Below are positions 1 through 64,000 of a DNA stretch of 64,000 nucleotides, piece by piece. Each line of letters starts with the position of its first letter. Position 1 is the stretch's first letter. Origin of the DNA: Amphritea japonica ATCC BAA-1530. GTDB taxonomy: Bacteria > Pseudomonadota > Gammaproteobacteria > Pseudomonadales > Balneatricaceae. Where the stretch lies: NCBI RefSeq assembly GCF_016592435.1, contig NZ_AP014545.1:558001-622000 (forward strand). Direction: 5' to 3'. Made by a program: the position numbers and the translations under genes. The notes beneath the pieces were generated by a model. It did no database searches and was not told the origin of the DNA. It saw nothing but the letters and a program-made list of their open reading frames with translations.

Positions 1-215
1 TCTTTCGTCATAAGGCAAAGAAAGCTTTTAAGGATAAGGTTGGACAAGCTAGTTTGATTATGGTCTCTCATGGTGAAGGGATTTTAAAAGATTTATGTCA
101 GGCCGGAATATTTGTAGATGAAGGAACAGCGATTTGGTTTGATGATATCAATGATGCATTGAAGGCATATCATACGAAGAATAACCTACCGAAACTTCTT
201 GAAGTCGCTAACTAA
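1..215 (+). CDS. kpsT: KpsT-like capsule ABC transporter ATPase, C-terminal end (partial)
   Basis: An open frame runs in from the left edge (codons in phase from base 3) and stops at TAA 213-215, giving about 70 residues. It contains the H-loop region (MVSHGEG) followed by a short tail (CQAGIFVDEG, DALKAYH) typical of the ATPases of ABC-2 polysaccharide exporters (KpsT/BexA/CtrD). The Walker motifs lie outside the window. With KpsM it would power export of capsule across the inner membrane. The kpsE gene begins 55 bases downstream, which supports the call. The family is fairly sure; the exact orthologue is less so, because only the C-terminus is visible. Confidence 0.75.
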   Translation, partial: FRHKAKKAFKDKVGQASLIMVSHGEGILKDLCQAGIFVDEGTAIWFDDINDALKAYHTKNNLPKLLEVAN

Positions 216-270
216 TTCCAAAAATTAAAATATACAGTAACCTTAATCAACGTCTGTTGAAGAGAACTGA

Positions 271-1356
271 ATGAAACAAAGACTAATCAAAAACCCAGTG
301 TGGGGTGCATGTTTACTTTTTATTGCGCTATCAGTTATATATTGGGGGCTAATAGCTAGTGATCGATATGTTTCTGAGGCTAATATCGTTCTTGAAAGCC
401 CCCAAATTACTTTGCCAACAATGGATGTGGCTTCGTTATTTGGAGGGGCATCAGGTGGCGGGGATATGTTGCTACTAAGAGATTACCTTTTGTCAGTTGA
501 TATGCTTAAAACTGTTGATGAATTAGTAGATTTTCGTAAACATTACTCAGATTCGGATGCTGATTTTATTTCTAGTCTTCCGAGTGGCTATGTTCCGATG
601 GAAGATTTACATGCATATTATTTACAAAGAATTTCCGTTGAATTAGATGAATATGCAAATGTTTTGCGTATTAAAGTTGAAGCTTTTAGTCCGGATGTAG
701 CCCATAAGATTGCCAATTTATTGTTGGAAGAGGGTGAAATATATATGAATCTGCTAGGTAGGCGACTTGCTCAAGAGCAGGTTAGCTTTTTGGAAAATCA
801 GGTTAGTGTATTGGGAGATGATTTTGCTCAAGCGAGTGCGTTGCTTATCGAGTATCAAAACGAGAAAGGATTGATATCCCCTACTGGTACTGTAGCTAGT
901 TTAAGTGCAGTCGTTGCCTCACTTGAAGGTCAATTATCTAATTTGCAGGCTGAGAGGGCTGTCTTAAAGAGTTATCAGAGTAGCACTTCTCCTTCAATGG
1001 TAAGAATTGAAAGTGCAATTCAAGCTACCCGTAATCAAATAAGTAAGCAACAAGATCGGATGGCAAAGCAGTCGGGAGGTGCTTTAAATACGGTCTCCGC
1101 AGAGTATCAAACTCTTGAGCTTAAGGTTAGGTTTGCTTTAGAGAGTTATTCAGGGGCATTGGCTGCGTTAGAAGGGACTCGGATTGAAGCTGCTCGGAAA
1201 TTAAAACAGGTTTCTGTGTTGCAAACACCAACATATCCAGAATATCCGCTTGAGCCGCAACGAGCCCATAGTATTGCGGTTTATTCAATTGTTGCAATTT
1301 TTATTGCTTTAATTGCTCAGATGTTAATGATGATCATTAAGGATCATCGAGATTAG
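271..1356 (+). CDS. kpsE: KpsE/CtrB/BexC-type capsule export inner-membrane protein
   Basis: The 361-residue protein has one N-terminal transmembrane segment (about residues 12-29), a long periplasmic part with coiled-coil-like stretches (about 160-320), and a second transmembrane segment near the C-terminus (about 333-353) ending in a short basic tail. A Pro-rich stretch precedes the last helix (TPTYPEYPLEPQR). This is the layout of polysaccharide co-polymerase family 3 proteins (KpsE, BexC, CtrB), which bridge the ABC exporter to the outer-membrane Wza/KpsD channel. It follows kpsT directly and probably shares its transcript. No partner channel gene is visible, so kpsD and kpsM presumably lie to the left of the window. 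Confidence 0.85.
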   Translation: MKQRLIKNPVWGACLLFIALSVIYWGLIASDRYVSEANIVLESPQITLPTMDVASLFGGASGGGDMLLLRDYLLSVDMLKTVDELVDFRKHYSDSDADFISSLPSGYVPMEDLHAYYLQRISVELDEYANVLRIKVEAFSPDVAHKIANLLLEEGEIYMNLLGRRLAQEQVSFLENQVSVLGDDFAQASALLIEYQNEKGLISPTGTVASLSAVVASLEGQLSNLQAERAVLKSYQSSTSPSMVRIESAIQATRNQISKQQDRMAKQSGGALNTVSAEYQTLELKVRFALESYSGALAALEGTRIEAARKLKQVSVLQTPTYPEYPLEPQRAHSIAVYSIVAIFIALIAQMLMMIIKDHRD

Positions 1357-1419
1357 ATTGCTCTACTAATGCTAGCATAAGTAAATAACTTTTAAATAAT
1401 CATGTTTCGAGCTACTAAT

Positions 1420-2505
1420 ATGTCAAAGGTTTTTTTAATTACTGGTGGGGCTGGATTTATCGGTTCTGCCGTAATTCGTGAATTAATTAATAATACACAG
1501 CATCAAGTCGTTAATGTCGATAAATTAACTTATGCTGGTAATAAACAATCATTGGCTGGAATTAACGAACATCCCAGATATTTTTTTATACATGAGGATA
1601 TTTGTAATCGAGAAGCAATGAATTCGGTTTTTTTAGATTTTATGCCTGATATTGTCATGCATCTTGCCGCTGAGAGCCATGTTGATCGCTCTATAGATAG
1701 TCCTGGAGAGTTTGTTCAGACGAATGTTGTTGGTACATATACGCTGCTGGAAGCTTCTCGTAACTATTATATTGAGCTGAAAAATACAGATAAGCAAAAG
1801 GCCGAAGAGTTTCGTTTTCACCATATATCTACCGACGAAGTTTATGGTGATCTACATGGCGAAAAGGATCTCTTCACAGAAGATACTCCTTATGCTCCCA
1901 GCTCTCCATACTCTGCAAGTAAAGCCAGTTCAGATCATATGGTAAGAGCTTGGCAGAGAACATATGGGTTGCCGACGTTGGTGACGAACTGTTCAAATAA
2001 TTATGGTCCTTTTCATTTTCCCGAAAAGCTAATTCCTTTAATGATTCTCAACGCTTTGGCGGGGAAAGCTTTACCGGTATACGGTGACGGTAAGCAGGTT
2101 CGAGACTGGCTTTACGTTGAAGATCATGCCCGAGCTTTGATCAAGGTTGCACAAGAAGGAGTTATTGCGGAAACTTACAATATAGGTGGACATAATGAGA
2201 AGCAGAACATAGAAGTGGTAATGACTTTGTGTAATCTGCTTGATGAGTTGTATCCTACAAATAACAATGACTCCGTGGACCTTACTAGTTATAAGGAGTT
2301 GATTACATATGTTACAGATCGTCCAGGGCATGATCTAAGATATGCGATTGATGCAAGTAAAATTGAAAAAGAGCTTGGCTGGATACCTGAAGAGACATTT
2401 GAAACAGGCTTAAAGAAAACTGTTCAGTGGTATCTTGATAATGAAAATTGGTGGCAAGCGGTTTTGGATGGAAGCTATCAGGGAGAGCGGCTAGGTAAAT
2501 TATGA
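1420..2505 (+). CDS. rmlB: dTDP-glucose 4,6-dehydratase
   Basis: Second step of dTDP-L-rhamnose synthesis. The protein shows the N-terminal NAD-binding motif GGAGFIG, the family segment [12 protein letters not shown], the catalytic STDEVYG stretch and the YSASKA motif with catalytic Tyr and Lys, at normal length (361 residues). The frame is open from an ATG at 1402, but family members begin just before the Rossmann glycine motif, so the ATG at 1420 ([10 protein letters not shown]) is preferred. Neither start has a strong ribosome binding site. Its end overlaps the start of rmlD by 4 bases (ATGA), indicating translational coupling. First gene of an rmlBDAC set feeding rhamnose to the neighbouring glycosyltransferases. 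Confidence 0.95.
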
Positions 2506-3398
2506 AAGTACTGATTGCTGGCTGTAGTGGTCAGGTAGGGTTTGAGTTACAACGTAGTTTATCTATTTTTGGCGAGATTGACTCTCCAGATAGGGATCGT
2601 TTAGATCTGGAGGATATGTGTCGTGTTGCTGATTATCTTGAAGAAACAAGCCCAGACCTGATTGTGAACGCTGCAGCATGGACTGCTGTTGATGAGGCAG
2701 AGAAGAAGCATGATGCGGTTTTTGCAATGAATGCTGCTTTACCTGAATTGCTAGCTAACTATGCGGCAAAAAATAATATATGGTTGATTCACTATTCATC
2801 AGATTATGTATATCCGGGAACAGGCTCGCTTCCCTGGAGTGAGACTGATGAAAAAGGCCCAATGTCTGTTTACGGACAATCTAAGTTGCAAGGAGATCAG
2901 AATGTTATTTCATCAGGTTGTGATTATCTGATTTTTAGAACAAGCTGGGTATATAGTGCTCGTGGCAGTAACTTTATGAAAACGATGTTAACTTTAGGGG
3001 CTAGCCGGGAATCATTAAGTGTTGTTAATGACCAGTGTGGTGTCCCAGTTCCTGCACGTTTAATTGCCGAGGTTACTGCGCAAGCAGTAACTAGTATTAG
3101 CCAGCCGATCGTGCCTCGTGTTGGAGTGTATAATTTAGCTACGAGAGGAGAGACTAGCTGGTATGAGTTTGCCTGCTCGATTTTTGATTTGGCTAGAGAG
3201 AGGGATGTTACACTTAAAGTTGCAGAAGTGAATGGGATTCCTTCAAGTCAATATTTGACTCCAGCTAAAAGGCCTATGAATTCGAGATTATCTTTGGGAA
3301 AAATCGAACAAGAATTCCACATAACTATGCCTGACTGGTATAGCCAGCTGCAATTAACACTAGATGAATACCTGAGCTTAAATAATGGTGAGGAATAA
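2502..3398 (+). CDS. rmlD: dTDP-4-dehydrorhamnose reductase
   Basis: Last step of dTDP-L-rhamnose synthesis: NADPH-dependent reduction of dTDP-4-dehydro-L-rhamnose. The 298-residue protein has the N-terminal GCSGQVG nucleotide-binding motif, the segment [12 protein letters not shown], the SSDYVYPG stretch and the YGQSKLQG motif containing the catalytic Tyr-X3-Lys pair, all characteristic of RmlD. It overlaps rmlB by 4 bases and rmlA follows after 3 bases, so the set is tightly coupled. The order B-D-A-C is common in Gram-negative polysaccharide loci. Confidence 0.94.
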
Positions 3399-3401
3399 GA
3401 T

Positions 3402-4289
3402 ATGGCACGTAAAGGAATAATATTGGCTGGAGGGTCGGGCACCCGTCTGCATCCAATTACATTAGGTGTGTCAAAGCAGCTGCTACCTATCTATGATAAG
3501 CCTATGATCTATTATCCGATCTCCGTTTTGATGTTGTCTGGTATACGTGACATCCTCATTATTTCTACGCCTGAAGATTTACCCCAATACCAAAAGCTAT
3601 TAGGTTGCGGAAAACAGTTTGGTGTCAATTTTTGCTACGAAGAGCAAGCCTCTCCTGACGGACTGGCTCAAGCATTTATTATTGGTGAAGACTTTATTGG
3701 AGATGATCCTGTTTGTTTAGTTCTCGGTGACAATATTTTTCACGGCCAACATTTTTCCGATCAACTGAAACGGGCTAATGTGAACCAGGAAGGAGCAACT
3801 GTTTTTGGTTACTTGGTTAAAGACCCGGAACGGTTTGGTGTAGTTGAGTTTGATTCAAATGGCAAAGCTATTTCGATAGAAGAGAAGCCAGAGTGCCCCA
3901 AGTCTAGTTATGCCGTAACGGGTTTGTATTTCTATGATAATGAGGTCATAGATATAGCAAAAAAAGTCGTACCTTCAGAGCGTGGAGAGTTAGAGATTAC
4001 CAGTGTCAATAATGCCTATTTAGACAGAGGTAAACTGAATGTGGAGCGTTTAGGGCGTGGCTTTTCCTGGTTAGATACAGGCACACATGACAGCTTATTG
4101 GACGCAGGGCACTACGTTCAAACTATTGAGCATCGTCAGGGTTTGAAGATTGCTTGTCTTGAGGAGGTTGCTTGGAGACAGAATTGGATCTCCACTGATG
4201 AGTTAATGTCTCATGGTGAGGCATTAAGAAAGACAAGTTATGGTCAATATATGATTGCGTTAGTTGAAGAGTTCCGGGAAAAGAGATGA
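3402..4289 (+). CDS. rmlA: glucose-1-phosphate thymidylyltransferase
   Basis: First step of dTDP-L-rhamnose synthesis: dTTP plus glucose-1-phosphate gives dTDP-glucose. The 295-residue protein begins [18 protein letters not shown], carrying the nucleotidyltransferase signature GGSGTRL, followed by [15 protein letters not shown] and the metal-binding LGDNIFHG, and later EEKPECPKS and [10 protein letters not shown]. All are hallmark RmlA segments and the length is normal. It lies 3 bases after rmlD and overlaps rmlC by 4 bases (ATGA). Confidence 0.96.
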
Positions 4290-4834
4290 ATTTTACAAAA
4301 CTAGCGATTCCTGATGTTGTTTTAATAGAAGCGCAAGTGTTTGGTGACGAGAGAGGCTTTTTCTTTGAAAGCTTTAAACAAAGTGAGTTTGAAGAGCATT
4401 GTGGTAAATACTCTTTTGTCCAGGATAATCATAGCAAATCAACAAAGGGAATCTTAAGAGGGCTGCATTATCAGTTACTTAATCCTCAAGGTAAGTTAGT
4501 CCGAGTTACTCGTGGAGAAGTTTTCGATGTAGCTGTCGATTTAAGAAAAAATTCTTCTACTTTTGGGCAGTGGGTTAGTGCTTTATTGAGTGAAGATAAT
4601 AAACGGATGTTGTGGGTTCCTCCTGGTTTTGCTCATGGGTTTTATGTGACAAGTGGAGAAGCAGAATTTCAATATAAGTGCACAGATTATTACGCTCCTG
4701 GTGATGAATACTCTATATTGTGGGATGATAAAACGCTGAATATAGGCTGGCCCATTGATATTGATCCTATAACTTCAGATAAAGATGGGGCCGGCTTAGT
4801 ATTTGTCGATGCACCTAAATTTCAGGACATTTAG
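4286..4834 (+). CDS. rmlC: dTDP-4-dehydrorhamnose 3,5-epimerase
   Basis: Converts dTDP-4-dehydro-6-deoxyglucose to dTDP-4-dehydro-L-rhamnose. The 182-residue protein shows [28 protein letters not shown] (with the catalytic His in the RGLHYQ motif), [11 protein letters not shown] and [10 protein letters not shown], all typical of RmlC cupin epimerases. It closes the rml set. Behind it lies a gene-free AT-rich gap of over 900 bases, so the following glycosyltransferases may have their own promoter. Confidence 0.95.
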
Positions 4835-5768
4835 GAAGAATTGCCGAATACGGTTTGGTTGTGAGTTGGGAAGAAGTTAAAGTTGAAAAGAACCTAGATA
4901 TGTTTTTATCCCATATAGGGGGTTCCAGAGGCTGATGTGTAGTGAGTTTGTTTTCTCTAAGTTACATAGGAAGTGTTGCTTGTCAAAAGTCGTTGATAAT
5001 GGAAGGTGGAATTTTTAAATGGAAAAATAGTCACTGCTGTTATTGAAAGAGGGATGAAAAAAATAGTTGATTTCAATTTAAATGCGGATGATGCGTTTGA
5101 GCTTTGCATAGCTATATATTTATCTTGTATGCTATCTCTTTGTGATTATAAAAAACATAGTTAGATGGTTTTTTATAGTTTTAAATTGTTAGTTTTTTGC
5201 CTTTTGTGGGTTGTAAGTTATTATAAGTTTGTTCTCTAAGGTTGTTGGTTAAAAAAACCTTTTGATAGGGTTTAAGTTAGGCCTGCGTACATAATTCTTC
5301 TGTCATAGTTAAATTTTTATTATCAATGATAAATGTGTACGAAGACATATCTAGATGATAATTATGCTTTGAAAAAATAGTTCGAGGAGATGTCGGTCTT
5401 TTGTATAGCCTTTTTCTATGTGCTAGGTGGCGTTAATCTACTCGTTGTAAACTTTGTTTTTCTATCATTAATTTTGAAATTAAGCCTAGATCCTTGACTG
5501 GAAATAATATTTCAGGGGGGGCGGAAATATTATTTTTGAGGGGGTACTAATTTTGATAAGTGGAGTTTTAGTTGTACGTCCAGAGTGTTTTACAATTTCT
5601 TAATTCATGATGCGAGTTGATAAAAGGTTGCTTCTCATAAAGGAGCCTGAGTAGGTTTTATTATCGCTGACTTAGGTTATACTGTTGCAGTATGCATAGT
5701 GTAAAGGTCTGTGTCATTGTCTCTCCTGTTTTTTAGTAGGCAGTTTTCTAGTTTTTATAGGATGGTTG
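4835..5768. other. AT-rich gene-free gap between rmlC and the glycosyltransferases
   Basis: About 930 bases with no convincing coding frame on either strand; stops are frequent in all frames and the composition is clearly AT-rich. The only short ATG frame with any appearance of a gene is 5054-5164 (36 codons), which lacks a properly spaced ribosome binding site. The stretch contains a perfect 11-bp inverted repeat with a G-rich loop (5502-5535). It could be a long untranslated regulatory region, a decayed gene or the scar of a cassette exchange. The ribosome binding site of the next gene (AGGA at 5759-5762) lies at its right end. Confidence 0.6.
5502..5535. repeat. Perfect 11-bp inverted repeat with G7 loop
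   Basis: AAATAATATTT at 5502-5512 is followed by a 12-base loop containing seven consecutive Gs and then its exact reverse complement, AAATATTATTT, at 5525-5535. A second G5 run follows at about 5539-5544. There is no T tract suitable for an intrinsic terminator. It may be a protein-binding palindrome or an RNA hairpin; its function is unknown. Confidence 0.5.
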
Positions 5769-8030
5769 ATGCTTTTTAAAAAAATATACGAATTTCTATT
5801 TGTTAGAAAGCCTAAGGTAAAAGTATTATCGGGGCTAATCGAAAGTGATAATGAAAAGTACGATTGGCTGTCTGTTAATAATGATCCTCAGTTCAATATA
5901 AATACTAAGTTCTGGATCCCTGGCTGGTATATGTTGGAGTTGATTGTAGACTGTGAAGTTGATTTTGCAAATGTTTCAATCTATGTGAATTCAGGAAATG
6001 GTTTTAGAGAAGAAGAGCGATTTGATCTTCCGGTCAGGAAAAATGTTGTCGCTAAAAGGTTAATTTATATCTCTATAGATACTTCTAGATTAAGGCTTGA
6101 TCCAGTTGATTTTGAATCAAATTTCTCAATTAAGTCTCTGTGTTTTTTTTGGGCTCCAGCTAGCTTTGCCCATAAGAAGATGTTTAATAAATTATCAAAT
6201 ATGGATCCTGGCTTTGATTCTTTATCTAAAAAATCTGCGTATGAAAAGATAAAAAAGATCTCTAAGGATAGCGGTAAATCATGGAATAGGGTTGTCTATG
6301 ATTTATATAATAAGGTCTTTGGAGAATATAAGAAAGTTGCGGATTATTCTCGTTGGGTTAATGCTATTGAATCTTCAGATCTAAGACTTAAAGACATTGA
6401 TAGTATAATTTCTGGTTTTGAGTCTCAGCCTAAGATTTCAATTATTTTGCCTGTATATAACGTTAATAGAAAGTATTTACGGGATTGTATCGATTCGGTT
6501 AGGTTACAAAGTTATAGTAATTGGCAGTTATGTATAGCAGATGATTCTTCAACGCTTGAGGAGACTATAGATCTGCTTCTTGAAATTGAACATACCGATG
6601 ATCGAATTGAGATTGTTTGGCGTAAAAGTAATGGTCACATCTCAGCCGCAAGTAATTCTGCTTTAGAATTAGTTAAAGGTGAATATGTGCTACTGCTAGA
6701 TCATGACGATAAGTTGGCATGTAACGCACTTTTCTATATTGCTGAAGAAATAAATAGACACAATAGTGTACAGTTTATTTATAGTGATGAAGATAAAATT
6801 GATGCGGATAATGGCCGTTATTCACCTCACTTTAAGGCTGACTGGAATCAGGATTTAATCTACTCGCAAAATTATATATGTCATTTGTCTGTTTTTAAAA
6901 CTGATCGATTAATTGAAATCGGAGGGTTTCGCCATGGTGTTGAAGGAAGTCAGGACCATGATCTTGTGTTACGCTTCACTGAGGGGTTATGTGCTAAAGA
7001 TATAATACATATTCCTCGTATTTTGTATCACTGGAGGGCAATTGAGGGCTCTACAGCATTAAATAGTAATGAGAAAAGCTATACATCTATTGCAGGGCTG
7101 AAAGCTGTGAGTGATGTTATCTCTGTAGATAATCCGCAGGCGAAAGTCGTTCATGGTCTTGTCGAAAATAGCTATAGGGTAATTTGGCCTTTGCCGGAGT
7201 TATTGCCTTTAGTAAGCTTGCTCATCCCTACGCGTGACGGGATAGAGATTCTTAAACCTTGTGTTGATGCTATTCTCGAACAAACTGAGTATAAAAATTT
7301 TGAAATTTTAATACTTGATAATCAAACAAAATGCTCAGAAACACTTAAATACTTAGATGCTATTGAGCGCCGTGATAGCAGGGTTCAGGTGTTACGTTGG
7401 GATTTTCCTTTTAATTATTCGGCAATTAATAATTTTGGCGTAAGAAATGCTAAAGGAAGCATCATTGGTTTAGTTAATAATGATATTGAACCGATTAATT
7501 CAGATTGGCTTACCGAAATGGTTAGGCAGGTATCTAGACCAGACATAGGTTGCGTTGGAGCTAAACTATACTATCCCAATGACACATTACAGCATGGTGG
7601 TGTGATTTTGGGTCTTGGCGGTGTAGCAGGACATTCACATAAATATTTTCCAAGAAACCACTCTGGATATTTCTTTAGATTAAAATTAGTTCAGAACCTT
7701 TCAGCAGTAACAGCAGCCTGTATGCTGATTAGGAAAGATGTTTACAATAAAGTAAGGGGCTTGAATGAGACTGATTTAACTGTAGCTTTTAATGATGTCG
7801 ATCTGTGTCTCAAGGTTCGCTCAGCAGGTTATAGAAATTTATGGACGCCCTACGCTGAGCTTTATCATCACGAATCTGTTTCCCGTGGTGCAGAAAATAA
7901 TGCTAAAAAGCGGGCACGAGCACGTAAAGAGGTGGAGTATATGCGCAAAATTTGGAAAGCTGAATTAGATTCTGATCCGGCCTATAATCCACATTTAACA
8001 TTGGCGTATGAAGACTTTTCGCTTCGCTAA
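5769..8030 (+). CDS. Family 2 glycosyltransferase with two GT-A domains
   Basis: The 753-residue protein has an N-terminal region of about 215 residues of unrecognised fold, then a first GT2 domain (about 222-450; PKISIILPVYNV, the acidic LLLDHDDK motif, later SDEDKID) and a second GT2 domain (about 480-700; LVSLLIPTRDG, LVNNDIEP, FNDVDLCLKVR). Tandem GT2 domains of this kind occur in O-antigen, rhamnan and capsule transferases that add two sugars. The frame is open from a TTG at 5766, but the ATG at 5769 has AGGA six bases upstream and is preferred. Given the rml genes, rhamnosyl transfer is plausible but not shown. Codon use is AT-rich like the rml genes. Confidence 0.85.
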   Translation: MLFKKIYEFLFVRKPKVKVLSGLIESDNEKYDWLSVNNDPQFNINTKFWIPGWYMLELIVDCEVDFANVSIYVNSGNGFREEERFDLPVRKNVVAKRLIYISIDTSRLRLDPVDFESNFSIKSLCFFWAPASFAHKKMFNKLSNMDPGFDSLSKKSAYEKIKKISKDSGKSWNRVVYDLYNKVFGEYKKVADYSRWVNAIESSDLRLKDIDSIISGFESQPKISIILPVYNVNRKYLRDCIDSVRLQSYSNWQLCIADDSSTLEETIDLLLEIEHTDDRIEIVWRKSNGHISAASNSALELVKGEYVLLLDHDDKLACNALFYIAEEINRHNSVQFIYSDEDKIDADNGRYSPHFKADWNQDLIYSQNYICHLSVFKTDRLIEIGGFRHGVEGSQDHDLVLRFTEGLCAKDIIHIPRILYHWRAIEGSTALNSNEKSYTSIAGLKAVSDVISVDNPQAKVVHGLVENSYRVIWPLPELLPLVSLLIPTRDGIEILKPCVDAILEQTEYKNFEILILDNQTKCSETLKYLDAIERRDSRVQVLRWDFPFNYSAINNFGVRNAKGSIIGLVNNDIEPINSDWLTEMVRQVSRPDIGCVGAKLYYPNDTLQHGGVILGLGGVAGHSHKYFPRNHSGYFFRLKLVQNLSAVTAACMLIRKDVYNKVRGLNETDLTVAFNDVDLCLKVRSAGYRNLWTPYAELYHHESVSRGAENNAKKRARARKEVEYMRKIWKAELDSDPAYNPHLTLAYEDFSLR

Positions 8031-8154
8031 ATAGATTTTATCTTTGATATAAAGCGGCTTTTATATTTAATAAGACTGTATGCGTCTTGAGTGATTTACA
8101 TTGAACTCAGCCTTAATTTAATCGGATCCCCTGTTTTCAAAAGGTTTGGTGATT

Positions 8155-9066
8155 ATGATGAAGAAATTTTGGTTAGTTCAGGCGGGTGATAATCCTTCAT
8201 CAGATTTTTTCATCAGTCCTGAATTGCAGAATGCTGATGTGCAGGTATTTGACTTATCTCGTCTGCCACCATCTACGCCACCGGAAACTGGTATCTCATT
8301 AATATTTGTTCGTTATTTAAACCGCTCTTGGTTACGCTGGATTGAACAGTACAGAGACCTTATTGCCGATCTCATCTACTTTATGGACGACGATTTATTT
8401 GACGCAGCCACTCACACAGGTTTATCAATAACTTATCGTTGGAAGCTTTACTTTAACGCTCGTATCTATATGTCCTGGCTTAAATCTCAAAATGCGAGTT
8501 TGTGGCTTTCTACCCCTTTGCTGGCAGATAAATATAAAGCCTGGCAACCTAAATTGTTGAGCGCTAAGTCTCCTTATATTGGTTCGCATAAAGTTAAAAC
8601 AGTTTTTTATCATGGCTCTTCATCACATATGGGGGAGATTCGTTGGCTATTACCGGTAATCCGCAAAGTATTGGAACAAGATGAGTCTCTTGTGTTTGAG
8701 GTCATTGGTGATAAAAAAATTCGACAATTGTTTTCAAGTTTGCCCAGAGTTAATGTGTTACACCCCATGAGTTGGATCTCGTATAAAGCAATGATTAGTA
8801 GGCCTGGGCGAACCATAGGCTTAGCGCCATTGCTGGCAAGTCGCTTCAATGATGCGCGTTCATTTACTAAGTTTTATGATATTACCCAGGCAGGGGCTGT
8901 GGGTATTTATGCAGACCATCCTGTTTATCAATCCATTGTTAGCCATCAGGTTAATGGGTTATTAGTTCCCATGAATGAGCAGCGCTGGATAGATGCTATT
9001 TTGGAACTGAGTCGGCAATGTGATATTCGAGAGCAGATGCTTACTCAGGCAAGGGCTGGTTTGTGA
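8155..9066 (+). CDS. Putative capsule glycosyltransferase (GT-B-like)
   Basis: About 300 residues. The C-terminal half carries GT-B/GT4-like features: FYHGSSSHMGEI, VFEVIGD, a loop before RTIGLAPLLASRFNDARS, and KFYDITQAGAVGIYAD followed by VNGLLVPMN, resembling the donor-sugar binding end of family 4 transferases. The N-terminal half contains FMDDDLFD. The frame opens at TTG 8146, but ATG 8155 (or 8158) sits at usable spacing from AAAAGG at 8139-8144. The stop overlaps the GTG start of kpsC by 4 bases (GTGA), so the two are translationally coupled. The specific sugar is unknown. Confidence 0.7.
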   Translation: MMKKFWLVQAGDNPSSDFFISPELQNADVQVFDLSRLPPSTPPETGISLIFVRYLNRSWLRWIEQYRDLIADLIYFMDDDLFDAATHTGLSITYRWKLYFNARIYMSWLKSQNASLWLSTPLLADKYKAWQPKLLSAKSPYIGSHKVKTVFYHGSSSHMGEIRWLLPVIRKVLEQDESLVFEVIGDKKIRQLFSSLPRVNVLHPMSWISYKAMISRPGRTIGLAPLLASRFNDARSFTKFYDITQAGAVGIYADHPVYQSIVSHQVNGLLVPMNEQRWIDAILELSRQCDIREQMLTQARAGL

Positions 9067-11057
9067 TAGGTTTTTTTTCTCCGGGAATAGGTCGTTTACG
9101 ACATTTAGACGAGTTGTTAGGCAGTCGTTCTCAGATGCTCTGGTTTGGAGGAGATGATCCAGGGCTTTCGGCAGTTGCTGGTTGGGGCTTAAAACCAACT
9201 TCAGCTAAAGCCCGGCGTTTTGCCGCAAAATTTGAGCTGCCATATTTATCACTTGAAGATGGTTTTCTTCGTTCTTTGGGTTTGGGAGTACATAACGCAC
9301 CTATTCATAGCTTAATCGTAGATAAAACCGGCATTTATTATGATGCTACCCGTGCGAGTGATCTTGAAACGTTGATTATCCAGTCAGATTTCTCGACTGA
9401 GGAACTGGGAAGGGCCTGGCTGGGTATGGATCTTCTACGTCGTTATCGCTTATCAAAATATAACCATGCCCCTGATGTAGCCGTCACCCAGCTATCTGAA
9501 GATAAGTCAAAAGTGCTGGTTGTAGATCAGACGGAGGGTGACGCATCTATTGAATATGGACTGGCTGATGCTAATAGTTTTACGTCGATGTTAGAGTCAG
9601 CACGTATTGATAATCCAGATTCAGAAATTTTAGTTAAGATTCATCCGGATGTTATTGCGGGTAAGAAGGCAGGCCACTTACTGACGTTGGCTAGAGAGTG
9701 TGGTTGTACTGTTATCGATCAAGATCTATCCCCCTGGGCGTTACTTGATGTTGTGGATAAAGTCTACGTTGTGACAAGCCAGCTTGGTTTTGAAGCCCTG
9801 CTTGCTGGTAAACAGGTTTATTGTTTTGGGGCTCCTTTCTACTCTGGTTGGGGTTTAACGCAAGACCAAAAGACAGTTTCTCGTCGAAAAGTTACTCGAT
9901 CGATCACTCAGCTTTTTGCTGCTGCTTATCTTCGCTACTGCCGTTACATCAACCCCTATACAGGTGTACGCTGCGAATTCGAACAAACTCTGTCTTTGCT
10001 TGCAGACCAGAAGCGACAGCGAGACCAGTACCGGGGTCGGTGGCTGGGTATTAATTTTGGTTATTGGAAGAAAGGGTTTGTTGGTTCTTTTTTGGGAAAA
10101 AATGCGCAAATAAAATTCTCTAAAGCGGTAGCGTCAAAATTTAATGCACCCTTTGAACGGGTGCTTGTATGGTCTTCTGATACAGAAACAAAACGCGAGC
10201 TTGAAATAACGCAGAACAGATTATCTGTCAGTTATATGGAAGACGGCTTTATTCGTTCGGTTGGGCTAGGGGCTGATGCTGTAGAGCCTCTTTCTTTAGT
10301 GATCGATGCGAAGGGAATCTATTATGATGCGACGCGCCCTTCGGAGTTAGAGTGTCTTTTGCAAGATAGTCACTTTTCTGAAGATTTGATACTACGTGCT
10401 CAGCAGCTAAGAAAGCGCCTGGTCATGCTGAAAGTGAGTAAGTATAACGTCGGAGCCGAGTCCGTATTGGAGTTACCAAAGGGGCGTCGAATTATTTTGG
10501 TTCCTGGTCAGGTTGAAACTGATGCATCAATTCGTATGGGCTCGTACGATATAAAAACTAATGCAGAACTGCTTTGTACCGTACGGCAGGAAAACCCAGA
10601 AGCGTTTATTATCTATAAGCCTCATCCTGATGTATTGGCAGGGGCCAGATTAGCTAATGATAATTTTGAACAGATGGCTGCGAACTGTGATCTACTGATT
10701 ACTGATATAGCTATGCCGGAGTTATTAGAGAAAGTTAATGAGGTGCATACCCTTACTTCTCTAACAGGTTTTGAAGCATTGATGAGAGGCCTCACTGTCT
10801 TTACGTATGGTATGCCATTTTACGCAGGCTGGGGCCTGACAACAGATCGTCATCAATGTGCTCGTAGAACACGTCATTTGAATGTGGATCAATTGGTCGC
10901 CGGGAGTTTGATTTTATATCCGGTATACATTGACCCAGGTTCCGGTGATCAGGTTAATGCCGAGACAGCGATTGATCTTATTCATTCACAACGTCTTAAA
11001 CCGGCAAGAACGACGTTAAACTCGTGGGTTTGGCAACGGATCCGTAAACCAGATTAA
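9063..11057 (+). CDS. kpsC: KpsC-type capsule beta-Kdo transferase
   Basis: The 664-residue protein is an internal duplication: each half (about 1-330 and 331-664) carries a YLSLEDGFLRSLGLG / YMEDGFIRSVGLG motif, a GIYYDATR segment, an ILVKIHPDV / IIYKPHPDV segment and TSQLGFEALL / TSLTGFEALM with GLPFYAGWGLT-like ends. This is the KpsC/LipA family, whose two domains make alternating beta-Kdo linkages on a phosphatidylglycerol anchor in group 2 capsules. It starts at GTG 9063, overlapping the preceding glycosyltransferase. With the KpsS-like gene at 12083-13342 it marks this as an ABC-exported, lipid-linked capsule locus. Confidence 0.92.
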   Translation: MIGFFSPGIGRLRHLDELLGSRSQMLWFGGDDPGLSAVAGWGLKPTSAKARRFAAKFELPYLSLEDGFLRSLGLGVHNAPIHSLIVDKTGIYYDATRASDLETLIIQSDFSTEELGRAWLGMDLLRRYRLSKYNHAPDVAVTQLSEDKSKVLVVDQTEGDASIEYGLADANSFTSMLESARIDNPDSEILVKIHPDVIAGKKAGHLLTLARECGCTVIDQDLSPWALLDVVDKVYVVTSQLGFEALLAGKQVYCFGAPFYSGWGLTQDQKTVSRRKVTRSITQLFAAAYLRYCRYINPYTGVRCEFEQTLSLLADQKRQRDQYRGRWLGINFGYWKKGFVGSFLGKNAQIKFSKAVASKFNAPFERVLVWSSDTETKRELEITQNRLSVSYMEDGFIRSVGLGADAVEPLSLVIDAKGIYYDATRPSELECLLQDSHFSEDLILRAQQLRKRLVMLKVSKYNVGAESVLELPKGRRIILVPGQVETDASIRMGSYDIKTNAELLCTVRQENPEAFIIYKPHPDVLAGARLANDNFEQMAANCDLLITDIAMPELLEKVNEVHTLTSLTGFEALMRGLTVFTYGMPFYAGWGLTTDRHQCARRTRHLNVDQLVAGSLILYPVYIDPGSGDQVNAETAIDLIHSQRLKPARTTLNSWVWQRIRKPD

Positions 11058-11204
11058 AAGTACTCGCTCTAAACAGCAAGGCAACAAACTTTTAGATTAA
11101 GAATGAGGGCGCCTGAAACTTATCATTCGCTTGAGAGAGACTTTTTTTCGTATGCTCTTCTTTACTGAGCTGTTTTCTGTCGTTATATAACAGGGATAAT
11201 TATT

Positions 11205-12017
11205 GTGCTGAAACATTTTTTCAACCGCCGTCTCAGGGATAGTTACACGCCTGCTGTTATATTAATAACCGGTGCCACTGGTGCGATTGGGGCTGCTTTG
11301 GCTAAATGTTATGCCGGGCCAGGAGTTATACTGCTTCTTCAGGGGCGGCAAGAAAGAGTGTTGGATCAGGTTGCCCAGCAATGCGTTGAAATGGGGGCAG
11401 AGGTACGGCCGTATTGCATTGATTTATTAGATGCACCCTCGGTGATAGCCTGGTTAGACCAGTTAAATGAAGATTACTGTGTAGACCTGTTTATTGCTAA
11501 TGCAGGAATGAATATCAGTACTGGGGTTGATAATGCCGGAGAGTGTGAAGACGAAATGCTCCAATTGTTGGATCTCAATATCAAGGCTACTTTGCTAATG
11601 AGTAGTTATCTGTCTAAGGAGATGCGCAAGCGTGGCAGTGGAAAAATTGCATTAATTAGTTCGTTAGCAGGGTTTTATGGCTTACCTATGATGCCCAGTT
11701 ATTGTGCCAGTAAAGCTGCAGTGAAAGCTTATGGTGAGGCGTTGAGAGGATGGTTGTCAGGGTCCGGTGTTGGAGTGACAGTAATCATGCCAGGTAATAT
11801 TCAGTCGGCTATGTGCGATGGGATGCTGGGCCCGAAACCTTTTCTGATGACGCCTGAATATGCTGCCAGAGTTATGCAGCGTGGTATTGCACGAAATGCT
11901 GCCAGGGTAAGTTTTCCGTTTCCGTTGAATCTGGGAACCTGGTGCCTGATGTTACTGCCTGCCTCGGTATCTCAGAAAATTCTTCGTTTGCTCAGTTATA
12001 GCCGTCCCAAAGGGTAG
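11205..12017 (+). CDS. Short-chain dehydrogenase/reductase in the capsule lipid module
   Basis: The 270-residue classical SDR has the cofactor motif ITGATGAIGAALA near residue 20-32, IANAGMN (the NNAG-equivalent), a catalytic Ser in ALISSLAG (about 152) and the Tyr-X3-Lys pair in SYCASKAAV (Tyr about 166, Lys about 170). It starts at GTG 11205 with AGGGA eight bases upstream. It converges on the kpsS-like gene. The Sinorhizobium K-antigen cluster has an SDR (RkpH) beside homologues of the PKS and oxoamine synthase found here. A role reducing the 3-keto product of the oxoamine synthase, as 3-ketodihydrosphingosine reductase does, is my inference. Confidence 0.85.
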   Translation: MLKHFFNRRLRDSYTPAVILITGATGAIGAALAKCYAGPGVILLLQGRQERVLDQVAQQCVEMGAEVRPYCIDLLDAPSVIAWLDQLNEDYCVDLFIANAGMNISTGVDNAGECEDEMLQLLDLNIKATLLMSSYLSKEMRKRGSGKIALISSLAGFYGLPMMPSYCASKAAVKAYGEALRGWLSGSGVGVTVIMPGNIQSAMCDGMLGPKPFLMTPEYAARVMQRGIARNAARVSFPFPLNLGTWCLMLLPASVSQKILRLLSYSRPKG

Positions 12018-12082
12018 GGCATGGTTATATTCGGCATGTAAATCGTATCTCGCGAGTTGGTGATTTCGTTACTTGTAGCAGG

Positions 12083-13342
12083 TTAGTTTGTTTTTCTATT
12101 CCTTGGCGGCTCTGATAGTAAAGCTCCGGGTTGATTCACCCTGTTATTGATTAGCCTTTCACTCATCTCAGAGATAGCAAACTCACGACCTTTTTCCGAT
12201 ATGAAGCTGCCGTGAACCTGTATAGTTGCGGCCATCAACCGGATGAAACTGTCAACGAGTTCTGGATTAGGAGGTTGAGGTTGTTGGAAAAAAGCTTTTA
12301 GTGTCTGTTGGCTGGTTAACCCTGGAATGTCATACATCGCATCGCCAAGTGTGATCACCGGTTTTAACTTCTGGATACCTGTAACGCCAACGGTACTGTT
12401 AATGGTAACTGTTCCTGCACAGTCTCTGATAATGTGATCCAGGTTACCACCATCGATATACCAAACTCTGCCATTTAGTTTATAGCGTGTGGTGAGATCG
12501 TTGATGATATCTGACCATGACTCAATTCCGTTATCCATAGGGTGGATTTTAAATAGCAGGTGCGTATCCTGTTCAGCGCTTTCTGAGAGGGCTGATATCG
12601 CCAGTGTGATTGCTTCAGTCTGATGCTGAAAGGGTGAGTTTTCACGGAGCTGATAATCATTTTGCATCTGTAGCGGGAAAAGAAAGAAACGTTTGCTTTT
12701 TAGGCCTGTAATTACCTTGCGCGCGATTTTAGTCTGTTTTTTGTTTTGCAGCAGCCGGGGGATATAGTTTAGGTATTCATATAAGGGGTTATAAACCTTA
12801 TCTGCCTGATAGCGGCGAAAGAAGGCGATATCAAAGAAGTTAGCCAGGTTGTATACAACTTCATTTCTGGCCTCCTGCCAAAAAGGATGCCCGAGGCCTT
12901 GTTGAATTGTCGGTGCTGGATGTTTCTTTCCTTCCTCAAGGATATGGCCAGGGTCCGTAGGGAAGTGTGACAGTCGTGACATTCCGCCATGTTCCAGCGT
13001 AATCCAATAGGGGCGCAGATAACCGTTCTCATAGGTGATCGCATTAATGCCTAAATCAGCAGCAATATCGATAGCAAGCCGGTGATAGGGGAGGCGGTCA
13101 GCATAATAGACTACATCAGTGACGTTATGTTGCTTAATGAAATCAACCAGAAAGCCAGGCCAGTCGGTGAGTGTTCCGCGATAGTTTATCGCTTCTGCTC
13201 CTTGCCAGAATAACCACTCACCCAGGCAGAAGTTTATTTTTAAGCATTTGGCACCACGGTTTTGAAGGCCTTTGCTAAGTGCTGCACTGAATCCGGATGG
13301 TGGCCCCTGCAGTAAAAGAAAAACTTTTTTGCTGTTACGCAA
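12083..13342 (-). CDS. kpsS: KpsS/LipB-like capsule Kdo transferase (RkpJ-like)
   Basis: The 419-residue protein begins with VFLLLQGPPSGFSAAL and contains INFCLGEW, YRGTLTDWPGFLVDF, DVVYYADRLPYHR and the ITYENGYLRPYWITLE segment shared by KpsS/LipB-type proteins, then LFKIHPMDNG and TINSTVGVTGI near the C-terminus. KpsS adds the first Kdo to the lipid acceptor of group 2 capsules. The start is TTG at 13342: AAGGAAAG lies at good spacing upstream and no ATG or GTG occurs in frame nearby. It is the last gene of a minus-strand unit behind the oxoamine synthase, 19 bases downstream of it. Confidence 0.85.
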   Translation of the reverse strand: MRNSKKVFLLLQGPPSGFSAALSKGLQNRGAKCLKINFCLGEWLFWQGAEAINYRGTLTDWPGFLVDFIKQHNVTDVVYYADRLPYHRLAIDIAADLGINAITYENGYLRPYWITLEHGGMSRLSHFPTDPGHILEEGKKHPAPTIQQGLGHPFWQEARNEVVYNLANFFDIAFFRRYQADKVYNPLYEYLNYIPRLLQNKKQTKIARKVITGLKSKRFFLFPLQMQNDYQLRENSPFQHQTEAITLAISALSESAEQDTHLLFKIHPMDNGIESWSDIINDLTTRYKLNGRVWYIDGGNLDHIIRDCAGTVTINSTVGVTGIQKLKPVITLGDAMYDIPGLTSQQTLKAFFQQPQPPNPELVDSFIRLMAATIQVHGSFISEKGREFAISEMSERLINNRVNQPGALLSEPPRNRKTN

Positions 13343-13361
13343 TTTACTTTCCTTTTATGGT

Positions 13362-14684
13362 TCAGAGCAGTTGCTTCAGGATATCGATGGTTGTATCGAC
13401 TTGCTTCTTAGTATGGTCGCAAGAGATAAAAAATCGAAGTCTGGCACTATTTTCAGGTACGCCGGGATAAACGATTGATTGCACATTAATCCCTTCCCGG
13501 AACAGCTTTGCGGCAATTCGAGTGGTTTTAACTGAACTGCCAATAATAACCGGGATAATTGCAATGCCTTTACTTACACCGGTATTCAGGCCTGCTAACT
13601 GAGCTTGCGCTAAGAAGTAGGTTGAAATGTTGTGTAATTGAGTGATGCGCTCCGGTTCAGTGGCCATTATTTCAAGAGAAGCGATGGCTGCAGCAGCAGT
13701 AGGTGCAGGAAGGCCTGCGCTGTATAAGAATCCGGGTGACAGGTAACGAAGATTATCTATCAGAGCAGATTCTCCTGCTATGAAACCGCCGCAGCCTGAC
13801 AGGCTTTTACTCAGGGTTCCCATCCAGATATCGACTTCAGGGCCTGGAATACCATAGATCTCTTTCAGTCCTTTGCCGGTTTTGCCCAGTACGCCAAATG
13901 AATGTGCCTCATCGACCATCAGGAAGCAGTGAAACTGTTTCTTTAATTCGATCAGGCGGGGAAGGTCAGGGTAATCACCATCCATGCCGTAGAGGCCTTC
14001 AACAATTATGACGACTCTTTCGAACAGATGTCTGTGTTGCTCCAGCAATTGCTCCAGAGCCGGCATGTCATTGTGACTAAATGAAAGCCTTTTTGCGCCC
14101 GAAAGTTGCGCTCCTACAATAGTGCTATTATGGGCATATTCGTCATGAATAATGAGGTCTTTGTCGCTAAACAGATAGCCTATGGTGGACACATTGGTTG
14201 CGTGGCCGCTGACGTAGACAACAGCATCATCAACGCCGTAGCTTGTAGCTATAGCGCTTTCCAACTGGGCATGGATCGGGCGTTCACCAGCCATAATCCG
14301 GCTGGCAGAAACAGATGTGCCGTATCGCTGTATAGCCTCAATCGCAGCTTGATTGACTTTTTCATGCCCTGAGAGGCCTAAATAGTTATAGCTGGCAAAA
14401 TTAATCATTTCGCGGCCATCAATGTTTGTTGTGGCGCCAGCGATATCATCATGAACCCTAAAAAAAGGGCTCTCTAAGTCCAGCATTGATGCGCCCTGAT
14501 CGATAATCTGCATCTGTCGATAGCCCGGATGCTGATCAAAGCGGTAGAACTTTTTAGGTATGTTTGATTGCCTCAGGGGTTTCAGTGGCTCATCGGCTTC
14601 CCTATCAACCTTTTCATATTTTCGCCGTAAGGACTGCTGAATGAGTTTTTGTTTAAGGTCTGTTGTTAGCTTTTTTGCGCTCAT
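13362..14684 (-). CDS. PLP-dependent alpha-oxoamine synthase (AONS / serine palmitoyltransferase family)
   Basis: The 440-residue fold-type I enzyme has an N-terminal extension of about 45 residues, then the family segments FASYNYLGLSG, SASRIMAGERPIHAQLE, a Gly-rich stretch with SGHATNVSTIG, HDEYAHNS, EGLYGMDGD, VDEAHSFGVLG and the PLP-lysine motif GTLSKSLSGCGG (Lys about residue 291). Family members condense an acyl thioester with an amino acid, with loss of CO2, to give an alpha-amino ketone. Its ATG overlaps the PKS stop (ATGA, 14681-14684), so it is coupled to the synthase and probably takes the acyl chain directly from the PKS carrier protein. RkpG of Sinorhizobium and WcbT of Burkholderia hold the same position. 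No biotin genes are near, arguing against BioF. Confidence 0.9.
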   Translation of the reverse strand: MSAKKLTTDLKQKLIQQSLRRKYEKVDREADEPLKPLRQSNIPKKFYRFDQHPGYRQMQIIDQGASMLDLESPFFRVHDDIAGATTNIDGREMINFASYNYLGLSGHEKVNQAAIEAIQRYGTSVSASRIMAGERPIHAQLESAIATSYGVDDAVVYVSGHATNVSTIGYLFSDKDLIIHDEYAHNSTIVGAQLSGAKRLSFSHNDMPALEQLLEQHRHLFERVVIIVEGLYGMDGDYPDLPRLIELKKQFHCFLMVDEAHSFGVLGKTGKGLKEIYGIPGPEVDIWMGTLSKSLSGCGGFIAGESALIDNLRYLSPGFLYSAGLPAPTAAAAIASLEIMATEPERITQLHNISTYFLAQAQLAGLNTGVSKGIAIIPVIIGSSVKTTRIAAKLFREGINVQSIVYPGVPENSARLRFFISCDHTKKQVDTTIDILKQLL

Positions 14685-17600
14685 TTATTGTCAATCCGTT
14701 GATGGCCGTTTTTTAAGTTTACGGCACTAATAATCTCTTCGGAGATGTCTGCAGCGGCTGTTTCACCATGTTGTGCGGCGAGGTGCTGAATTGACAGTGT
14801 GTCCTGAGATTGCTTTGCTTCCGTGTCATCTTGCTTAACCAGACTGATGATTTTGCTTGTAAGTTGAGACAACATCGGCGTTTCAGTTAATGCCATAACA
14901 GGTACCTGAATACCCATGCGCGCCTCTAAGGCCGTCATGAGTTCGACGCCCATTAATGAATCCATGCCCATGTCGTAGATTGACTTGTTGGGGTCAAGCT
15001 TGGCGGCTGGAATCATCAGTATCTCACTTAATTCGCTGGTTAGAATATCCAGAATAGTGGTGTGAAACTCCGCTTCTGTCATATCTCGCATCATCGCTTC
15101 GAGATCTAGGGTATCTTCATCGCTTTGTTCGTTCTCACCTGCGACCAAACTAATCTCGCGAAACTTCTTATGGGCGGATGTAGGCAGAAACTTACTCAGG
15201 CTATGCCAGTCGAGCTCCATTACACCTAGAGGCTGACAATTATTTACAATCATTTGCTCAAGTATTGACAGCCCTGCTTCAGAGTTAAGGGCTGTACCTC
15301 CCAAACGGTTCTGTAGTGCATTTTTAATCTCTTCATTTCGGGCCAGAAAGCCGACATCATCTATTGCACCCCAGCGGACACAGGTTGCAGGAAGGTCCAG
15401 GTTGTAGCGGGTTGTGCTTAACGCTTCAAGCCAATGGTTTGCTGCAACATAAGCCGCTTGCCCTGGGTTACCAATTAACGTTGTCACGGAAGAAAATAGT
15501 ACAAAGATATCCAAATCTAGTGATCGGGTCAGCTCATCGAGGTATTGTGCACCACTGAGTTTTGCCGCGAGGCTATGTTTTATTTGCTCTTGGTCCAAGT
15601 TCCTGATGAAGTTGTCGTTGATGACTGTTGCAGCGTGGATAACACCCTTGAGAGGGGGAAGCTCACTCCCGCACAGGTTGATAATGTTGCTAAGTGCCTC
15701 ACGGTTAGAAACATCGCAGGCTTCAGCTCTGACAAAAATGTTATCTATTTCACATTGTTTCAGGAATGCCTGAGCTTCTTCTGATTTAGCTCCACGTCGA
15801 CTCACTAAGAGTAAGTGTTGTGCACCTTTTCTAACCAGCCATTGGGCTGTCTTTAACCCGAAACCGCCTAAACCTCCGGTAACTAAGTAAGTACTATCAG
15901 GACATAGTTGTAAGCTCTTCGTTTGCGCTTTTTTAATTGTACGCTGATCTGCATTAAGGCCTTGATCGTAGGTCACGATAACTTTACCGATCTGTTTAGC
16001 CTGCTGCATATAGCGAAAAGCATCAACGACCTGATGTGCATTAAACTGAGTATAGGGTAAAGGGAAGAGGGTTCCGTTTCGGAATAACTCCATTAGTTCA
16101 CTGAACAGTTTAGCGGAAAGCTCTGGCAGCTCCTGTTGCAGTTGGTCGGCATCAATACCGAAATAGCTGATATTGTTCCTAAAGGGACGAAGGCCGATAT
16201 GGGTGTTTTCATAGAAATCCCGTTTGCCCAGTTCAAGGAATCTGCCAAATGGCTTAAGTACTCTTAGATTCTGGTTTATAGCCTCTCCTGATAGCGAATT
16301 AAGGACCACATCTACGCCCTTTCCATCATCGCTATTTAGCAGTATCTCCTCTCCGAACGTTAGTGCCCGGGAGTTGTATATCTGTTGAGGATTAACACCT
16401 AAGAGTTCAATGAAAGCGCGTTTTTCATCAGAGCCTACGGTTGCATAAATATCTGCGCCCAGCCACTGGGCTATCTGTATGGCAGCAATCCCGACGCCAC
16501 CTGCCGCACCGTGAATCAGTACTCTTTCGCCGGGTTGTAATCTTGCTAAGTGATGTAAGGCGTAATAGACCGTCAAAAAAGTAGTTGGGATGGTTGCCGC
16601 ACCCTCAAAGCTAAGCCCTTCAGGCATTGGTGCTATTGAGCTTTTTGTTGCGATTATGCGGTTACTAAAGCATGCAGAGCCAAAGCCTACAACCGAATCG
16701 CCTTCAGAAAACTCGCTCACTAGCTTGCCGGTTTTGGTCACACGGCCAGAAAATTCTAGTCCAAGCGAAGCGCCCGCAAATCCATTTTCAATCGCTTCAT
16801 CAGAAAGCATGCCCAATGCATACATGATATCCCGGAAATTCAAGCCGGTGGCCATGACTTCTATTTCAATTTCCTGGTCAGCGATCAACTCTGAAGGCTT
16901 GGCCTGCCACTCCAGATTTCGTAACTGTCCAGGCAATTCAAATCCAAGGGAAATAGTTTCATCATTCACTTGAAGTTCTGTTGTGCCAGGTTCCTCTTCG
17001 AATCTTAATCTGGGCGCAAACAGGGTGCCCTGAGGGGTAATAAATAGTTCATGTTCTACTGGTTCAGAGCAGAGAATGTCGGTCAGTGTTGTGATGGCTG
17101 GCTTGCAGAAACCAAGAGGAAGATCGACCAGGCGAACCTGATGATTAAGTGATTCATTCATCAGTGTTCTGCCGAAGCCCCAAAGCGCTGAATCGGACGG
17201 CACCAGTTGAGCCTCATTCCATTGTATAGGCTGATCACTGGGAAGAGTCGATCCTACGCCTTCTGTTAATAGCCATAAATCTGCTGTGGAAGCAGATTGC
17301 TCTATCGCCATTGTAAGCTCAGTGGCACAGGCGCACCGTGAGGTTTGGTTTTGTAATGGGTCTGCGTTTGATCCGAACAGATGCATATCAATTACATCGG
17401 TGACAGGAGTACCATTGTCACTCAATATCCTGAGCTGTTGCTCGAGCGAAGATCGGTTGGCTGATTGAATAACGGTTAAGGGTATATTTGCGTTAACCCA
17501 TTGATCGATCAGTCGTTGCTCCTTCTCACTGTTACTGCTGACTACCAGCCATCGGGCCTCTTTATTCGTTACAGGCTCATCTTGTAGGTTGTCAGGTTGA

Positions 17601-20600
17601 GTAGCACTGATTAAATAGAATCCGCTGTCTGGTAAGTCGTCAGATAGCGTTGTCAGATTACAGAAGCGTAGCTGCTCAAGCGTGGCTTTCCACTGGTCAG
17701 ATGAAGCTTGTGACGTCTGCTCGGCAGACCACCAGTCAGGATTGTCCCCGAAACATAAATCTAACCAGAAGATTGGTTTCATGCCATAAATGAGTAAGCT
17801 GGCGCCTTCTGCTAAGAGTGGGGATATTTGTTTAAGTAATGAGAGGTTATCCTGAACTCGATAGCTATCAAAGCTAATAACGACCAGTTGAAAGGATGGA
17901 TTTACGGTGTTGGCTGTTGCTGTATCAGTATTTTCCAGCTCGAGGCACTCCGTAAATGGATAACGCTCCTTTAGGTGATTGAAGTTCTCGATGGCAGAAG
18001 GGTTATGACTGGCGAAACTATAATCACAAATGCCAAAATCAATCTGATTACAAATGCCATGGCCAAAATGAACCCGGTTTGAAGCGACCTCGAGTACTTG
18101 TAAGCGCTCTCCAGGGAGTAATGATTTTTCTTGCTGTGCTAATAATTCATTCAGGCTTGTTGCGATATAGGAGTAACAGGTCTGATTTGACAGGTCACGG
18201 AAGATGCGTGAATAAGTTTCTTCCGGCTCAATAGAGCTGCGGTTAGTTATATTTAATATCTTATCTGGCAGAGTCAGGCTCGTGTGACCTGCCAGGTTTA
18301 TCAGGCTAAAGTAGTCCGGATATTCTCTGACTAAAGTGTTCCAGATAAGCCGGCTGTCAATTTCTGGGTTTTGCCAGTCCTGATTGATTTGGTAGTTTGA
18401 ATCTTGCCGCGATATGAGTTGCGCATCAGTGGCTAATTCAAGTACTCGTTTAAAGAGTTTGATTCGATCAGGGTGTTGTAGCTGGAATGCTTCGAGTGCG
18501 CAATCGTTTATATGACCCAGTGATTTCTGAACTTGTTGCACCGTCTCGAGCAGTGTATGAACAATAAAGCTTTCTAATAAGGGTTCAACCTCGTCGTGGA
18601 AGCGGCTCGCCTCTGATATGTGTTGAACTCCAGAGGTTAGGATGAGCTTTTGTAACTGTGAATTGAGCGATGTTGTATTACTTATTGCCGAGTTAATCGG
18701 AGTCAGGTGGTAGTTAAGAAAAGCGAGCCTGTTATGTTCAGACTTATGCAGTCGGACTGATTTGAAACGGATATCTTCCAATACTGCTATACAAATGCCC
18801 TGATCATCAAAAAGCTCCATCTCTATAAGGAGCGAATGGGGTGATTTTCGTAATAGCTTTAAACGAGCCAGGGTTGGCTGACTTTTCGCATCCAGCTGCG
18901 TTGTAATTCGCCCAACACGAACTGGGATAAAGGCTGTGCCATTGGTGTGTTCAAGTTCACTTTTTAGGAAGTGGACAACCAGTTGAATCCCGCTGTCCAG
19001 TATCCCTGGGTGCAGAATAAAATTGTCTATGTCCTGATGAATACAGTCGGGACAGCTAAACTGAGCCAGAACTTGATCGCCGTCATTCCAGCCGGATTCA
19101 ACAGCGCTGAATGCCGGGCCATATTGTAGACCTGCTTTTTTTGTCAGTGCCAGATGAAATTCATGATTGAAATCGTGCTCACGTGTTGGTATTTCAGGGG
19201 ACTGTCTCTTAAGAGTGATACCAGTACTTTGGTGAGAGACTCGGGCCTTACAGTTTGGCGTCCACTCTTCTGACTGGGTATGAGTTCGACTGGAAAGGAA
19301 TATGTCTCCAGTGAGAGGATTAGTTTTAGTTTGTATGACTTTGCTGTGGCTTTGCTCAAGTATCAGTGGCGCCAGTATTTCTAACTCTTCTATTTCAATG
19401 GCTTCAGCTGATGTGAAGTATGTTGAAGCTTTGAGAGCTATTTCCACAAAACCTGCACCAGGGAAAACGACACTTTCCCCCACCTTATGATCTGCTAACC
19501 ATGGGAAGCGGACTGTGTCGATCTGGTTTTCCCAAAGCTGCGATTGAAAGGGTAATTCAGCCCCTAGCAATGGGTGGACAGAAGGTCGTTGGAGTAATTT
19601 ATGTGACTCAACGGTGGTTGGGTGCCAGTGTCTTTCATGTTGGAAAGCATATGTTGGTAGTTCAAGGCGGTTTCCGCTGATAGGGAACCATTGTTTTAAA
19701 TCACTGGCGCCAGCCATGATGATGGAAGCTGTACACTTCTGTAACTCATCAAGAGAACCAAGGCTACGGCTTAAGGTCGGTATTACCCGAGCGGTGATAC
19801 TATTATGACGTATCTGATCATTCAGATAGGTTCGCAGAACGGGGTGAGCCCCAATCTCTATAAAACAGTTCTGACCGTCTTCGATCACCGTGTCCAGAGC
19901 CTGGCAAAATAGCACCGGTTTACGAATGTTTTGCCACCAGTAATTACAATCTAGTGCGTTGCCTTGAAGTACTGAACCGGTAACGGTTGAAATAAATGGG
20001 ATGTTTGTGGAAGACGGTTTAAGGTCAGCTAAGGTCGTTAGCAATTCGGACTCAATGGAGTTCATAGCAGAGCTATGAAAGGCATAGTCGAGAGGCAGAC
20101 GTATATTAAACACGCTTTCTTGCTGCAGCCTGTCTTCGAGTTCCGTTAGCTGCTTTGAGTCGCCGGCTAAAGTAACTCCTTTGTAACTATTGACACCCGC
20201 TAAGCTTATTTTATTAAAACATGGTTCTTGTAATAGTGTTTCAGTCTGCTCCTGGCTGAGGCCTGCGGCAGTCATTGCGCCAGTGCCCTTAGTCAGACCC
20301 TGTAAGAGACTGCGAAAATAGATGACTTTGACAGCGTCAGCAAGTGTTAATGCGCCAGAGGCCCAGGCGGCAGCTACTTCACCTACACTGTGACCTAGAA
20401 CAGCTACAGGGCGAATACCCTGATGTTTTAGGTATTCGGTAATGCCCACCTGAATGGCGAATAGTGCAGGTTGTGCTATCTCCGTATACTCAAAGCGGTC
20501 AGCACCGTTGTGACCCTTGATCTCTTCTAAAAGCGAGAACTCGGCATGCTGGCTAAAAAGCTCGTTCACTTCGGTCACAGCGAGACGGAAGGTCTCAGAT

Positions 20601-22252
20601 GATTCGAGTAAGGCTTTGCCCATCGTTTCCCACTGGCATCCGTTGCCTGAATAAACAAAAACAGCCCCTTTGGTTTCTTCTAACCCGTTACCTGTCAGAA
20701 CTTGAGTCTCGGCTGGTTGATCTGTTGAATTGATGAAGTCAGTTAGCTTTGTGCAGGCTTCGTCAGCACTTTTTGCGAAGAGCAGCGCCGTATCAGAGTG
20801 ACGTTCTTTGCGGTAATTGTAATTCCAGGCGATGTCATAAAAGGAAGTGCCTTTTTCATCTTTAAGGTAACGAGAAAGGTTAGCCGCGTTAGCTTTAAGT
20901 GCGTTTTCAGTTCGACCACTGATAATGATGGGCAGTATTTTTTCTAATGTCGGCGGTTGGGTAGTAATGCTATGACGGTCAGGTGCGCTTTGAAGAATTA
21001 CATGAGCATTGGCACCCCCGAATCCAAAGGAGTTAACGCCAATGTTGATAATCCCATCTTGTTTCAATGGCAGTAGTTTATCAACGACCTGAATGTTCCA
21101 GTCATCGAACTTTATATTCGGATTGGGGGTTTTCATGCTGATGGTAGCAGGCACCGCTCGGTGCTTAATAATCAGCAATGCTTTTATTAAACTGGCAACG
21201 CCAGAAGCGGGTTCAAGGTGGCCGAGATTACTTTTTACGGAGCCAATAGGTAATGGCGTTTGGCGCTTTTTCCCCAGAGCATTCCCTATTGCTCTGGTTT
21301 CAATTGGGTCGCCCACCGGAGTACCAGTGCCATGGGCTTCAAGATAATCAATATCATCTGCGGAGATACCTGCTTTTACGCAGGTTTGCTCCATAAGTCT
21401 GGCCTGACTATGGCATGAAGGGATCGTAATTCCTGATTTGTACCCATCGGTATTAACCGAAGAAGCGGCGACAATAGCGTGAATGGTATCGCCGTCTTTA
21501 ACTGCTTGGTCATAATCTTTAAGTAGAAAGATCCCGCCGCCCTCTGAACGCACATAACCGTTCGCTGACTCGTCAAATACCTTACAGCGTCCGTCTGGGG
21601 AGAGCATGGTTGCTTTGGAAAAAATGATAAAGCCGAATGGGTGAAGGTGCAGGCTAATACCACCGGTCAGTGCTGTACTCACTTCACCACTAAGAATTGA
21701 TTGGCAGGCCTGATGAAAAGCGACCATAGAAGACGAACAGGCTGTATCCATTGAGATGCTGGGGCCTGTTAAATCAAAACTATAGGATAATCTGTTTGAT
21801 GCAATGCTGGTGGTATTGCCGGTTGCTGTCGATGCGTTGATGCAACTCAGGTCATCTGACATTCTGTTGCCATAGTCCAGGCTGGAAATGCCCAGATACA
21901 CACCACAGTTTGAACGTTTTAAAGACGATGGTTTGATGCCAGCGTGCTCAATTGCTTCCCATGACATTTCTAGTAAATAGCGTTGCTGAGGATCTATGAC
22001 AGCGGCTTCTCGGGGGGAGATGCCAAAGAAATCAGCATCAAAGCCAGAGATATCTCCCAGAGACCCAGCTTTGAATGTATAGCTGGTTCCGGGGTGGCTT
22101 TGGTCCGGATGTAAATGGTTATCAAAGGACCAGCGTGAGGGCTCGACTTCAGTAATCAGGTCTTTTTCGTTAACCAGATCTTGCCAAAACGTATTTAGTG
22201 TAGTTTGAGGCAGGCGAAATGAGTAACCTACAAGAGCAACGCGTCTATCCAT
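14681..22252 (-). CDS. Iterative fully reducing type I polyketide/fatty acid synthase (KS-AT-DH-MT-like-ER-KR-ACP)
   Basis: This 2523-residue megasynthase has, in order: KS (about 1-425; active Cys in DTACSSS, EAHGTGTPVGDP and KSNLGH histidines); AT (about 535-830; GHSVGEV); DH (about 895-1170; HKVGESVVFPGAG); a methyltransferase-like region whose SAM motif is eroded (LQVLEVASNRVHFG, about 1389); ER (about 1760-2100; HGAAGGVG); KR (about 2120-2310; VTGGLGGFG, with FSS and YVAANHW); and ACP (about 2430; GMDSLMG). No thioesterase follows. It should make a saturated acyl chain held on its ACP, released by the coupled oxoamine synthase. Homologues are RkpA (Sinorhizobium K-antigen) and WcbR (Burkholderia capsule). 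The frame extends to a TTG at 22273, but the ATG at 22252 (MDRRVALVGYSFRLP) fits the KS start. Confidence 0.93.
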   Translation of the reverse strand: MDRRVALVGYSFRLPQTTLNTFWQDLVNEKDLITEVEPSRWSFDNHLHPDQSHPGTSYTFKAGSLGDISGFDADFFGISPREAAVIDPQQRYLLEMSWEAIEHAGIKPSSLKRSNCGVYLGISSLDYGNRMSDDLSCINASTATGNTTSIASNRLSYSFDLTGPSISMDTACSSSMVAFHQACQSILSGEVSTALTGGISLHLHPFGFIIFSKATMLSPDGRCKVFDESANGYVRSEGGGIFLLKDYDQAVKDGDTIHAIVAASSVNTDGYKSGITIPSCHSQARLMEQTCVKAGISADDIDYLEAHGTGTPVGDPIETRAIGNALGKKRQTPLPIGSVKSNLGHLEPASGVASLIKALLIIKHRAVPATISMKTPNPNIKFDDWNIQVVDKLLPLKQDGIINIGVNSFGFGGANAHVILQSAPDRHSITTQPPTLEKILPIIISGRTENALKANAANLSRYLKDEKGTSFYDIAWNYNYRKERHSDTALLFAKSADEACTKLTDFINSTDQPAETQVLTGNGLEETKGAVFVYSGNGCQWETMGKALLESSETFRLAVTEVNELFSQHAEFSLLEEIKGHNGADRFEYTEIAQPALFAIQVGITEYLKHQGIRPVAVLGHSVGEVAAAWASGALTLADAVKVIYFRSLLQGLTKGTGAMTAAGLSQEQTETLLQEPCFNKISLAGVNSYKGVTLAGDSKQLTELEDRLQQESVFNIRLPLDYAFHSSAMNSIESELLTTLADLKPSSTNIPFISTVTGSVLQGNALDCNYWWQNIRKPVLFCQALDTVIEDGQNCFIEIGAHPVLRTYLNDQIRHNSITARVIPTLSRSLGSLDELQKCTASIIMAGASDLKQWFPISGNRLELPTYAFQHERHWHPTTVESHKLLQRPSVHPLLGAELPFQSQLWENQIDTVRFPWLADHKVGESVVFPGAGFVEIALKASTYFTSAEAIEIEELEILAPLILEQSHSKVIQTKTNPLTGDIFLSSRTHTQSEEWTPNCKARVSHQSTGITLKRQSPEIPTREHDFNHEFHLALTKKAGLQYGPAFSAVESGWNDGDQVLAQFSCPDCIHQDIDNFILHPGILDSGIQLVVHFLKSELEHTNGTAFIPVRVGRITTQLDAKSQPTLARLKLLRKSPHSLLIEMELFDDQGICIAVLEDIRFKSVRLHKSEHNRLAFLNYHLTPINSAISNTTSLNSQLQKLILTSGVQHISEASRFHDEVEPLLESFIVHTLLETVQQVQKSLGHINDCALEAFQLQHPDRIKLFKRVLELATDAQLISRQDSNYQINQDWQNPEIDSRLIWNTLVREYPDYFSLINLAGHTSLTLPDKILNITNRSSIEPEETYSRIFRDLSNQTCYSYIATSLNELLAQQEKSLLPGERLQVLEVASNRVHFGHGICNQIDFGICDYSFASHNPSAIENFNHLKERYPFTECLELENTDTATANTVNPSFQLVVISFDSYRVQDNLSLLKQISPLLAEGASLLIYGMKPIFWLDLCFGDNPDWWSAEQTSQASSDQWKATLEQLRFCNLTTLSDDLPDSGFYLISATQPDNLQDEPVTNKEARWLVVSSNSEKEQRLIDQWVNANIPLTVIQSANRSSLEQQLRILSDNGTPVTDVIDMHLFGSNADPLQNQTSRCACATELTMAIEQSASTADLWLLTEGVGSTLPSDQPIQWNEAQLVPSDSALWGFGRTLMNESLNHQVRLVDLPLGFCKPAITTLTDILCSEPVEHELFITPQGTLFAPRLRFEEEPGTTELQVNDETISLGFELPGQLRNLEWQAKPSELIADQEIEIEVMATGLNFRDIMYALGMLSDEAIENGFAGASLGLEFSGRVTKTGKLVSEFSEGDSVVGFGSACFSNRIIATKSSIAPMPEGLSFEGAATIPTTFLTVYYALHHLARLQPGERVLIHGAAGGVGIAAIQIAQWLGADIYATVGSDEKRAFIELLGVNPQQIYNSRALTFGEEILLNSDDGKGVDVVLNSLSGEAINQNLRVLKPFGRFLELGKRDFYENTHIGLRPFRNNISYFGIDADQLQQELPELSAKLFSELMELFRNGTLFPLPYTQFNAHQVVDAFRYMQQAKQIGKVIVTYDQGLNADQRTIKKAQTKSLQLCPDSTYLVTGGLGGFGLKTAQWLVRKGAQHLLLVSRRGAKSEEAQAFLKQCEIDNIFVRAEACDVSNREALSNIINLCGSELPPLKGVIHAATVINDNFIRNLDQEQIKHSLAAKLSGAQYLDELTRSLDLDIFVLFSSVTTLIGNPGQAAYVAANHWLEALSTTRYNLDLPATCVRWGAIDDVGFLARNEEIKNALQNRLGGTALNSEAGLSILEQMIVNNCQPLGVMELDWHSLSKFLPTSAHKKFREISLVAGENEQSDEDTLDLEAMMRDMTEAEFHTTILDILTSELSEILMIPAAKLDPNKSIYDMGMDSLMGVELMTALEARMGIQVPVMALTETPMLSQLTSKIISLVKQDDTEAKQSQDTLSIQHLAAQHGETAAADISEEIISAVNLKNGHQRIDNK

Positions 22253-22445
22253 GTAAGAAGTATATCCGAGCAAAATATAGAAATAGAAAAGGTCTATTCT
22301 AGAGGAAATGTGAGTAAGGTATAAGAGATTTTATTTAATCAGTAATTTTAAGAAAGTGTTATGGTTTAAGTAGAGAGATATGATGTTGTTAGTGTGATTG
22401 CGTTGCAGCACGTGAATTTCAAATTGATAGGTCAGATTATTAATA

Positions 22446-23843
22446 ATGAGCTTAGATGAATCCTTGTTTATTCCTGTAGCAACGCCCCGGCCTAAGTATT
22501 TTGGGCTTTCACCACGCAATATATTGGGGTTTCGGCGAAATATGTTATCTGTGTGGGCGGATAAAGCGTATCGGGCCCGATCGTTATCTTTTAAATTATT
22601 AAATCAACAGTATTTTCTGTGTAACTCTCCCGACACAGTGCGACGAGTGTTTCTGGATCGCCACGATATTTACGATAAGAAAAGCCCGCAGATGCGACAT
22701 GCGCTGGCACCATTGTTAGGTGATGGCTTGTTTGTGAGTGATGGGGAGCTTTGGCGAGAGCGTCGTAAGGCCTGTTCTCCTCCTTTTGAAAATAGATACT
22801 TACCAGGATTTGCTGACATTATGTCGGGATCAGCCAGAACTATGGCTAATGACTGGGCTATGATGCCGGAAGGTAGTTGTGTTGATGTGTTGAATGAGAT
22901 GGCTCGGTTAACGGCTCAAATAATTGGGCGGACGGTATTTGGCGATGATGTCTCTGATGCGGACGCTGCTAAGGTGGTTAATGGTTTTACGGTATATCAG
23001 CATACGATAAACCAGCTTGATTATGCGGATACCTTTGGGGTGCCATTTTTACGAGGTTTGTATAATCCATTTCGGCGAAAAAGAGCAGCGAAAGCTACGG
23101 CAGAAGTGCATGAAGTGATAGATCAGATTATTAGGCGTCACCAGCAAGGTAATAAGCCCGATCAATTGACCTTATTGTCTGTACTTCTTGATGGCGACAG
23201 TTCGTCTTCTGGCAAAGGAGGCTGTCCGTTACATGCTGAGGCGGCGCGAAATGAAGCGATAGTGATGTTTATGGCGGGGCACGAAACCACTGCTAATGCA
23301 TTGGCTTGGGCTTGGTACCTGATTGATGGTTGTGAACGGTCCCGTACTAAAATGTACGCTGAAATTGACCAAGTGCTCCAGGGCCGAACTCCAACGCTTG
23401 AAGATGTGGCTAACTTACCATTCACTCGAGCCGTTTTCGAAGAAACGCTACGTTTGTACCCGCCTGTGCCATTATTAAGCAGGCAGGCACGCGATGAAGA
23501 TGAAATCAGAGGCACTAAAATAAAGCCCGGGACCATAATGTTAACGCTACCCTGGCTTCTGCACCGGCATGAAAAAGAGTGGGATAACCCCGATGCTTTT
23601 TATCCTGAGCGATTTTTGCCTGGAGCTCCACGCCCCGATAAGTTTTTGTATATCCCTTTTAGCGTAGGTCATCGGGTATGTTTGGGGGGGCGGTTTGGCC
23701 TGACAGAAGGTATTCTGTGTCTGGCTACTTTAGCGCAACGATTCAGACTTAAACTACCAGAAGATCATCGAGTAGATATTGAATGTCGTTTGACGCTGAG
23801 GCCGAAAGGAGGCTTGCCCATGATCCTTGAAAGAAGGGGGTGA
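22446..23843 (+). CDS. Cytochrome P450
   Basis: The 465-residue protein has the full set of P450 motifs: I-helix oxygen-activation AGHETT (about 276-281), K-helix ExxR in FEETLRLYPP (about 332-335), PERF, and the haem loop FSVGHRVCLGG with axial Cys about 412. There is no transmembrane anchor and no fused reductase, so it should be soluble and need ferredoxin or another partner, none of which is visible. It diverges from the PKS across a gap of about 190 bases and is followed within 2 bases by an acyltransferase. Hydroxylation of the PKS-derived fatty chain is a reasonable inference; a substrate cannot be read from sequence. Confidence 0.93.
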   Translation: MSLDESLFIPVATPRPKYFGLSPRNILGFRRNMLSVWADKAYRARSLSFKLLNQQYFLCNSPDTVRRVFLDRHDIYDKKSPQMRHALAPLLGDGLFVSDGELWRERRKACSPPFENRYLPGFADIMSGSARTMANDWAMMPEGSCVDVLNEMARLTAQIIGRTVFGDDVSDADAAKVVNGFTVYQHTINQLDYADTFGVPFLRGLYNPFRRKRAAKATAEVHEVIDQIIRRHQQGNKPDQLTLLSVLLDGDSSSSGKGGCPLHAEAARNEAIVMFMAGHETTANALAWAWYLIDGCERSRTKMYAEIDQVLQGRTPTLEDVANLPFTRAVFEETLRLYPPVPLLSRQARDEDEIRGTKIKPGTIMLTLPWLLHRHEKEWDNPDAFYPERFLPGAPRPDKFLYIPFSVGHRVCLGGRFGLTEGILCLATLAQRFRLKLPEDHRVDIECRLTLRPKGGLPMILERRG

Positions 23844-23844
23844 A

Positions 23845-24774
23845 ATGGTAAAGCGTGCGGCATTGCTACGTCAGTGGTGTGAGTTGTTTTCAGCCAGAGT
23901 ATTTCGTTTATTACCCATTGATGTTGCGTCAGGGGTTGGTGCTCGAATTGCTTATTTTGAGGCGAGCAGATCAATAAAGGCAAAGCGCCCATGGATCAAT
24001 CGCCTACATCGTAATTTTGAATATTTGGAAGGTATTGCAGACTTCAAGACCCGAGAGCAGCGCATTATTCAGCATGCTATGCACATTGGCCGTGTATATG
24101 CTGAGTATCCAGTACTGCACAAGATTGCGAGGAACCGCTTGTCGGTGCAGGGGGAGGAGCATCTGCGGGATTTAGCAGGTCCTGTTATTTTTGTTAGTGC
24201 GCATACGGGGCAGTGGGAACTGATTTTAGAGGTGATGAGGCGTTCGCATATTTCTACCACTGTGCTTTATGATCCTATCCCGGAAAAGGTTTTTCTGAAG
24301 GTAGCGATGGAAGTGCGTAGGCATTTAAGCCCTGAAGAACAGGGGAACAGATTCATTCCTGCTTCGGCCAGTGCAACGAGAGAGTTAGTTGCCTGCCTGA
24401 AGACTGGAGATAATTTGATTCTATTTATTGATGAAGAGAAAGATGGCTTAGTTTGGGCTCCTGCTCTGGGAAGAAATATCCCAAGTGCTGGCAATCGAAT
24501 GATGGCGGCAAGGTTGTCGGAAAAATTTAAAGTCCCCATTATTCCCATTCATTTAACACGAAAGGACGGTGCTGACTTTGAGGCGGTTGTGGAATCACCT
24601 TTGGTTCCGGTGAACGGTGAATATGGTGCTGGAACGGCAGCTGACTTGGCAGAGCTTTTGAATGAAACTCTTGAAAGGTGGTTGAAAGATGATTATATCC
24701 ACTGGTATTGGCTGTCACGATTAAAGCTAGAAAAGAAGTTTCCGGAACGTTTTTTCAAAAAGCGAGACTGCTAG
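23845..24774 (+). CDS. LpxL/HtrB-family lysophospholipid-type acyltransferase
   Basis: The 309-residue protein shows the Lip_A_acyltrans layout: VSAHTGQWELIL with the HX4E catalytic motif (His about 120, Glu about 125), FIPASASATRELVACLK, LILFIDEEKDG and VPIIPIHLTRKDGADF, with a C-terminal HWYWLSRLKLEKKFPE. The family moves acyl chains from ACP to lipid acceptors at the inner membrane. The frame begins at a TTG at 23827, inside the P450 gene, but the ATG at 23845 has AAGGGGG just upstream. It starts one base after the P450 stop, so the two form an operon. Its place beside the PKS suggests acylation of the same lipid rather than routine lipid A synthesis, though a displaced lpxL homologue cannot be excluded. 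Confidence 0.85.
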   Translation: MVKRAALLRQWCELFSARVFRLLPIDVASGVGARIAYFEASRSIKAKRPWINRLHRNFEYLEGIADFKTREQRIIQHAMHIGRVYAEYPVLHKIARNRLSVQGEEHLRDLAGPVIFVSAHTGQWELILEVMRRSHISTTVLYDPIPEKVFLKVAMEVRRHLSPEEQGNRFIPASASATRELVACLKTGDNLILFIDEEKDGLVWAPALGRNIPSAGNRMMAARLSEKFKVPIIPIHLTRKDGADFEAVVESPLVPVNGEYGAGTAADLAELLNETLERWLKDDYIHWYWLSRLKLEKKFPERFFKKRDC

Positions 24775-24861
24775 TGGTTTTTATAAAAAGACAGAAGCAG
24801 TGTTCGATGAGAGACTATGTTTTTTGTAAATTAAAATTCAAATGCTTAAGTTGGACAGTTT

Positions 24862-25356
24862 ATGGAAAAGATAACATTGTTAGTGGAAGGGCTGGCAAAA
24901 CTTGCGCTTGATCAACAGGTGCGTATTGCTACGGCCGAGTCCTGTACTGGTGGTTGGATAGCGCAGGAAATTACGGCGTTGGCTGGAAGTTCGGAGTGGT
25001 TTGAGTGTGGTTTTGTAACCTATAGCAATGAAGCTAAGCAGCAGATGTTAGGAGTGTCTGAATCACTCTTTATCAGTGATGGTGCAGTCAGTGAGTCTGT
25101 AGTTGTTGCTATGGCAAAGGGTGCTGTTCAGAAAAGTCGGGCGCAGCTTAGTGTTGCTATCAGTGGAGTTGCAGGCCCGGGCGGTGGAACCGATTTAAAG
25201 CCCGTTGGAACAGTCTGGATCGCATGGTATTTTGACGGTTGCGAGGTTGAAGCAGGCCGTTACCAGTTTGCGGGCGATCGCCAGAGTGTTAGGAAACAAG
25301 CGGTTGTTGGCGCATTAAAAGGGCTTGTAAAACAACTGAATAAAAATACTGTATAA
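24862..25356 (+). CDS. pncC: Nicotinamide-nucleotide amidohydrolase (CinA C-terminal type)
   Basis: The 164-residue protein consists only of the CinA C-terminal domain: IATAESCTGGWIAQEIT, the TYSNEAKQQMLGV segment, and GVAGPGGGTDLKPVGTVWIAW. PncC deamidates NMN to nicotinic acid mononucleotide, recycling the NMN by-product of bacterial DNA ligase. It stands just upstream of recA, the usual location in pseudomonads and relatives. It lacks the N-terminal CinA domain, as in E. coli PncC (YgaD). Confidence 0.92.
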   Translation: MEKITLLVEGLAKLALDQQVRIATAESCTGGWIAQEITALAGSSEWFECGFVTYSNEAKQQMLGVSESLFISDGAVSESVVVAMAKGAVQKSRAQLSVAISGVAGPGGGTDLKPVGTVWIAWYFDGCEVEAGRYQFAGDRQSVRKQAVVGALKGLVKQLNKNTV

Positions 25357-25373
25357 AAAAACATATTTTTTTC

Positions 25374-25401
25374 TTGCAAAGCAGCTTGGCTCTGTTAATA
25401 A
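25374..25401 (+). promoter_or_regulatory. Candidate sigma70 promoter of recA
   Basis: TTGCAA (25374-25379) and TAATAA (25396-25401) are separated by 16 bases and lie immediately upstream of the LexA box, 53 bases before the recA start. The match is moderate, but the position next to the operator is what an SOS promoter requires. Confidence 0.5.
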
Positions 25402-25421
25402 TACTGTCCAAACGTACAGTA
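25402..25421. promoter_or_regulatory. LexA operator (SOS box) of recA
   Basis: CTGT (25404-25407), eight bases, then ACAG (25416-25419), with TA flanks on both sides, is an excellent match to the gammaproteobacterial LexA consensus taCTGT-N8-ACAGta. It lies 33 bases upstream of the recA ATG and abuts the candidate -10, so LexA binding would block transcription until DNA damage. Confidence 0.93.
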
Positions 25422-25453
25422 TTTTAACTGCTCAGCAGAGATAGGTCACTATA

Positions 25454-26494
25454 ATGGATACAAACAGACAGAAAGCACTTGATGCTGCCCTGAGTCAGAT
25501 TGAGCGTCAGTTCGGTAAAGGCGCTGTTATGAAGATGGGGGATCATCCCCGGGAAGCGATACCTGCAATCTCAACTGGTTCATTAGGCCTGGATATTGCT
25601 CTGGGAATAGGCGGTCTGCCGACGGGACGTATTGTCGAAATCTATGGGCCAGAGTCCTCTGGTAAGACAACGCTGACGCTGCAGGTGATTGCAGAGGCGC
25701 AGAAGATGGGTAAGACCTGCGCATTCGTTGATGCTGAGCATGCACTTGACCCTACGTATGCTGAAAAGCTAGGCGTAAACGTGGATGAAATGCTGGTATC
25801 ACAACCTGATACCGGTGAGCAGGCGCTGGAAATTACCGATATGTTGGTGCGTTCAAACGCGGTTGACGTGTTGGTGGTTGACTCTGTTGCTGCGTTGACC
25901 CCTAAAGCCGAAATTGAGGGCGATATGGGTGACTCCCATATGGGATTGCAAGCACGCTTGATGTCACAGGCACTGCGTAAAATGACGGGTAATGTTAAAA
26001 ACGCTAATACCCTGGTGATCTTTATTAACCAGATTCGGATGAAGATTGGCGTTATGTTTGGCAGCCCGGAAACTACAACTGGCGGTAATGCGCTTAAGTT
26101 CTATGCATCTGTTCGGTTGGATATTCGTCGTATTGGTGCCGTTAAGCAGGGTGATGAAATTACGGGCAACGAAACCCGAGTGAAGGTCGTTAAGAATAAA
26201 GTAGCGCCACCGTTCCGCCAAGCGGAGTTCCAGATCCTATATGGAAAGGGTATTTACCATATGGGTGAAGTGATCGACCTGGGTGTTAAAGAAGGCCTGG
26301 TGGATAAGTCCGGTGCTTGGTACGCCTATAAAGGCGATAAAATTGGCCAGGGTAAAGCGAATGCAGCTAAATACCTGGAAGAGAAGCCTGAGATAGCTAA
26401 TGAAATTGAAACGGCTATAAGAGAAAGGTTGCTGGCAGCACCGAAAGGAAAAGAGACAGAAAGCGAAGAAGCAGAGCCTCAGTTAGACCTTTAA
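25454..26494 (+). CDS. recA: Recombinase RecA
   Basis: The 346-residue protein contains Walker A in GPESSGKTT (about 66-74), [10 protein letters not shown], the [19 protein letters not shown] stretch including Walker B, the [22 protein letters not shown] loop region, and an acidic C-terminal tail ([11 protein letters not shown]). It binds single-stranded DNA, drives strand exchange and triggers LexA self-cleavage. It is preceded by a clear LexA box, followed by a strong intrinsic terminator, and then by recX. Confidence 0.99.
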
Positions 26495-26523
26495 AGCAGG
26501 TCTGGCCAGGATTTGTAATTATG

Positions 26524-26547
26524 AAGGAGCCTATAGGCTCCTTTTTT
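26524..26547 (+). terminator. Intrinsic terminator of recA
   Basis: AAGGAGCC and its complement GGCTCCTT form a hairpin around a TATA core (26524-26543), running into six Ts (26542-26547), 30 bases after the recA stop. Leaky read-through would give recX expression, as known for recA-recX in E. coli. Confidence 0.9.
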
Positions 26548-26609
26548 GATGGTTGAAGATGGTTAACGAGTGGTGCTGGTCAAAGAAATTATCTTTTGAG
26601 GCATAAGAG

Positions 26610-27068
26610 ATGTTTGAAAATGAAAGTGCAGCAAAAAACGCAGCTATCTACCTGTTAGCGAGAAGGGAGCATTCACGGAAAGAACTGAAAGAAAAGCTGA
26701 TTGCCAGAAGTGAACTTATTGATCTTGATATAGTGTTAGATGAGTTGATTGAGCGTGGGTATCAATCGGATCAGCGTTTTACCGAAAGTTTTATACGCAT
26801 GCGAGCATCTCAGGGACAGGGATTGATCAAGATTCGTTTTGAATTGCAGCGTAAAGGGGTGAATAGTGAGTTGATTGCTAGTGCATTTGAAGCGGCAGAA
26901 ATCGATTGGTTTGAGTTGGCTGCAGATAGGTACAAACGAAAATATAAAGCAGCATTATTAGCTAATGATTACAAAGAACGGGCTAAGCGAATGCGATTCA
27001 TGTCACAAAGAGGCTTCAATTCAGAGCAGATTGGCTATGCGATAGCTGCTGCCGATGAAAGCGATTAA
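26610..27068 (+). CDS. recX: Regulatory protein RecX
   Basis: The 152-residue, three-helix-repeat protein shows RecX segments: AAIYLLARREHSRKELKEKL, DELIERGYQSDQRFTESFIRMRASQGQG, IRFELQRKGV and a basic C-terminus with RMRFMSQRGFNSEQI. RecX binds RecA filaments and inhibits strand exchange. It stands 115 bases behind recA after its terminator, the usual order. The length is normal. Confidence 0.95.
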   Translation: MFENESAAKNAAIYLLARREHSRKELKEKLIARSELIDLDIVLDELIERGYQSDQRFTESFIRMRASQGQGLIKIRFELQRKGVNSELIASAFEAAEIDWFELAADRYKRKYKAALLANDYKERAKRMRFMSQRGFNSEQIGYAIAAADESD

Positions 27069-27258
27069 ATTACCTATAGTGTTTTAGTTGTACTAATTTT
27101 GATCAGAAAATAGTCTTAAACAAAAAAATTCGTAGATTTTATTGTCTCGTTATATACTACCCCGCCATTTTTATAATGATTTTCGAGCCTTTTTCTAAGT
27201 TTTAATATTGCTTAGAAGTAGTGCTGGTGACGGTCAGGTATTACGAGCGATTAAAACC

Positions 27259-29820
27259 ATGAAAAATATGACAAGTGCTGAACTGCGTCAGGCCTTTTTG
27301 GAATATTTCCAGAACCATGGCCATGAGATTGTGGAAAGTAGTTCACTGATTCCTGCAAATGATCCAACCCTGATGTTTACTAATGCGGGAATGGTTCAGT
27401 TTAAAGATGTTTTCCTGGGAAGTGATAAGCGTTCATATAATCGCGCTACGAGCAGTCAACGCTGTGTTCGTGCCGGGGGTAAACATAACGACCTGGATAA
27501 TGTTGGGTATACCGCCCGTCACCATACATTCTTTGAAATGTTGGGGAACTTTAGTTTTGGTGATTACTTTAAGCGTGATGCTATCCGCTTTGCCTGGGTG
27601 TTCCTGACCGAGGTACTTGAGCTGCCTAAAGAGAAGCTTTGGGTTACTGTACATGTCTCTGATGATGAAGCTGAAAAAATCTGGAAAGATGAAGTTGGTA
27701 TCGATCCTGAGCGCTTCTCGAAGCTGGATGAAGATAATTTCTGGTCTATGGGTGATACAGGTCCTTGTGGTCCATCCAGTGAAATATTTTTTGATCATGG
27801 TGCCGATGTTTGGGGAGGCCCTCCAGGAAGCCCGGAAGAAGATGGCGATCGCTATATTGAAATCTGGAACCTTGTCTTTATGCAATACAACCGTTCTGCA
27901 GATGGTGAGATGGCGCCTTTGCCTAAACCTTCTGTTGATACCGGCATGGGGCTTGAGCGTATAGCGGCGGTTCTACAGGGTGTTCACTCAAATTATGAAA
28001 TTGATCTGTTTCAAAATCTCTTAAAGGCAGCGTCTACTGCTGTCGGTTGTAAAGAAACAGATACGCAATCATTACGTGTGATCGCGGACCATATTAGATC
28101 ATGTGCTTTTCTTATCTGTGATGGTGTTATCCCTTCAAATGAAGGTGCTGGCTACGTGCTAAGGCGTATTATTCGTCGCGCGGTGCGTCATGGTAATAAG
28201 CTGGGCGCTTCCGGTGCCTTTTTTAATACCCTGGTTAGTGCTCTGGTTGCTGAGATGGGTGATGCCTATCCAGAGCTTAAAGAGAAGCAAGCCCAGCTTG
28301 AGCGTGTGCTGCTTAAAGAAGAGGAGCAGTTTGCCAAGACGTTAGACCATGGTTTGCGCTTGCTTGAGGATGTTATTAGTAACCTTGCAGGTGCAGAGAT
28401 TCCTGGTGAAACAGTATTCAAATTATATGATACCTATGGCTTTCCGGTTGATCTGACCGCGGATGTAGCCAGAGAACATCAGCTCACAGTTGATATGGCT
28501 GGTTTTGAAGTGTCGATGGATGACCAGCGTAACCGGGCCCGTGCTGCGGGTAAGTTTAATGTTGATTATAATGATGCGATTCAATTGGATGGGCATACCG
28601 AGTTTACAGGTTATCAGCAGTTAAATGGTTCGGCTGACGTTGTCGCTTTGTTCTGCGATGGTGAAGCAGTTAAGCAGCTGAATGAAGGTGATAAAGGCAT
28701 GGTGGTACTGGATCAGACTCCTTTTTACGGAGAGTCTGGAGGCCAGGTCGGCGATAAGGGATTATTACTTGCGTCAGGTGTTGAATTCGATGTTCAGGAT
28801 TGTACCAAAGAATCGAAAAATCACCTTCATCATGGTGTGCTCAACAGTGGTTCTTTAAAAGTGGGGGATACGGTAGCTCCGCAAGTAGACCGGGTCCTAC
28901 GTCAGGCGACAGCCGTTAACCATTCTGCAACGCATATTCTTCATGAAGCGCTAAGTCAGGTTTTGGGCGAGCATGTTCAACAGAAAGGTTCTCTTTGTGA
29001 TGCAGGTCGTTTGCGTTTTGATTTTTCGCACTTTGAAGCCGTTAAGCCTGAAGAGTTGAAGAAGGTTGAGCAGATTTGCAATGAGCAGATACGCCTGAAC
29101 TCAGAAGTGCGCACTGATATCATGGATATTGAGTCAGCTAAAGCAACTGGTGCAGCCGCTTTGTTTGGTGAGAAGTATGATGAGACTGTGCGTGTTTTAA
29201 CTATGGGGGAAGGCTTCTCTGTCGAACTTTGTGGTGGTACTCATGCTAATCGTACCGGTGATATTGCGTTGCTGAAGATTGTTTCAGAGGGTGGTATAGC
29301 AGCGGGTGTACGGCGGGTAGAGGCGGTTACCGGTGCTAAGGCGATGGAGTTTATTGACCAGTCAGCTGCGCAACTAGAAACTAAATTGCAAGAGCAGATC
29401 GGCAAGAGTCGCCAGTTGGAAAAAGAACTGGAGCAAATGAAAGCAAAGCTGGCAGCGGCAAAAGGCGCTGACCTTTTAGGTAACGTTGTTGAAGTGAAAG
29501 GCGTTAAAGTGCTGGCAGAACAGCTTGAGGGTATTGATCCTAAGGCGCTGCGTGACACTATTGATCAGCTGAAAAATAAACTGGGTAGCGGTGTTGTCGT
29601 ATTGGCGACGGTTACTGAGGGGAAGGTAAGCTTGGCTGCGGGTGTCACTAAGGATCTTACTGGTCAGATAAAGGCGGGTGATTTAGTGCGTGAGTTGACG
29701 GCTAAGCTTGGTGGAAAGGGTGGAGGTCGCCCTGACTTTGCTCAGGGTGGTGGTACAGATGTTGCCTCGCTTTCAGTAGCGTTAGCAGATGTGAAAGCTC
29801 TGGTTGAACAGAATTTGTAA
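27259..29820 (+). CDS. alaS: Alanyl-tRNA synthetase
   Basis: The 853-residue class II synthetase charges tRNA-Ala. It shows the N-terminal catalytic core ([40 protein letters not shown]), the anticodon-independent tRNA-binding middle, the editing domain with HSATHILH (about 555) and CGGTH (about 658) zinc motifs, a coiled-coil and the C-Ala domain ([15 protein letters not shown]). The open frame reaches back to a TTG at 27208, but family members begin close to the [13 protein letters not shown] helix, so the ATG at 27259 is preferred. A TATACT element at 27153-27158 is a candidate -10. Confidence 0.98.
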
Positions 29821-29859
29821 TAATGGCAGCCGAGAGGCTGATGATGGGAACAGGTAACT

Positions 29860-31095
29860 ATGGCCCTATATGTACAGAAGTATGGTGGAACCTCGGTTGG
29901 TACCGTTGATCGTATTCAGGGAGTAGCGGATAAGGTTAAAGGTTTCCGTGAGGCCGGGCATGATATTGTAGTGGTTGTTTCTGCTATGAGTGGAGAGACA
30001 AATCGCCTGATCGGTATGGCAAAGGAGATGCAGTCGCAGCCGAGTCCTCGTGAAATGGATGTGCTGGTGTCTACCGGTGAGCAGGTGACGATTGCATTAC
30101 TTTGCATGGCGCTTGAAGCGCGGGGTGTAAGTGCGCGATCTTACACCGGTGGCCAGGTAAAAATTATGACTGATGATGTGCATATGAAAGCACGTATTCA
30201 GGATATTGAAGTAGATAACATGCGTACTGATCTTGATAAAGGTCGTGTGGTTGTTGTTGCTGGCTTTCAGGGGATTGATCCTGACGGTAATATCACTACG
30301 CTGGGGCGTGGAGGTTCAGACACTACAGGTGTTGCTTTGGCGGCAGCGTTAAAAGCAGATGAGTGTCAGATATACACGGATGTTGATGGTGTATATACAA
30401 CGGATCCCCGGGTTGTGGAAGGTGCGCAGCGTATGGATAAGATTACCTTTGAAGAGATGCTGGAAATGGCCAGTCTCGGTTCAAAGGTTCTGCAAATTCG
30501 TGCTGTTGAATTTGCGGGTAAATATAATGTACCGCTTCGGGTTCTTCATAGTTTTCAGGAAGGCCCTGGTACGCTTATAACAACAGAGGAAGACGATACA
30601 GTGGAAAAGCCGGTCATCTCAGGGATTGCATTTAACCGCGACGAAGCGAAACTGACAGTTCTGGGTGTACCAGATATCCCAGGTGTAGCTTCTCGTATTC
30701 TGGGTCCGATAAGTCGTGCCAATATTGAAGTGGATATGATTCTTCAGAATATTTCTGCGGATAATTCTACTGACTTTACCTTTACAGTGCACCGTAATGA
30801 CTTTGCTGTTGCAGAAGAGATTCTTCAGCAGGTTAAAGAGGAGTTAGGAGCGCGTGAAGTCATCGGTAACAATAAAATTGCTAAAGTCTCTATTGTAGGC
30901 GTGGGAATGCGTTCTCATGCTGGCGTTGCTACTAAGATGTTTGATACATTGGCAGGCGACAATATTAATATACAGATGATCTCGACGTCTGAAATAAAGG
31001 TTTCAGTTGTAATTGCAGAGAAGTATCTTGAGTTAGCGGTGCGAGGTTTACACTCTGCTTTCGATCTGGATGCAGCTGATACTGTTAGCGAATAA
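29860..31095 (+). CDS. lysC: Aspartate kinase (LysC type, ACT-regulated)
   Basis: The 411-residue aspartokinase begins LYVQKYGGTSVG (the KFGGTSV-type ATP motif) and has VSTGEQVTIALL, GRGGSDTTGVALAAAL and YTDVDGVYTTDPR of the kinase domain, then two ACT domains (about 265 onward; LGVPDIPGVASRIL, and VGVGMRSHAGVATKMFDTL) that bind feedback inhibitors. It makes aspartyl phosphate for lysine, threonine and methionine synthesis and for diaminopimelate. It lies 39 bases after alaS and before csrA, as in Pseudomonas. Confidence 0.97.
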   Translation: MALYVQKYGGTSVGTVDRIQGVADKVKGFREAGHDIVVVVSAMSGETNRLIGMAKEMQSQPSPREMDVLVSTGEQVTIALLCMALEARGVSARSYTGGQVKIMTDDVHMKARIQDIEVDNMRTDLDKGRVVVVAGFQGIDPDGNITTLGRGGSDTTGVALAAALKADECQIYTDVDGVYTTDPRVVEGAQRMDKITFEEMLEMASLGSKVLQIRAVEFAGKYNVPLRVLHSFQEGPGTLITTEEDDTVEKPVISGIAFNRDEAKLTVLGVPDIPGVASRILGPISRANIEVDMILQNISADNSTDFTFTVHRNDFAVAEEILQQVKEELGAREVIGNNKIAKVSIVGVGMRSHAGVATKMFDTLAGDNINIQMISTSEIKVSVVIAEKYLELAVRGLHSAFDLDAADTVSE

Positions 31096-31247
31096 AAAAT
31101 ATCAGCAGTGGTCTATAGTTAGACTGCTGTTGCACAATAATTAATGTTTAACGCAAGGTAATCCTGCGGCAGCCCGTTATTTCGCTGAAGAGCAAACAGG
31201 ATATGTCAGGTCGGTAGTACTTGTCTGTTAAATAAGGAGATTTATCT

Positions 31248-31430
31248 ATGCTTATTCTTACTCGTCGAGTTGGTGAAACACTGATGGTTGGAGATGATGT
31301 TACAGTTACGGTACTGGGGGTTAAAGGTAACCAGGTTCGGATCGGTGTAAACGCGCCTAAGGATGTTTCTGTTCATCGTGAAGAGATTTATCAGCGTATT
31401 CAGAAAGAAAAAGAGCAAGACAGCGAATAA
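31248..31430 (+). CDS. csrA: Carbon storage regulator CsrA (RsmA)
   Basis: The 60-residue RNA-binding protein [17 protein letters not shown]...[21 protein letters not shown] is a canonical CsrA/RsmA, with the N-terminal strand residues and the VHREEI segment containing the key Arg. It represses or stabilises mRNAs by binding GGA loops and typically controls motility, biofilm and central carbon use. It has a strong ribosome binding site (AAGGAG, seven bases before ATG). The tRNA-Ser gene follows closely. Confidence 0.98.
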
Positions 31431-31497
31431 TTTTTATTTTTTAGGAATAGCGCTTTTCTTTTGAAAATCAATCTTGTACTATACGCGCCGTTGTTTA

Positions 31498-31587
31498 GGT
31501 GAGCTGGCCGAGTGGCTGAAGGCGCGCCCCTGCTAAGGGCGTATAGGGGAAACTCTATCGAGGGTTCGAATCCCTCGCTCACCGCCA
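31498..31587 (+). tRNA. tRNA-Ser(GCT)
   Basis: A 90-nt class II tRNA. Acceptor GGTGAGC pairs with GCTCACC (31577-31583), with encoded CCA at 31585-31587. The anticodon arm CGCCC/GGGCG holds loop CTGCTAA with anticodon GCT at 31532-31534. A long variable arm and GGTTCGAATCC T-loop are present. A TACTAT-type -10 followed by a GC-rich GCGCC discriminator at about 31477-31490 suggests a stable-RNA promoter. Confidence 0.97.
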
Positions 31588-31591
31588 TTTA

Positions 31592-31668
31592 GCGCCCGTA
31601 GCTCAGCTGGATAGAGTACCTGGCTACGAACCAGGCGGTCGCACGTTCGAATCGTGCCGGGCGCGCCA
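31592..31668 (+). tRNA. tRNA-Arg(ACG), copy 1
   Basis: A 77-nt tRNA: acceptor GCGCCCG pairs with CGGGCGC, CCA is encoded, and the anticodon arm CCTGG/CCAGG encloses CTACGAA with anticodon ACG (read as ICG after deamination). It starts 5 bases after tRNA-Ser. It is identical in sequence to the two copies that follow. Confidence 0.97.
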
Positions 31669-31737
31669 TTTTCAAAGGCTTTTTATAGTCTTAGAAATTG
31701 GTTACAAATGGGAATACAACAAGTTTGGGTTTTATAC

Positions 31738-31814
31738 GCGCCCGTAGCTCAGCTGGATAGAGTACCTGGCTACGAACCAGGCGGTCGCACGTTCGAATCG
31801 TGCCGGGCGCGCCA
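31738..31814 (+). tRNA. tRNA-Arg(ACG), copy 2
   Basis: Second copy of the 77-nt tRNA-Arg(ACG), identical base for base to copy 1 including the encoded CCA. The spacer from copy 1 is 69 bases and unrelated to the next spacer, so the repeated unit is essentially the tRNA itself. Confidence 0.97.
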
Positions 31815-31856
31815 ACCTTCTCAAACTTTGTGGTTTTAATCTGTTTTACCTTTTTA

Positions 31857-31933
31857 GCGCCCGTAGCTCAGCTGGATAGAGTACCTGGCTACGAACCAGG
31901 CGGTCGCACGTTCGAATCGTGCCGGGCGCGCCA
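31857..31933 (+). tRNA. tRNA-Arg(ACG), copy 3
   Basis: Third identical copy of tRNA-Arg(ACG), 42 bases after copy 2. It ends the csrA-tRNA run and is followed about 100 bases later by a bidirectional terminator. Confidence 0.97.
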
Positions 31934-32034
31934 TCTATTTTCCTCGTTAGTGTTTGAAAGTTCCTATATTTTATTGTCATTTATATGCGTTATCCGCATG
32001 TGATTTCGTGCGCTATTACTGTGTTTATAAGTAT

Positions 32035-32062
32035 AAAAAAACCGCCGGATGGCGGTTTTTTT
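32035..32062. terminator. Bidirectional terminator between the tRNA run and the secretion operon
   Basis: A6 followed by CCGCC, loop GGAT, GGCGG and T7 gives an intrinsic terminator on the plus strand for the tRNA transcript. On the minus strand the same hairpin ends in T6 and lies 17 bases past the stop of the HlyD-type gene, so it serves both converging units. Confidence 0.92.
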
Positions 32063-32078
32063 ATTGAGCATTAATTTA

Positions 32079-33434
32079 TTAGCGTTCTCTGAATGCAGTA
32101 TTTAAACCACGTGAGATGGGTTTGAGCAGGTAATCAAGAATTGACTTGGAACCGGTCTTTATGTCGGCCGTGACGGTCATTCCGGGAGATATTAGCATGC
32201 TTTGGTTGCCGCCGACGACGCTGGCGTCCAGGCTGATTTCTGCGCGGAAGTAAGGGTTTTTCTTTTCATCCAGATAGGTTGAAGCTGAAATTCGTTCGAC
32301 AATACCGGTGACAATCCCAAAACGGGCTGAGTCGTAACTGTCGACCTTGATCTCGGTTCTTTGGCCTGGATGGATGTGGCCTATCTCACTAGGTGATACT
32401 CGTGCTTCTACGACCATCTCATCCCCGGTGGGCACCAGTTGCATAATAACCTGTCCAGGTTCAACGACGGCATTGATGCGTGTAATAGAGAGGTCCTGAA
32501 TTATGCCGCTGAGGGGAGCGTAGACATCCAGTCGATTAACTCTGTCTTCAGCTCTGATCAACGTTTGTTCGACTTCTGCCAGTTGTTCGCCTACCTCGCC
32601 TGCTTTGAGCTCTGTGTCTTTAATAAAGCGCGACTTTAATTCTTCTTTGCGAGTTTTAGCTTCAGCCAGTGCTGATTTCGAAACCCGAATGCCGTCAATA
32701 AGGTTTCGCTCTTCACTTTGTTTGTTAGTCAGATCAGTTTGACTGGATATTAGCTCTGATTCGGAAACAATTCTGCTTTTGAAAAGCTCTTTGCGCATAC
32801 GTACTTGTTGAGAGAGTAGCTTAATGCTTTTTTTAACGGAAGTGACTCTGTTTTCCTGTTGCTGTAGCTCTTGTTCACGTTGATATATCTGGGCATCAAT
32901 AACGCTTAACTCACTGGCATGGCTTGCCAGTTCAGCGCTATATATTGTGAGCTGTTTTTTGGTCAGTGCCGGGTATTGTTTACCGATCTCGCCGAAGTCT
33001 GGGGGCCTGTTTTCAATAATCGCCTGAAGCCGTTCGCCCTCGAGAATCATAGAGGCGCGCCTGATCTCGGTTTGAGTTAATTCTGACTGGCTTGCGGGTG
33101 GTGAAAAACGTAAGAGAAGATCGCCTTCTCGAACGGTATCTCCATTCCTGACGACTATTTCGCTGACAATGCCTCCCTCAAGGTGCTGTACATCATGAAT
33201 AAGGCCGGCGGGAATCACTTCACCACGGGCCGAAGTGACTTCGTCAACGTTGGTGAAGAATGCCCAGGCGATTGCTGCGACAAGGATAAAAGCGGTGAAA
33301 TATATAGCCGCATTAATGATGGCAGAAGGGTTATGCTCCTCGAGTTGAATCGCTTGTGCCAAAAAACGAGCCCGGGCTCTCGGCAAGCTAGCGCCACTAC
33401 GGGATGAGAAAACATTATCGTTTTTACTACTCAT
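32079..33434 (-). CDS. Type I secretion membrane fusion protein (HlyD family)
   Basis: The 451-residue adaptor has a short cytoplasmic N-terminus, one transmembrane helix (about 40-62; AAIYFTAFILVAAIAWAFF), a lipoyl half-motif (GGIVSEIVVRNGDTVREGDLLLRF), a long coiled-coil hairpin (about 130-290), the second lipoyl half (APLSGIIQDLSI) and a beta-barrel end (RTEIKVDSYDSARFG). It links the inner-membrane ABC exporter to an outer-membrane TolC. It overlaps the preceding ABC gene by 4 bases. No TolC gene is in the window. The substrate is probably the RTX adhesin encoded divergently at 37483. Confidence 0.93.
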   Translation of the reverse strand: MSSKNDNVFSSRSGASLPRARARFLAQAIQLEEHNPSAIINAAIYFTAFILVAAIAWAFFTNVDEVTSARGEVIPAGLIHDVQHLEGGIVSEIVVRNGDTVREGDLLLRFSPPASQSELTQTEIRRASMILEGERLQAIIENRPPDFGEIGKQYPALTKKQLTIYSAELASHASELSVIDAQIYQREQELQQQENRVTSVKKSIKLLSQQVRMRKELFKSRIVSESELISSQTDLTNKQSEERNLIDGIRVSKSALAEAKTRKEELKSRFIKDTELKAGEVGEQLAEVEQTLIRAEDRVNRLDVYAPLSGIIQDLSITRINAVVEPGQVIMQLVPTGDEMVVEARVSPSEIGHIHPGQRTEIKVDSYDSARFGIVTGIVERISASTYLDEKKNPYFRAEISLDASVVGGNQSMLISPGMTVTADIKTGSKSILDYLLKPISRGLNTAFRER

Positions 33435-35590
33435 GCTGCATTCTCCAGCAACAGGCTGACGACTTCATCAGGAGAGCCTGCATGAATCACGGCTCCCTGC
33501 TCCATCAAAATTGCTTTATCTGCGAGCCGTATATGGCTGGGTCGATGACTAACCATAATAATTGAGCGACTCCCTTTGATTTTATTCAGTTGTTCAACAA
33601 ATCGTTTATCCGACTCGTCATCTAGCGAGGCGCCGGGTTCATCCAGTAAGAGGATTTTGGCCGGGCTAACAAAAGCTCTGGCCATCGATAAAGAGCGAAG
33701 AAATCCAGGAGGCATGCGGTCAATAGTAGTATCGCCAATTCTTGTATCTAGTCCTTCTGGTAGTGCCATGATTTCGTCCAGTACGCCGGCTTCAGCAGCA
33801 GCGTCGCGTACTTGTTTATCAGTGGCTAAACTGTTGTTTAAACGTATGTTTTGGGCAATGGTGCCGTGGAACATGTGGATTTGCTGGGGAACATAGGCGA
33901 TAGCTCGTCTTAGGTCCATCGCATTAAGCTGGCGTAGATCCATGCCATCAAGCTGAAGTGAGCCGGCTTGCGGTGCGTACATGCCAGCAATCATTTTCAT
34001 CAGGGTCGATTTGCCAGAGCCTGTATTGCCGCTGATGGCTACCATCTCTCCGGGCTTAATCTGGAATGATACGCCTAGTAATGCCGGATCTCTGTCGGGT
34101 CCGTAGCGGAAGCTGACTCGTTCAATACGAATATCTCCTTTGAGCTTTTCCAGAATAAGCCCGGATTTGCCATTGGAGCATTCATTTCTTAGTTTCATTA
34201 GTTGGTTGATCTGCCGAATCGCTTTAATGGTTTGTTGAAATTTAGAAAACGAAAGGAAAGCACTTTGCAGTGGAGATAGGACGCGCCATACCAATGCCAT
34301 GATGGCAATGAGTGCGCCAATAGTCATATCCCCTGCCATCACTTGCATTGTTCCTACGCCAAGTACGGCTACACCTGTAAAAGTCATCATGCCCTGGGCA
34401 AGATTGTTCATTACGTTATTTGAGAGGAAGGTTTGATAGTTAGATAGCACTGATTCGCCTGAGTTCTCTCTGAAACGTTCCCACCAGACCGTTTCGCCGC
34501 CAATGGATTTAATCTCTTTCCGTCCGGCGACGGTCTGCATAATAATTCGCTGTTTATCGGTCCTGGCTTTGCCTGCACGCATTATTTTGCTATTTAGCAT
34601 AGGCATCCAGAACAGCCCTAACATGATAAAGCCTATCACCATTGCCAGTGGTATCAGGGCTATTACACCGCCTAATATTCCGATGACGATAAGAAAGAGA
34701 ATGACAAATGGAAGTTCCAGGGCAATAGCTGCGCTGGGCCCGGTAAAGAAGTCTCTTACAGAGTCAAATTGTTTTAAGCGTGATAGCTGTGCGGCCACCG
34801 TGGAGCGTTCGGTATAGAGGGGTGGCAGGTAGAGCATTCGTTTGAAAGTCTCAACGCCTATCAGGTAATCAAGTCGTCCAGCAGTGACGCCGAGAAGCTT
34901 TGCCCGTAAATAACGTAATCCTAAATCAGCAGCTAAGAGAATGGCGGCTCCTGTGATTAAAAAAGGCAGGGTCTCTGCTGATTTTGCGCCGATGACTTTG
35001 TCGTATATCACCATAATAAATAGTGGTACTAATAGGGCGGCAAGATTGATAATAAATGTCATGCCAAGTAGGTGGATGATCATTTTATTAAACCGTTGCA
35101 GTAGGCTACCAAACCAGTCGTTAGTTAACTCGGGGGTGTTACTCCCGTGATGAGCATGGTTGTCGGTAAAAAGATATGCGGTGCCTTGTAGGTCTAGCGC
35201 CGTTGATGTTTCGTAACTGTCGCTTTCTGGATCATAGAAGAATACTGTTTCATCCTCTAAGCCTTGAAGTAGTAATACTCGATTGTTATCAGAGATAAAC
35301 AGGGCGGGATAAAGTTCTTTTTTAAGATCAGAAACGGATGTTTTAACCGGTGTGCTTTCATAGCCTAGTGTGGCCAGCATGTTACGTACATCGATCAGAT
35401 CTATCTGTTCAGAGAAATGCGGAAGAGCTTCGATCAGTTCTTTTGCGTAGTTGTTCCAGCCGAGCTCTCTTAACAGAGGGAGTAAGCAGGAAGAGAAAGG
35501 GGAAACTTTTTTGAAAGCCGTTTCATTATGGTTTCGAAGATCGTCGGCAAGTTGTTCTGAGGCCATCATTGGGCGCGGGTTGCTGCTCAT
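33431..35590 (-). CDS. Type I secretion ABC half-transporter with inactive C39-like domain (degenerate signature)
   Basis: The 719-residue protein has an N-terminal peptidase-C39-like domain (about 1-140) without the usual Asp-Cys-Gly catalytic motif, five to six transmembrane helices (about 165-440) and a nucleotide-binding domain (about 490-715). Walker A is GNTGSGKST, Walker B is ILLLDE with the catalytic Glu present, and the H-loop is VSHRPSH. The ABC signature that should read LSGGQ is replaced by MPPGF. Neighbouring genes are another half-transporter 4 bases upstream and HlyD overlapping downstream. The pair resembles the RtxB/RtxE heterodimer of Vibrio MARTX export, so this is probably one half of a heterodimer. 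Confidence 0.9.
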   Translation of the reverse strand: MSSNPRPMMASEQLADDLRNHNETAFKKVSPFSSCLLPLLRELGWNNYAKELIEALPHFSEQIDLIDVRNMLATLGYESTPVKTSVSDLKKELYPALFISDNNRVLLLQGLEDETVFFYDPESDSYETSTALDLQGTAYLFTDNHAHHGSNTPELTNDWFGSLLQRFNKMIIHLLGMTFIINLAALLVPLFIMVIYDKVIGAKSAETLPFLITGAAILLAADLGLRYLRAKLLGVTAGRLDYLIGVETFKRMLYLPPLYTERSTVAAQLSRLKQFDSVRDFFTGPSAAIALELPFVILFLIVIGILGGVIALIPLAMVIGFIMLGLFWMPMLNSKIMRAGKARTDKQRIIMQTVAGRKEIKSIGGETVWWERFRENSGESVLSNYQTFLSNNVMNNLAQGMMTFTGVAVLGVGTMQVMAGDMTIGALIAIMALVWRVLSPLQSAFLSFSKFQQTIKAIRQINQLMKLRNECSNGKSGLILEKLKGDIRIERVSFRYGPDRDPALLGVSFQIKPGEMVAISGNTGSGKSTLMKMIAGMYAPQAGSLQLDGMDLRQLNAMDLRRAIAYVPQQIHMFHGTIAQNIRLNNSLATDKQVRDAAAEAGVLDEIMALPEGLDTRIGDTTIDRMPPGFLRSLSMARAFVSPAKILLLDEPGASLDDESDKRFVEQLNKIKGSRSIIMVSHRPSHIRLADKAILMEQGAVIHAGSPDEVVSLLLENAA

Positions 35591-35594
35591 CTAA

Positions 35595-37310
35595 TTATCC
35601 CTTTGCCTGTGAAGCGGCTTGTGTTGCCTGGAAGGCGATATAGGGGTCTATGTACTCTTCGAGGTGCCCCTCTTTCAGGATGTATTGGCGATCACAGATG
35701 CGCAAAAATGATGGGCGATGGGTAACAATAATCATTGTTCTGGAACCCCGCATATCCTTGATGACATTGAGTAGCCTGCCATCGTTTTTGATATCGAAAT
35801 TGGCATTAGCGTCATCGAATAGAATAATCTGAGGATGGCCGACTAGTGATCGCACCATAATTATTTTTTGTCTTACTCCTTCAGAGAGAGCATCTACCGC
35901 AGCGCCCCCTACTTGAGTATCTAATCCGTCGGGTAGTCTAGCTACAATTTCTTCTAAGCCGAGAATTTTTGATAGCTGAAGGGCTTGTTGTAGAGCCTCG
36001 CCTTCACGATATAGGGTCATGTTCTCAAGAATAGAGCCTTCGAACAGGATGCCTCTTTGAGGCATGATGCCAATCTGCGCACGTAAAAATTCCAGGTCGT
36101 ATTCCCGGATGTCATGATCGTCCAGGTAGATTTGTCCCGTTTCAGGCTTGAGGAAACCAGAAAGAAGGCTGACCAATGTGCTTTTGCCGCTGCCATTATT
36201 GCCAGTGATGCCAATGGTTTCGCCAGGGTAAGCAACAAGAGAGAGATCTTTGATCAGAGTGTTGTCTTGTCCCGGGTGTGCGAAGCTGATGTTGCGAATC
36301 TCCACTTTTCCGCTTAGGCCGGACTCTTGTCGAATTGCTCCGCCGCTTTCTTTCGGCTGTTGGTATAGGTCTTCTATCTTCTCCATTGCCAGGCGTAGTG
36401 TTTGGAATTGTGACCAGAACCCCATAGCTTTCAAACCGGGCTGTAATACGCGACTGGAAAGCATAGTGCCTGCTGCCAGGGCGCCGACGGTCAGGTCGCC
36501 GCTAATAACAGAGATGCTGCCGATACCGACAAACGCGACGACGGCTAGTTGCGAAAAAGTGGCGCCTATACCCTGGACAATGCTGTTAATGCGGCTTAGA
36601 TCGTAAATGCTTTCAGCTGATTGGTGTTGTAATCGCTCATAGCGTCGCAGCATCAGTGCTTCCATCGCCATTGATTTAATGGTGTGAATCCCCTTAAGGG
36701 TCTCAATGATGAAGTTTTGTCGCCTGTCTTCCATAACTGAACGGGTTTCGAGTGCATGGCGTAACTGGCGGCCGGTGATTACTGCAACAATAAAAAACAC
36801 TAGTAATAGCACGACAGGGATCATGATGAGCGGCCCGGCGATGACCCAGATAAGTGCTAAGAATAGTAGGACGAAAGGTAAGTCCATGACGAGTAGGATC
36901 GATTGACCGGAATAAAATTCTTGAATCTGCTCCAAGGCCTGGGTTTTATCGAGGTAATATCCGGCAGGTTCTTTTTCAAATGCAGCGTTGTCGGTATTTA
37001 GAATGTGGTTCATCGCTTTAAGGCTTTCGCGATGATCAAATTGAGCGCCGCTCCAGCTTAGTAAAGTGGAGCGAAAAATCCGTAGCGCTGTATCGAGAAC
37101 AACCACGCCCAGCATGCCCAATATGAGGAATATAAAGGTCTCTGTTGCTTGATTAGGAATGATACGGTCATACACTTGAAGTATGACTGTAGGGAGGGCA
37201 AGGGCTAGGATGTTGATAGCCAGAGAGGAGAGCAAAACCACAGGGTGACTCCATGTTCCTGGTGTTTTTAGCTTCCTAATTGAAAAATGTTCCGACCTAT
37301 TCCTACTCAT
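35595..37310 (-). CDS. Type I secretion ABC half-transporter, second subunit (Walker B Glu to Asp)
   Basis: 571 residues from the ATG at 37310 (AAGAG lies upstream); the frame is also open to an ATG at 37382 with its own AAGG, adding 24 Cys-containing residues unlike the family. It has no peptidase-like domain. Transmembrane helices run from about residue 25 to 300, followed by a nucleotide-binding domain with Walker A GNNGSGKST, signature LSEGV, H-loop VTHRPSF, and Walker B ILFDDANANFD, in which the catalytic Glu is Asp. This degeneracy complements that of the next gene and supports an asymmetric heterodimer. It is the first gene of a three-gene secretion operon divergent from the RTX adhesin. 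Confidence 0.9.
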   Translation of the reverse strand: MSRNRSEHFSIRKLKTPGTWSHPVVLLSSLAINILALALPTVILQVYDRIIPNQATETFIFLILGMLGVVVLDTALRIFRSTLLSWSGAQFDHRESLKAMNHILNTDNAAFEKEPAGYYLDKTQALEQIQEFYSGQSILLVMDLPFVLLFLALIWVIAGPLIMIPVVLLLVFFIVAVITGRQLRHALETRSVMEDRRQNFIIETLKGIHTIKSMAMEALMLRRYERLQHQSAESIYDLSRINSIVQGIGATFSQLAVVAFVGIGSISVISGDLTVGALAAGTMLSSRVLQPGLKAMGFWSQFQTLRLAMEKIEDLYQQPKESGGAIRQESGLSGKVEIRNISFAHPGQDNTLIKDLSLVAYPGETIGITGNNGSGKSTLVSLLSGFLKPETGQIYLDDHDIREYDLEFLRAQIGIMPQRGILFEGSILENMTLYREGEALQQALQLSKILGLEEIVARLPDGLDTQVGGAAVDALSEGVRQKIIMVRSLVGHPQIILFDDANANFDIKNDGRLLNVIKDMRGSRTMIIVTHRPSFLRICDRQYILKEGHLEEYIDPYIAFQATQAASQAKG

Positions 37311-37482
37311 ATGAGCTCTTATATACCAGGGCGTAATGCAACATATTGAATTGAGACACTTTTGTCTCGGGTTATATTGCATCTGTTTGGCCTTATTCTC
37401 AAGGCCTTCGAAAGTTTTTAATACTCTGAATAGGTTGCTTTTAATAAAGCTCTTTTGGATTTATAGGTAGTAGAGGCGAGTT

Positions 37483-40400
37483 ATGGCTGATGAAGAAAAC
37501 ACTTCCCCTGAATCTGCACGCGAAGCGGCATCGGCGGATCTATTTAATCAGGAAACAACTACACATATAAATCCGAGCCGCTCTGAGGCTGAAGAGGTCT
37601 TTGGGCATAACACTCTTAGCTCGGAAGAGCTTTTTAAACAGAATATTCAGGGGCGTATTGATCATGACCTGAAGGACACTGTACTTCCAGAATTACAGTC
37701 TGACGGATTCAATTTTGAATTGAATAATGATTTGCTGTTATCGCTTACTGGGCAAGGCTCTCTTCCTGCAGGCACTGAGATCGCGACGTTATCTATTCCG
37801 GTTGAAGGGGCCGATTTTTCTTTTAGCCTGGATGATAAACAATTTACTGTAGAGGGCGATGCTCTTCTTCTAAATGAAACATTAACCCCCCAGCAGGGTG
37901 TGATTTATTCGCTCAATGTAAATGCGATTAGTAATACCAGCGAATTTGCGATCGATGTACCCCTTAATATTAGTTTTGATGAGTTAGCTAGCCTTATCAA
38001 TGAAATTAATGAGGGCATTATTAATGTTGCTCCGGATGGTATCAGCCTAAGTGAAACGTCTATTGACGAGACATTACAGCCTGGTGATGTGGTGGCAACA
38101 CTCACCGCCTCTGATTTTGATAATGTTGATGGGTTTCAGTTTGAGTTAACTGGTGAGGGGGCTGATCTATTTGAAATAGTCGGTAATGAGCTAGTTGTGA
38201 AAGTCGGTGCCTCCTTTGATTATGAAGCCCAGTCGAGCTTGCCTGTTGAGATTACGGTTACGGATGCTGGTGGCAAGAGTTTTACTGAGACCGTTTCTAT
38301 TGATGTAAATGATATTAATGAAGCCCCTGTTTTATCTTCAGCTTCTTTCCGTGTTGAGGAAGGAGGCTCACTCTTTAATGGTGAGCTGGAGGCGGTAGAT
38401 CAAGACCTTTCTGAGCAATTGTCATTTGTTATAGCTGACGGCTTTTCTTTGCCGCCAGGCTTTGAGTTGACGGTTGATGGGGATTATAGCTTTGATCCTG
38501 AAGATGAAGCTTATGAGCATCTTGGAGTAGGCGATACTCAAATTTTGACTATTCCTGTCAAAGTTGTTGATTCAGGAGGGCTAGAGAGTGTTGCTGATAT
38601 TCGAATCAATATTGCTGGCACTAATGATGCCCCAATAGCTGATACGGATGTCATCCTTGTAACCGACGAGGGTGATAGTTCTATCGGCGGCCAGTTAGTT
38701 GCTTTCGATGTGGATGGTGACAGTGTTAGCTTCAGTGCGGACAGTCTGCCGGCCGGCTTTACCCTGGAATCCGATGGTTCTTATAGTTTCGATCCAGGTA
38801 ATACTGCTTATGAAGGTATGGCTGTAGGTGATAGCCAGGTTCTGAGTATCCCTGTTACGGTAACCGATGAGAACGGAGCCACTGATAGTCAACAGGTTCA
38901 GATTACTATCTCGGGTACCAATGATGAACCCGTTGCTGGTTTAAATGTTACGGCTTATGTGGCCGAAGGCGATACTGCAATCTCCGGTCAGCTCACCGCG
39001 TCCGATGTGGACGGCGATAGCGTTAGCTTTAGTGTGGATAGTTTACCTGCCGGCTTTACCTTAGAGAGTGATGGTTCATATAGTTTCGATCCTGCAGATG
39101 CAGCGTATGACGGTATGGGCGTTGGCGATAGCCAGACCTTAACTATTCCTGTCACGGTCACCGATGAAAACGGTGCGACTGACTCACAACAGATTCAGGT
39201 AACCGTGACTGGCACCAACGATGCGCCAGTCGCCGGTGCAGATGTCACGGCTAACGTAGCCGAAGGCGACTCGGCGATCTCCGGACAGCTGACGGCGTCC
39301 GATGTGGATGGCGACAGTGTTAGCTTCAGTGCTGACAGTCTGCCGGCTGGCTTTACTTTAGAGAGTGATGGTTCTTACAGCTTTGATCCTGCCGATGCCG
39401 CGTACGATGGTATGGGTGTGGGCGATAGCCAGACGCTGACCATTCCAGTGACGGTTACCGATGAAAACGGTGCAACCGACTCACAACAGATCCAGGTTAC
39501 TGTCACCGGCACCAACGATGCGCCGGTAGCCGGTGCGGATGTCACTGCGACTGTTGCCGAAGGCGACTCAGCGATCTCAGGTCAATTAACTGCGTCTGAT
39601 ATAGACGGCGACAGTGTTAGTTTCAGTGCTGACAGTCTGCCGGCTGGCTTCACCCTAGAGAGTGATGGTTCTTACAGCTTCGATCCTGCCGATGCCGCGT
39701 ACGATGGTATGGGTGTAGGCGATAGCCAGACGCTGACCATTCCCGTCACCGTAACCGATGAAAACGGTGCGACTGACTCACAACAGATCCAGGTCACCGT
39801 GACCGGCACTAACGATGCCCCGGTAGCCGGTGCCGATGTGACCGCCACTGTTTCTGTTCCAGATGCTCAACCTGAAACATCTACTGTTTTTCTCACCACA
39901 TTTAATTCAGTAGATGCATCGTCTTCCTTTGTTCAAAGTGCTGATGGCTGGAGTACTAACTCTGATGCGATTGAGGTCTGGAATAGCAAGGATGGCCATA
40001 CAGGGGATGGTCAGTACATTGAGTTAAATGATGATGCAGTAGATCATTATTCTGATGCAGTAAGTATTAACCGAGATGTTGATACAACAGATGGCGCTAC
40101 ATATACCCTGACATTTGATTGCTCTGCCCGGGCGGGATTTGATGAAGATGTAAATGAATTTCAGGTGCTGGTTAATGGAGAGGTGTTGGAGACTGTTCGT
40201 CCTGATGGTTCAGGGGATTCAGATAATGATTGGGAAAGTCAGACTGTAACCTTTACCGGGACAGGCGAGTCAATGAATATCCAGTTTGTGTCCACTGGCG
40301 ATGCTGTGAATTACGGTCGTGGTGCGCGTCTGGATAACATTGAGTTAACTGAGACGGTCATGACAGCGCTTGATAATAAGGTCACTGGTCAGTTGAGTGC

Positions 40401-41352
40401 AACAGATGTTGATGATGGTTCTTTACTGAGCTTTGGGCTTGCTGAAGGAGTCGCTCTTCCGGCGGGGTTTGCACTGGAGTCTGATGGCAGTTACAGCTTT
40501 GATCCTGCTGATGCTGCCTATCAAAGTATGGGTGAAGGCGAAAGTCAGACCTTAACAATCCCAGTGACGGTGACTGATGAGCACGGCGCCACAGACACAC
40601 AGCAAGTGCAAATCGTTGTTAATGGTACTAATAGTGCTCCAGTTGCTGAAGTAGATGTGACTGGTATCGACTACGATCTATACGGTCAAGAAAATACTGA
40701 CACTTCAGGGATGAATGAAGTTTCAGGGAGTGGTGGCAAGGATAAGCTGGAGGGTGGCAACGAAGCTGACTTTATCTATGGAGGAGGCAATAAAGATGAC
40801 CTTAAGGGCGGTGAAGGAGATGACGTCCTCGATGGTGGCGCTGATAAAGATAAGTTAGATGGTGGCGCTGGTGATGACACTCTCTATGGGGGGGCAGATA
40901 AAGATGACCTCAAAGGTGGTGATGGCAATGACTACCTGGATGGAGGGTCCGGTAAGGATAAGCTGGACGGTGGTGACGGTAATGACTATCTGGTTGGCGG
41001 AGAAGGCGACGATAAGCTGAAAGGTGGTGATGGCGATGACCTTATGACTGGAGGCTCAGGCAACGACAAGGCCGAAGGCGGTGATGGTTCAGATACCTAT
41101 ATCTACAATCCATTCGAAGGAAATGATCATTTCTCCGGAGGTACCGGCGGAGGGTGGGCAGATACTGTTGCGTTGAGCGCTGATGGTTCAAGTGATCCGG
41201 ATAACCCCTGGACCATTACAGTCGATGGCCAGGAGTTAGAATATGACATGGCGGCTCAAGCGCTGGAGTTAAATCCAGATACCTCAGGTGTGGTCACTAT
41301 GGCTGATGGCAGTGAGCTAACCTTTGAGGGTATTGAAAAAATTGAGTGGTAG
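37483..41352 (+). CDS. Large secreted VCBS/RTX adhesin, probable type I secretion substrate
   Basis: 1289 residues without a signal peptide. Order: a unique N-terminal region (1-190); a cadherin-like domain (about 190-280); VCBS-type Ig-like repeats of about 99 residues starting near 280, 378, 478, 578, 677 and 776; an inserted beta-sandwich, carbohydrate-binding-like domain (about 792-954); the remainder of the interrupted repeat (to about 1049); RTX nonapeptide repeats (about 1082-1202; GGxGxD units alternating with KDKL and KDDL forms) that should bind calcium; and a C-terminal secretion tail ending [10 protein letters not shown]. It is very acidic. It diverges from the secretion operon, its likely exporter. 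A role in adhesion or biofilm is inferred from architecture. Confidence 0.92.
38920..39813 (+). repeat. Tandem 297-bp repeats coding for VCBS domains
   Basis: Units starting at the NDAPVAG-type codons near 39217, 39514 and 39811 are spaced exactly 297 bases (99 codons). The protein copies are almost identical (for instance TANVAEGD versus TATVAEGD and SDVDGD versus SDIDGD), and the DNA differs mainly at synonymous positions. The unit before 39217 is more diverged. This points to recent duplication or gene conversion and makes copy number liable to vary between strains or assemblies. Confidence 0.9.
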
Positions 41353-41370
41353 ATATCGTGCAATTTTGTA

Positions 41371-41392
41371 AAGAGGCTTCGGCCTCTTTTTT
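41371..41392 (+). terminator. Intrinsic terminator of the RTX adhesin gene
   Basis: AAGAGGC, tetraloop TTCG, GCCTCTT and a T run form a classical terminator 19 bases after the adhesin stop codon. Confidence 0.93.
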
Positions 41393-41432
41393 ATTGGTTG
41401 AATGCTGCAGTGTGGCTTTTGTTGCATGAATT

Positions 41433-41460
41433 TTGTACCCCCTGCACACCAATGTATAAT
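41433..41460 (+). promoter_or_regulatory. Candidate sigma70 promoter of thiI
   Basis: A perfect TATAAT at 41455-41460 stands 33 bases before the thiI ATG. A weak TTGTAC (41433-41438) at 16-base spacing is the best -35. The -10 is convincing, the -35 is not. Confidence 0.5.
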
Positions 41461-41492
41461 GGCCGCCTTTTAATCCGGTACAGAAATCGAAT

Positions 41493-42950
41493 ATGAAAAT
41501 TATCGTTAAACTATTTCCAGAAATAACCATCAAGAGTAAGCCCGTGCGTAAACGCTTTATTCAGCGATTACAGTCTAATTTACAGGTAACTCTTAAGCGT
41601 CTGGATAACGATATTAAAGTACGCGGACTGTGGGATAAGATTGAAGTAGAGGTCCCTTCTGATAGCGCTGAGCTGAGAGAACAGGTTATAGAGCTGATGA
41701 GCTGCACGCCGGGCATTTCCCACTTTTTAGAAGTGGATCAGTATGCGCTAGGCTCTTTTGAAGAGGTGTTTCAGCTCACTAAAGACGTTTATGGGGATAA
41801 GGTTAAAGGTAAATCCTTTGTGGTGCGTGTTAAGCGTGCGGGTAAGCACGACTTTAAATCCGGTGACCTGGAGCGTTATATAGGTGGTGGTTTGCTTCAG
41901 CACTGTGATACCAAAGGGGTTGATCTTCATACGCCTGAATTTACGGTTAAGCTGGAAATTCGTGATGAGAATCTTTATTTGATCTCCCATCAACATAAGG
42001 GGCAGGGTGGGTATCCTTTAGGTACGCAGGAAGATGTTATATCACTTATATCGGGAGGGTTTGACTCGGTTGTTTCCAGCTATATGACCATGCGTCGCGG
42101 TAGTAAAACGCACTTTCTGTTTTTTAATTTGGGAGGCCGCGCCCATGAGATCGGTGTAAAACAGATCTCCGTTTATCTCTGGCAAAAGTATGGCAGCGCT
42201 GCCCGGGTTAAGTTTATCTCTGTGCCTTTTGATGAAGTCGTGGGTGAAATATTACAAAACGTTCATCATACGCATATGGGTGTTGTTCTTAAGCGGATGA
42301 TGATGCGTGCCGCTGAAAAAGTAGCAGATCGTATGAAATTGCCGGCGATAGTGACCGGTGAGAGTATTGCTCAGGTCTCAAGCCAGACGCTGGTTAATCT
42401 GCAGGTAATTGACTCCGTGACCAATAAGTTAGTTGTGCGCCCACTGGTTACGATGGATAAGCAAGACATTATCGATATCACAAAGAAGCTAGGAGCTTAT
42501 GATTTTGCTAAAAACATTCCTGAGTATTGTGGCGTTATCTCTGATCGGCCGACAACGAACGCAAAGCTTGAACGGATAGAAGAAGAGGAAGCTAACTTCG
42601 ATTTTGATGTTTTAGATCAGGCATTGGAAAATGCTCAGGTAATTACTATTGATAAAATCGTGGATGATATTAATGTTCACGCAGAAATCGAAGCGTTAAC
42701 CAAGGTTGGTGATAATCAGGTTATTATTGATGTCAGGCATAGCAATGAGCAGGAGCGTAAACCGCTGAATATGCCTAAAGTCGAAGTGCTGACAATCCCT
42801 TTCTTTTCTCTTGGAGAAAAATTTCAGGAATTGGACCAGAGCAAAGAGTATCTTTTGTTCTGTGATAAGGGAGTAATGAGCCAGATGCATGCCCAGAACC
42901 TGCAGGAAAAGGGCTTTTTGAACGTTAAAGTATATCGTCCAGAGCTTTGA
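41493..42950 (+). CDS. thiI: tRNA 4-thiouridine synthase / thiamine thiazole sulfurtransferase
   Basis: The 485-residue protein has the N-terminal ferredoxin-like and THUMP domains (about 1-165), a PP-loop ATPase motif SGGFDS (about 188), YCGVISDRP with the conserved Cys (about 345), and a C-terminal rhodanese domain with the persulfide-carrying Cys in LLFCDKG (about 456). It adenylates and thiolates U8 of tRNA and donates sulfur for the thiazole of thiamine. It has the long, rhodanese-containing form found in gammaproteobacteria. It starts behind a TATAAT element and is a single-gene unit as far as can be seen. Confidence 0.97.
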   Translation: MKIIVKLFPEITIKSKPVRKRFIQRLQSNLQVTLKRLDNDIKVRGLWDKIEVEVPSDSAELREQVIELMSCTPGISHFLEVDQYALGSFEEVFQLTKDVYGDKVKGKSFVVRVKRAGKHDFKSGDLERYIGGGLLQHCDTKGVDLHTPEFTVKLEIRDENLYLISHQHKGQGGYPLGTQEDVISLISGGFDSVVSSYMTMRRGSKTHFLFFNLGGRAHEIGVKQISVYLWQKYGSAARVKFISVPFDEVVGEILQNVHHTHMGVVLKRMMMRAAEKVADRMKLPAIVTGESIAQVSSQTLVNLQVIDSVTNKLVVRPLVTMDKQDIIDITKKLGAYDFAKNIPEYCGVISDRPTTNAKLERIEEEEANFDFDVLDQALENAQVITIDKIVDDINVHAEIEALTKVGDNQVIIDVRHSNEQERKPLNMPKVEVLTIPFFSLGEKFQELDQSKEYLLFCDKGVMSQMHAQNLQEKGFLNVKVYRPEL

Positions 42951-43219
42951 TTAAGGCTGTGGGCTTTTAAATAATTAACATCGTAAATAAGGGCTTTTTC
43001 GCTGAATTTTGTAGTTTAATTACAGACGATAGAAGCACTTTTTATGCTGTTAATACTATCTAACTAGTTGCCTGAAGTGCAGAATTCAGGTTTAATTGTT
43101 AGCCATTTATTAACTGTTCATCTGTTCTGTTGCGACCGGTTTTAACCTTCGGGGTAATACTGCGGCCACAAGCCGGCAGCAGACATATGGTTTTCTTACA
43201 AAGAAGGAGCACCCGTTAG

Positions 43220-43456
43220 ATGGATAATCTAATGTCGGAAGGCCTGAATTTGATGGTCTTTGGTATGGGATTCGTTGTTGTATTCCTAACCCTGTTGGTC
43301 TTTGCAACCGGCTTTATGTCAAAGCTGATTGCCAAAGTGGCGCCTGAGGCTATTCCAGAGCCTGCCAAACCAGCAGCTGTTGCACCTGTTGCTACAGGTA
43401 GTGATGAATTGGTTGCAGTTATGACTGCGGCAGTACATCAATACCGTAAGCACTGA
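43220..43456 (+). CDS. oadG: Oxaloacetate decarboxylase Na+ pump, gamma subunit
   Basis: The 78-residue protein has one N-terminal transmembrane helix (about 12-33; LMVFGMGFVVVFLTLLVFATGFM), a short Ala/Pro-rich linker and a C-terminus ending VAVMTAAVHQYRKH, typical of OadG. It anchors and helps assemble the OadA-OadB complex. AAGGAG lies 12 bases before the ATG. oadA follows after 60 bases. Confidence 0.92.
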   Translation: MDNLMSEGLNLMVFGMGFVVVFLTLLVFATGFMSKLIAKVAPEAIPEPAKPAAVAPVATGSDELVAVMTAAVHQYRKH

Positions 43457-43516
43457 TTTGCAGCCAAAACCAAGAATTTATTTTAAAGAGCATTAATCGA
43501 CAAAAGGCCTATACCC

Positions 43517-45298
43517 ATGTCTGATAAAAAACCTCTTGGCATTACAGATGTAGTATTGCGGGACGCACATCAGTCTCTGTTTGCTACCCGCATGCGCATC
43601 GATGACATGCTGCCAATTGCTGAGAAACTGGATAAAGTCGGTTTCTGGTCCCTGGAAAGCTGGGGCGGAGCGACATTTGACTCATGTATTCGTTATATCG
43701 GTGAAGATCCTTGGGATCGTATTCGTGAACTGAAAAAAGCGATGCCGAATACTAAGCAGCAGATGCTGTTACGTGGTCAGAACCTGTTAGGCTACCGTCA
43801 CTACGCTGATGATGTGGTTAGTAAGTTTGTAGAACGCGCTGCTACTAATGGTGTTGACGTTTTCCGTATCTTTGATGCGATGAACGATCCCCGTAACCTG
43901 GAAACAGCGATCAAAGCTGTTAAGGAAAGCGGCAAGCACGCACAGGGCACCATCTCCTATACCAAGAGTAACGTACACACCACTGATATGTGGGTTGAGT
44001 ATGCTAAGACTCTGGAAGACATGGGTGCTGAATCAATCGCGATTAAGGATATGTCCGGTATTCTGACACCTTATGATGCATTTGATCTGGTTTCGCGCCT
44101 GAAAGCTCAGACTGATCTTGAAGTTCAATTGCACGCACATGCAACGTCGGGCTTGTCTGATATGACTATCCTGAAAGCTGTAGAAGCCGGTATTGACCGT
44201 GTGGATACGGCTATCTCATCAATGTCTATGACTTATGGTCATACAGCAACTGAATCTGTTGTTGCCGCGCTGGCGGGTACTGATCGTGATACGGGCCTTG
44301 ATCTGCTTGCATTGGAAGAGATCGCTGCTTATTTCCGTGAAGTACGTAAAAAGTACGCTAAATTTGAAGGTTCTCTGCGAGGTACGGATTCGCGTATCCT
44401 GGTTGCTCAGGTTCCAGGCGGCATGTTAACAAACATGGAGAGCCAGTTACGTGAACAGGGCGCTTCAGATAAGTTTGATGAAGTGTTAGCCGAGATTCCA
44501 CGGGTGCGTGAAGACTTGGGTCTGATCCCGCTGGTAACGCCTACTTCACAAATCGTTGGTACTCAGGCGGTAATCAACGTCCTGATGGGCGAGCGTTATA
44601 AAACGATCTCTAAAGAAGTTCAGGGTGTTCTTAAAGGTGAATATGGCGCAGCGCCTGCTCCTTACAACGCTGAACTGCAAGCACGTGTTCTGGATGGTGG
44701 TGAAGCGATCACTTGTCGTCCAGCCGATATGCTTGAGCCTGAAATGGACAAGCTGGTTGCTGAGCTGAAAGAGCTGGCGGCAGAGAAAGGGGCTAGCCTG
44801 GCAACGGGTGAGAACGAGATTGATGACGTTCTGACTTATGCGCTATTCCCACAAGTTGGTCTTAAATTCCTTGAAAATCGCGGGAATGCAGATGCATTTG
44901 AACCCGCCCCTACTTTAGAGGACGCCCTAGCAATGGCTGCACCTAAGAATACTGGTCCACAGACTTACACTATCAATGTTAATGGTCAGAACTACGTTGT
45001 TCAGGTTTCAGAGGGTGGTGATATCACTGCTGCTGCACCGGCTGCCGCCGCTGCGCCTGCTGCCGCCGCACCGGCTGGCGGTCCTGCTGAGTCTGTTCCT
45101 GCTCCACTGGCTGGAAATATCTGGAAGGTTCAGGTATCCACAGGTCAAGCGGTTCAGGAAGGTGATGTACTTGTTATCCTTGAAGCAATGAAGATGGAAA
45201 CAGAGATTCGCGCAGCACGTGCGGGTACGGTTTCTACCGTTGATGTAAAGGAAGGTGATACTGTACAGGTCGGCGACAGTCTGCTGACATTGGTGTAA
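43517..45298 (+). CDS. oadA: Oxaloacetate decarboxylase Na+ pump, biotin-carrying alpha subunit
   Basis: The 593-residue protein comprises an N-terminal carboxyltransferase domain (about 1-280; [44 protein letters not shown]), a PYC/OADA conserved domain, an Ala/Pro linker (about 505-525) and a C-terminal biotinyl domain with EAMKMET, Lys about 559 being the biotin site. It transfers the carboxyl group from oxaloacetate to biotin; OadB then decarboxylates the carboxybiotin and exports Na+. The gene sits between oadG and oadB in one operon. Confidence 0.97.
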
Positions 45299-45311
45299 GG
45301 GCGGATTCTAA

Positions 45312-46613
45312 ATGGATAAGCTATTAGACCTCTGGCACGCGTCAGGGGTATACAATGTAAGCCCGGGCCAGATCGTCATGATCTTAGTAGGCCTGTTGCT
45401 TCTGTTCCTTGCGATTCGCAAGAACTTTGAGCCTCTATTGCTGGTTCCTATCGGTTTTGGCGGCATCATGGCCAACATCCCAGAAGCAGGCCTTGCTTTC
45501 TCAGCCGTTGAGAATGCGCTGCACCTGGGGGGTCCTGAAGTTATTAGCTCTCTAGCGACCGCACTTGGATTGGATACGACTGATCCTTATGCAGTAAAAG
45601 AAGCTTATAATGCTGCTGCTGCTCAGGCACATACTGCGGCTGTTTATGCTGCAAATGATGCTGGCTACAACAATGGCATGATGTATAACTTCTACACTGT
45701 AGCGATTGCATCGGGCGTTGCGCCACTTCTGATCTTTATGGGTGTTGGTGCGATGACTGACTTTGGTCCTCTGCTGGCTAACCCTAAGACACTGTTCCTC
45801 GGGGCTGCTGCGCAGTTTGGTATCTTTGCTACAGTGTTGGGTGCGGTGGGTTTGACTACTCTGGGTGTGATGGATTTCACTATCCAGGATGCTGCAGCGA
45901 TCGGTATTATCGGCGGTGCTGATGGTCCGACTGCGATCTATGTGGCTTCTCTGTTGGCTCCAGATCTATTGGGTGCAATTGCGGTAGCTGCATACTCCTA
46001 TATGGCTTTGGTACCAATGATTCAGCCGCCGATTATGCGTGCGCTGACAACAGAAGCTGAGCGTAAGATCTCTATGGTTCAGCTGCGCCATGTGCCTAAA
46101 ACTGAAAAGATTATGTTCCCTATCGTGTTGCTGATGCTGGTTGCTATGTTGCTGCCAGATGCTGCTCCGCTGTTGGGTATGTTCTGTTTTGGTAACCTGA
46201 TGCGTGAGTGTGGTGTTGTTGATCGTTTGAGCGATACAGCTCAGAATGCTTTGATCAACATTGTAACCATCTTCCTGGGTCTGTCAGTTGGCTCTAAGCT
46301 TTCTGCTGATAAGTTCCTGGATGTGGAAACTCTGGGTATCTTGCTATTGGGTGTGGTTGCATTTGGTATCGGTACTGCTTGTGGTGTGCTGATGGCTAAG
46401 TTTATGAACAAGATGCAAGGTGGTAACTCCATCAACCCACTGATTGGATCAGCAGGCGTTTCCGCTGTACCTATGGCAGCGCGTGTATCTAACAAATTAG
46501 GTCTGGAGTCTAACTCTCAGAACTTCTTGTTAATGCATGCAATGGGACCAAACGTAGCCGGTGTTATCGGCTCTGCGGTTGCAGCAGGCGTTATGATTAA
46601 GTTTGTAGGCTAA
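45312..46613 (+). CDS. oadB: Oxaloacetate decarboxylase Na+ pump, membrane beta subunit
   Basis: The 433-residue integral membrane protein has about ten hydrophobic segments and the OadB hallmarks [28 protein letters not shown], the [13 protein letters not shown] stretch with the essential Asp, and [23 protein letters not shown] near the C-terminus. It couples carboxybiotin decarboxylation to Na+ export. It starts 13 bases after oadA. A strong terminator follows. Confidence 0.97.
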
Positions 46614-46626
46614 ATGCTTCAATGTT

Positions 46627-46657
46627 AAAAAAGGCTGCCTTATGGCAGCCTTTTTTT
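46627..46657 (+). terminator. Intrinsic terminator of oadGAB
   Basis: A run of As, AGGCTGCC, loop TTAT, GGCAGCCT and seven Ts form a terminator 14 bases after the oadB stop. It is also symmetric enough to act on the minus strand. Confidence 0.93.
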
Positions 46658-46670
46658 GTGCTGAACGCTT

Positions 46671-46896
46671 AGACCGGAAAACAAGTTTTCCTAGCTAGCC
46701 GGAGGCTGTTCCTCCTTACTAGACGCGACTACGTCGCTTGCTAGTAGCTAGAAAAAAAATACGCCTGTAGATTTATAGATATAAAAAAACCGCCATCAGG
46801 CGGTTTTATGTTTTTCTAGCGACTAGTAGGAGTCCAAGACTCCGTTCTAGCAAGTGACGCAGTCACGTCTAGCTAGGAAAGCTTGCTTTCCGGTCT
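46671..46896. repeat. Compound inverted repeat made of CTAG-linked hairpin modules
   Basis: A 226-bp element between convergent oadB and the deacetylase gene. The outer 28 bases of each side (46671-46698 and 46869-46896) are reverse complements with only two differences. Left arm hairpins: A 46676-46691 (GGAAAAC/GTTTTCC), C 46701-46715 (GGAGG/CCTCC), D 46725-46737 (GCGAC/GTCGC). Right arm hairpins: C' 46829-46843 (GGAGTC/GACTCC), D' 46854-46866 (GTGAC/GTCAC), A' 46876-46891 (GGAAAGC/GCTTTCC). Modules are separated by CTAG-containing linkers. A/A' and D/D' differ by paired, compensatory changes. Modules C and D occupy swapped positions in the two arms. The arms flank a central bidirectional terminator. 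I know no named family that matches. Confidence 0.85.
46783..46810. terminator. Central bidirectional terminator within the compound repeat
   Basis: A7, CCGCC, loop ATCA, GGCGG, then TTTTATGTTTTT. On the minus strand the hairpin ends in seven Ts, suited to terminate the deacetylase gene; on the plus strand it would back up the oadB terminator. Confidence 0.85.
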
Positions 46897-46900
46897 TAAT

Positions 46901-46937
46901 AGAAGTGATTGCTGGCTAATAGCCAGCCATCACTTCT
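46901..46937. repeat. Long hairpin spanning the stop codon of the deacetylase gene
   Basis: AGAAGTGAT and GCTGGCT on the left pair with AGCCAGC and ATCACTTCT on the right, with one T/C mismatch and a three-base AAT loop: 16 pairs in 37 bases. It begins 4 bases from the compound repeat and covers the last codons and stop (46916-46918) of the minus-strand gene. No T tract follows on the minus strand, so it is not itself a standard terminator; RNA 3' end protection is possible. Confidence 0.8.
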
Positions 46938-47839
46938 AAGTGCGCCTGCACACTAAATGCCAGAGAAACGGGGTTGTAACCCCCTTCTAAGACAGAAACA
47001 ATGCGTCCGCCACAAGTGGTGCGCGCTGCGTCCATGAGAAGCTGAGTGGCCCAGCGGTAGTCCTCTTCGGTAAGGTTAAGATCAGCCATTGGATCTTCGT
47101 GGTGTGCATCAAAGCCAGCGGAGATAAAAATAATATCCGGTTTATGGTTCTGAATAGCTGGAAGCCAGTACTTTTCTAACTGTTCACGGAATACTGAGGC
47201 GCGGGTATGCGCTTCGATCGGACAGTTAACAATATTATCCCTCTGAATGTCACAGTAACGTTCAGGATAGTAAGGGTGCTGGAAGGTAGAGCAAACCAGA
47301 ACTTCCGGCTTATCTTTAAAGATGTCGACCGTGCCATTACAGTGATGCACGTCAAAATCAACAACGGCAACCCTGTTTACATTAGGTTGTTGCAGGGCGT
47401 GCATGGCGCCAATCGCAACGTTGTTATAAAAGCAAAAGCCCATAGCTGCGTTGTGTTCAGCATGATGGCCTGGCGGGCGAACTGCACAAAAGGCATTATC
47501 GACCTTATCAGATAGCACTTGATTGGTTGCCAATATACTAGAGCCGGCGGCAAGGCTGGCAGCGTGAAGCGAGTCCGGGCAGAGGGCCGTATCTTCATCG
47601 GCATAAACAACCCCTTCGTCGGGTTGCTTCATTTCCAGTCTTTTCTGATGCAGGTTGGCATGTGCCAGTTGAATCTGCTCAGGGGTGACATGTACCGATT
47701 CCATCTGTTTAAGCTGTTCGATTAAGCCGGTCTTCTGCAGTACTTTCTGAATGGCAAGAAGGCGAATCGGGCTTTCTGGATGTTCTGGCCCCATATTGTG
47801 CAGGCCACAATCGTGATGGGTAATAAATGCAGTCGTCAT
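46916..47839 (-). CDS. Histone-deacetylase-family hydrolase (class II HDAC / acetylpolyamine amidohydrolase-like)
   Basis: The 307-residue protein has HPESPIRLLAIQ near the N-terminus, RPPGHHAEHNAAMGFCFYNNVAIGA with the tandem active-site His pair, VVDFDVHHCNGT with Zn-binding Asp and His, and ISAGFDAHHEDPM plus SVLEGGYN with the remaining ligands. All residues expected for a Zn-dependent deacetylase are present. Bacterial relatives act on acetylpolyamines or other small acetyl amides; the substrate here is unknown. It stands alone, converging on oadB, with the compound repeat and central terminator at its 3' end. No clear ribosome binding site precedes the ATG; a TTTGATCAAA palindrome lies there instead. 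Confidence 0.9.
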   Translation of the reverse strand: MTTAFITHHDCGLHNMGPEHPESPIRLLAIQKVLQKTGLIEQLKQMESVHVTPEQIQLAHANLHQKRLEMKQPDEGVVYADEDTALCPDSLHAASLAAGSSILATNQVLSDKVDNAFCAVRPPGHHAEHNAAMGFCFYNNVAIGAMHALQQPNVNRVAVVDFDVHHCNGTVDIFKDKPEVLVCSTFQHPYYPERYCDIQRDNIVNCPIEAHTRASVFREQLEKYWLPAIQNHKPDIIFISAGFDAHHEDPMADLNLTEEDYRWATQLLMDAARTTCGGRIVSVLEGGYNPVSLAFSVQAHLEVMAGY

Positions 47840-47940
47840 ATTTGATCAAATTCGTTTATTTTTCTTAAGTTTACTGGATTACTACTCTGCCAGCGCTTAT
47901 TCAAAAGTTGTAGGGAATAAAGATTTTACTGCTACGACTG

Positions 47941-47954
47941 TTGACATGGATCAG
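47941..47954 (+). promoter_or_regulatory. Candidate FNR/Anr box
   Basis: TTGAC-ATGG-ATCAG matches the FNR/Anr consensus TTGAT-N4-ATCAA at 8 of 10 positions. Its centre (47947.5) is 41.5 bp before an A at 47989, and a TATTAT -10 (47976-47981) sits at the right distance, the geometry of a class II FNR-activated promoter. The only feature downstream before the next gene is a terminator hairpin. Confidence 0.5.
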
Positions 47955-47988
47955 TATCTGTATTTCTGAAGTCTATATTATGACTTTC

Positions 47989-48046
47989 ACAGCATAGAAC
48001 TGTATTTAGCACCGTGTGTTTCACCCTACACCCGGTGCTTTTTTTT
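47989..48046 (+). ncRNA. Candidate 58-nt small RNA under FNR/Anr-type control
   Basis: The predicted transcript starts at A47989 and ends in the T8 run of an intrinsic terminator (48008-48046). No plus-strand gene lies upstream that the terminator could serve: the gene to the left runs the other way. The 5' part is about 19 single-stranded bases and the terminator loop is C-rich (TTCACCCT), which could pair with a ribosome binding site. There is no open reading frame of note. The promoter and terminator evidence agree, but there is no homology evidence. Confidence 0.4.
48008..48046 (+). terminator. Orphan intrinsic terminator
   Basis: AGCACCG (48008-48014) pairs with CGGTGCT (48033-48039), and an inner GTGT/ACAC extends the stem past a single mismatch around the loop TTCACCCT. 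Eight Ts follow. It lies 104 bases before the start of the next gene and has no protein gene upstream on its strand. Confidence 0.85.
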
Positions 48047-48149
48047 GTCTTGAGAAAACTAAGCTCGTTTTGAGACATTTTTCCTTTCTACTCAGGGGTG
48101 TGGCTTTTATACTGGATTCGACACAACTTTTTCAGGGTAAGGCTGGCAC

Positions 48150-49784
48150 GTGACCGCTTTTCGTAACAATGCAGGTGAATTACAAGTCGACTATGCCGAT
48201 AAGCAGGTTTTGCTTATCGATAGTAGCGGTAATATGCGCTCGACTATTTATTATATGTTGCGTGAGCTAGGCATTCATAACGTTAAAGCAGTTACTATCA
48301 ACGATAAAGTTATCCCCTTGATTGCGCAAAGTGATTTTGATGTCATTCTCTTGGGGCATAATTCCAGTGACAGTGTTACTGGTGTTCAGGTTCTGGAAGA
48401 AGCTCGTTACAGAGGCTATGTGAAGCCCAGTGCAGCATGGATCTGTATGACCAGCGACTCATCACAAGAAGTAGTACTGCATGCAATAGACAGTCATCCA
48501 GACGATATCATTACCAAGCCTTTTTCTATTGAAGAATTAAAGTACCGGCTTGATCAGATTATGCGGCGAAAGTTAGCTCTGCGTCCTGTTGATCTGGCGA
48601 TTGAATCCGGAGCCAAAAATCAGGCTTTGCAGATCTGTGAGGCGCTGATCGATCGGCAACACCCGGAGTATGATCACCTTCAGAAACTCAGAGGCTTTTT
48701 GCTTTTAGACCTGGGTGACTACGACAAAGCACGAGAATTACTGGACGGTATCTATTGGGAATCCAGAGATAAGGAGGCCGGATTATATCTGTGTCAGGCT
48801 TATTGTCGTTTGGATGATCTGGCTGCTGCGGAGCAATTGTTGCAGGAACTGATACTCGATAATCCGTTATTGATTGCCGCTTATGATTTGTTGGCTGAAG
48901 TCCATGAAAAAATGGGTGATCTGGAGCAAGCCAGAGAGACTCTACGTCTGGCAACAACTCATGCACCTCTGGGTATCCCGCGGCAGATGGAGTTAGGGCG
49001 AGTCGCTCTACAAACTAAAGAAGTCGATCTGGCAAAGGGGGCGTACAGACGCTCAATTTCGTTGGGCCGTCATAGTTGTTATCGCTCTGCAGAGCCGTAT
49101 CTGAAGCTCGCAAATCTTCGGCGAATGGATGTTAAGAGTAGTGATGAAGCTACTCGAGATCAGATTCAGCATGAGATAGATGGGCTGCTTGTTAGTACCC
49201 GAAAGCAGTTCCCTGCAGATTCTGAGTCAGAAATCAGAGCGTTTCTTATTCGGAGTCAGCTGGCAGAAGATATGGGTGATCGAAAGGATAAAGAACAGTT
49301 TCTTAGAGACGCTAAACTGATTAATCGTCAGCTTGAAAACCCAGTTGATATTGATCGCGAGCTCCTGGTTATGTCGGGAGATGCGCTGCCTCTGCTGGAG
49401 AAGCCTGCGGCTAAGGTGGATGATAAAGCGTCTGCTGGGAAACAGCGAAATCCTGATATGAGTGATAAGGCAAATCGCCTGGGTATCAAGCATTATTTAT
49501 CAGGTAAATTTGGTTTGGCGATTAAATCCTTTGGTGCTGCAATTGACTTCGATTTTAATAATCACGCTGCGATATTAAATCTCGCCCAGCTCTTTCTGGA
49601 GACGGCAAGGGATGACTCTGAGCGGCGTGAAGGTCGGCTCAAGATGGTTGATCGTTATCTGAACCTGGTGGAACGCAGAGTTTTAGAAGGTGAGTTAAAC
49701 AGTAAAAATCGTCTTTTGAAAAAGTACCGGAGTATGGCAATAGAAGATCTGCCGGCATCTTCTTTGGGGTCATTGTTAAAATAA
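48150..49784 (+). CDS. Response-regulator-like protein with pseudo-receiver and TPR repeats
   Basis: 544 residues from GTG 48150 (AAGG eight bases upstream). Residues about 17-135 form a receiver-like domain with LLIDSSG in place of the usual acidic pair, Thr 101 (CMTSD) and Lys 123 (ITKPF) retained, but Gly 69 (VILLGHN) where the phosphorylated Asp should be. From about 150 to 300 and again about 435-500 there are TPR-like helix pairs (DYDKARELLDGIYW, DLAAAEQLLQELILDNP, DLEQARETLRLATTHAP, GLAIKSFGAAIDFD). It has no DNA-binding or enzymatic output domain, so it is probably a protein-interaction scaffold. Receiver-TPR proteins of this shape occur in pseudomonads and relatives; the function is not known to me. 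Confidence 0.85.
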   Translation: MTAFRNNAGELQVDYADKQVLLIDSSGNMRSTIYYMLRELGIHNVKAVTINDKVIPLIAQSDFDVILLGHNSSDSVTGVQVLEEARYRGYVKPSAAWICMTSDSSQEVVLHAIDSHPDDIITKPFSIEELKYRLDQIMRRKLALRPVDLAIESGAKNQALQICEALIDRQHPEYDHLQKLRGFLLLDLGDYDKARELLDGIYWESRDKEAGLYLCQAYCRLDDLAAAEQLLQELILDNPLLIAAYDLLAEVHEKMGDLEQARETLRLATTHAPLGIPRQMELGRVALQTKEVDLAKGAYRRSISLGRHSCYRSAEPYLKLANLRRMDVKSSDEATRDQIQHEIDGLLVSTRKQFPADSESEIRAFLIRSQLAEDMGDRKDKEQFLRDAKLINRQLENPVDIDRELLVMSGDALPLLEKPAAKVDDKASAGKQRNPDMSDKANRLGIKHYLSGKFGLAIKSFGAAIDFDFNNHAAILNLAQLFLETARDDSERREGRLKMVDRYLNLVERRVLEGELNSKNRLLKKYRSMAIEDLPASSLGSLLK

Positions 49785-49896
49785 TATATATAGGAGCTCA
49801 TAAAAGTGCTCCGCTTTATAAGTTTCATGACCTTGTAGGGTCTTCTACGCCAGTTCCTATTCTGATATCCGTCATTACAACTTAAGTGGTCTTACT

Positions 49897-50076
49897 ATGC
49901 TGCTGCATAATCGCAATATCATTCGTGTCGCTAAAGATGGCAGTGTTGCCAACTGCATAATAGTCAAAATGTGCTACGACTATGCTGTGGTTAAATATGA
50001 AGGCAAAGAGTACAGGATAGCGTACGACGTGATAGATGAAGTGGTTGGACACGAACTGCTGGTAGAAATTGAGTAA
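49897..50076 (+). CDS. Small hypothetical protein (59 residues)
   Basis: ATG 49897 to TAA 50074-50076, beginning MLLHNRNIIRVAKDGS and ending DEVVGHELLVEIE. It has two Cys, is mostly beta-strand in pattern (alternating Val/Ile) and looks like a folded small domain rather than random translation. GTGG lies about seven bases before the ATG as a weak ribosome binding site. It sits between the receiver-TPR gene and a minus-strand tRNA. I do not recognise the family; a chance frame cannot be excluded. Confidence 0.55.
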   Translation: MLLHNRNIIRVAKDGSVANCIIVKMCYDYAVVKYEGKEYRIAYDVIDEVVGHELLVEIE

Positions 50077-50143
50077 TGGAGAGTTGAAGTGCTGTAGGGG
50101 GTGTCTTCGTCTATAGCGTGGCTATCGAAAACGAAAGAAAATA

Positions 50144-50219
50144 TGGCCTCCCCGAGAGGACTCGAACCCCTATCTAAGCCTTAGGAGGGCCCTATTCTAT
50201 CCGGTTGAACTACGGGGAG
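50144..50219 (-). tRNA. tRNA-Arg(CCT)
   Basis: On the minus strand, acceptor CTCCCCG pairs with CGGGGAG, followed by G and an encoded CCA (50144-50146 on the plus strand). The anticodon loop is CTCCTAA with anticodon CCT (plus-strand 50183-50185), on a stem with two G-U pairs. GGTTCGAGTCC forms the T-loop. It reads AGG codons. Confidence 0.95.
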
Positions 50220-50279
50220 GCGACGAGGTGAATTCTACTTGGTCTGGGGCTTTAGGTCACGGGGATAAAGCAAAAAAAA

Positions 50280-50768
50280 TCAGGCTTTTCCAAGACTATT
50301 TTGTGCGGAGTAATTGCCTTTCTCTCCGCTCTGGTCGTAGAGAGTGTTTTTCTGATTCTGGCCTCTGAGAATGCTTAAAAGCTGTTCCAGATTTCTGCTA
50401 TTTCGAGTAATGATAAGTTCATTGCGTTTATTTTTATCATTGACCTGCAAGAGTACTTTTTCGAGCTGGTTCCAGAGCGTTGAGAAAGTCTTTGCATCAG
50501 CTTCGTCTAATTCAGCTTGAAAGGCTTGTAGGCCTGCCTTGTCAGGCGTGATGCCTGCCGAGATAAAAAGCTGATTTCGAACCTGATTATTTTCTTCCAG
50601 TTGTTGTAACGCTTCGGTCTTCTGTTCAACAAGTTCTTGTAGCTGCTCAATGTTTCGCTGCTGCAGGGCTTCGTATTCCTGATCCAGAAGGCTATTTAAT
50701 GTATCAAGAAAGGCAATGCCCTGAGTCGTCAGGGCATTGATGTGTTCGAGTGGCGGTAGCTGTGTCAC
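50280..50768 (-). CDS. flgN: Flagellar export chaperone FlgN
   Basis: The 162-residue, mainly helical protein has LNSLLDQEYEALQQRNIEQLQELVEQKTEALQQLEENN near the N-terminus, the shape of FlgN, which protects the hook-associated proteins FlgK and FlgL before export. It starts at GTG 50768, 8 bases after flgM, forming a flgM-flgN unit. The C-terminus ends in a flexible tail. The identification rests on this helical pattern plus position. Confidence 0.88.
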   Translation of the reverse strand: MTQLPPLEHINALTTQGIAFLDTLNSLLDQEYEALQQRNIEQLQELVEQKTEALQQLEENNQVRNQLFISAGITPDKAGLQAFQAELDEADAKTFSTLWNQLEKVLLQVNDKNKRNELIITRNSRNLEQLLSILRGQNQKNTLYDQSGEKGNYSAQNSLGKA

Positions 50769-50776
50769 GGCAGTGC

Positions 50777-51088
50777 TTAATCCAGCAGGCTTTCTAACTG
50801 GAACAGGTTGCGTGCTGTGCTGTCGTAATCAATCTGATAGTTTCCATCATCGATAGCGGCTTTCAGCTCAGCAACTTTCTGTTCGTTAACAGATATTCCT
50901 TCATCAACCAGCTGTTCAGCATTCTTCTGAATGGCCTGAGCGGCATCGCTCAAGCTCACGCCAGATGACAGGTTTCCACTCTCTGGAGCTTTTTGAGCTT
51001 TGCTCTCGGCGGCAGGTTGATCACTTACCTTGGCACGAGAGTTAGTCGCTTGTGTAGTCGACGATAAACCCGTGATATCAATAACCAT
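50777..51088 (-). CDS. flgM: Anti-sigma28 factor FlgM
   Basis: The 103-residue protein has a disordered, polar N-terminal half and a C-terminal half VSLSDAAQAIQKNAEQL...VAELKAAIDDGNYQIDYDSTARNLFQLE, the FlgM region that binds FliA. It holds sigma28 inactive until it is exported through the completed hook. A near-consensus sigma28 promoter lies directly upstream (51119-51145), so it is under control of the factor it inhibits. Confidence 0.95.
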   Translation of the reverse strand: MVIDITGLSSTTQATNSRAKVSDQPAAESKAQKAPESGNLSSGVSLSDAAQAIQKNAEQLVDEGISVNEQKVAELKAAIDDGNYQIDYDSTARNLFQLESLLD

Positions 51089-51118
51089 TTTCTGGTCCTC
51101 ATGCTGTTCTTAATACAG

Positions 51119-51145
51119 CTATCGGCGCGTAGAGGGAAAACTTTA
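51119..51145 (-). promoter_or_regulatory. Sigma28 (FliA) promoter of flgMN
   Basis: On the minus strand, TAAA (51145-51142) is followed after exactly 15 bases by GCCGATAG (51126-51119), against the consensus TAAA-N15-GCCGATAA. It lies about 30 bases before the flgM ATG. Confidence 0.88.
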
Positions 51146-51205
51146 ACAGTTTATAAAGAAATATGCGCTCATTATAGCAGCTGAATTATCCGCCTGCGAG
51201 AGCCT

Positions 51206-51907
51206 CTATTCTGGACTGACTGATATGATTCCCCTGCCTTTTACATAGCCCCTTACCTTTTTGCCAGAGCGGGTGTTGGTGACTGAAATTTGTTCACCGA
51301 GAGAGCCGTTTTGTTGTGCGGTGCCGGTCATTCGAACGGACATTGAACCATTTTGGGCTTCAATATAGACCAGGTCGCCTTTACGGATCAGTAATTTTTT
51401 CTCAACCTGTGATGGAGATATTATTTGATTAGATGCGATAGCACGTTTCATCTCTCTGCCAAATAACTCGGCGGGATTACTGAAGTAGGGAGAGGATAGT
51501 CGCTTCACATCAAATTCTCTGAGATAGATGTCTGAATCCCCCAAAATGGTACCTTTGCTTAAGGCGCGACTGGAAACAACGATCTGTTGCCATTGTTCGA
51601 TTGTTGCTGATATGAAAATTGTCCATGCCGGGTGAGTACAAACTGCTTTTACTGAAATTCTTGATGAGCTGCCGGGCGCGTGGATAAAGGCGATAGGGGT
51701 ATCGCAGCGTCTAAGGTCTAATGCTTTAGGTAGTGGCTTAACTTTGATGGCAGTGCGGGCAAATGGGTTGTTTGTCTGGTACTGTTTAATCAGGTGTTGA
51801 TGAGCTCTTTGAGTGATAGACTCAGGGTTGGCGGCCAGCGTGCTCTTTACTGGCGCAGCTAACATAGCTATAAGTGTGACTATTAGAGTGGTAATGTTTT
51901 TATTCAC
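51206..51907 (-). CDS. flgA: Flagellar P-ring assembly chaperone FlgA
   Basis: The 233-residue protein begins with a signal peptide (about 1-25, cleavage near STLAANP) and carries the SAF/FlgA C-terminal domain (about 110-233; LSKGTILGDSDIYLREFDVKRL, RAIASNQIISPSQVEKKLLIRKGDLVYIEAQNG). It assists FlgI polymerisation around the rod in the periplasm. It is transcribed away from cheV across a 69-bp gap holding an inverted repeat; flgMN follow in the same direction behind their own promoter. Confidence 0.95.
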   Translation of the reverse strand: MNKNITTLIVTLIAMLAAPVKSTLAANPESITQRAHQHLIKQYQTNNPFARTAIKVKPLPKALDLRRCDTPIAFIHAPGSSSRISVKAVCTHPAWTIFISATIEQWQQIVVSSRALSKGTILGDSDIYLREFDVKRLSSPYFSNPAELFGREMKRAIASNQIISPSQVEKKLLIRKGDLVYIEAQNGSMSVRMTGTAQQNGSLGEQISVTNTRSGKKVRGYVKGRGIISVSPE

Positions 51908-51924
51908 GGTAAATCCGTAAGTTT

Positions 51925-51949
51925 ACATTGCTGGTGAAGTAAGCAATGT
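51925..51949. repeat. Inverted repeat in the flgA-cheV divergent promoter region
   Basis: ACATTGCT (51925-51932), nine bases, then AGCAATGT (51942-51949) is a perfect 8-bp inverted repeat centred between two divergent genes, 18 bases from the flgA start and 28 from the cheV start. It could be an operator shared by both genes or a hairpin in a leader. Confidence 0.5.
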
Positions 51950-51976
51950 TTAGTAACGCTTAGTACAGAGAGCATC

Positions 51977-52912
51977 ATGTCAGGTATAAACAGTACTGTA
52001 AACCAACGTACAAACATGGCGGGCCAGAACCGTCTGGAACTGCTTTTGTTCGGGCTAAATGATGATCAGGAATACGGCATCAACGTATTCAAGGTTCGGG
52101 AGGTATTGCCTTGCCCAAGCCTTACGGGTATCCCTAAGCAGACGACAGCTTTGAAAGGTCTTGCTCATATTCGAGGGGAAACTATCCCGGTTATAGATCT
52201 TTCGCAAGCGATAGGCGGAGTGCCGGTAGAAGAAAGTGATCGCCAGAACTGCTTTCTGATTGTGTCTGAGTATAATCGTCGGGTTTTGGCATTCTTAGTG
52301 CGTAATGTTGATCGTATCCTGCCCGCAAAATGGGATCAGGTGAGTCCGCCGCCAATCGAAACCAATGAGAAAAACTACCTGACAGCGGTAGTCCAGTATG
52401 AGAAAGGCCTGATTGAAATTCTCGATGTAGAGCAGGTCTTAGCGGATCTGATTCCTGTCAGTACAGAAGTAAAATCGACATCTATTAGTGACGCTGACAG
52501 AGATAATGCGTCTAAATACCATATACTGGTTGTAGATGACTCAAGTGTTGCCCGGACGCAGGTAAAAAAGGCGCTGCAAAGTTTAAATATTAAAGTGTCA
52601 ACTGCGAACAATGGGCAGGCCGCGTTAGATGTACTGAAGCAGCTGGCGGATAAAGATCATAAGGTCAAAGATGTTTTTCTGATGGTCATTTCTGATATTG
52701 AAATGCCTGAAATGGATGGTTATACCCTGGTAAAGAAGATTCGTGAAGATAGTCGCTTGAAACCACTGTATGTTGTACTGCACAGTTCATTGAGTGGTCG
52801 GTTTAATCTGGCAATGGCTAAGCGGGTGGGTGCGGATGCATTTATCGGTAAGTTTAATCCGGATGAACTGGCTGAAGCAGTTGTATCACGAATTAACGTG
52901 GTTGAGGCTTGA
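51977..52912 (+). CDS. cheV: Chemotaxis coupling protein CheV
   Basis: The 311-residue protein has an N-terminal CheW-like domain (about 20-165; FGLNDDQEYGINVFKVREVL, GLAHIRGETIPVIDLSQAIGG) and a C-terminal receiver domain (about 180-305; ILVVDDSSVARTQ, phosphoacceptor Asp about 240 in ISDIEMPEMDG, and FIGKF). It couples chemoreceptors to CheA and adapts through phosphorylation. It is followed by cheR, as in Pseudomonas and Vibrio flagellar clusters. Confidence 0.96.
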   Translation: MSGINSTVNQRTNMAGQNRLELLLFGLNDDQEYGINVFKVREVLPCPSLTGIPKQTTALKGLAHIRGETIPVIDLSQAIGGVPVEESDRQNCFLIVSEYNRRVLAFLVRNVDRILPAKWDQVSPPPIETNEKNYLTAVVQYEKGLIEILDVEQVLADLIPVSTEVKSTSISDADRDNASKYHILVVDDSSVARTQVKKALQSLNIKVSTANNGQAALDVLKQLADKDHKVKDVFLMVISDIEMPEMDGYTLVKKIREDSRLKPLYVVLHSSLSGRFNLAMAKRVGADAFIGKFNPDELAEAVVSRINVVEA

Positions 52913-52939
52913 TTCACTTTACGCGATGGAGAAAGAACA

Positions 52940-53782
52940 CTGAACGCGCATAAAATAACAATAACTGAACAAGAGTTTGACCGATTTTGTCTTTTTTTAG
53001 AACAGGCGTGCGGAATACTGTTGGCGAAACATAAGCAGTATTTGGTGGAAAGTCGATTAAGTAAGATTCTGATCGATGGCCAGTATGGTTCATTAGGGCG
53101 CCTTGTTGATAGTCTGAGTCTCCCGGGGAAAAGTCACCTGAAAGAGCAGGTCATCAATGCAATGACGACCAATGAGACGCTCTGGTTCAGGGATATCCAC
53201 CCCTACGAAATTTTAAAAGGTAAACTGTTACCTGAATTAGCCTCTTCTCTATCAGGGCAGCGTCTTAAAATATGGTCGGCTGCATGCTCAACCGGACAAG
53301 AACCCTATTCGATTAGTATGATTTTGGATGAGTTCAAATCTGAAAACCCAGGTGTATTCAGTTATGGTGAAGAGGTTGTTGCAACGGATATATGTACCCG
53401 TGTGCTGGAACAGGCACGGCAGGCTGAGTATGAGATGCTCGCACTCGGGCGAGGGCTGTCTCAGGATAGATTGAAAACTTTTTTTGAGCCTGGAAAAAGT
53501 GAAGCCTGGTCGCTGAAGCCGCAGATTAAGAACCGGGTGCGTTTTCGTGAGTTAAATCTTTTAGGTTCCTACGTGGGAATCGGTTCTTGTGATATCGTAT
53601 TTTGTCGTAATGTTTTGATCTATTTTTCGACGGAACGAAAACGAGAAATTCTGCAGAAAATCCATAAAACGCTCAAGCCTGGTGGCTACCTCCTTCTGGG
53701 GGCATCTGAATCAGTTGCAGAATTAAATGATCTGTTTGAGATGGTTCATTGTCGGCCGGGTATTATTTATAAGGCAAAATAA
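52940..53782 (+). CDS. cheR: Chemotaxis protein methyltransferase CheR, apparent CTG start
   Basis: Methylates glutamates on chemoreceptors with S-adenosylmethionine. It has the SAM-binding segment IWSAACSTGQEPYS, an NETLWFRD segment, and FCRNVLIYF with LLLGASES near the end. The first ATG/GTG/TTG in frame is a TTG at 53021, which would cut off the conserved N-terminal helix (TITEQEFDRFCLFLEQACGI). The frame upstream to the cheV stop contains no ATG, GTG or TTG, but a CTG at 52940 has GGAGAAA five bases before it and gives 280 residues, the normal CheR length. CTG is therefore taken as the start. Confidence 0.9.
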   Translation: MNAHKITITEQEFDRFCLFLEQACGILLAKHKQYLVESRLSKILIDGQYGSLGRLVDSLSLPGKSHLKEQVINAMTTNETLWFRDIHPYEILKGKLLPELASSLSGQRLKIWSAACSTGQEPYSISMILDEFKSENPGVFSYGEEVVATDICTRVLEQARQAEYEMLALGRGLSQDRLKTFFEPGKSEAWSLKPQIKNRVRFRELNLLGSYVGIGSCDIVFCRNVLIYFSTERKREILQKIHKTLKPGGYLLLGASESVAELNDLFEMVHCRPGIIYKAK

Positions 53783-54040
53783 GGAATGTATTTTTTATAG
53801 TCGTTTTTCGTCATTCGAATATCGCAAGCAAGAACGTATTCACAACAGCCCTTCGTTTACTTTTCCCCCTCCTTCTTTTTATTGCCGCTATCTCTTTTAC
53901 GTTGCCGCTTTGCCGCTTTATAACGGAAGTCGGTTGCCGCTTAATATATTGATAGTTATTAACTTGTTGTTATTAAAGTGTTTTTTATTTTGGTATCGCC
54001 TTTGCATTATAGGTGATATAGGAATATTTGAGGCAGGACG
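53783..54040. other. Intergenic region cheR-flgB
   Basis: A 258-bp AT-rich stretch without a supported gene. It includes three TTGCCGCT-like words (about 53900-53940) and the sigma54 promoter of flgB at its right end. Confidence 0.6.
53991..54006 (+). promoter_or_regulatory. Sigma54 promoter of flgBCDE
   Basis: TGG at 53991-53993 and TTTGCA at 54001-54006 give the invariant GG and GC with exactly ten bases between them; the whole resembles TGGCAC-N5-TTGCA. It lies 35 bases before the flgB ATG. Sigma54 control by a FleR-type activator is established for this operon in Pseudomonas. Confidence 0.82.
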
Positions 54041-54442
54041 ATGGCGATTAGCTTTGATAAAGCATTAGGAATTCATGAGCAAGCAGTTGGCTTGCGGATT
54101 CAGCGTGCTGAAATTCTAGCGAATAATATTGCTAACAGTGATACCCCGAATTACAAAGCACGCGATATTGATTTTAAGAGTGTTTTGCAAGGGGCTCAAA
54201 GTGGTCAGCAACCGTTGAAAATGACACATACAGATGATGCTCATAATTCTGGTTTGATCGCTTCTGGTTTTGCTTCAGAGATGATGTACCGCATGCCAAA
54301 TCAACCCAGTATCGATGGAAATACCGTCAACGTACAGGAAGAGATGGCTCGGTACACTGAGAATGCGGTTGATTATCAGGCATCGTTCCAGTTCCTGAAT
54401 AAAAAGTTTAAAGGCTTAAGTAACGCGATTAAGGGTGAGTAA
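54041..54442 (+). CDS. flgB: Flagellar proximal rod protein FlgB
   Basis: The 133-residue protein shows the rod N-terminal motif RAEILANNIANSDTPNYKARDIDF and a C-terminal ENAVDYQASFQFLNKKFKGLSNAI helix. It forms part of the proximal rod. First gene of flgBCDE behind a sigma54 promoter; flgC starts 2 bases later. Confidence 0.97.
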   Translation: MAISFDKALGIHEQAVGLRIQRAEILANNIANSDTPNYKARDIDFKSVLQGAQSGQQPLKMTHTDDAHNSGLIASGFASEMMYRMPNQPSIDGNTVNVQEEMARYTENAVDYQASFQFLNKKFKGLSNAIKGE

Positions 54443-54444
54443 TT

Positions 54445-54879
54445 ATGTCTCTGGGTAATGTTTTTGATATTGCTGGTTCCGCGATGAGCGCTCAAAGTGT
54501 GCGCTTGAACACGACTGCCAGCAATATGGCGAATGCTGAGAGCGTGAGTAGTAGTGAAGGTGAAACCTATCGTGCACGTAAGCCTGTTTTTGAATTGAAA
54601 CAGATGGAAAACCTCCAGCCAGGTAGTGTGCCTTTGGGTGTGCAGGCGGGCCAGGGCGTTAATGTAGCGGGTATTGTTGAAAGCGATGCGCCGTTGCGAC
54701 AGGAGTATAACCCGGACCATCCGATGGCGGATGAAAAGGGATATGTGTACTACCCCAATGTAAATGTTGTTGAAGAGATGGCGGATATGATCTCAGCGTC
54801 GCGCTCTTTTCAGATTAATGCTGAGATTATGAATACTGCAAAACAGATGATGCAGCGAGCACTGACTCTGGGTCAGTAA
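54445..54879 (+). CDS. flgC: Flagellar proximal rod protein FlgC
   Basis: The 144-residue protein has SAMSAQSVRLNTTASNMANAESVSS at the N-terminus and YPNVNVVEEMADMISASRSFQINAEIMNTAKQMMQRAL at the C-terminus, the paired terminal helices of FlgC. It lies between flgB and flgD. Confidence 0.97.
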   Translation: MSLGNVFDIAGSAMSAQSVRLNTTASNMANAESVSSSEGETYRARKPVFELKQMENLQPGSVPLGVQAGQGVNVAGIVESDAPLRQEYNPDHPMADEKGYVYYPNVNVVEEMADMISASRSFQINAEIMNTAKQMMQRALTLGQ

Positions 54880-54911
54880 GCCCTGAGAGTGTTTGATATG
54901 AGGTGTATGTT

Positions 54912-55592
54912 ATGAGTGTTGATAACGTCAACAATACACAATCGGTCTTTGACCAGATTAATGCCAAGAATAATGCGGGATCTACCTCATCTTCTGCTGA
55001 CAGTAGCAGTGGTGCAGATAGTGAAATGTTTATGAAGCTGATGATTGCGCAGCTTCAAAATCAGGACCCGACTAGTCCGGCAGATACGACTGACTTTATG
55101 CAGCAAATTTCTAGCATGAGTACGGTTGAAAGTATCAATAAACTAAATAGCACGGTTGAAGATATGTCGTCTTCACTTCTGTCGAGCCAGGCCGCCTTAC
55201 AAGCGTCTTCGTTGGTGGGGCAGACTGTATATGCCAAGACTGATCAGGCGGTTGTCGGTGAGTCCAAAGAGATCAGCGGTGTGATTGAATTACCCGTGAG
55301 TTCTCCGGATGTACGGGTGACGATCTATGATGCCAATGGCGACAAAGTTGAACAATTTAGTATGGGCGCTCAAAACGTGGGCGATCATAACTTTAAATGG
55401 AATGCCGGCGACCGCCCTGAAGGCAGTTACCGTGTGGTAGCTGAAGCTCAGGTTGATGGTGAATATCAGCTGGCAGCAAGTTACATAGGTTACAACGTAA
55501 ATAGCGTTACTTTGGGACAAAACGGCATCGGTATGAAAGTGAATACCGAGGCGGGTGCAGTGTCGCTAAGTGATATTAAACAGATAGGGTAA
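54912..55592 (+). CDS. flgD: Flagellar hook assembly scaffold FlgD
   Basis: The 226-residue protein has the FlgD N-terminal motif FMKLMIAQLQNQDPTSPADTTDFMQQISSMSTVE and an FLG-like beta domain (about 90-225). It caps the growing hook. The frame extends to a GTG at 54903, but the ATG at 54912 has AGG eight bases upstream and gives the usual start MSVDNVNN. Confidence 0.95.
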   Translation: MSVDNVNNTQSVFDQINAKNNAGSTSSSADSSSGADSEMFMKLMIAQLQNQDPTSPADTTDFMQQISSMSTVESINKLNSTVEDMSSSLLSSQAALQASSLVGQTVYAKTDQAVVGESKEISGVIELPVSSPDVRVTIYDANGDKVEQFSMGAQNVGDHNFKWNAGDRPEGSYRVVAEAQVDGEYQLAASYIGYNVNSVTLGQNGIGMKVNTEAGAVSLSDIKQIG

Positions 55593-55607
55593 AGCGAGGA
55601 GAACACC

Positions 55608-57623
55608 ATGGCGGGTTTTAATACTGCTATTACCGGTTTGAAGGCAGCAACAACTGATCTTGATGTGACCGGTAACAACATTGCCAACTCCAGTACGGTG
55701 GGTTTTAAGGCTTCTCGTACCGAGTTTGGCGATATTTATACGTCGGCGGTTGTCGGTGCTGGATCAAGTAATGTTCCGGGTTCCGGTGTTACGGTAACCG
55801 ATATTGCCCAGGACTTTGCTGCGGGTACAACAGAGTTTACCAATAGCAACCTGGACCTGGCGATCGATGGGGCGGGTTTCTTTCAATTGGCGGACGATCA
55901 GGGTGGTTTGACCTACACGCGTGCCGGTGCATTTGAACTCGATAAAGATGGCTTTATTGTTAATAAAACCGGTCAGTATCTGCGAGGGTATCCGGTTGTA
56001 AATGATATTGAGCTGCCGCTGGGTAATCTGTCTGTTAGCGAAAAAGAGAGTAGTCCTCAGGCTACTTATACGATGGACCTTTCAGTGAATATTGATTCAC
56101 GTAAGGATGCCAATGAGCTGCAGTCACTCTACGATAAAGATATTCCAGGCTCGTATACGTATTCGACCACGATGGAGCGAATAGATGCCCTGGGTGATAG
56201 CTCTGCAATAAAGTATAACTATGTTGAGCAGCGTCCGGTTAAAGAAACTCACACCTATGATTATGCAGGTGCTGGTGCCTTTCAGGTCTCAGGTGTAACG
56301 CTTAATACGGCAGACTTTACCGGTGCAGGCGGTACTCTGGATGACGCGGTTCTGTCAACGTTGCAATCTGCAGACGGCCGCGTTTTTGATGTGGTTCTTG
56401 ATCAGCCATCGGCAGGCAAGATTCAGGTTATCTTTAAGTCTGACTCAACTCAGTACGGTGATCTGGTGACCGCTGATGGTGGTGTTGCGTTAACCAATGA
56501 AGAAGTCACGGAGTTGACGGCTGGCGAGCAACATTATTTTAACTTCACCGGTGCAACGTCCTCGACACTCTTTGGTGGTGCTAATGCTGTTCTTGAGTTG
56601 AGTGTTTCTGGTGTGACTATCTCAATTGATACCGGTACAAGCGGTATTACCGCGCAGGATATTGTCAACGAAGTTAATGCTCAGCGCACTACTATTTCTA
56701 ATACGAATAGTAATATTGAATCTTTCTCCCTGGACCTGTCTACCGGCTCCCCTCGTATGCTGGTGAATTATCGTGCAGAGGGTGGTGATATTTCGAATAC
56801 GACGTTGGCAATGCAAGTACTTTCCGGTCCGATAAATCCATTTTCGGGTGTAGCGGTACCGGGCGGTGGCACCGGCACATTAACACCTGATCTGGCAGTT
56901 GATGGTGATAATAGCTACGAAGGGACTTATCGATTGTATGCTTATCTTCTAGATCCTGAAGATAGCGAAAAAGATCAATTGTTGGTTATCGGTAAAAATC
57001 CTGATCCAGGTGAGGCGGGCTCTCTTCCTGAGAAAGGCCCTATCCTGATGAAGTTTAATGATCTGGACGGTAATATTACCGAGATTAATGGTCAGACAGT
57101 TACCAGTACGCTGGCTATCCCGCAGCTTACCGTGCAGGGATTTAATGAAAACGATCAGATTCTGGCGAATAATACCGACTCACAGAGTGTTATTAAGCTT
57201 GATCTGACCAATACTACCCAGTTTGCGTCGGATTCAATTAAGAAGTCTTCAGCGCAAAACGGATACCCGAAAGGCGATTTGATCGGTGTGAGTTTCGGTC
57301 TGAACGGCGAGATGGTAGCGAGCTTTAGTAACGGTCAAAACCAGACCCTAGGTGTTGTTGCGGTTGCTACCTTCGAAAATCAGGCAGGCTTGCAGCCGGT
57401 GGGTGATACCCAGTGGGCCGCATCGTTAAGTTCGGGTAACGCGATCCCTAACCCTCCAGGTACGGGTCTTAATGGTACTTTGCGTTCTGGTGCTTTAGAG
57501 CAGTCTAACGTTGATTTGTCAGAGCAGTTGGTAAAGCTGATTGAAGCGCAGCGTAACTTCCAGGCGAACTCTAAAACGCTGGAGACCTTGAATACTGTGA
57601 CTCAGGCGATTTTGCAGATCTGA
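55608..57623 (+). CDS. flgE: Flagellar hook protein FlgE (long form)
   Basis: The 671-residue protein has the conserved N-terminus FNTAITGLKAATTDLDVTGNNIANSSTVGFKASRTEFGD and C-terminus SNVDLSEQLVKLIEAQRNFQANSKTLETLNTVTQAIL that build the D0 hook tube. The middle (about 200-480) is longer than in the roughly 400-460-residue FlgE of enteric bacteria and Pseudomonas, implying an enlarged exposed domain. A terminator follows, closing flgBCDE. Confidence 0.97.
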   Translation: MAGFNTAITGLKAATTDLDVTGNNIANSSTVGFKASRTEFGDIYTSAVVGAGSSNVPGSGVTVTDIAQDFAAGTTEFTNSNLDLAIDGAGFFQLADDQGGLTYTRAGAFELDKDGFIVNKTGQYLRGYPVVNDIELPLGNLSVSEKESSPQATYTMDLSVNIDSRKDANELQSLYDKDIPGSYTYSTTMERIDALGDSSAIKYNYVEQRPVKETHTYDYAGAGAFQVSGVTLNTADFTGAGGTLDDAVLSTLQSADGRVFDVVLDQPSAGKIQVIFKSDSTQYGDLVTADGGVALTNEEVTELTAGEQHYFNFTGATSSTLFGGANAVLELSVSGVTISIDTGTSGITAQDIVNEVNAQRTTISNTNSNIESFSLDLSTGSPRMLVNYRAEGGDISNTTLAMQVLSGPINPFSGVAVPGGGTGTLTPDLAVDGDNSYEGTYRLYAYLLDPEDSEKDQLLVIGKNPDPGEAGSLPEKGPILMKFNDLDGNITEINGQTVTSTLAIPQLTVQGFNENDQILANNTDSQSVIKLDLTNTTQFASDSIKKSSAQNGYPKGDLIGVSFGLNGEMVASFSNGQNQTLGVVAVATFENQAGLQPVGDTQWAASLSSGNAIPNPPGTGLNGTLRSGALEQSNVDLSEQLVKLIEAQRNFQANSKTLETLNTVTQAILQI

Positions 57624-57647
57624 TCAAGTATTACTCTCAAGTAACAG

Positions 57648-57676
57648 AAAAAGGCGACTTCGGTCGCCTTTTTTTA
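57648..57676 (+). terminator. Intrinsic terminator of flgBCDE
   Basis: AAGGCGAC, tetraloop TTCG, GTCGCCTT and a T7 run, about 25 bases after the flgE stop. Confidence 0.93.
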
Positions 57677-57691
57677 TGTCTGTGTGATTTG

Positions 57692-57708
57692 TTGGCACAA
57701 CCATTGCA
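57692..57708 (+). promoter_or_regulatory. Sigma54 promoter of flgFGHIJK
   Basis: TTGGCAC (57692-57698), then ATTGCA (57703-57708), with exactly ten bases between the GG and the GC, is a near-perfect sigma54 -24/-12 element. It stands 80 bases before flgF and just after the flgE terminator. Confidence 0.92.
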
Positions 57709-57788
57709 TTTTACCTGATAGAGAATTTAAACCACTAAAGCGGCAATGTCTGACCGTTTTAGCGTGAAGGCGGCAAGCGGGGAATCCA

Positions 57789-58532
57789 ATGGATAAAGTG
57801 TTGTATCTGGCAATGAGTGGGGCGCGGGAAACCATGCGCTCTCAGCAAGCCCACGCCAACAACCTGGCGAATGCGACAACCACCGGTTTTAAAGCAGACT
57901 TTGCTCAAGCGCGGGCGATGCAGGTTTATGGTGAAGGTCATGAGTCCCGTGTTTATGCAATGGCAGAGCGACCAGCGACTAATACGGCCAGCGGAACACT
58001 GATGCAGACAGGCCGTTCACTCGATGTAGCGGTGGATGGCGATGGTTGGCTGGCGGTCATTGATGCCAATGGTAATGAAGCTTATACCCGGCAGGGAGAG
58101 TTACAGGTAAATCAGTTCAATCAATTGGTAACGGGCTCTGGTGCACGTGTCATGGGCAATGGCGGGATACCCATTACATTGCCGCCTTTTGAAAAGTTAG
58201 ATATTGGTGGTGATGGCACCATTACCATAAAACCCTTGGGTGCTGGTGCGTCTGAACTGGCTATTCTGGACCGGATCAAACTCGTTAAGCCTGAATCCGG
58301 GGAGCTGTTTAAAAGTACCGATGGCCTTATGCATACCGGCAATAATCAGCCGTTATTGCCGGATGCAGGGGTGAAGCTTCGTTCCGGTTTTGTTGAATCA
58401 AGCAATGTGAGCTCTGTAACTGAGCTGACCTCAATTATCGATCTGGCGCGTCAATTCGAAATGCATGTGAAGATGATGAAGACGGCTGAAGAGAACTCCT
58501 CTGCTGCTGCGCGTATTTTATCGCTTCAGTAA
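57789..58532 (+). CDS. flgF: Flagellar proximal rod protein FlgF
   Basis: The 247-residue protein has a rod N-terminus (YLAMSGARETMRSQQAHANNLANATTTGFKADF) and C-terminus (ESSNVSSVTELTSIIDLARQFEMHVKMMKTAEENSSAAARIL). It forms part of the proximal rod between FlgC and FlgG. First gene behind the second sigma54 promoter. Confidence 0.97.
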   Translation: MDKVLYLAMSGARETMRSQQAHANNLANATTTGFKADFAQARAMQVYGEGHESRVYAMAERPATNTASGTLMQTGRSLDVAVDGDGWLAVIDANGNEAYTRQGELQVNQFNQLVTGSGARVMGNGGIPITLPPFEKLDIGGDGTITIKPLGAGASELAILDRIKLVKPESGELFKSTDGLMHTGNNQPLLPDAGVKLRSGFVESSNVSSVTELTSIIDLARQFEMHVKMMKTAEENSSAAARILSLQ

Positions 58533-58568
58533 CAGAATAATAATGAATATTAAGGGTGGAGAATAGTT

Positions 58569-59354
58569 ATGCATGGAGCCCTCTTTGTAGCAAAAACAGG
58601 CTTAAGTGCGCAGGACACGTCCCTGAAGGTTATATCGAATAACCTGGCTAACGTTAGTACGGTTGGCTTCAAAAAAGACCGGGTGGTGTTTGAAGATCTG
58701 ATGTATCAGATCCAGCGTCAGCCCGGTGCTCAGTCGGCAGAAGAGTCACAGCTCCCCTCAGGGTTGCAGCTTGGATCGGGTGTCAGGGTAGCCGGTACGC
58801 AAAAGCTGTTTCAGGAAGGAGAGATGCAAACCACCGGGGAGGCATTTGATATTGCTATCGCTGGTCGGGGATTCTGGCAAGTCACACTGCCTAATGGGGA
58901 TACCGGCTATACCCGTCAGGGTCAGTTTCAGCTGAATTCGGACAATGAAATAGTTACTTCCGAAGGCTACCTGCTCGATCCGGGCTTAACCTTGCCTGCA
59001 GAAGTGCAGTCGATGACTGTTGGCGTTGACGGCATTGTCAGTGTGATAGTGCAGGGGAGTGCCGCACCACAGCAAGTGGGGCAACTCCAGTTAGCGGACT
59101 TTGTTAACCCTCAGGGATTACAGGCTTATGGTCAGAATCTGTATCTTGAGACTGCTGCGAGTGGTACGCCTACGCTGGCAAATCCTGGTGAGGGCGGAAC
59201 GGGTCAACTGCGTCAGGGGATGTTAGAGGGCTCTAACGTTAATGCGGTAGAAGAGCTGGTTAATATGATTACAACGCAACGTGCTTATGAGATGAACTCA
59301 AAAGTGATCTCAACTGCAGACCAGATGTTGTCCTACGTGACACAGAATCTGTAA
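58569..59354 (+). CDS. flgG: Flagellar distal rod protein FlgG
   Basis: The 261-residue protein has LFVAKTGLSAQDTSLKVISNNLANVSTVGFKKDR at the N-terminus and GMLEGSNVNAVEELVNMITTQRAYEMNSKVISTADQML at the C-terminus, typical of FlgG, at normal length. It forms the distal rod on which the L and P rings assemble. Confidence 0.98.
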   Translation: MHGALFVAKTGLSAQDTSLKVISNNLANVSTVGFKKDRVVFEDLMYQIQRQPGAQSAEESQLPSGLQLGSGVRVAGTQKLFQEGEMQTTGEAFDIAIAGRGFWQVTLPNGDTGYTRQGQFQLNSDNEIVTSEGYLLDPGLTLPAEVQSMTVGVDGIVSVIVQGSAAPQQVGQLQLADFVNPQGLQAYGQNLYLETAASGTPTLANPGEGGTGQLRQGMLEGSNVNAVEELVNMITTQRAYEMNSKVISTADQMLSYVTQNL

Positions 59355-59376
59355 GCCTGAGTTGAGGAGGTAAGTG

Positions 59377-60051
59377 ATGAAACGACTGTTAACTATACTC
59401 ACTGCAATTCTGGTTCTGGAGGGCTGCGTCAGTGCTCCGCCTAAGCCAGATAGCCCGCATTTTGCACCGGTTCGCCCGCAGGCAATGACAGCGCCCCGTG
59501 AGGTAACGGGTTCTATCTTTAATGCTGCAACCAGTAATAGCTTATATGGCGATGGTCGTGCGCATCGGTTAGGTGACATCATCACTGTTGTGCTTCAGGA
59601 AAGTACCTCTTCAACTAAAAGCAATAAAACCAGTGTGGATAAGTCAAATTCTCAAACGCTGGCTTCACCGACCGTCTTCGGTATTCAGCCAACCATCTTA
59701 GGTAAACCTTTGAGTGCCAGTACCGGTGACTCGACCACCGCGTTTGAAGGTGAGGGTAAATCCGATATGAGTAATAGTCTGAATGGCAATATTACTGTGA
59801 CGGTTCATGAGGTACTGCCGAATGGTCTGATGATCGTGAAGGGTGAGAAGTGGCTAACCCTTAATCAGGGTGATGAATATATTCGTGTGAGCGGGATGAT
59901 TCGACCACAGGATATTTCAACCAGTAATACAGTGCTGTCTACTCAGTTAGCGGATGCCCGGATTACCTACAGTGGTTCAGGTGAGTTGAATGACTCTAAC
60001 TCAATGGGTTGGCTATCGAAGTTCTTTATTGGCCAGCTATGGCCATTTTGA
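59377..60051 (+). CDS. flgH: Flagellar L-ring lipoprotein FlgH
   Basis: 224 residues from ATG 59377, placed six bases after GAGGAGG; the frame also opens at GTG 59374. It has a lipoprotein signal with lipobox LEGC (Cys about 17), followed by [22 protein letters not shown] and the C-terminal GMIRPQDIS...[16 protein letters not shown], typical of FlgH. It forms the outer-membrane ring around the rod. Confidence 0.97.
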
Positions 60052-60071
60052 GCGGACAAAGCGGAGATAAG

Positions 60072-61166
60072 ATGATGAAAAGTTTTTGGATAATCGCTTT
60101 TATGACTGCGTTGCTTAGTTCCGCAGTACAAGCTGAAAGAATAAAGGATCTATCTTCGGTGGCGGGGGTTCGGAGTAACCAGCTAGTAGGCTATGGCTTG
60201 GTTGTTGGTCTTGATGGAACCGGTGATAAAACGTCTTTCACCTCTGCTACGTTCCGTAATATGTTGAATAACTTTGGGGTGGCTATTCCGCCAAATATTG
60301 ACCCTAAATCGAAGAATATTGCTGCTGTAGCAGTGCATGCTGATCTGCCTCCGTTTGCTAAGCCGGGTCAGGTTATAGATGTAACCGTTTCTACTATAGG
60401 CGATGCAAAAAGCTTGCGCGGCGGGAGCTTAATTATGGCGCCCCTGAAAGGTGCTGATGGGCAGGTATATGCTATTGCCCAGGGTAACCTCGTCGTGTCT
60501 GGTTTTGGTGTGCAGGGTTCAGATGGTTCACGGTTATCTTTGAATGTCCCTAGTGTTGGTCGCATTCCCGGTGGTGCTTCGGTAGAGCGGACGGTCCCGA
60601 ATGCTTTTGCTCAGGGAGATAGTTTAGTGTTGAACCTGAATCATGCTGATTTTACGACGGCTCGCCGTGTGGCTGAGCAGGTGAATAGTCTGCTGGGACC
60701 GGGGATGGCGCAGGCAATGGATGCTACTTCAATTCGGGTGTCAGCGCCTCGTGATCCTAATCAGCGCGTTTCTTTTCTCTCTGTACTGGAAAATCTTGAG
60801 GTTCAGCCCGCACAGGAAGTAGCAAAGGTGATTATAAACTCGCGTACCGGCACCATCATTATCGGTCAGAACGTACGTGTATCACCTGTTGCGATTACCC
60901 ACGGTGGTATGACAGTCGCTATCACTGAAGATCTTAATGTTGATCAGCCGAATGCACTGGCCGGAGGTGATACTGTGGTCACTCCCCGTACAGGTATCGA
61001 GGTAGATGAAGGTAGTGGCCATATGTTTGAATTTTCTCCTGGGGCATCACTGCAGGAGATCGTACAGGCGGTTAATCAGGTAGGTGCCGCGCCCGGTGAC
61101 CTGATGGCTATTCTGGAAGCGCTGCGACAGGCTGGCGCTCTGAAAGCTGAACTGATAGTGATCTGA
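60072..61166 (+). CDS. flgI: Flagellar P-ring protein FlgI
   Basis: 364 residues. It has a Sec signal peptide ([21 protein letters not shown]) followed by [32 protein letters not shown], and later [27 protein letters not shown], all FlgI hallmarks. The frame is open back to 60009 inside flgH, but the ATG at 60072 with GGAG six bases upstream begins at the signal peptide and is preferred. Its product polymerises in the periplasm with help from FlgA. Confidence 0.97.
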
Positions 61167-61174
61167 GGCCGATG

Positions 61175-62257
61175 ATGAAAACTGATCCGACTCAACATGC
61201 TCAGTTATACACTGAATTGGGCGAGATGAATAAGCTGCGCCAGCAGGCAAGGGACAATGATCCTAAAGCCTTGCAGTCAGTGGCAGAACAGTTCGAACAG
61301 CTATTTCTGAATATGCTTGTGAAGAGTATGCGCGATGCCAACGCTACTTTTTCAGAAGACAGTTACTTCAATAGTTCTCAAGTTCAGTTTTATCAAGAGA
61401 TGTCTGATTCCCAGTTGACGAAAGAGTTGGCTGAAAATAAAGGAATAGGACTGGCAGAAGTGTTGGTTCGGCAGTTGGGTGGCAATCTCGATCCTCGACT
61501 GAATGATGGACAGGATGAGGAAGGGCGAATCAAACCGCTTTCTGAATCAGAGCGGATGTTGAATCGGACCGTTGATACAGCGGCAAGCATGGCTGCTTCT
61601 GCGATTCTCGGTCAGGCACAGGCTAATAGCCGGGCAATAGAGAAGGCTAAAGCAGAAGAATCAGTCAGTACAGTGCCAGATGTTGCTACGTCGGTGACAC
61701 CTGAATTAAAAGTTAAAGCCTCTGTTCCGGAAGCCGTTGTTGAAAAGGCGCAGCCGCAACGCTTTGAAACGCCAGAGCAGTTTGTTCAAACATTGTTACC
61801 GCTGGCTGAATCGGTTGCAGCTGAGTTGGGAGTCGATCCTAAGGTGTTGTTGGCGCAGTCAGCATTGGAAACCGGCTGGGGGCGATACCTGGTTCAGCGA
61901 CCAGAGGGGGGGAGTAGTCATAACCTCTTTAATATTAAGGCTGATAGTCGCTGGTCTGGTGAGAATGCCAGCGTTGGTACCGTTGAATTTCGCGATGGCG
62001 TGGCGCAAAAGGAGCGCGCTGCCTTTCGGGTGTATGACTCGTATGAGGCCAGCTTCCGTGATTATGCAGAGTTTTTGCGAAACAGTCCGCGCTATCAGCA
62101 TGCATTGGAGCAGGCTGGAGACCCATATCAGTATTTGAGCCGGTTACAGGAAGCGGGTTATGCCACCGACCCCGAGTATGCGGAAAAGATCAGTAGGATT
62201 TTTGATGGGGATGTTCTGGCCGGTTTGAATCCTGGTTCAGATACTAAAGAAAGTTAG
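61175..62257 (+). CDS. flgJ: Flagellar rod-cap and peptidoglycan hydrolase FlgJ
   Basis: About 360 residues in two domains: an N-terminal rod-capping domain (about 15-110; QFEQLFLNMLVKSMRDANATF, QVQFYQEMSDSQLTKELAENKGIGLAEVL) and a C-terminal glucosaminidase domain (about 195-350; LLAQSALETGWG with the catalytic Glu, HNLFNIKA, FRVYDSYEASFRDYAEFL). It bores the wall for the rod. ATG 61175 has GAGG at better spacing than ATG 61172. This is the two-domain form of gammaproteobacteria. Confidence 0.96.
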   Translation: MKTDPTQHAQLYTELGEMNKLRQQARDNDPKALQSVAEQFEQLFLNMLVKSMRDANATFSEDSYFNSSQVQFYQEMSDSQLTKELAENKGIGLAEVLVRQLGGNLDPRLNDGQDEEGRIKPLSESERMLNRTVDTAASMAASAILGQAQANSRAIEKAKAEESVSTVPDVATSVTPELKVKASVPEAVVEKAQPQRFETPEQFVQTLLPLAESVAAELGVDPKVLLAQSALETGWGRYLVQRPEGGSSHNLFNIKADSRWSGENASVGTVEFRDGVAQKERAAFRVYDSYEASFRDYAEFLRNSPRYQHALEQAGDPYQYLSRLQEAGYATDPEYAEKISRIFDGDVLAGLNPGSDTKES

Positions 62258-62340
62258 TTTTTGGCCGCTAAAGAGAGCAGTGTCTAGGTGAAACCTGTCT
62301 GCTCCCTGCTTTGCCGATAGAGTGTTCCCGGGAGTTATGT

Positions 62341-64000
62341 ATGTCTTCATTTAATTTGTTAAGCATTGGTAATCAGGCGTTACAAGCCAATCAGTCCGCG
62401 TTGAATACGGTTGGCCAGAATATCAGTAACGTGAATACTGACGGCTATAGTCGTCAGCGTGTTGATTTTGTCAGTTTGCAAGACCGGGGCGGTGTTTTCG
62501 TCAATGATATTGAGCGGATCTCTGATCAGTTCATGGTCCGCCAGGTATGGTCTGATACCAGTAACCAGAGCTTTTATAGCAAGATGGAAAGTTTTGCTAA
62601 CGAGCTGGATAACTTATTAGCTGCAGAAAGTACAAGTTTGTCGAATGCGATGAATGAGTATTTTGGGGCTTTGCAAACGGCAGTCGATGATCCAACTTCT
62701 CTGCCAGCACGACAGCTTTTTCTGGCCCAGGCTGATGCCCTGCAAAACCGAATCAATGCGATGGATGTCAGCCTGACGCGTCAAAACGATTCTATTAATG
62801 GGCAAATAGATGGCGTTATTTCTCAAATTAATAGCATAACGCCGCAAATTGCCAGCCTGAATGAAGATATTGAGCGTTTTTCTGCTTCCAACTCTGTACC
62901 TAATGAGATGTATGATCAGCGGGATCTGCTTATTGAGCAGCTAGCTGGATTTGTTGATATCTCTACCTCTTTTGATGCGAACGGTTCTGTCGATATTTAT
63001 ATTGGTGATGGCCAGCCTCTGGTGCTTAATGATCGGGGCCAGAGGTTAGTCTCCGTACAGGGAACTCCTGATGCCACAAAAAATGAAGTTGCTGTTGAAA
63101 TAGGTTCTCGCGGTAATCTGCTGACAGATAAAATTTCCGGCGGCCAGTTAGGCGGTCTGATTGAGTATCGTGAATCGAGTCTGGCCAATGCAGCTAACGA
63201 GTTAGGTCGGATTGTCATGGCGTTCTCTGACTCCATGAATGATCAGCATGCCCTGGGAGTGGACCTTGATGGCGAATTAGGTGGGCTATTATTTCGTGAT
63301 ATTAATGACTTTGAACTGATGGATGCCAGGGTTAGCGCTTCTACTTCGAATAATTCGATCATACAGCAGGATTTGGTTCAAATTACCGATGTTCAAGCAT
63401 TGAAAGCCTCTGAGTATGAGCTGATATTTAATACTCAGAACTCTTTTACGCTGACTCGTGAATCAGACGGCGCTCTACTGACTCAAAGTTCGTTTGCACT
63501 AGCGACCTCGGCGGCAGATGTTAATCAGGATGGTGAGTACTATTGGGATACGGGCACCAATGAGCTGACAGTTCAAGTTGATGGATTTAAGTTATCTTTA
63601 AATGCTCAGACCTCTTTTGCGGGGGGTGATGCCTTTATGATTCGCCCGGTACGCAACGGCGCGTCTGATTTTGCTGTGGCGCTGACGGATCCTCGAGATC
63701 TTGCGCTGGCTGCACCCCTCAGCGCGAGCCGTTCCATTGATAATACTGGTACCGGTACGATTTCAGTGGCGGCCACCGATGTGACGACGTCTACATTTGG
63801 TACTGCGGGAACGATGACTCCTGCGATAGATATTGAAATCTCTGATCCAGGTACGGGTCTTATATACACTGTTTATGAGCAAGGTACTGCAACCGTGATG
63901 GCGACTGGTAATTATGTCGCAGGGGAAGCGATAGCGTTAGATGGTTATGAGGTTACGCTCAGTAATAATCCGGCAGTGGGTGATAGATTCTCTGTTAACT
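62341..64000 (+). CDS. flgK: Flagellar hook-associated protein FlgK (5' part)
   Basis: An open frame from ATG 62341 to the window edge (553 codons, no stop). It begins MSSFNLLSIGNQALQANQSALNTVG and continues QNISNVNTDGYSRQRVDF, the FlgK (HAP1) start, followed by YDQRDLLIEQLAGFVDIS and LGRIVMAFSDSMN. It forms the hook-filament junction. GGGAG lies just upstream. GCCGATAG at 62313-62320 resembles a sigma28 -10, but no TAAA stands at the 15-base distance, so a separate promoter is uncertain. The C-terminus lies outside the window. Confidence 0.96.
   Translation, partial: MSSFNLLSIGNQALQANQSALNTVGQNISNVNTDGYSRQRVDFVSLQDRGGVFVNDIERISDQFMVRQVWSDTSNQSFYSKMESFANELDNLLAAESTSLSNAMNEYFGALQTAVDDPTSLPARQLFLAQADALQNRINAMDVSLTRQNDSINGQIDGVISQINSITPQIASLNEDIERFSASNSVPNEMYDQRDLLIEQLAGFVDISTSFDANGSVDIYIGDGQPLVLNDRGQRLVSVQGTPDATKNEVAVEIGSRGNLLTDKISGGQLGGLIEYRESSLANAANELGRIVMAFSDSMNDQHALGVDLDGELGGLLFRDINDFELMDARVSASTSNNSIIQQDLVQITDVQALKASEYELIFNTQNSFTLTRESDGALLTQSSFALATSAADVNQDGEYYWDTGTNELTVQVDGFKLSLNAQTSFAGGDAFMIRPVRNGASDFAVALTDPRDLALAAPLSASRSIDNTGTGTISVAATDVTTSTFGTAGTMTPAIDIEISDPGTGLIYTVYEQGTATVMATGNYVAGEAIALDGYEVTLSNNPAVGDRFSVN

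Follow-up and report, generated by a model that had tools for sequence, protein, structure and literature searches.

What kind of element lies between oadB and its convergent neighbor in Amphritea japonica, is it peculiar to this site, and what could have assembled and kept its many hairpins? In the window (the whole stretch of 64,000 nucleotides that was analyzed, from a genome of 3.83 Mb in a single contig), inspection by eye and by script identified an inverted repeat of 226 bases at 46671-46896, the arms of which are built of short CTAG-joined hairpins; in this respect, coordinates included, the earlier note was right. The element is placed between oadB, the gene upstream of the left arm (oxaloacetate decarboxylase beta subunit, 45312..46613, + strand; PF03977, E 2.4e-155), and a convergent histone-deacetylase-family gene upstream of the right arm (46916..47839, - strand; PF00850, E 3e-83), the protein of which has its closest relatives in named genomes in ten records with 92-97% identity (nine Amphritea, one Oceanospirillales). 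A first terminator-like hairpin of oadB, an inverted repeat GGCTGCC..GGCAGCC with a T-run (46627..46656, +), is located outside the element. The left arm (46671..46751, +) consists of hairpin A, CTAG, hairpin C1, CTAG, hairpin D and CTAG-TAG-CTAG, with CTAG starts at 46691, 46695, 46719, 46741 and 46748; the right arm (46816..46896, -) consists of hairpin A', CTAG, D', CTAG, C2 and CTAG-TCG-CTAG, with CTAG starts at 46816, 46823, 46847, 46869 and 46873. Three-base TNG spacers between linkers result in a heptad CTAG-TNG. The last CTAG of the left arm is followed by an A-run (46752..46759, +), as in most arrays, and the arms enclose, as the earlier note had stated, a bidirectional terminator between convergent genes: sequence and fold reveal a two-way terminator-like core (46783..46815), in which the GC hairpin CCGCC-ATCA-GGCGG is positioned between an A-run and T-runs. 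The tetranucleotide CTAG is scarce in the window (86 observed versus 240 expected from base composition), and ten of the 86 sit in the element, between 46691 and 46876. The outer 31 nt of the arms (46671-46701/46866-46896) showed 90% complementarity in the repeat search, and the RNA fold of 46660-46910 reached -117.7 kcal/mol (z -11.56; equally good shuffles 0/200). A comparison of 46300-47300 with Rfam gave 14 matches at E <= 1, none of which reached its gathering score.

The two paired differences between the arms proposed at the outset were recovered. Hairpin A (46676..46691, +; stem GGAAAAC, loop AA; GGAAAACAAGTTTTCC at 46676-46691) and hairpin A' (46876..46891, -; GGAAAGC, AA, GCTTTCC; GGAAAGCTTGCTTTCC at 46876-46891) differ in one pair, A46681-T46686 against G-C, and hairpin D (GCGAC-TAC-GTCGC, 46725-46737) differs from its counterpart on the other strand (GTGAC-TGC-GTCAC, 46854-46866) in C46726-G46736 against T-A plus one loop base. 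The corresponding modules D (46719..46744, +; CTAG-AC-GCGAC-TAC-GTCGC-TTG-CTAG) and D' (46847..46872, -; CTAG-AC-GTGAC-TGC-GTCAC-TTG-CTAG) are of type I (see below) and score 44.2 and 44.7 bits to the covariance model R1, of whose seed set both are members. The relocation of a module C between the arms, by contrast, held only in part: the orders A-C-D and A-D-C are correct as orders of hairpin size, but no single module has moved, and the claim of the same module C in both arms was mistaken. The left one reads GGAGG-CTGTT-CCTCC (module C1, degenerate, 46695..46722 including both CTAG ends, +), the right one GGAGTC-TTG-GACTCC (module C2, near type II, CTAG-AAC-GGAGTC-TTG-GACTCC-TA-CTAG, 46823..46850, -); length, GGAG..CTCC and CTAG ends are shared by the two, and little else.

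Is the element peculiar to this site? A search of this genome and its relatives with the modules and with a covariance model had been set as the test that could refute the first interpretation; copies are many, and it is the reading as a one-off sequence that fails. The 226-base query gave 39 DNA matches in this genome, and the 19-mer of hairpin D was present, with up to three mismatches, at 27 genome places versus 3 for the reversed control. Applied to this genome, model R1, built from 18 type I modules with YYAG starts, gave at least 117 matches at E <= 1 and at least 95 at E <= 0.01 among the best 150 first-look candidates scored. All R1 counts are lower bounds, because the best candidates alone were scored (150 per genome for the genus, 66 in the family survey and 26 in the order survey) and the E limits differ between the searches (1, 0.01, 0.001 and 0.0001, over which the count of this genome falls from 117 to 29); units with CTCG linkers or AA loops are undercounted, above all in genome G012, because R1 was built from YYAG-start type I modules.

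The modules follow a common plan, YTAG-A(A)C-stem-TNC-stem-(T)TG-CTNG, in which linkers and loop are fixed and the stem is free and mostly Watson-Crick. Inspection of 20 stretches and collection of modules led to two main types: type I is YTAG-AC-5 bp-TNC-5 bp-TTG-CTAG and type II is YTAG-AAC-5 or 6 bp-TNC-..-TG-CTAG, and longer and shorter stems occur besides. A strict module search of 60 merged pieces totaling 222,858 bases (the window, together with pieces selected for their matches or Y1 genes) detected 82 modules versus 1, 4 and 2 in three Markov shuffles, and a looser finder detected 102 modules in 83 arrays of the same pieces (64 single-module, 19 two-module), densities that do not represent genome averages because most pieces were fetched for holding matches. 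Among the 38 distinct type I modules of this genome, picked by linker letters, the loop is TNC in 33 and the loop-closing pair C-G in 35. A third hairpin class with a CAAG-type centre (AACAAGTT or GCAAGC) includes hairpins A and A' of the window as well as three more hairpins of the pieces that have a CTAG-like linker nearby; another CAAG palindrome occurs in four copies. Tandem heptads TTGCTCG and TGGCTCG, i.e. linker plus spacer with no hairpins between, were observed at L035:4940-5040 and in L239.

The position of the arrays relative to genes was evaluated for 68 of the 83 arrays (15 with poor linkers were dropped), and none of the 68 lies inside an ORF of >= 100 aa. For the 55 arrays that remained after omission of 13 at piece edges, with neighbors taken as ORFs picked by length, a co-oriented gene ends on the 5' side of the array in 45 cases (p 2e-6), the median distance from stop codon to array being 39.5 nt at convergent and 40 nt at co-directional sites. 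Convergent intergenes hold 28 of the 55 arrays, co-directional ones 22 (17 co-oriented with the gene, 5 counter-oriented) and divergent ones 5, versus 37, 65 and 18 of 120 comparison intergenes of >30 bp in the same pieces; within the window, 4 of 24 intergenes are convergent. Arrays usually end in CTAG-AAAAA: the sequence after the 3' linker is A-rich (>= 4 of 6) in 49 of 68 arrays, whereas none of the 68 is A-rich ahead of the 5' linker. Only 28 of the 68 arrays have a terminator-like hairpin less than about 130 nt away on their 3' side, and 16 have one on their 5' side (17 versus 12 within 100 nt by a stricter finder), so that the tie between array and terminator is moderate. Neighboring matches 60-400 bp apart, evaluated for 103 of the 117 positions, comprised 8 inward-facing, 0 outward-facing and 6 same-direction cases, and the window element is one such inward pair, with outer hairpins closely similar in both arms. 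Judged from location and polarity, the arrays probably belong to the transcript, where they would make up the final stretch of the 3' untranslated region, before the terminator or on both sides of it.

R1 matches were obtained in 11 of 17 Amphritea-genus genomes (from at least 1 to at least 118 per matching genome among the best 150 candidates each) and in 12 of 116 genomes of the family (best 66 candidates), the twelfth being a genome outside the genus with one weak match; in a 293-genome draw from the order, this genome alone matched (best 26 candidates, stricter E limit). At the oadB site, several Amphritea-group records (L036-L041) carry arrays of differing make-up, including a related, apparently decayed one in A. 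balenae (L037); no hairpin array is present in L042-L044, and in Neptunomonas, Neptuniibacter and the other relatives examined terminators were seen at this site and no such array. At the 3' end of valS, an array follows the stop codon in 11 of 16 genomes, with a relic in G004 and none in G005, G006, G015 and G016; it precedes the terminator where one is visible (the piece of G014 ends before any). Of the supposed shuffling of modules, the variation in module number and type between species at one site was thus borne out, the movement of C was not. The valS flank also appeared as a variable spot with probable defense genes (ABC-3C components, L117:10774-11858 and L118:10547-13606, and in the same stretches a protein that combines STAND NTPase and metallophosphoesterase domains).

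The linkers at valS are CTAG in G000, G001, G003, G010 and G014, CTCG, TTCG or TCCG in G002, G007, G008, G009 and G013, and mixed in G012. Counts of the ends TNGCTAGAAAAA versus TNGCTCGAAAAA were 34 versus 9 in this genome (reversed-pattern controls 4 and 7), 50 versus 7 in G001 (15 and 2), 51 versus 10 in G014 (11 and 3), 27 versus 19 in G008 (8 and 7) and 17 versus 45 in G012 (6 and 0); those of G002 (13 and 6; controls 4 and 6), G007 (9 and 2; controls 7 and 8) and G013 (2 and 7; controls 7 and 3) were near the controls, save the CTAG count of G002 (13 versus 4). All eight G012 stretches chosen for CTCG ends held arrays, with 15 distinct linker-anchored hairpins (102 Watson-Crick and 3 unpaired cells) and loops AA, ATA or AAA instead of TNC, the loop cut depending on the choice of the script; the same genome has at least 17 R1 matches. 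Tandem blocks were observed in G012 as well (L211-L215), 94 and about 144 bases apart by match positions and holding CT(A/C)G hairpins, part of them with GTAG-like palindromes. The assumption of whole CTCG lineages on the basis of CTCG ends was abandoned, as the stretches of G002 (4), G007 (2), G013 (two of three) and G004 (one of three) look like chance; nine stretches from G002, G007 and G013 contained one array, in G013. In consequence, CTCG-type arrays were seen only at valS in G002 and G007, and at valS plus one more site in G013. Given the differing valS linkers, end counts and G012 loops, the plan is constant across genomes but its loop and linker are not, and G012 is the clearest case.

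How perfect are the stems, and at which level are they kept? The seed alignment of 18 modules, which predates R1 and came from the window plus pieces found by DNA similarity or Y1 search, contains 18 both-side changes, 0 one-side changes and 4 unpaired cells in 90, and its pairing drops to 19-66% when the partners are slid. Of the 190 cells in the 38 distinct type I modules of this genome, 175 are Watson-Crick, 2 are wobble and 13 are unpaired, and in 30 modules from other Amphritea the figures are 133, 7 and 10 of 150; these modules were picked by linker letters, and most pieces had been fetched with R1, which favors paired stems. The paired changes are differences between copies at different sites. 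At the orthologous valS 3' end, the first hairpin is perfect in 6 of ten genomes and carries 1-3 mismatches in 4, that of this genome being among the broken ones, and none of the ten showed a compensated change; in-place selection for pairing is therefore not supported. The conclusion that paired changes imply selection for structure was accordingly right in that stems vary by paired changes, but selection in place was not borne out. Comparison of the copies shows that they spread as near-perfect palindromes, and the covariation would also be explained by amplification of different perfect palindromes or by hairpin-templated correction of DNA. The rarity of wobble pairs (2/190; 7/150) speaks for upkeep at the DNA rather than the RNA level.

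This rarity would suit an alternative in which supercoiling drives the hairpins out of the duplex, the complementary strand of the module loop being a C-GNA-G loop, an unusually stable DNA mini-hairpin. Such sites would be used by the nucleoid or by gyrase or would mark topological boundaries, and hairpin-templated repair would keep the stems perfect. The C-G loop-closing pair in 35 of 38 distinct modules fits as well, and so do the convergent sites (28/55 arrays versus 37/120 intergenes in the pieces and 4/24 in the window). However, modules taken singly have weak DNA folds (-4.2 to -5.7 kcal/mol for three modules, both strands, with no consistent strand difference) and somewhat better RNA folds (-7.9 to -9.0 kcal/mol, four strands), and the co-orientation with the upstream gene favors a role of the RNA strand. 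We regard such a DNA-level device as rather unlikely, but as a rival to be taken seriously.

To which kind of repeat does the family belong? That no named family matches holds insofar as the tag differs from those described, yet the general REP/BIME kind fits, and among the architectures described those of the GTAG-1 and GTAG-2 REPs come nearest. In the main text of PMC3733652, by Di Nocera and colleagues, REPs are tagged GTAG or CGTC, are located downstream of genes at convergent or unidirectional sites and fall into stem sub-families; in GTAG-1 and GTAG-2 the tag is followed by an unpaired dinucleotide, and a 3-base motif stands on the other side. The Amphritea repeats resemble these members of the REP/BIME class, as portrayed there, in being palindromes of 20-40 bases in many intergenic copies downstream of genes, in the succession of tag, unpaired dinucleotide, stem-loop and 3-base motif, in stem sub-families with complementary changes and in the frequent pairing of copies in opposite orientation. 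They are REPs in the broad sense, i.e. palindromes of 20-40 bp with many intergenic copies, located mostly downstream of genes at convergent or co-directional sites, and the opposite-orientation copies around a linker (the window arms; 8 inward pairs, 0 outward) correspond to BIMEs. In contrast to the GTAG-1/-2 REPs of that text, the tag is YTAG (or CTCG), a like tag also follows the hairpin, and some units are joined head to tail; wobble (G-T) pairs, said to be frequent in published GTAG REPs, are few in the Amphritea modules, and no RAYT was seen framed by Amphritea modules. The GT(A/G)G that GTAG-tagged REPs carry directly beside the palindrome or up to two bases away is missing: of 88 type I modules (51 from this genome, 37 from its relatives), none has GTAG or GTGG in the position two bases ahead of the stem, and 58 have YTAG there. 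That the repeats form a REP-like family is very likely; owing to the tag, the second tag, the few wobbles and the lack of a framing RAYT, we class them with the REP/BIME kind, as a variant tagged CTAG, and outside the GTAG/RAYT group.

Other systems agree in part. PMC8266576 describes the Marinomonas group 3 REP as a perfect palindrome of 5 bp that stands two bases away from its tag; the stem is largely free, the loop bases are fixed, a mismatch is harmful, and the tag determines whether cleavage occurs at CT or CA. Palindrome, free stem and fixed loop of this REPtron Mb (group 3 TnpAREP) recur in the Amphritea modules; according to the same source it differs in its loop TTNA, its tag GTAG and the concentration of REPs near tnpA, whereas Amphritea Y1 loci hardly carry modules. 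The CGTC-tagged REPs, as outlined in PMC3733652, are likewise palindromic repeats apparently without dedicated transposase, but have 8-9 bp stems, 4-5 base loops and a CGTC end and occur mainly in alpha-Proteobacteria. The E. coli BIME shares the mosaic of hairpin types, opposite orientation and intergenic location, and differs, according to PMC8266576, in longer hairpins, a bulge and the GTAG tag. In the open-licence literature, outside of which most subscription journals lie, no paper naming CTAG-joined repeats was found; the main text of PMC3733652, whose consensus sequences stand in figures and did not enter the comparison, contains neither 'CTAG' nor 'Oceanospirill'. Set apart by the text descriptions of known REPs, the CTAG-tagged repeat is best read as new relative to these.

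Which enzyme could have mobilized the units? Y1_Tnp matches are present in 12 of 17 Amphritea-genus genomes, and this genome has four, two of which are broken by stops. When 26 Y1 loci were scanned with model R1, to at most about 1.5 kb on each side of the gene, three matches at E <= 0.5 appeared in 2 of the 26, one of them strong and about 640 bases from the gene (locus L008); no Y1 transposase gene among the 26 is flanked by inverted module copies. Transposase presence also does not track repeat abundance, G004 having at least 18 R1 matches and no Y1_Tnp and G007 and G013 the opposite. The candidate of a RAYT-flanking repeat was rejected, as modules are hardly present at the 26 Y1_Tnp loci. 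At L009:1444-1890 and downstream, a RAYT-like Y1 gene is framed by a long mosaic of GTAGGAG-type REPs, which by their sequence appear to be another REP family of this genome, one of classic appearance. These data bear on the possibility that the repeat is an ordinary RAYT-mobilized REP, its GT(A/G)G tag standing four bases further out (AGTRG-CTAG-AC-hairpin) and its cognate RAYT lost, degraded or distant. AGTGG or AGTAG does precede the first linker in 24 of 68 arrays, the frequency of Y1_Tnp in the genus and the two stop-broken copies would agree with a lost partner, and tag, unpaired dinucleotide, palindrome and 3-base tail fit the GTAG-1/-2 REPs as given in the main text of PMC3733652. Against it stand the tag counts two bases before the stem, the single strong module match at the Y1 loci within the scanned distance, and the RAYT locus L009, which with its different GTAGGAG-type REPs constitutes a built-in positive control; this origin is judged unlikely, though still to be reckoned with.

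Further candidates were discarded. IS91/Helitron elements have a CTAG end and a GAAC/CAAG target; such a (Y2) origin was rejected, with Y2_Tnp (PF04986) in only 1 of 17 genomes. Integron-like cassettes, considered since modules cluster around valS, did not agree with gene maps and the att motif, the stretches holding ordinary plus accessory genes; a whole transposon bounded by arms 1-3 kb apart did not agree with the mostly convergent-gene 3' ends and the other genes between; and carriage by phage or plasmid was dismissed, as no viral contig holds the exact degenerate module and no plasmid matches the 226-base element. A four-helix-bundle protein (PF05635, 113 aa) encoded between holC and valS (L115:10687-11028 and the orthologous intergenes) might have helped the spread. 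Its gene lies near the holC-valS arrays in eight R1-matching genomes (G000, G001, G003, G008, G009, G010, G012, G014; at least 17 to at least 118 matches), G004 with its R1 matches encodes a 49% homologue, and with G002 and G011 left out the gene was not found at this site in G005, G006, G007, G013, G015 and G016, all without R1 matches. However, this is one locus in related genomes, the relatedness of which may explain the pattern, and G007 and G013 have CTCG-type valS arrays without the gene there; to our knowledge no recombinase activity is known for PF05635 proteins, and the proposal is very improbable.

As a whole, the explanation considered best, and with some reserve probable, is that the element represents a REP/BIME-like family of non-coding palindromic repeats that is specific to the genus and occupies many sites. 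In each unit, a stem of mostly 4-7 bp is closed by a very small invariant loop, which is TNC or, in a second class, AA/AAA. The hairpin is preceded by A(A)C and followed by TTG/TG, and invariant linkers (YTAG, or variants such as CTCG) flank it on both sides. The linker can also connect successive units head to tail, and CTAG-AAAAA is the usual end of an array. REPs are held to slow 3' exonucleases and to back up termination. By analogy, the transcribed Amphritea hairpins would slow 3' exonucleases and aid termination, and at a convergent site the two inward-facing arrays would shield each gene from the read-through of the other; for such a 3'-end RNA role the chances appear evenly balanced. 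A competing view, in which the arrays are neutral debris of parasitic repeats tolerated only in 3' regions and without present function, is a serious minority possibility. The decay of orthologous arrays (4/10 valS hairpins broken; the oadB-site array of A. balenae) speaks for it and against the REP/BIME-like explanation, as does, for the neutral view, the variation of model matches from 0 to at least 118 between species of one genus; the valS array in 11 of 16 genomes, on the other hand, and the polarity away from stop codons (45/55), which exceeds the need of gene avoidance, speak against it.

With respect to spread, the REP/BIME-like explanation is less sure than for the 3' end: the units may have been transferred as folded single strands by an HUH (Y1) enzyme acting in trans, a tentative proposal that we hold to be somewhat doubtful. 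By extension from the group 3 REP, CTAG could carry both the guide (AG) and the cleavage dinucleotide (CT), which would explain the joining at CTAG. A more far-reaching version, which seems improbable, envisages a self-joining palindrome system. In it, single-strand transfer would be guided by the AG and cut at the CT of each CTAG, and units would insert into each other at CTAG so that chains grow. Linker (CTAG/CTCG) and loop (TNC, AA/AAA) would drift between species as the specificity of an unseen enzyme changes; this enzyme would be no neighboring RAYT and might stand outside the known HUH group.

REP-like repeats are widespread, and how their copies multiply and why their stems stay perfect is the general question addressed by this family, which is near to the RAYT-dependent REP architecture but has another tag, head-to-tail joins through that tag and no adjoining transposase found. 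Since linker and loop differ among species within a single genus, orthologous sites, that at the 3' end of valS for example, offer a comparative series in which one can ask if the enzyme changes along with tag and loop, and if 3'-end arrays have any effect on the mRNA.
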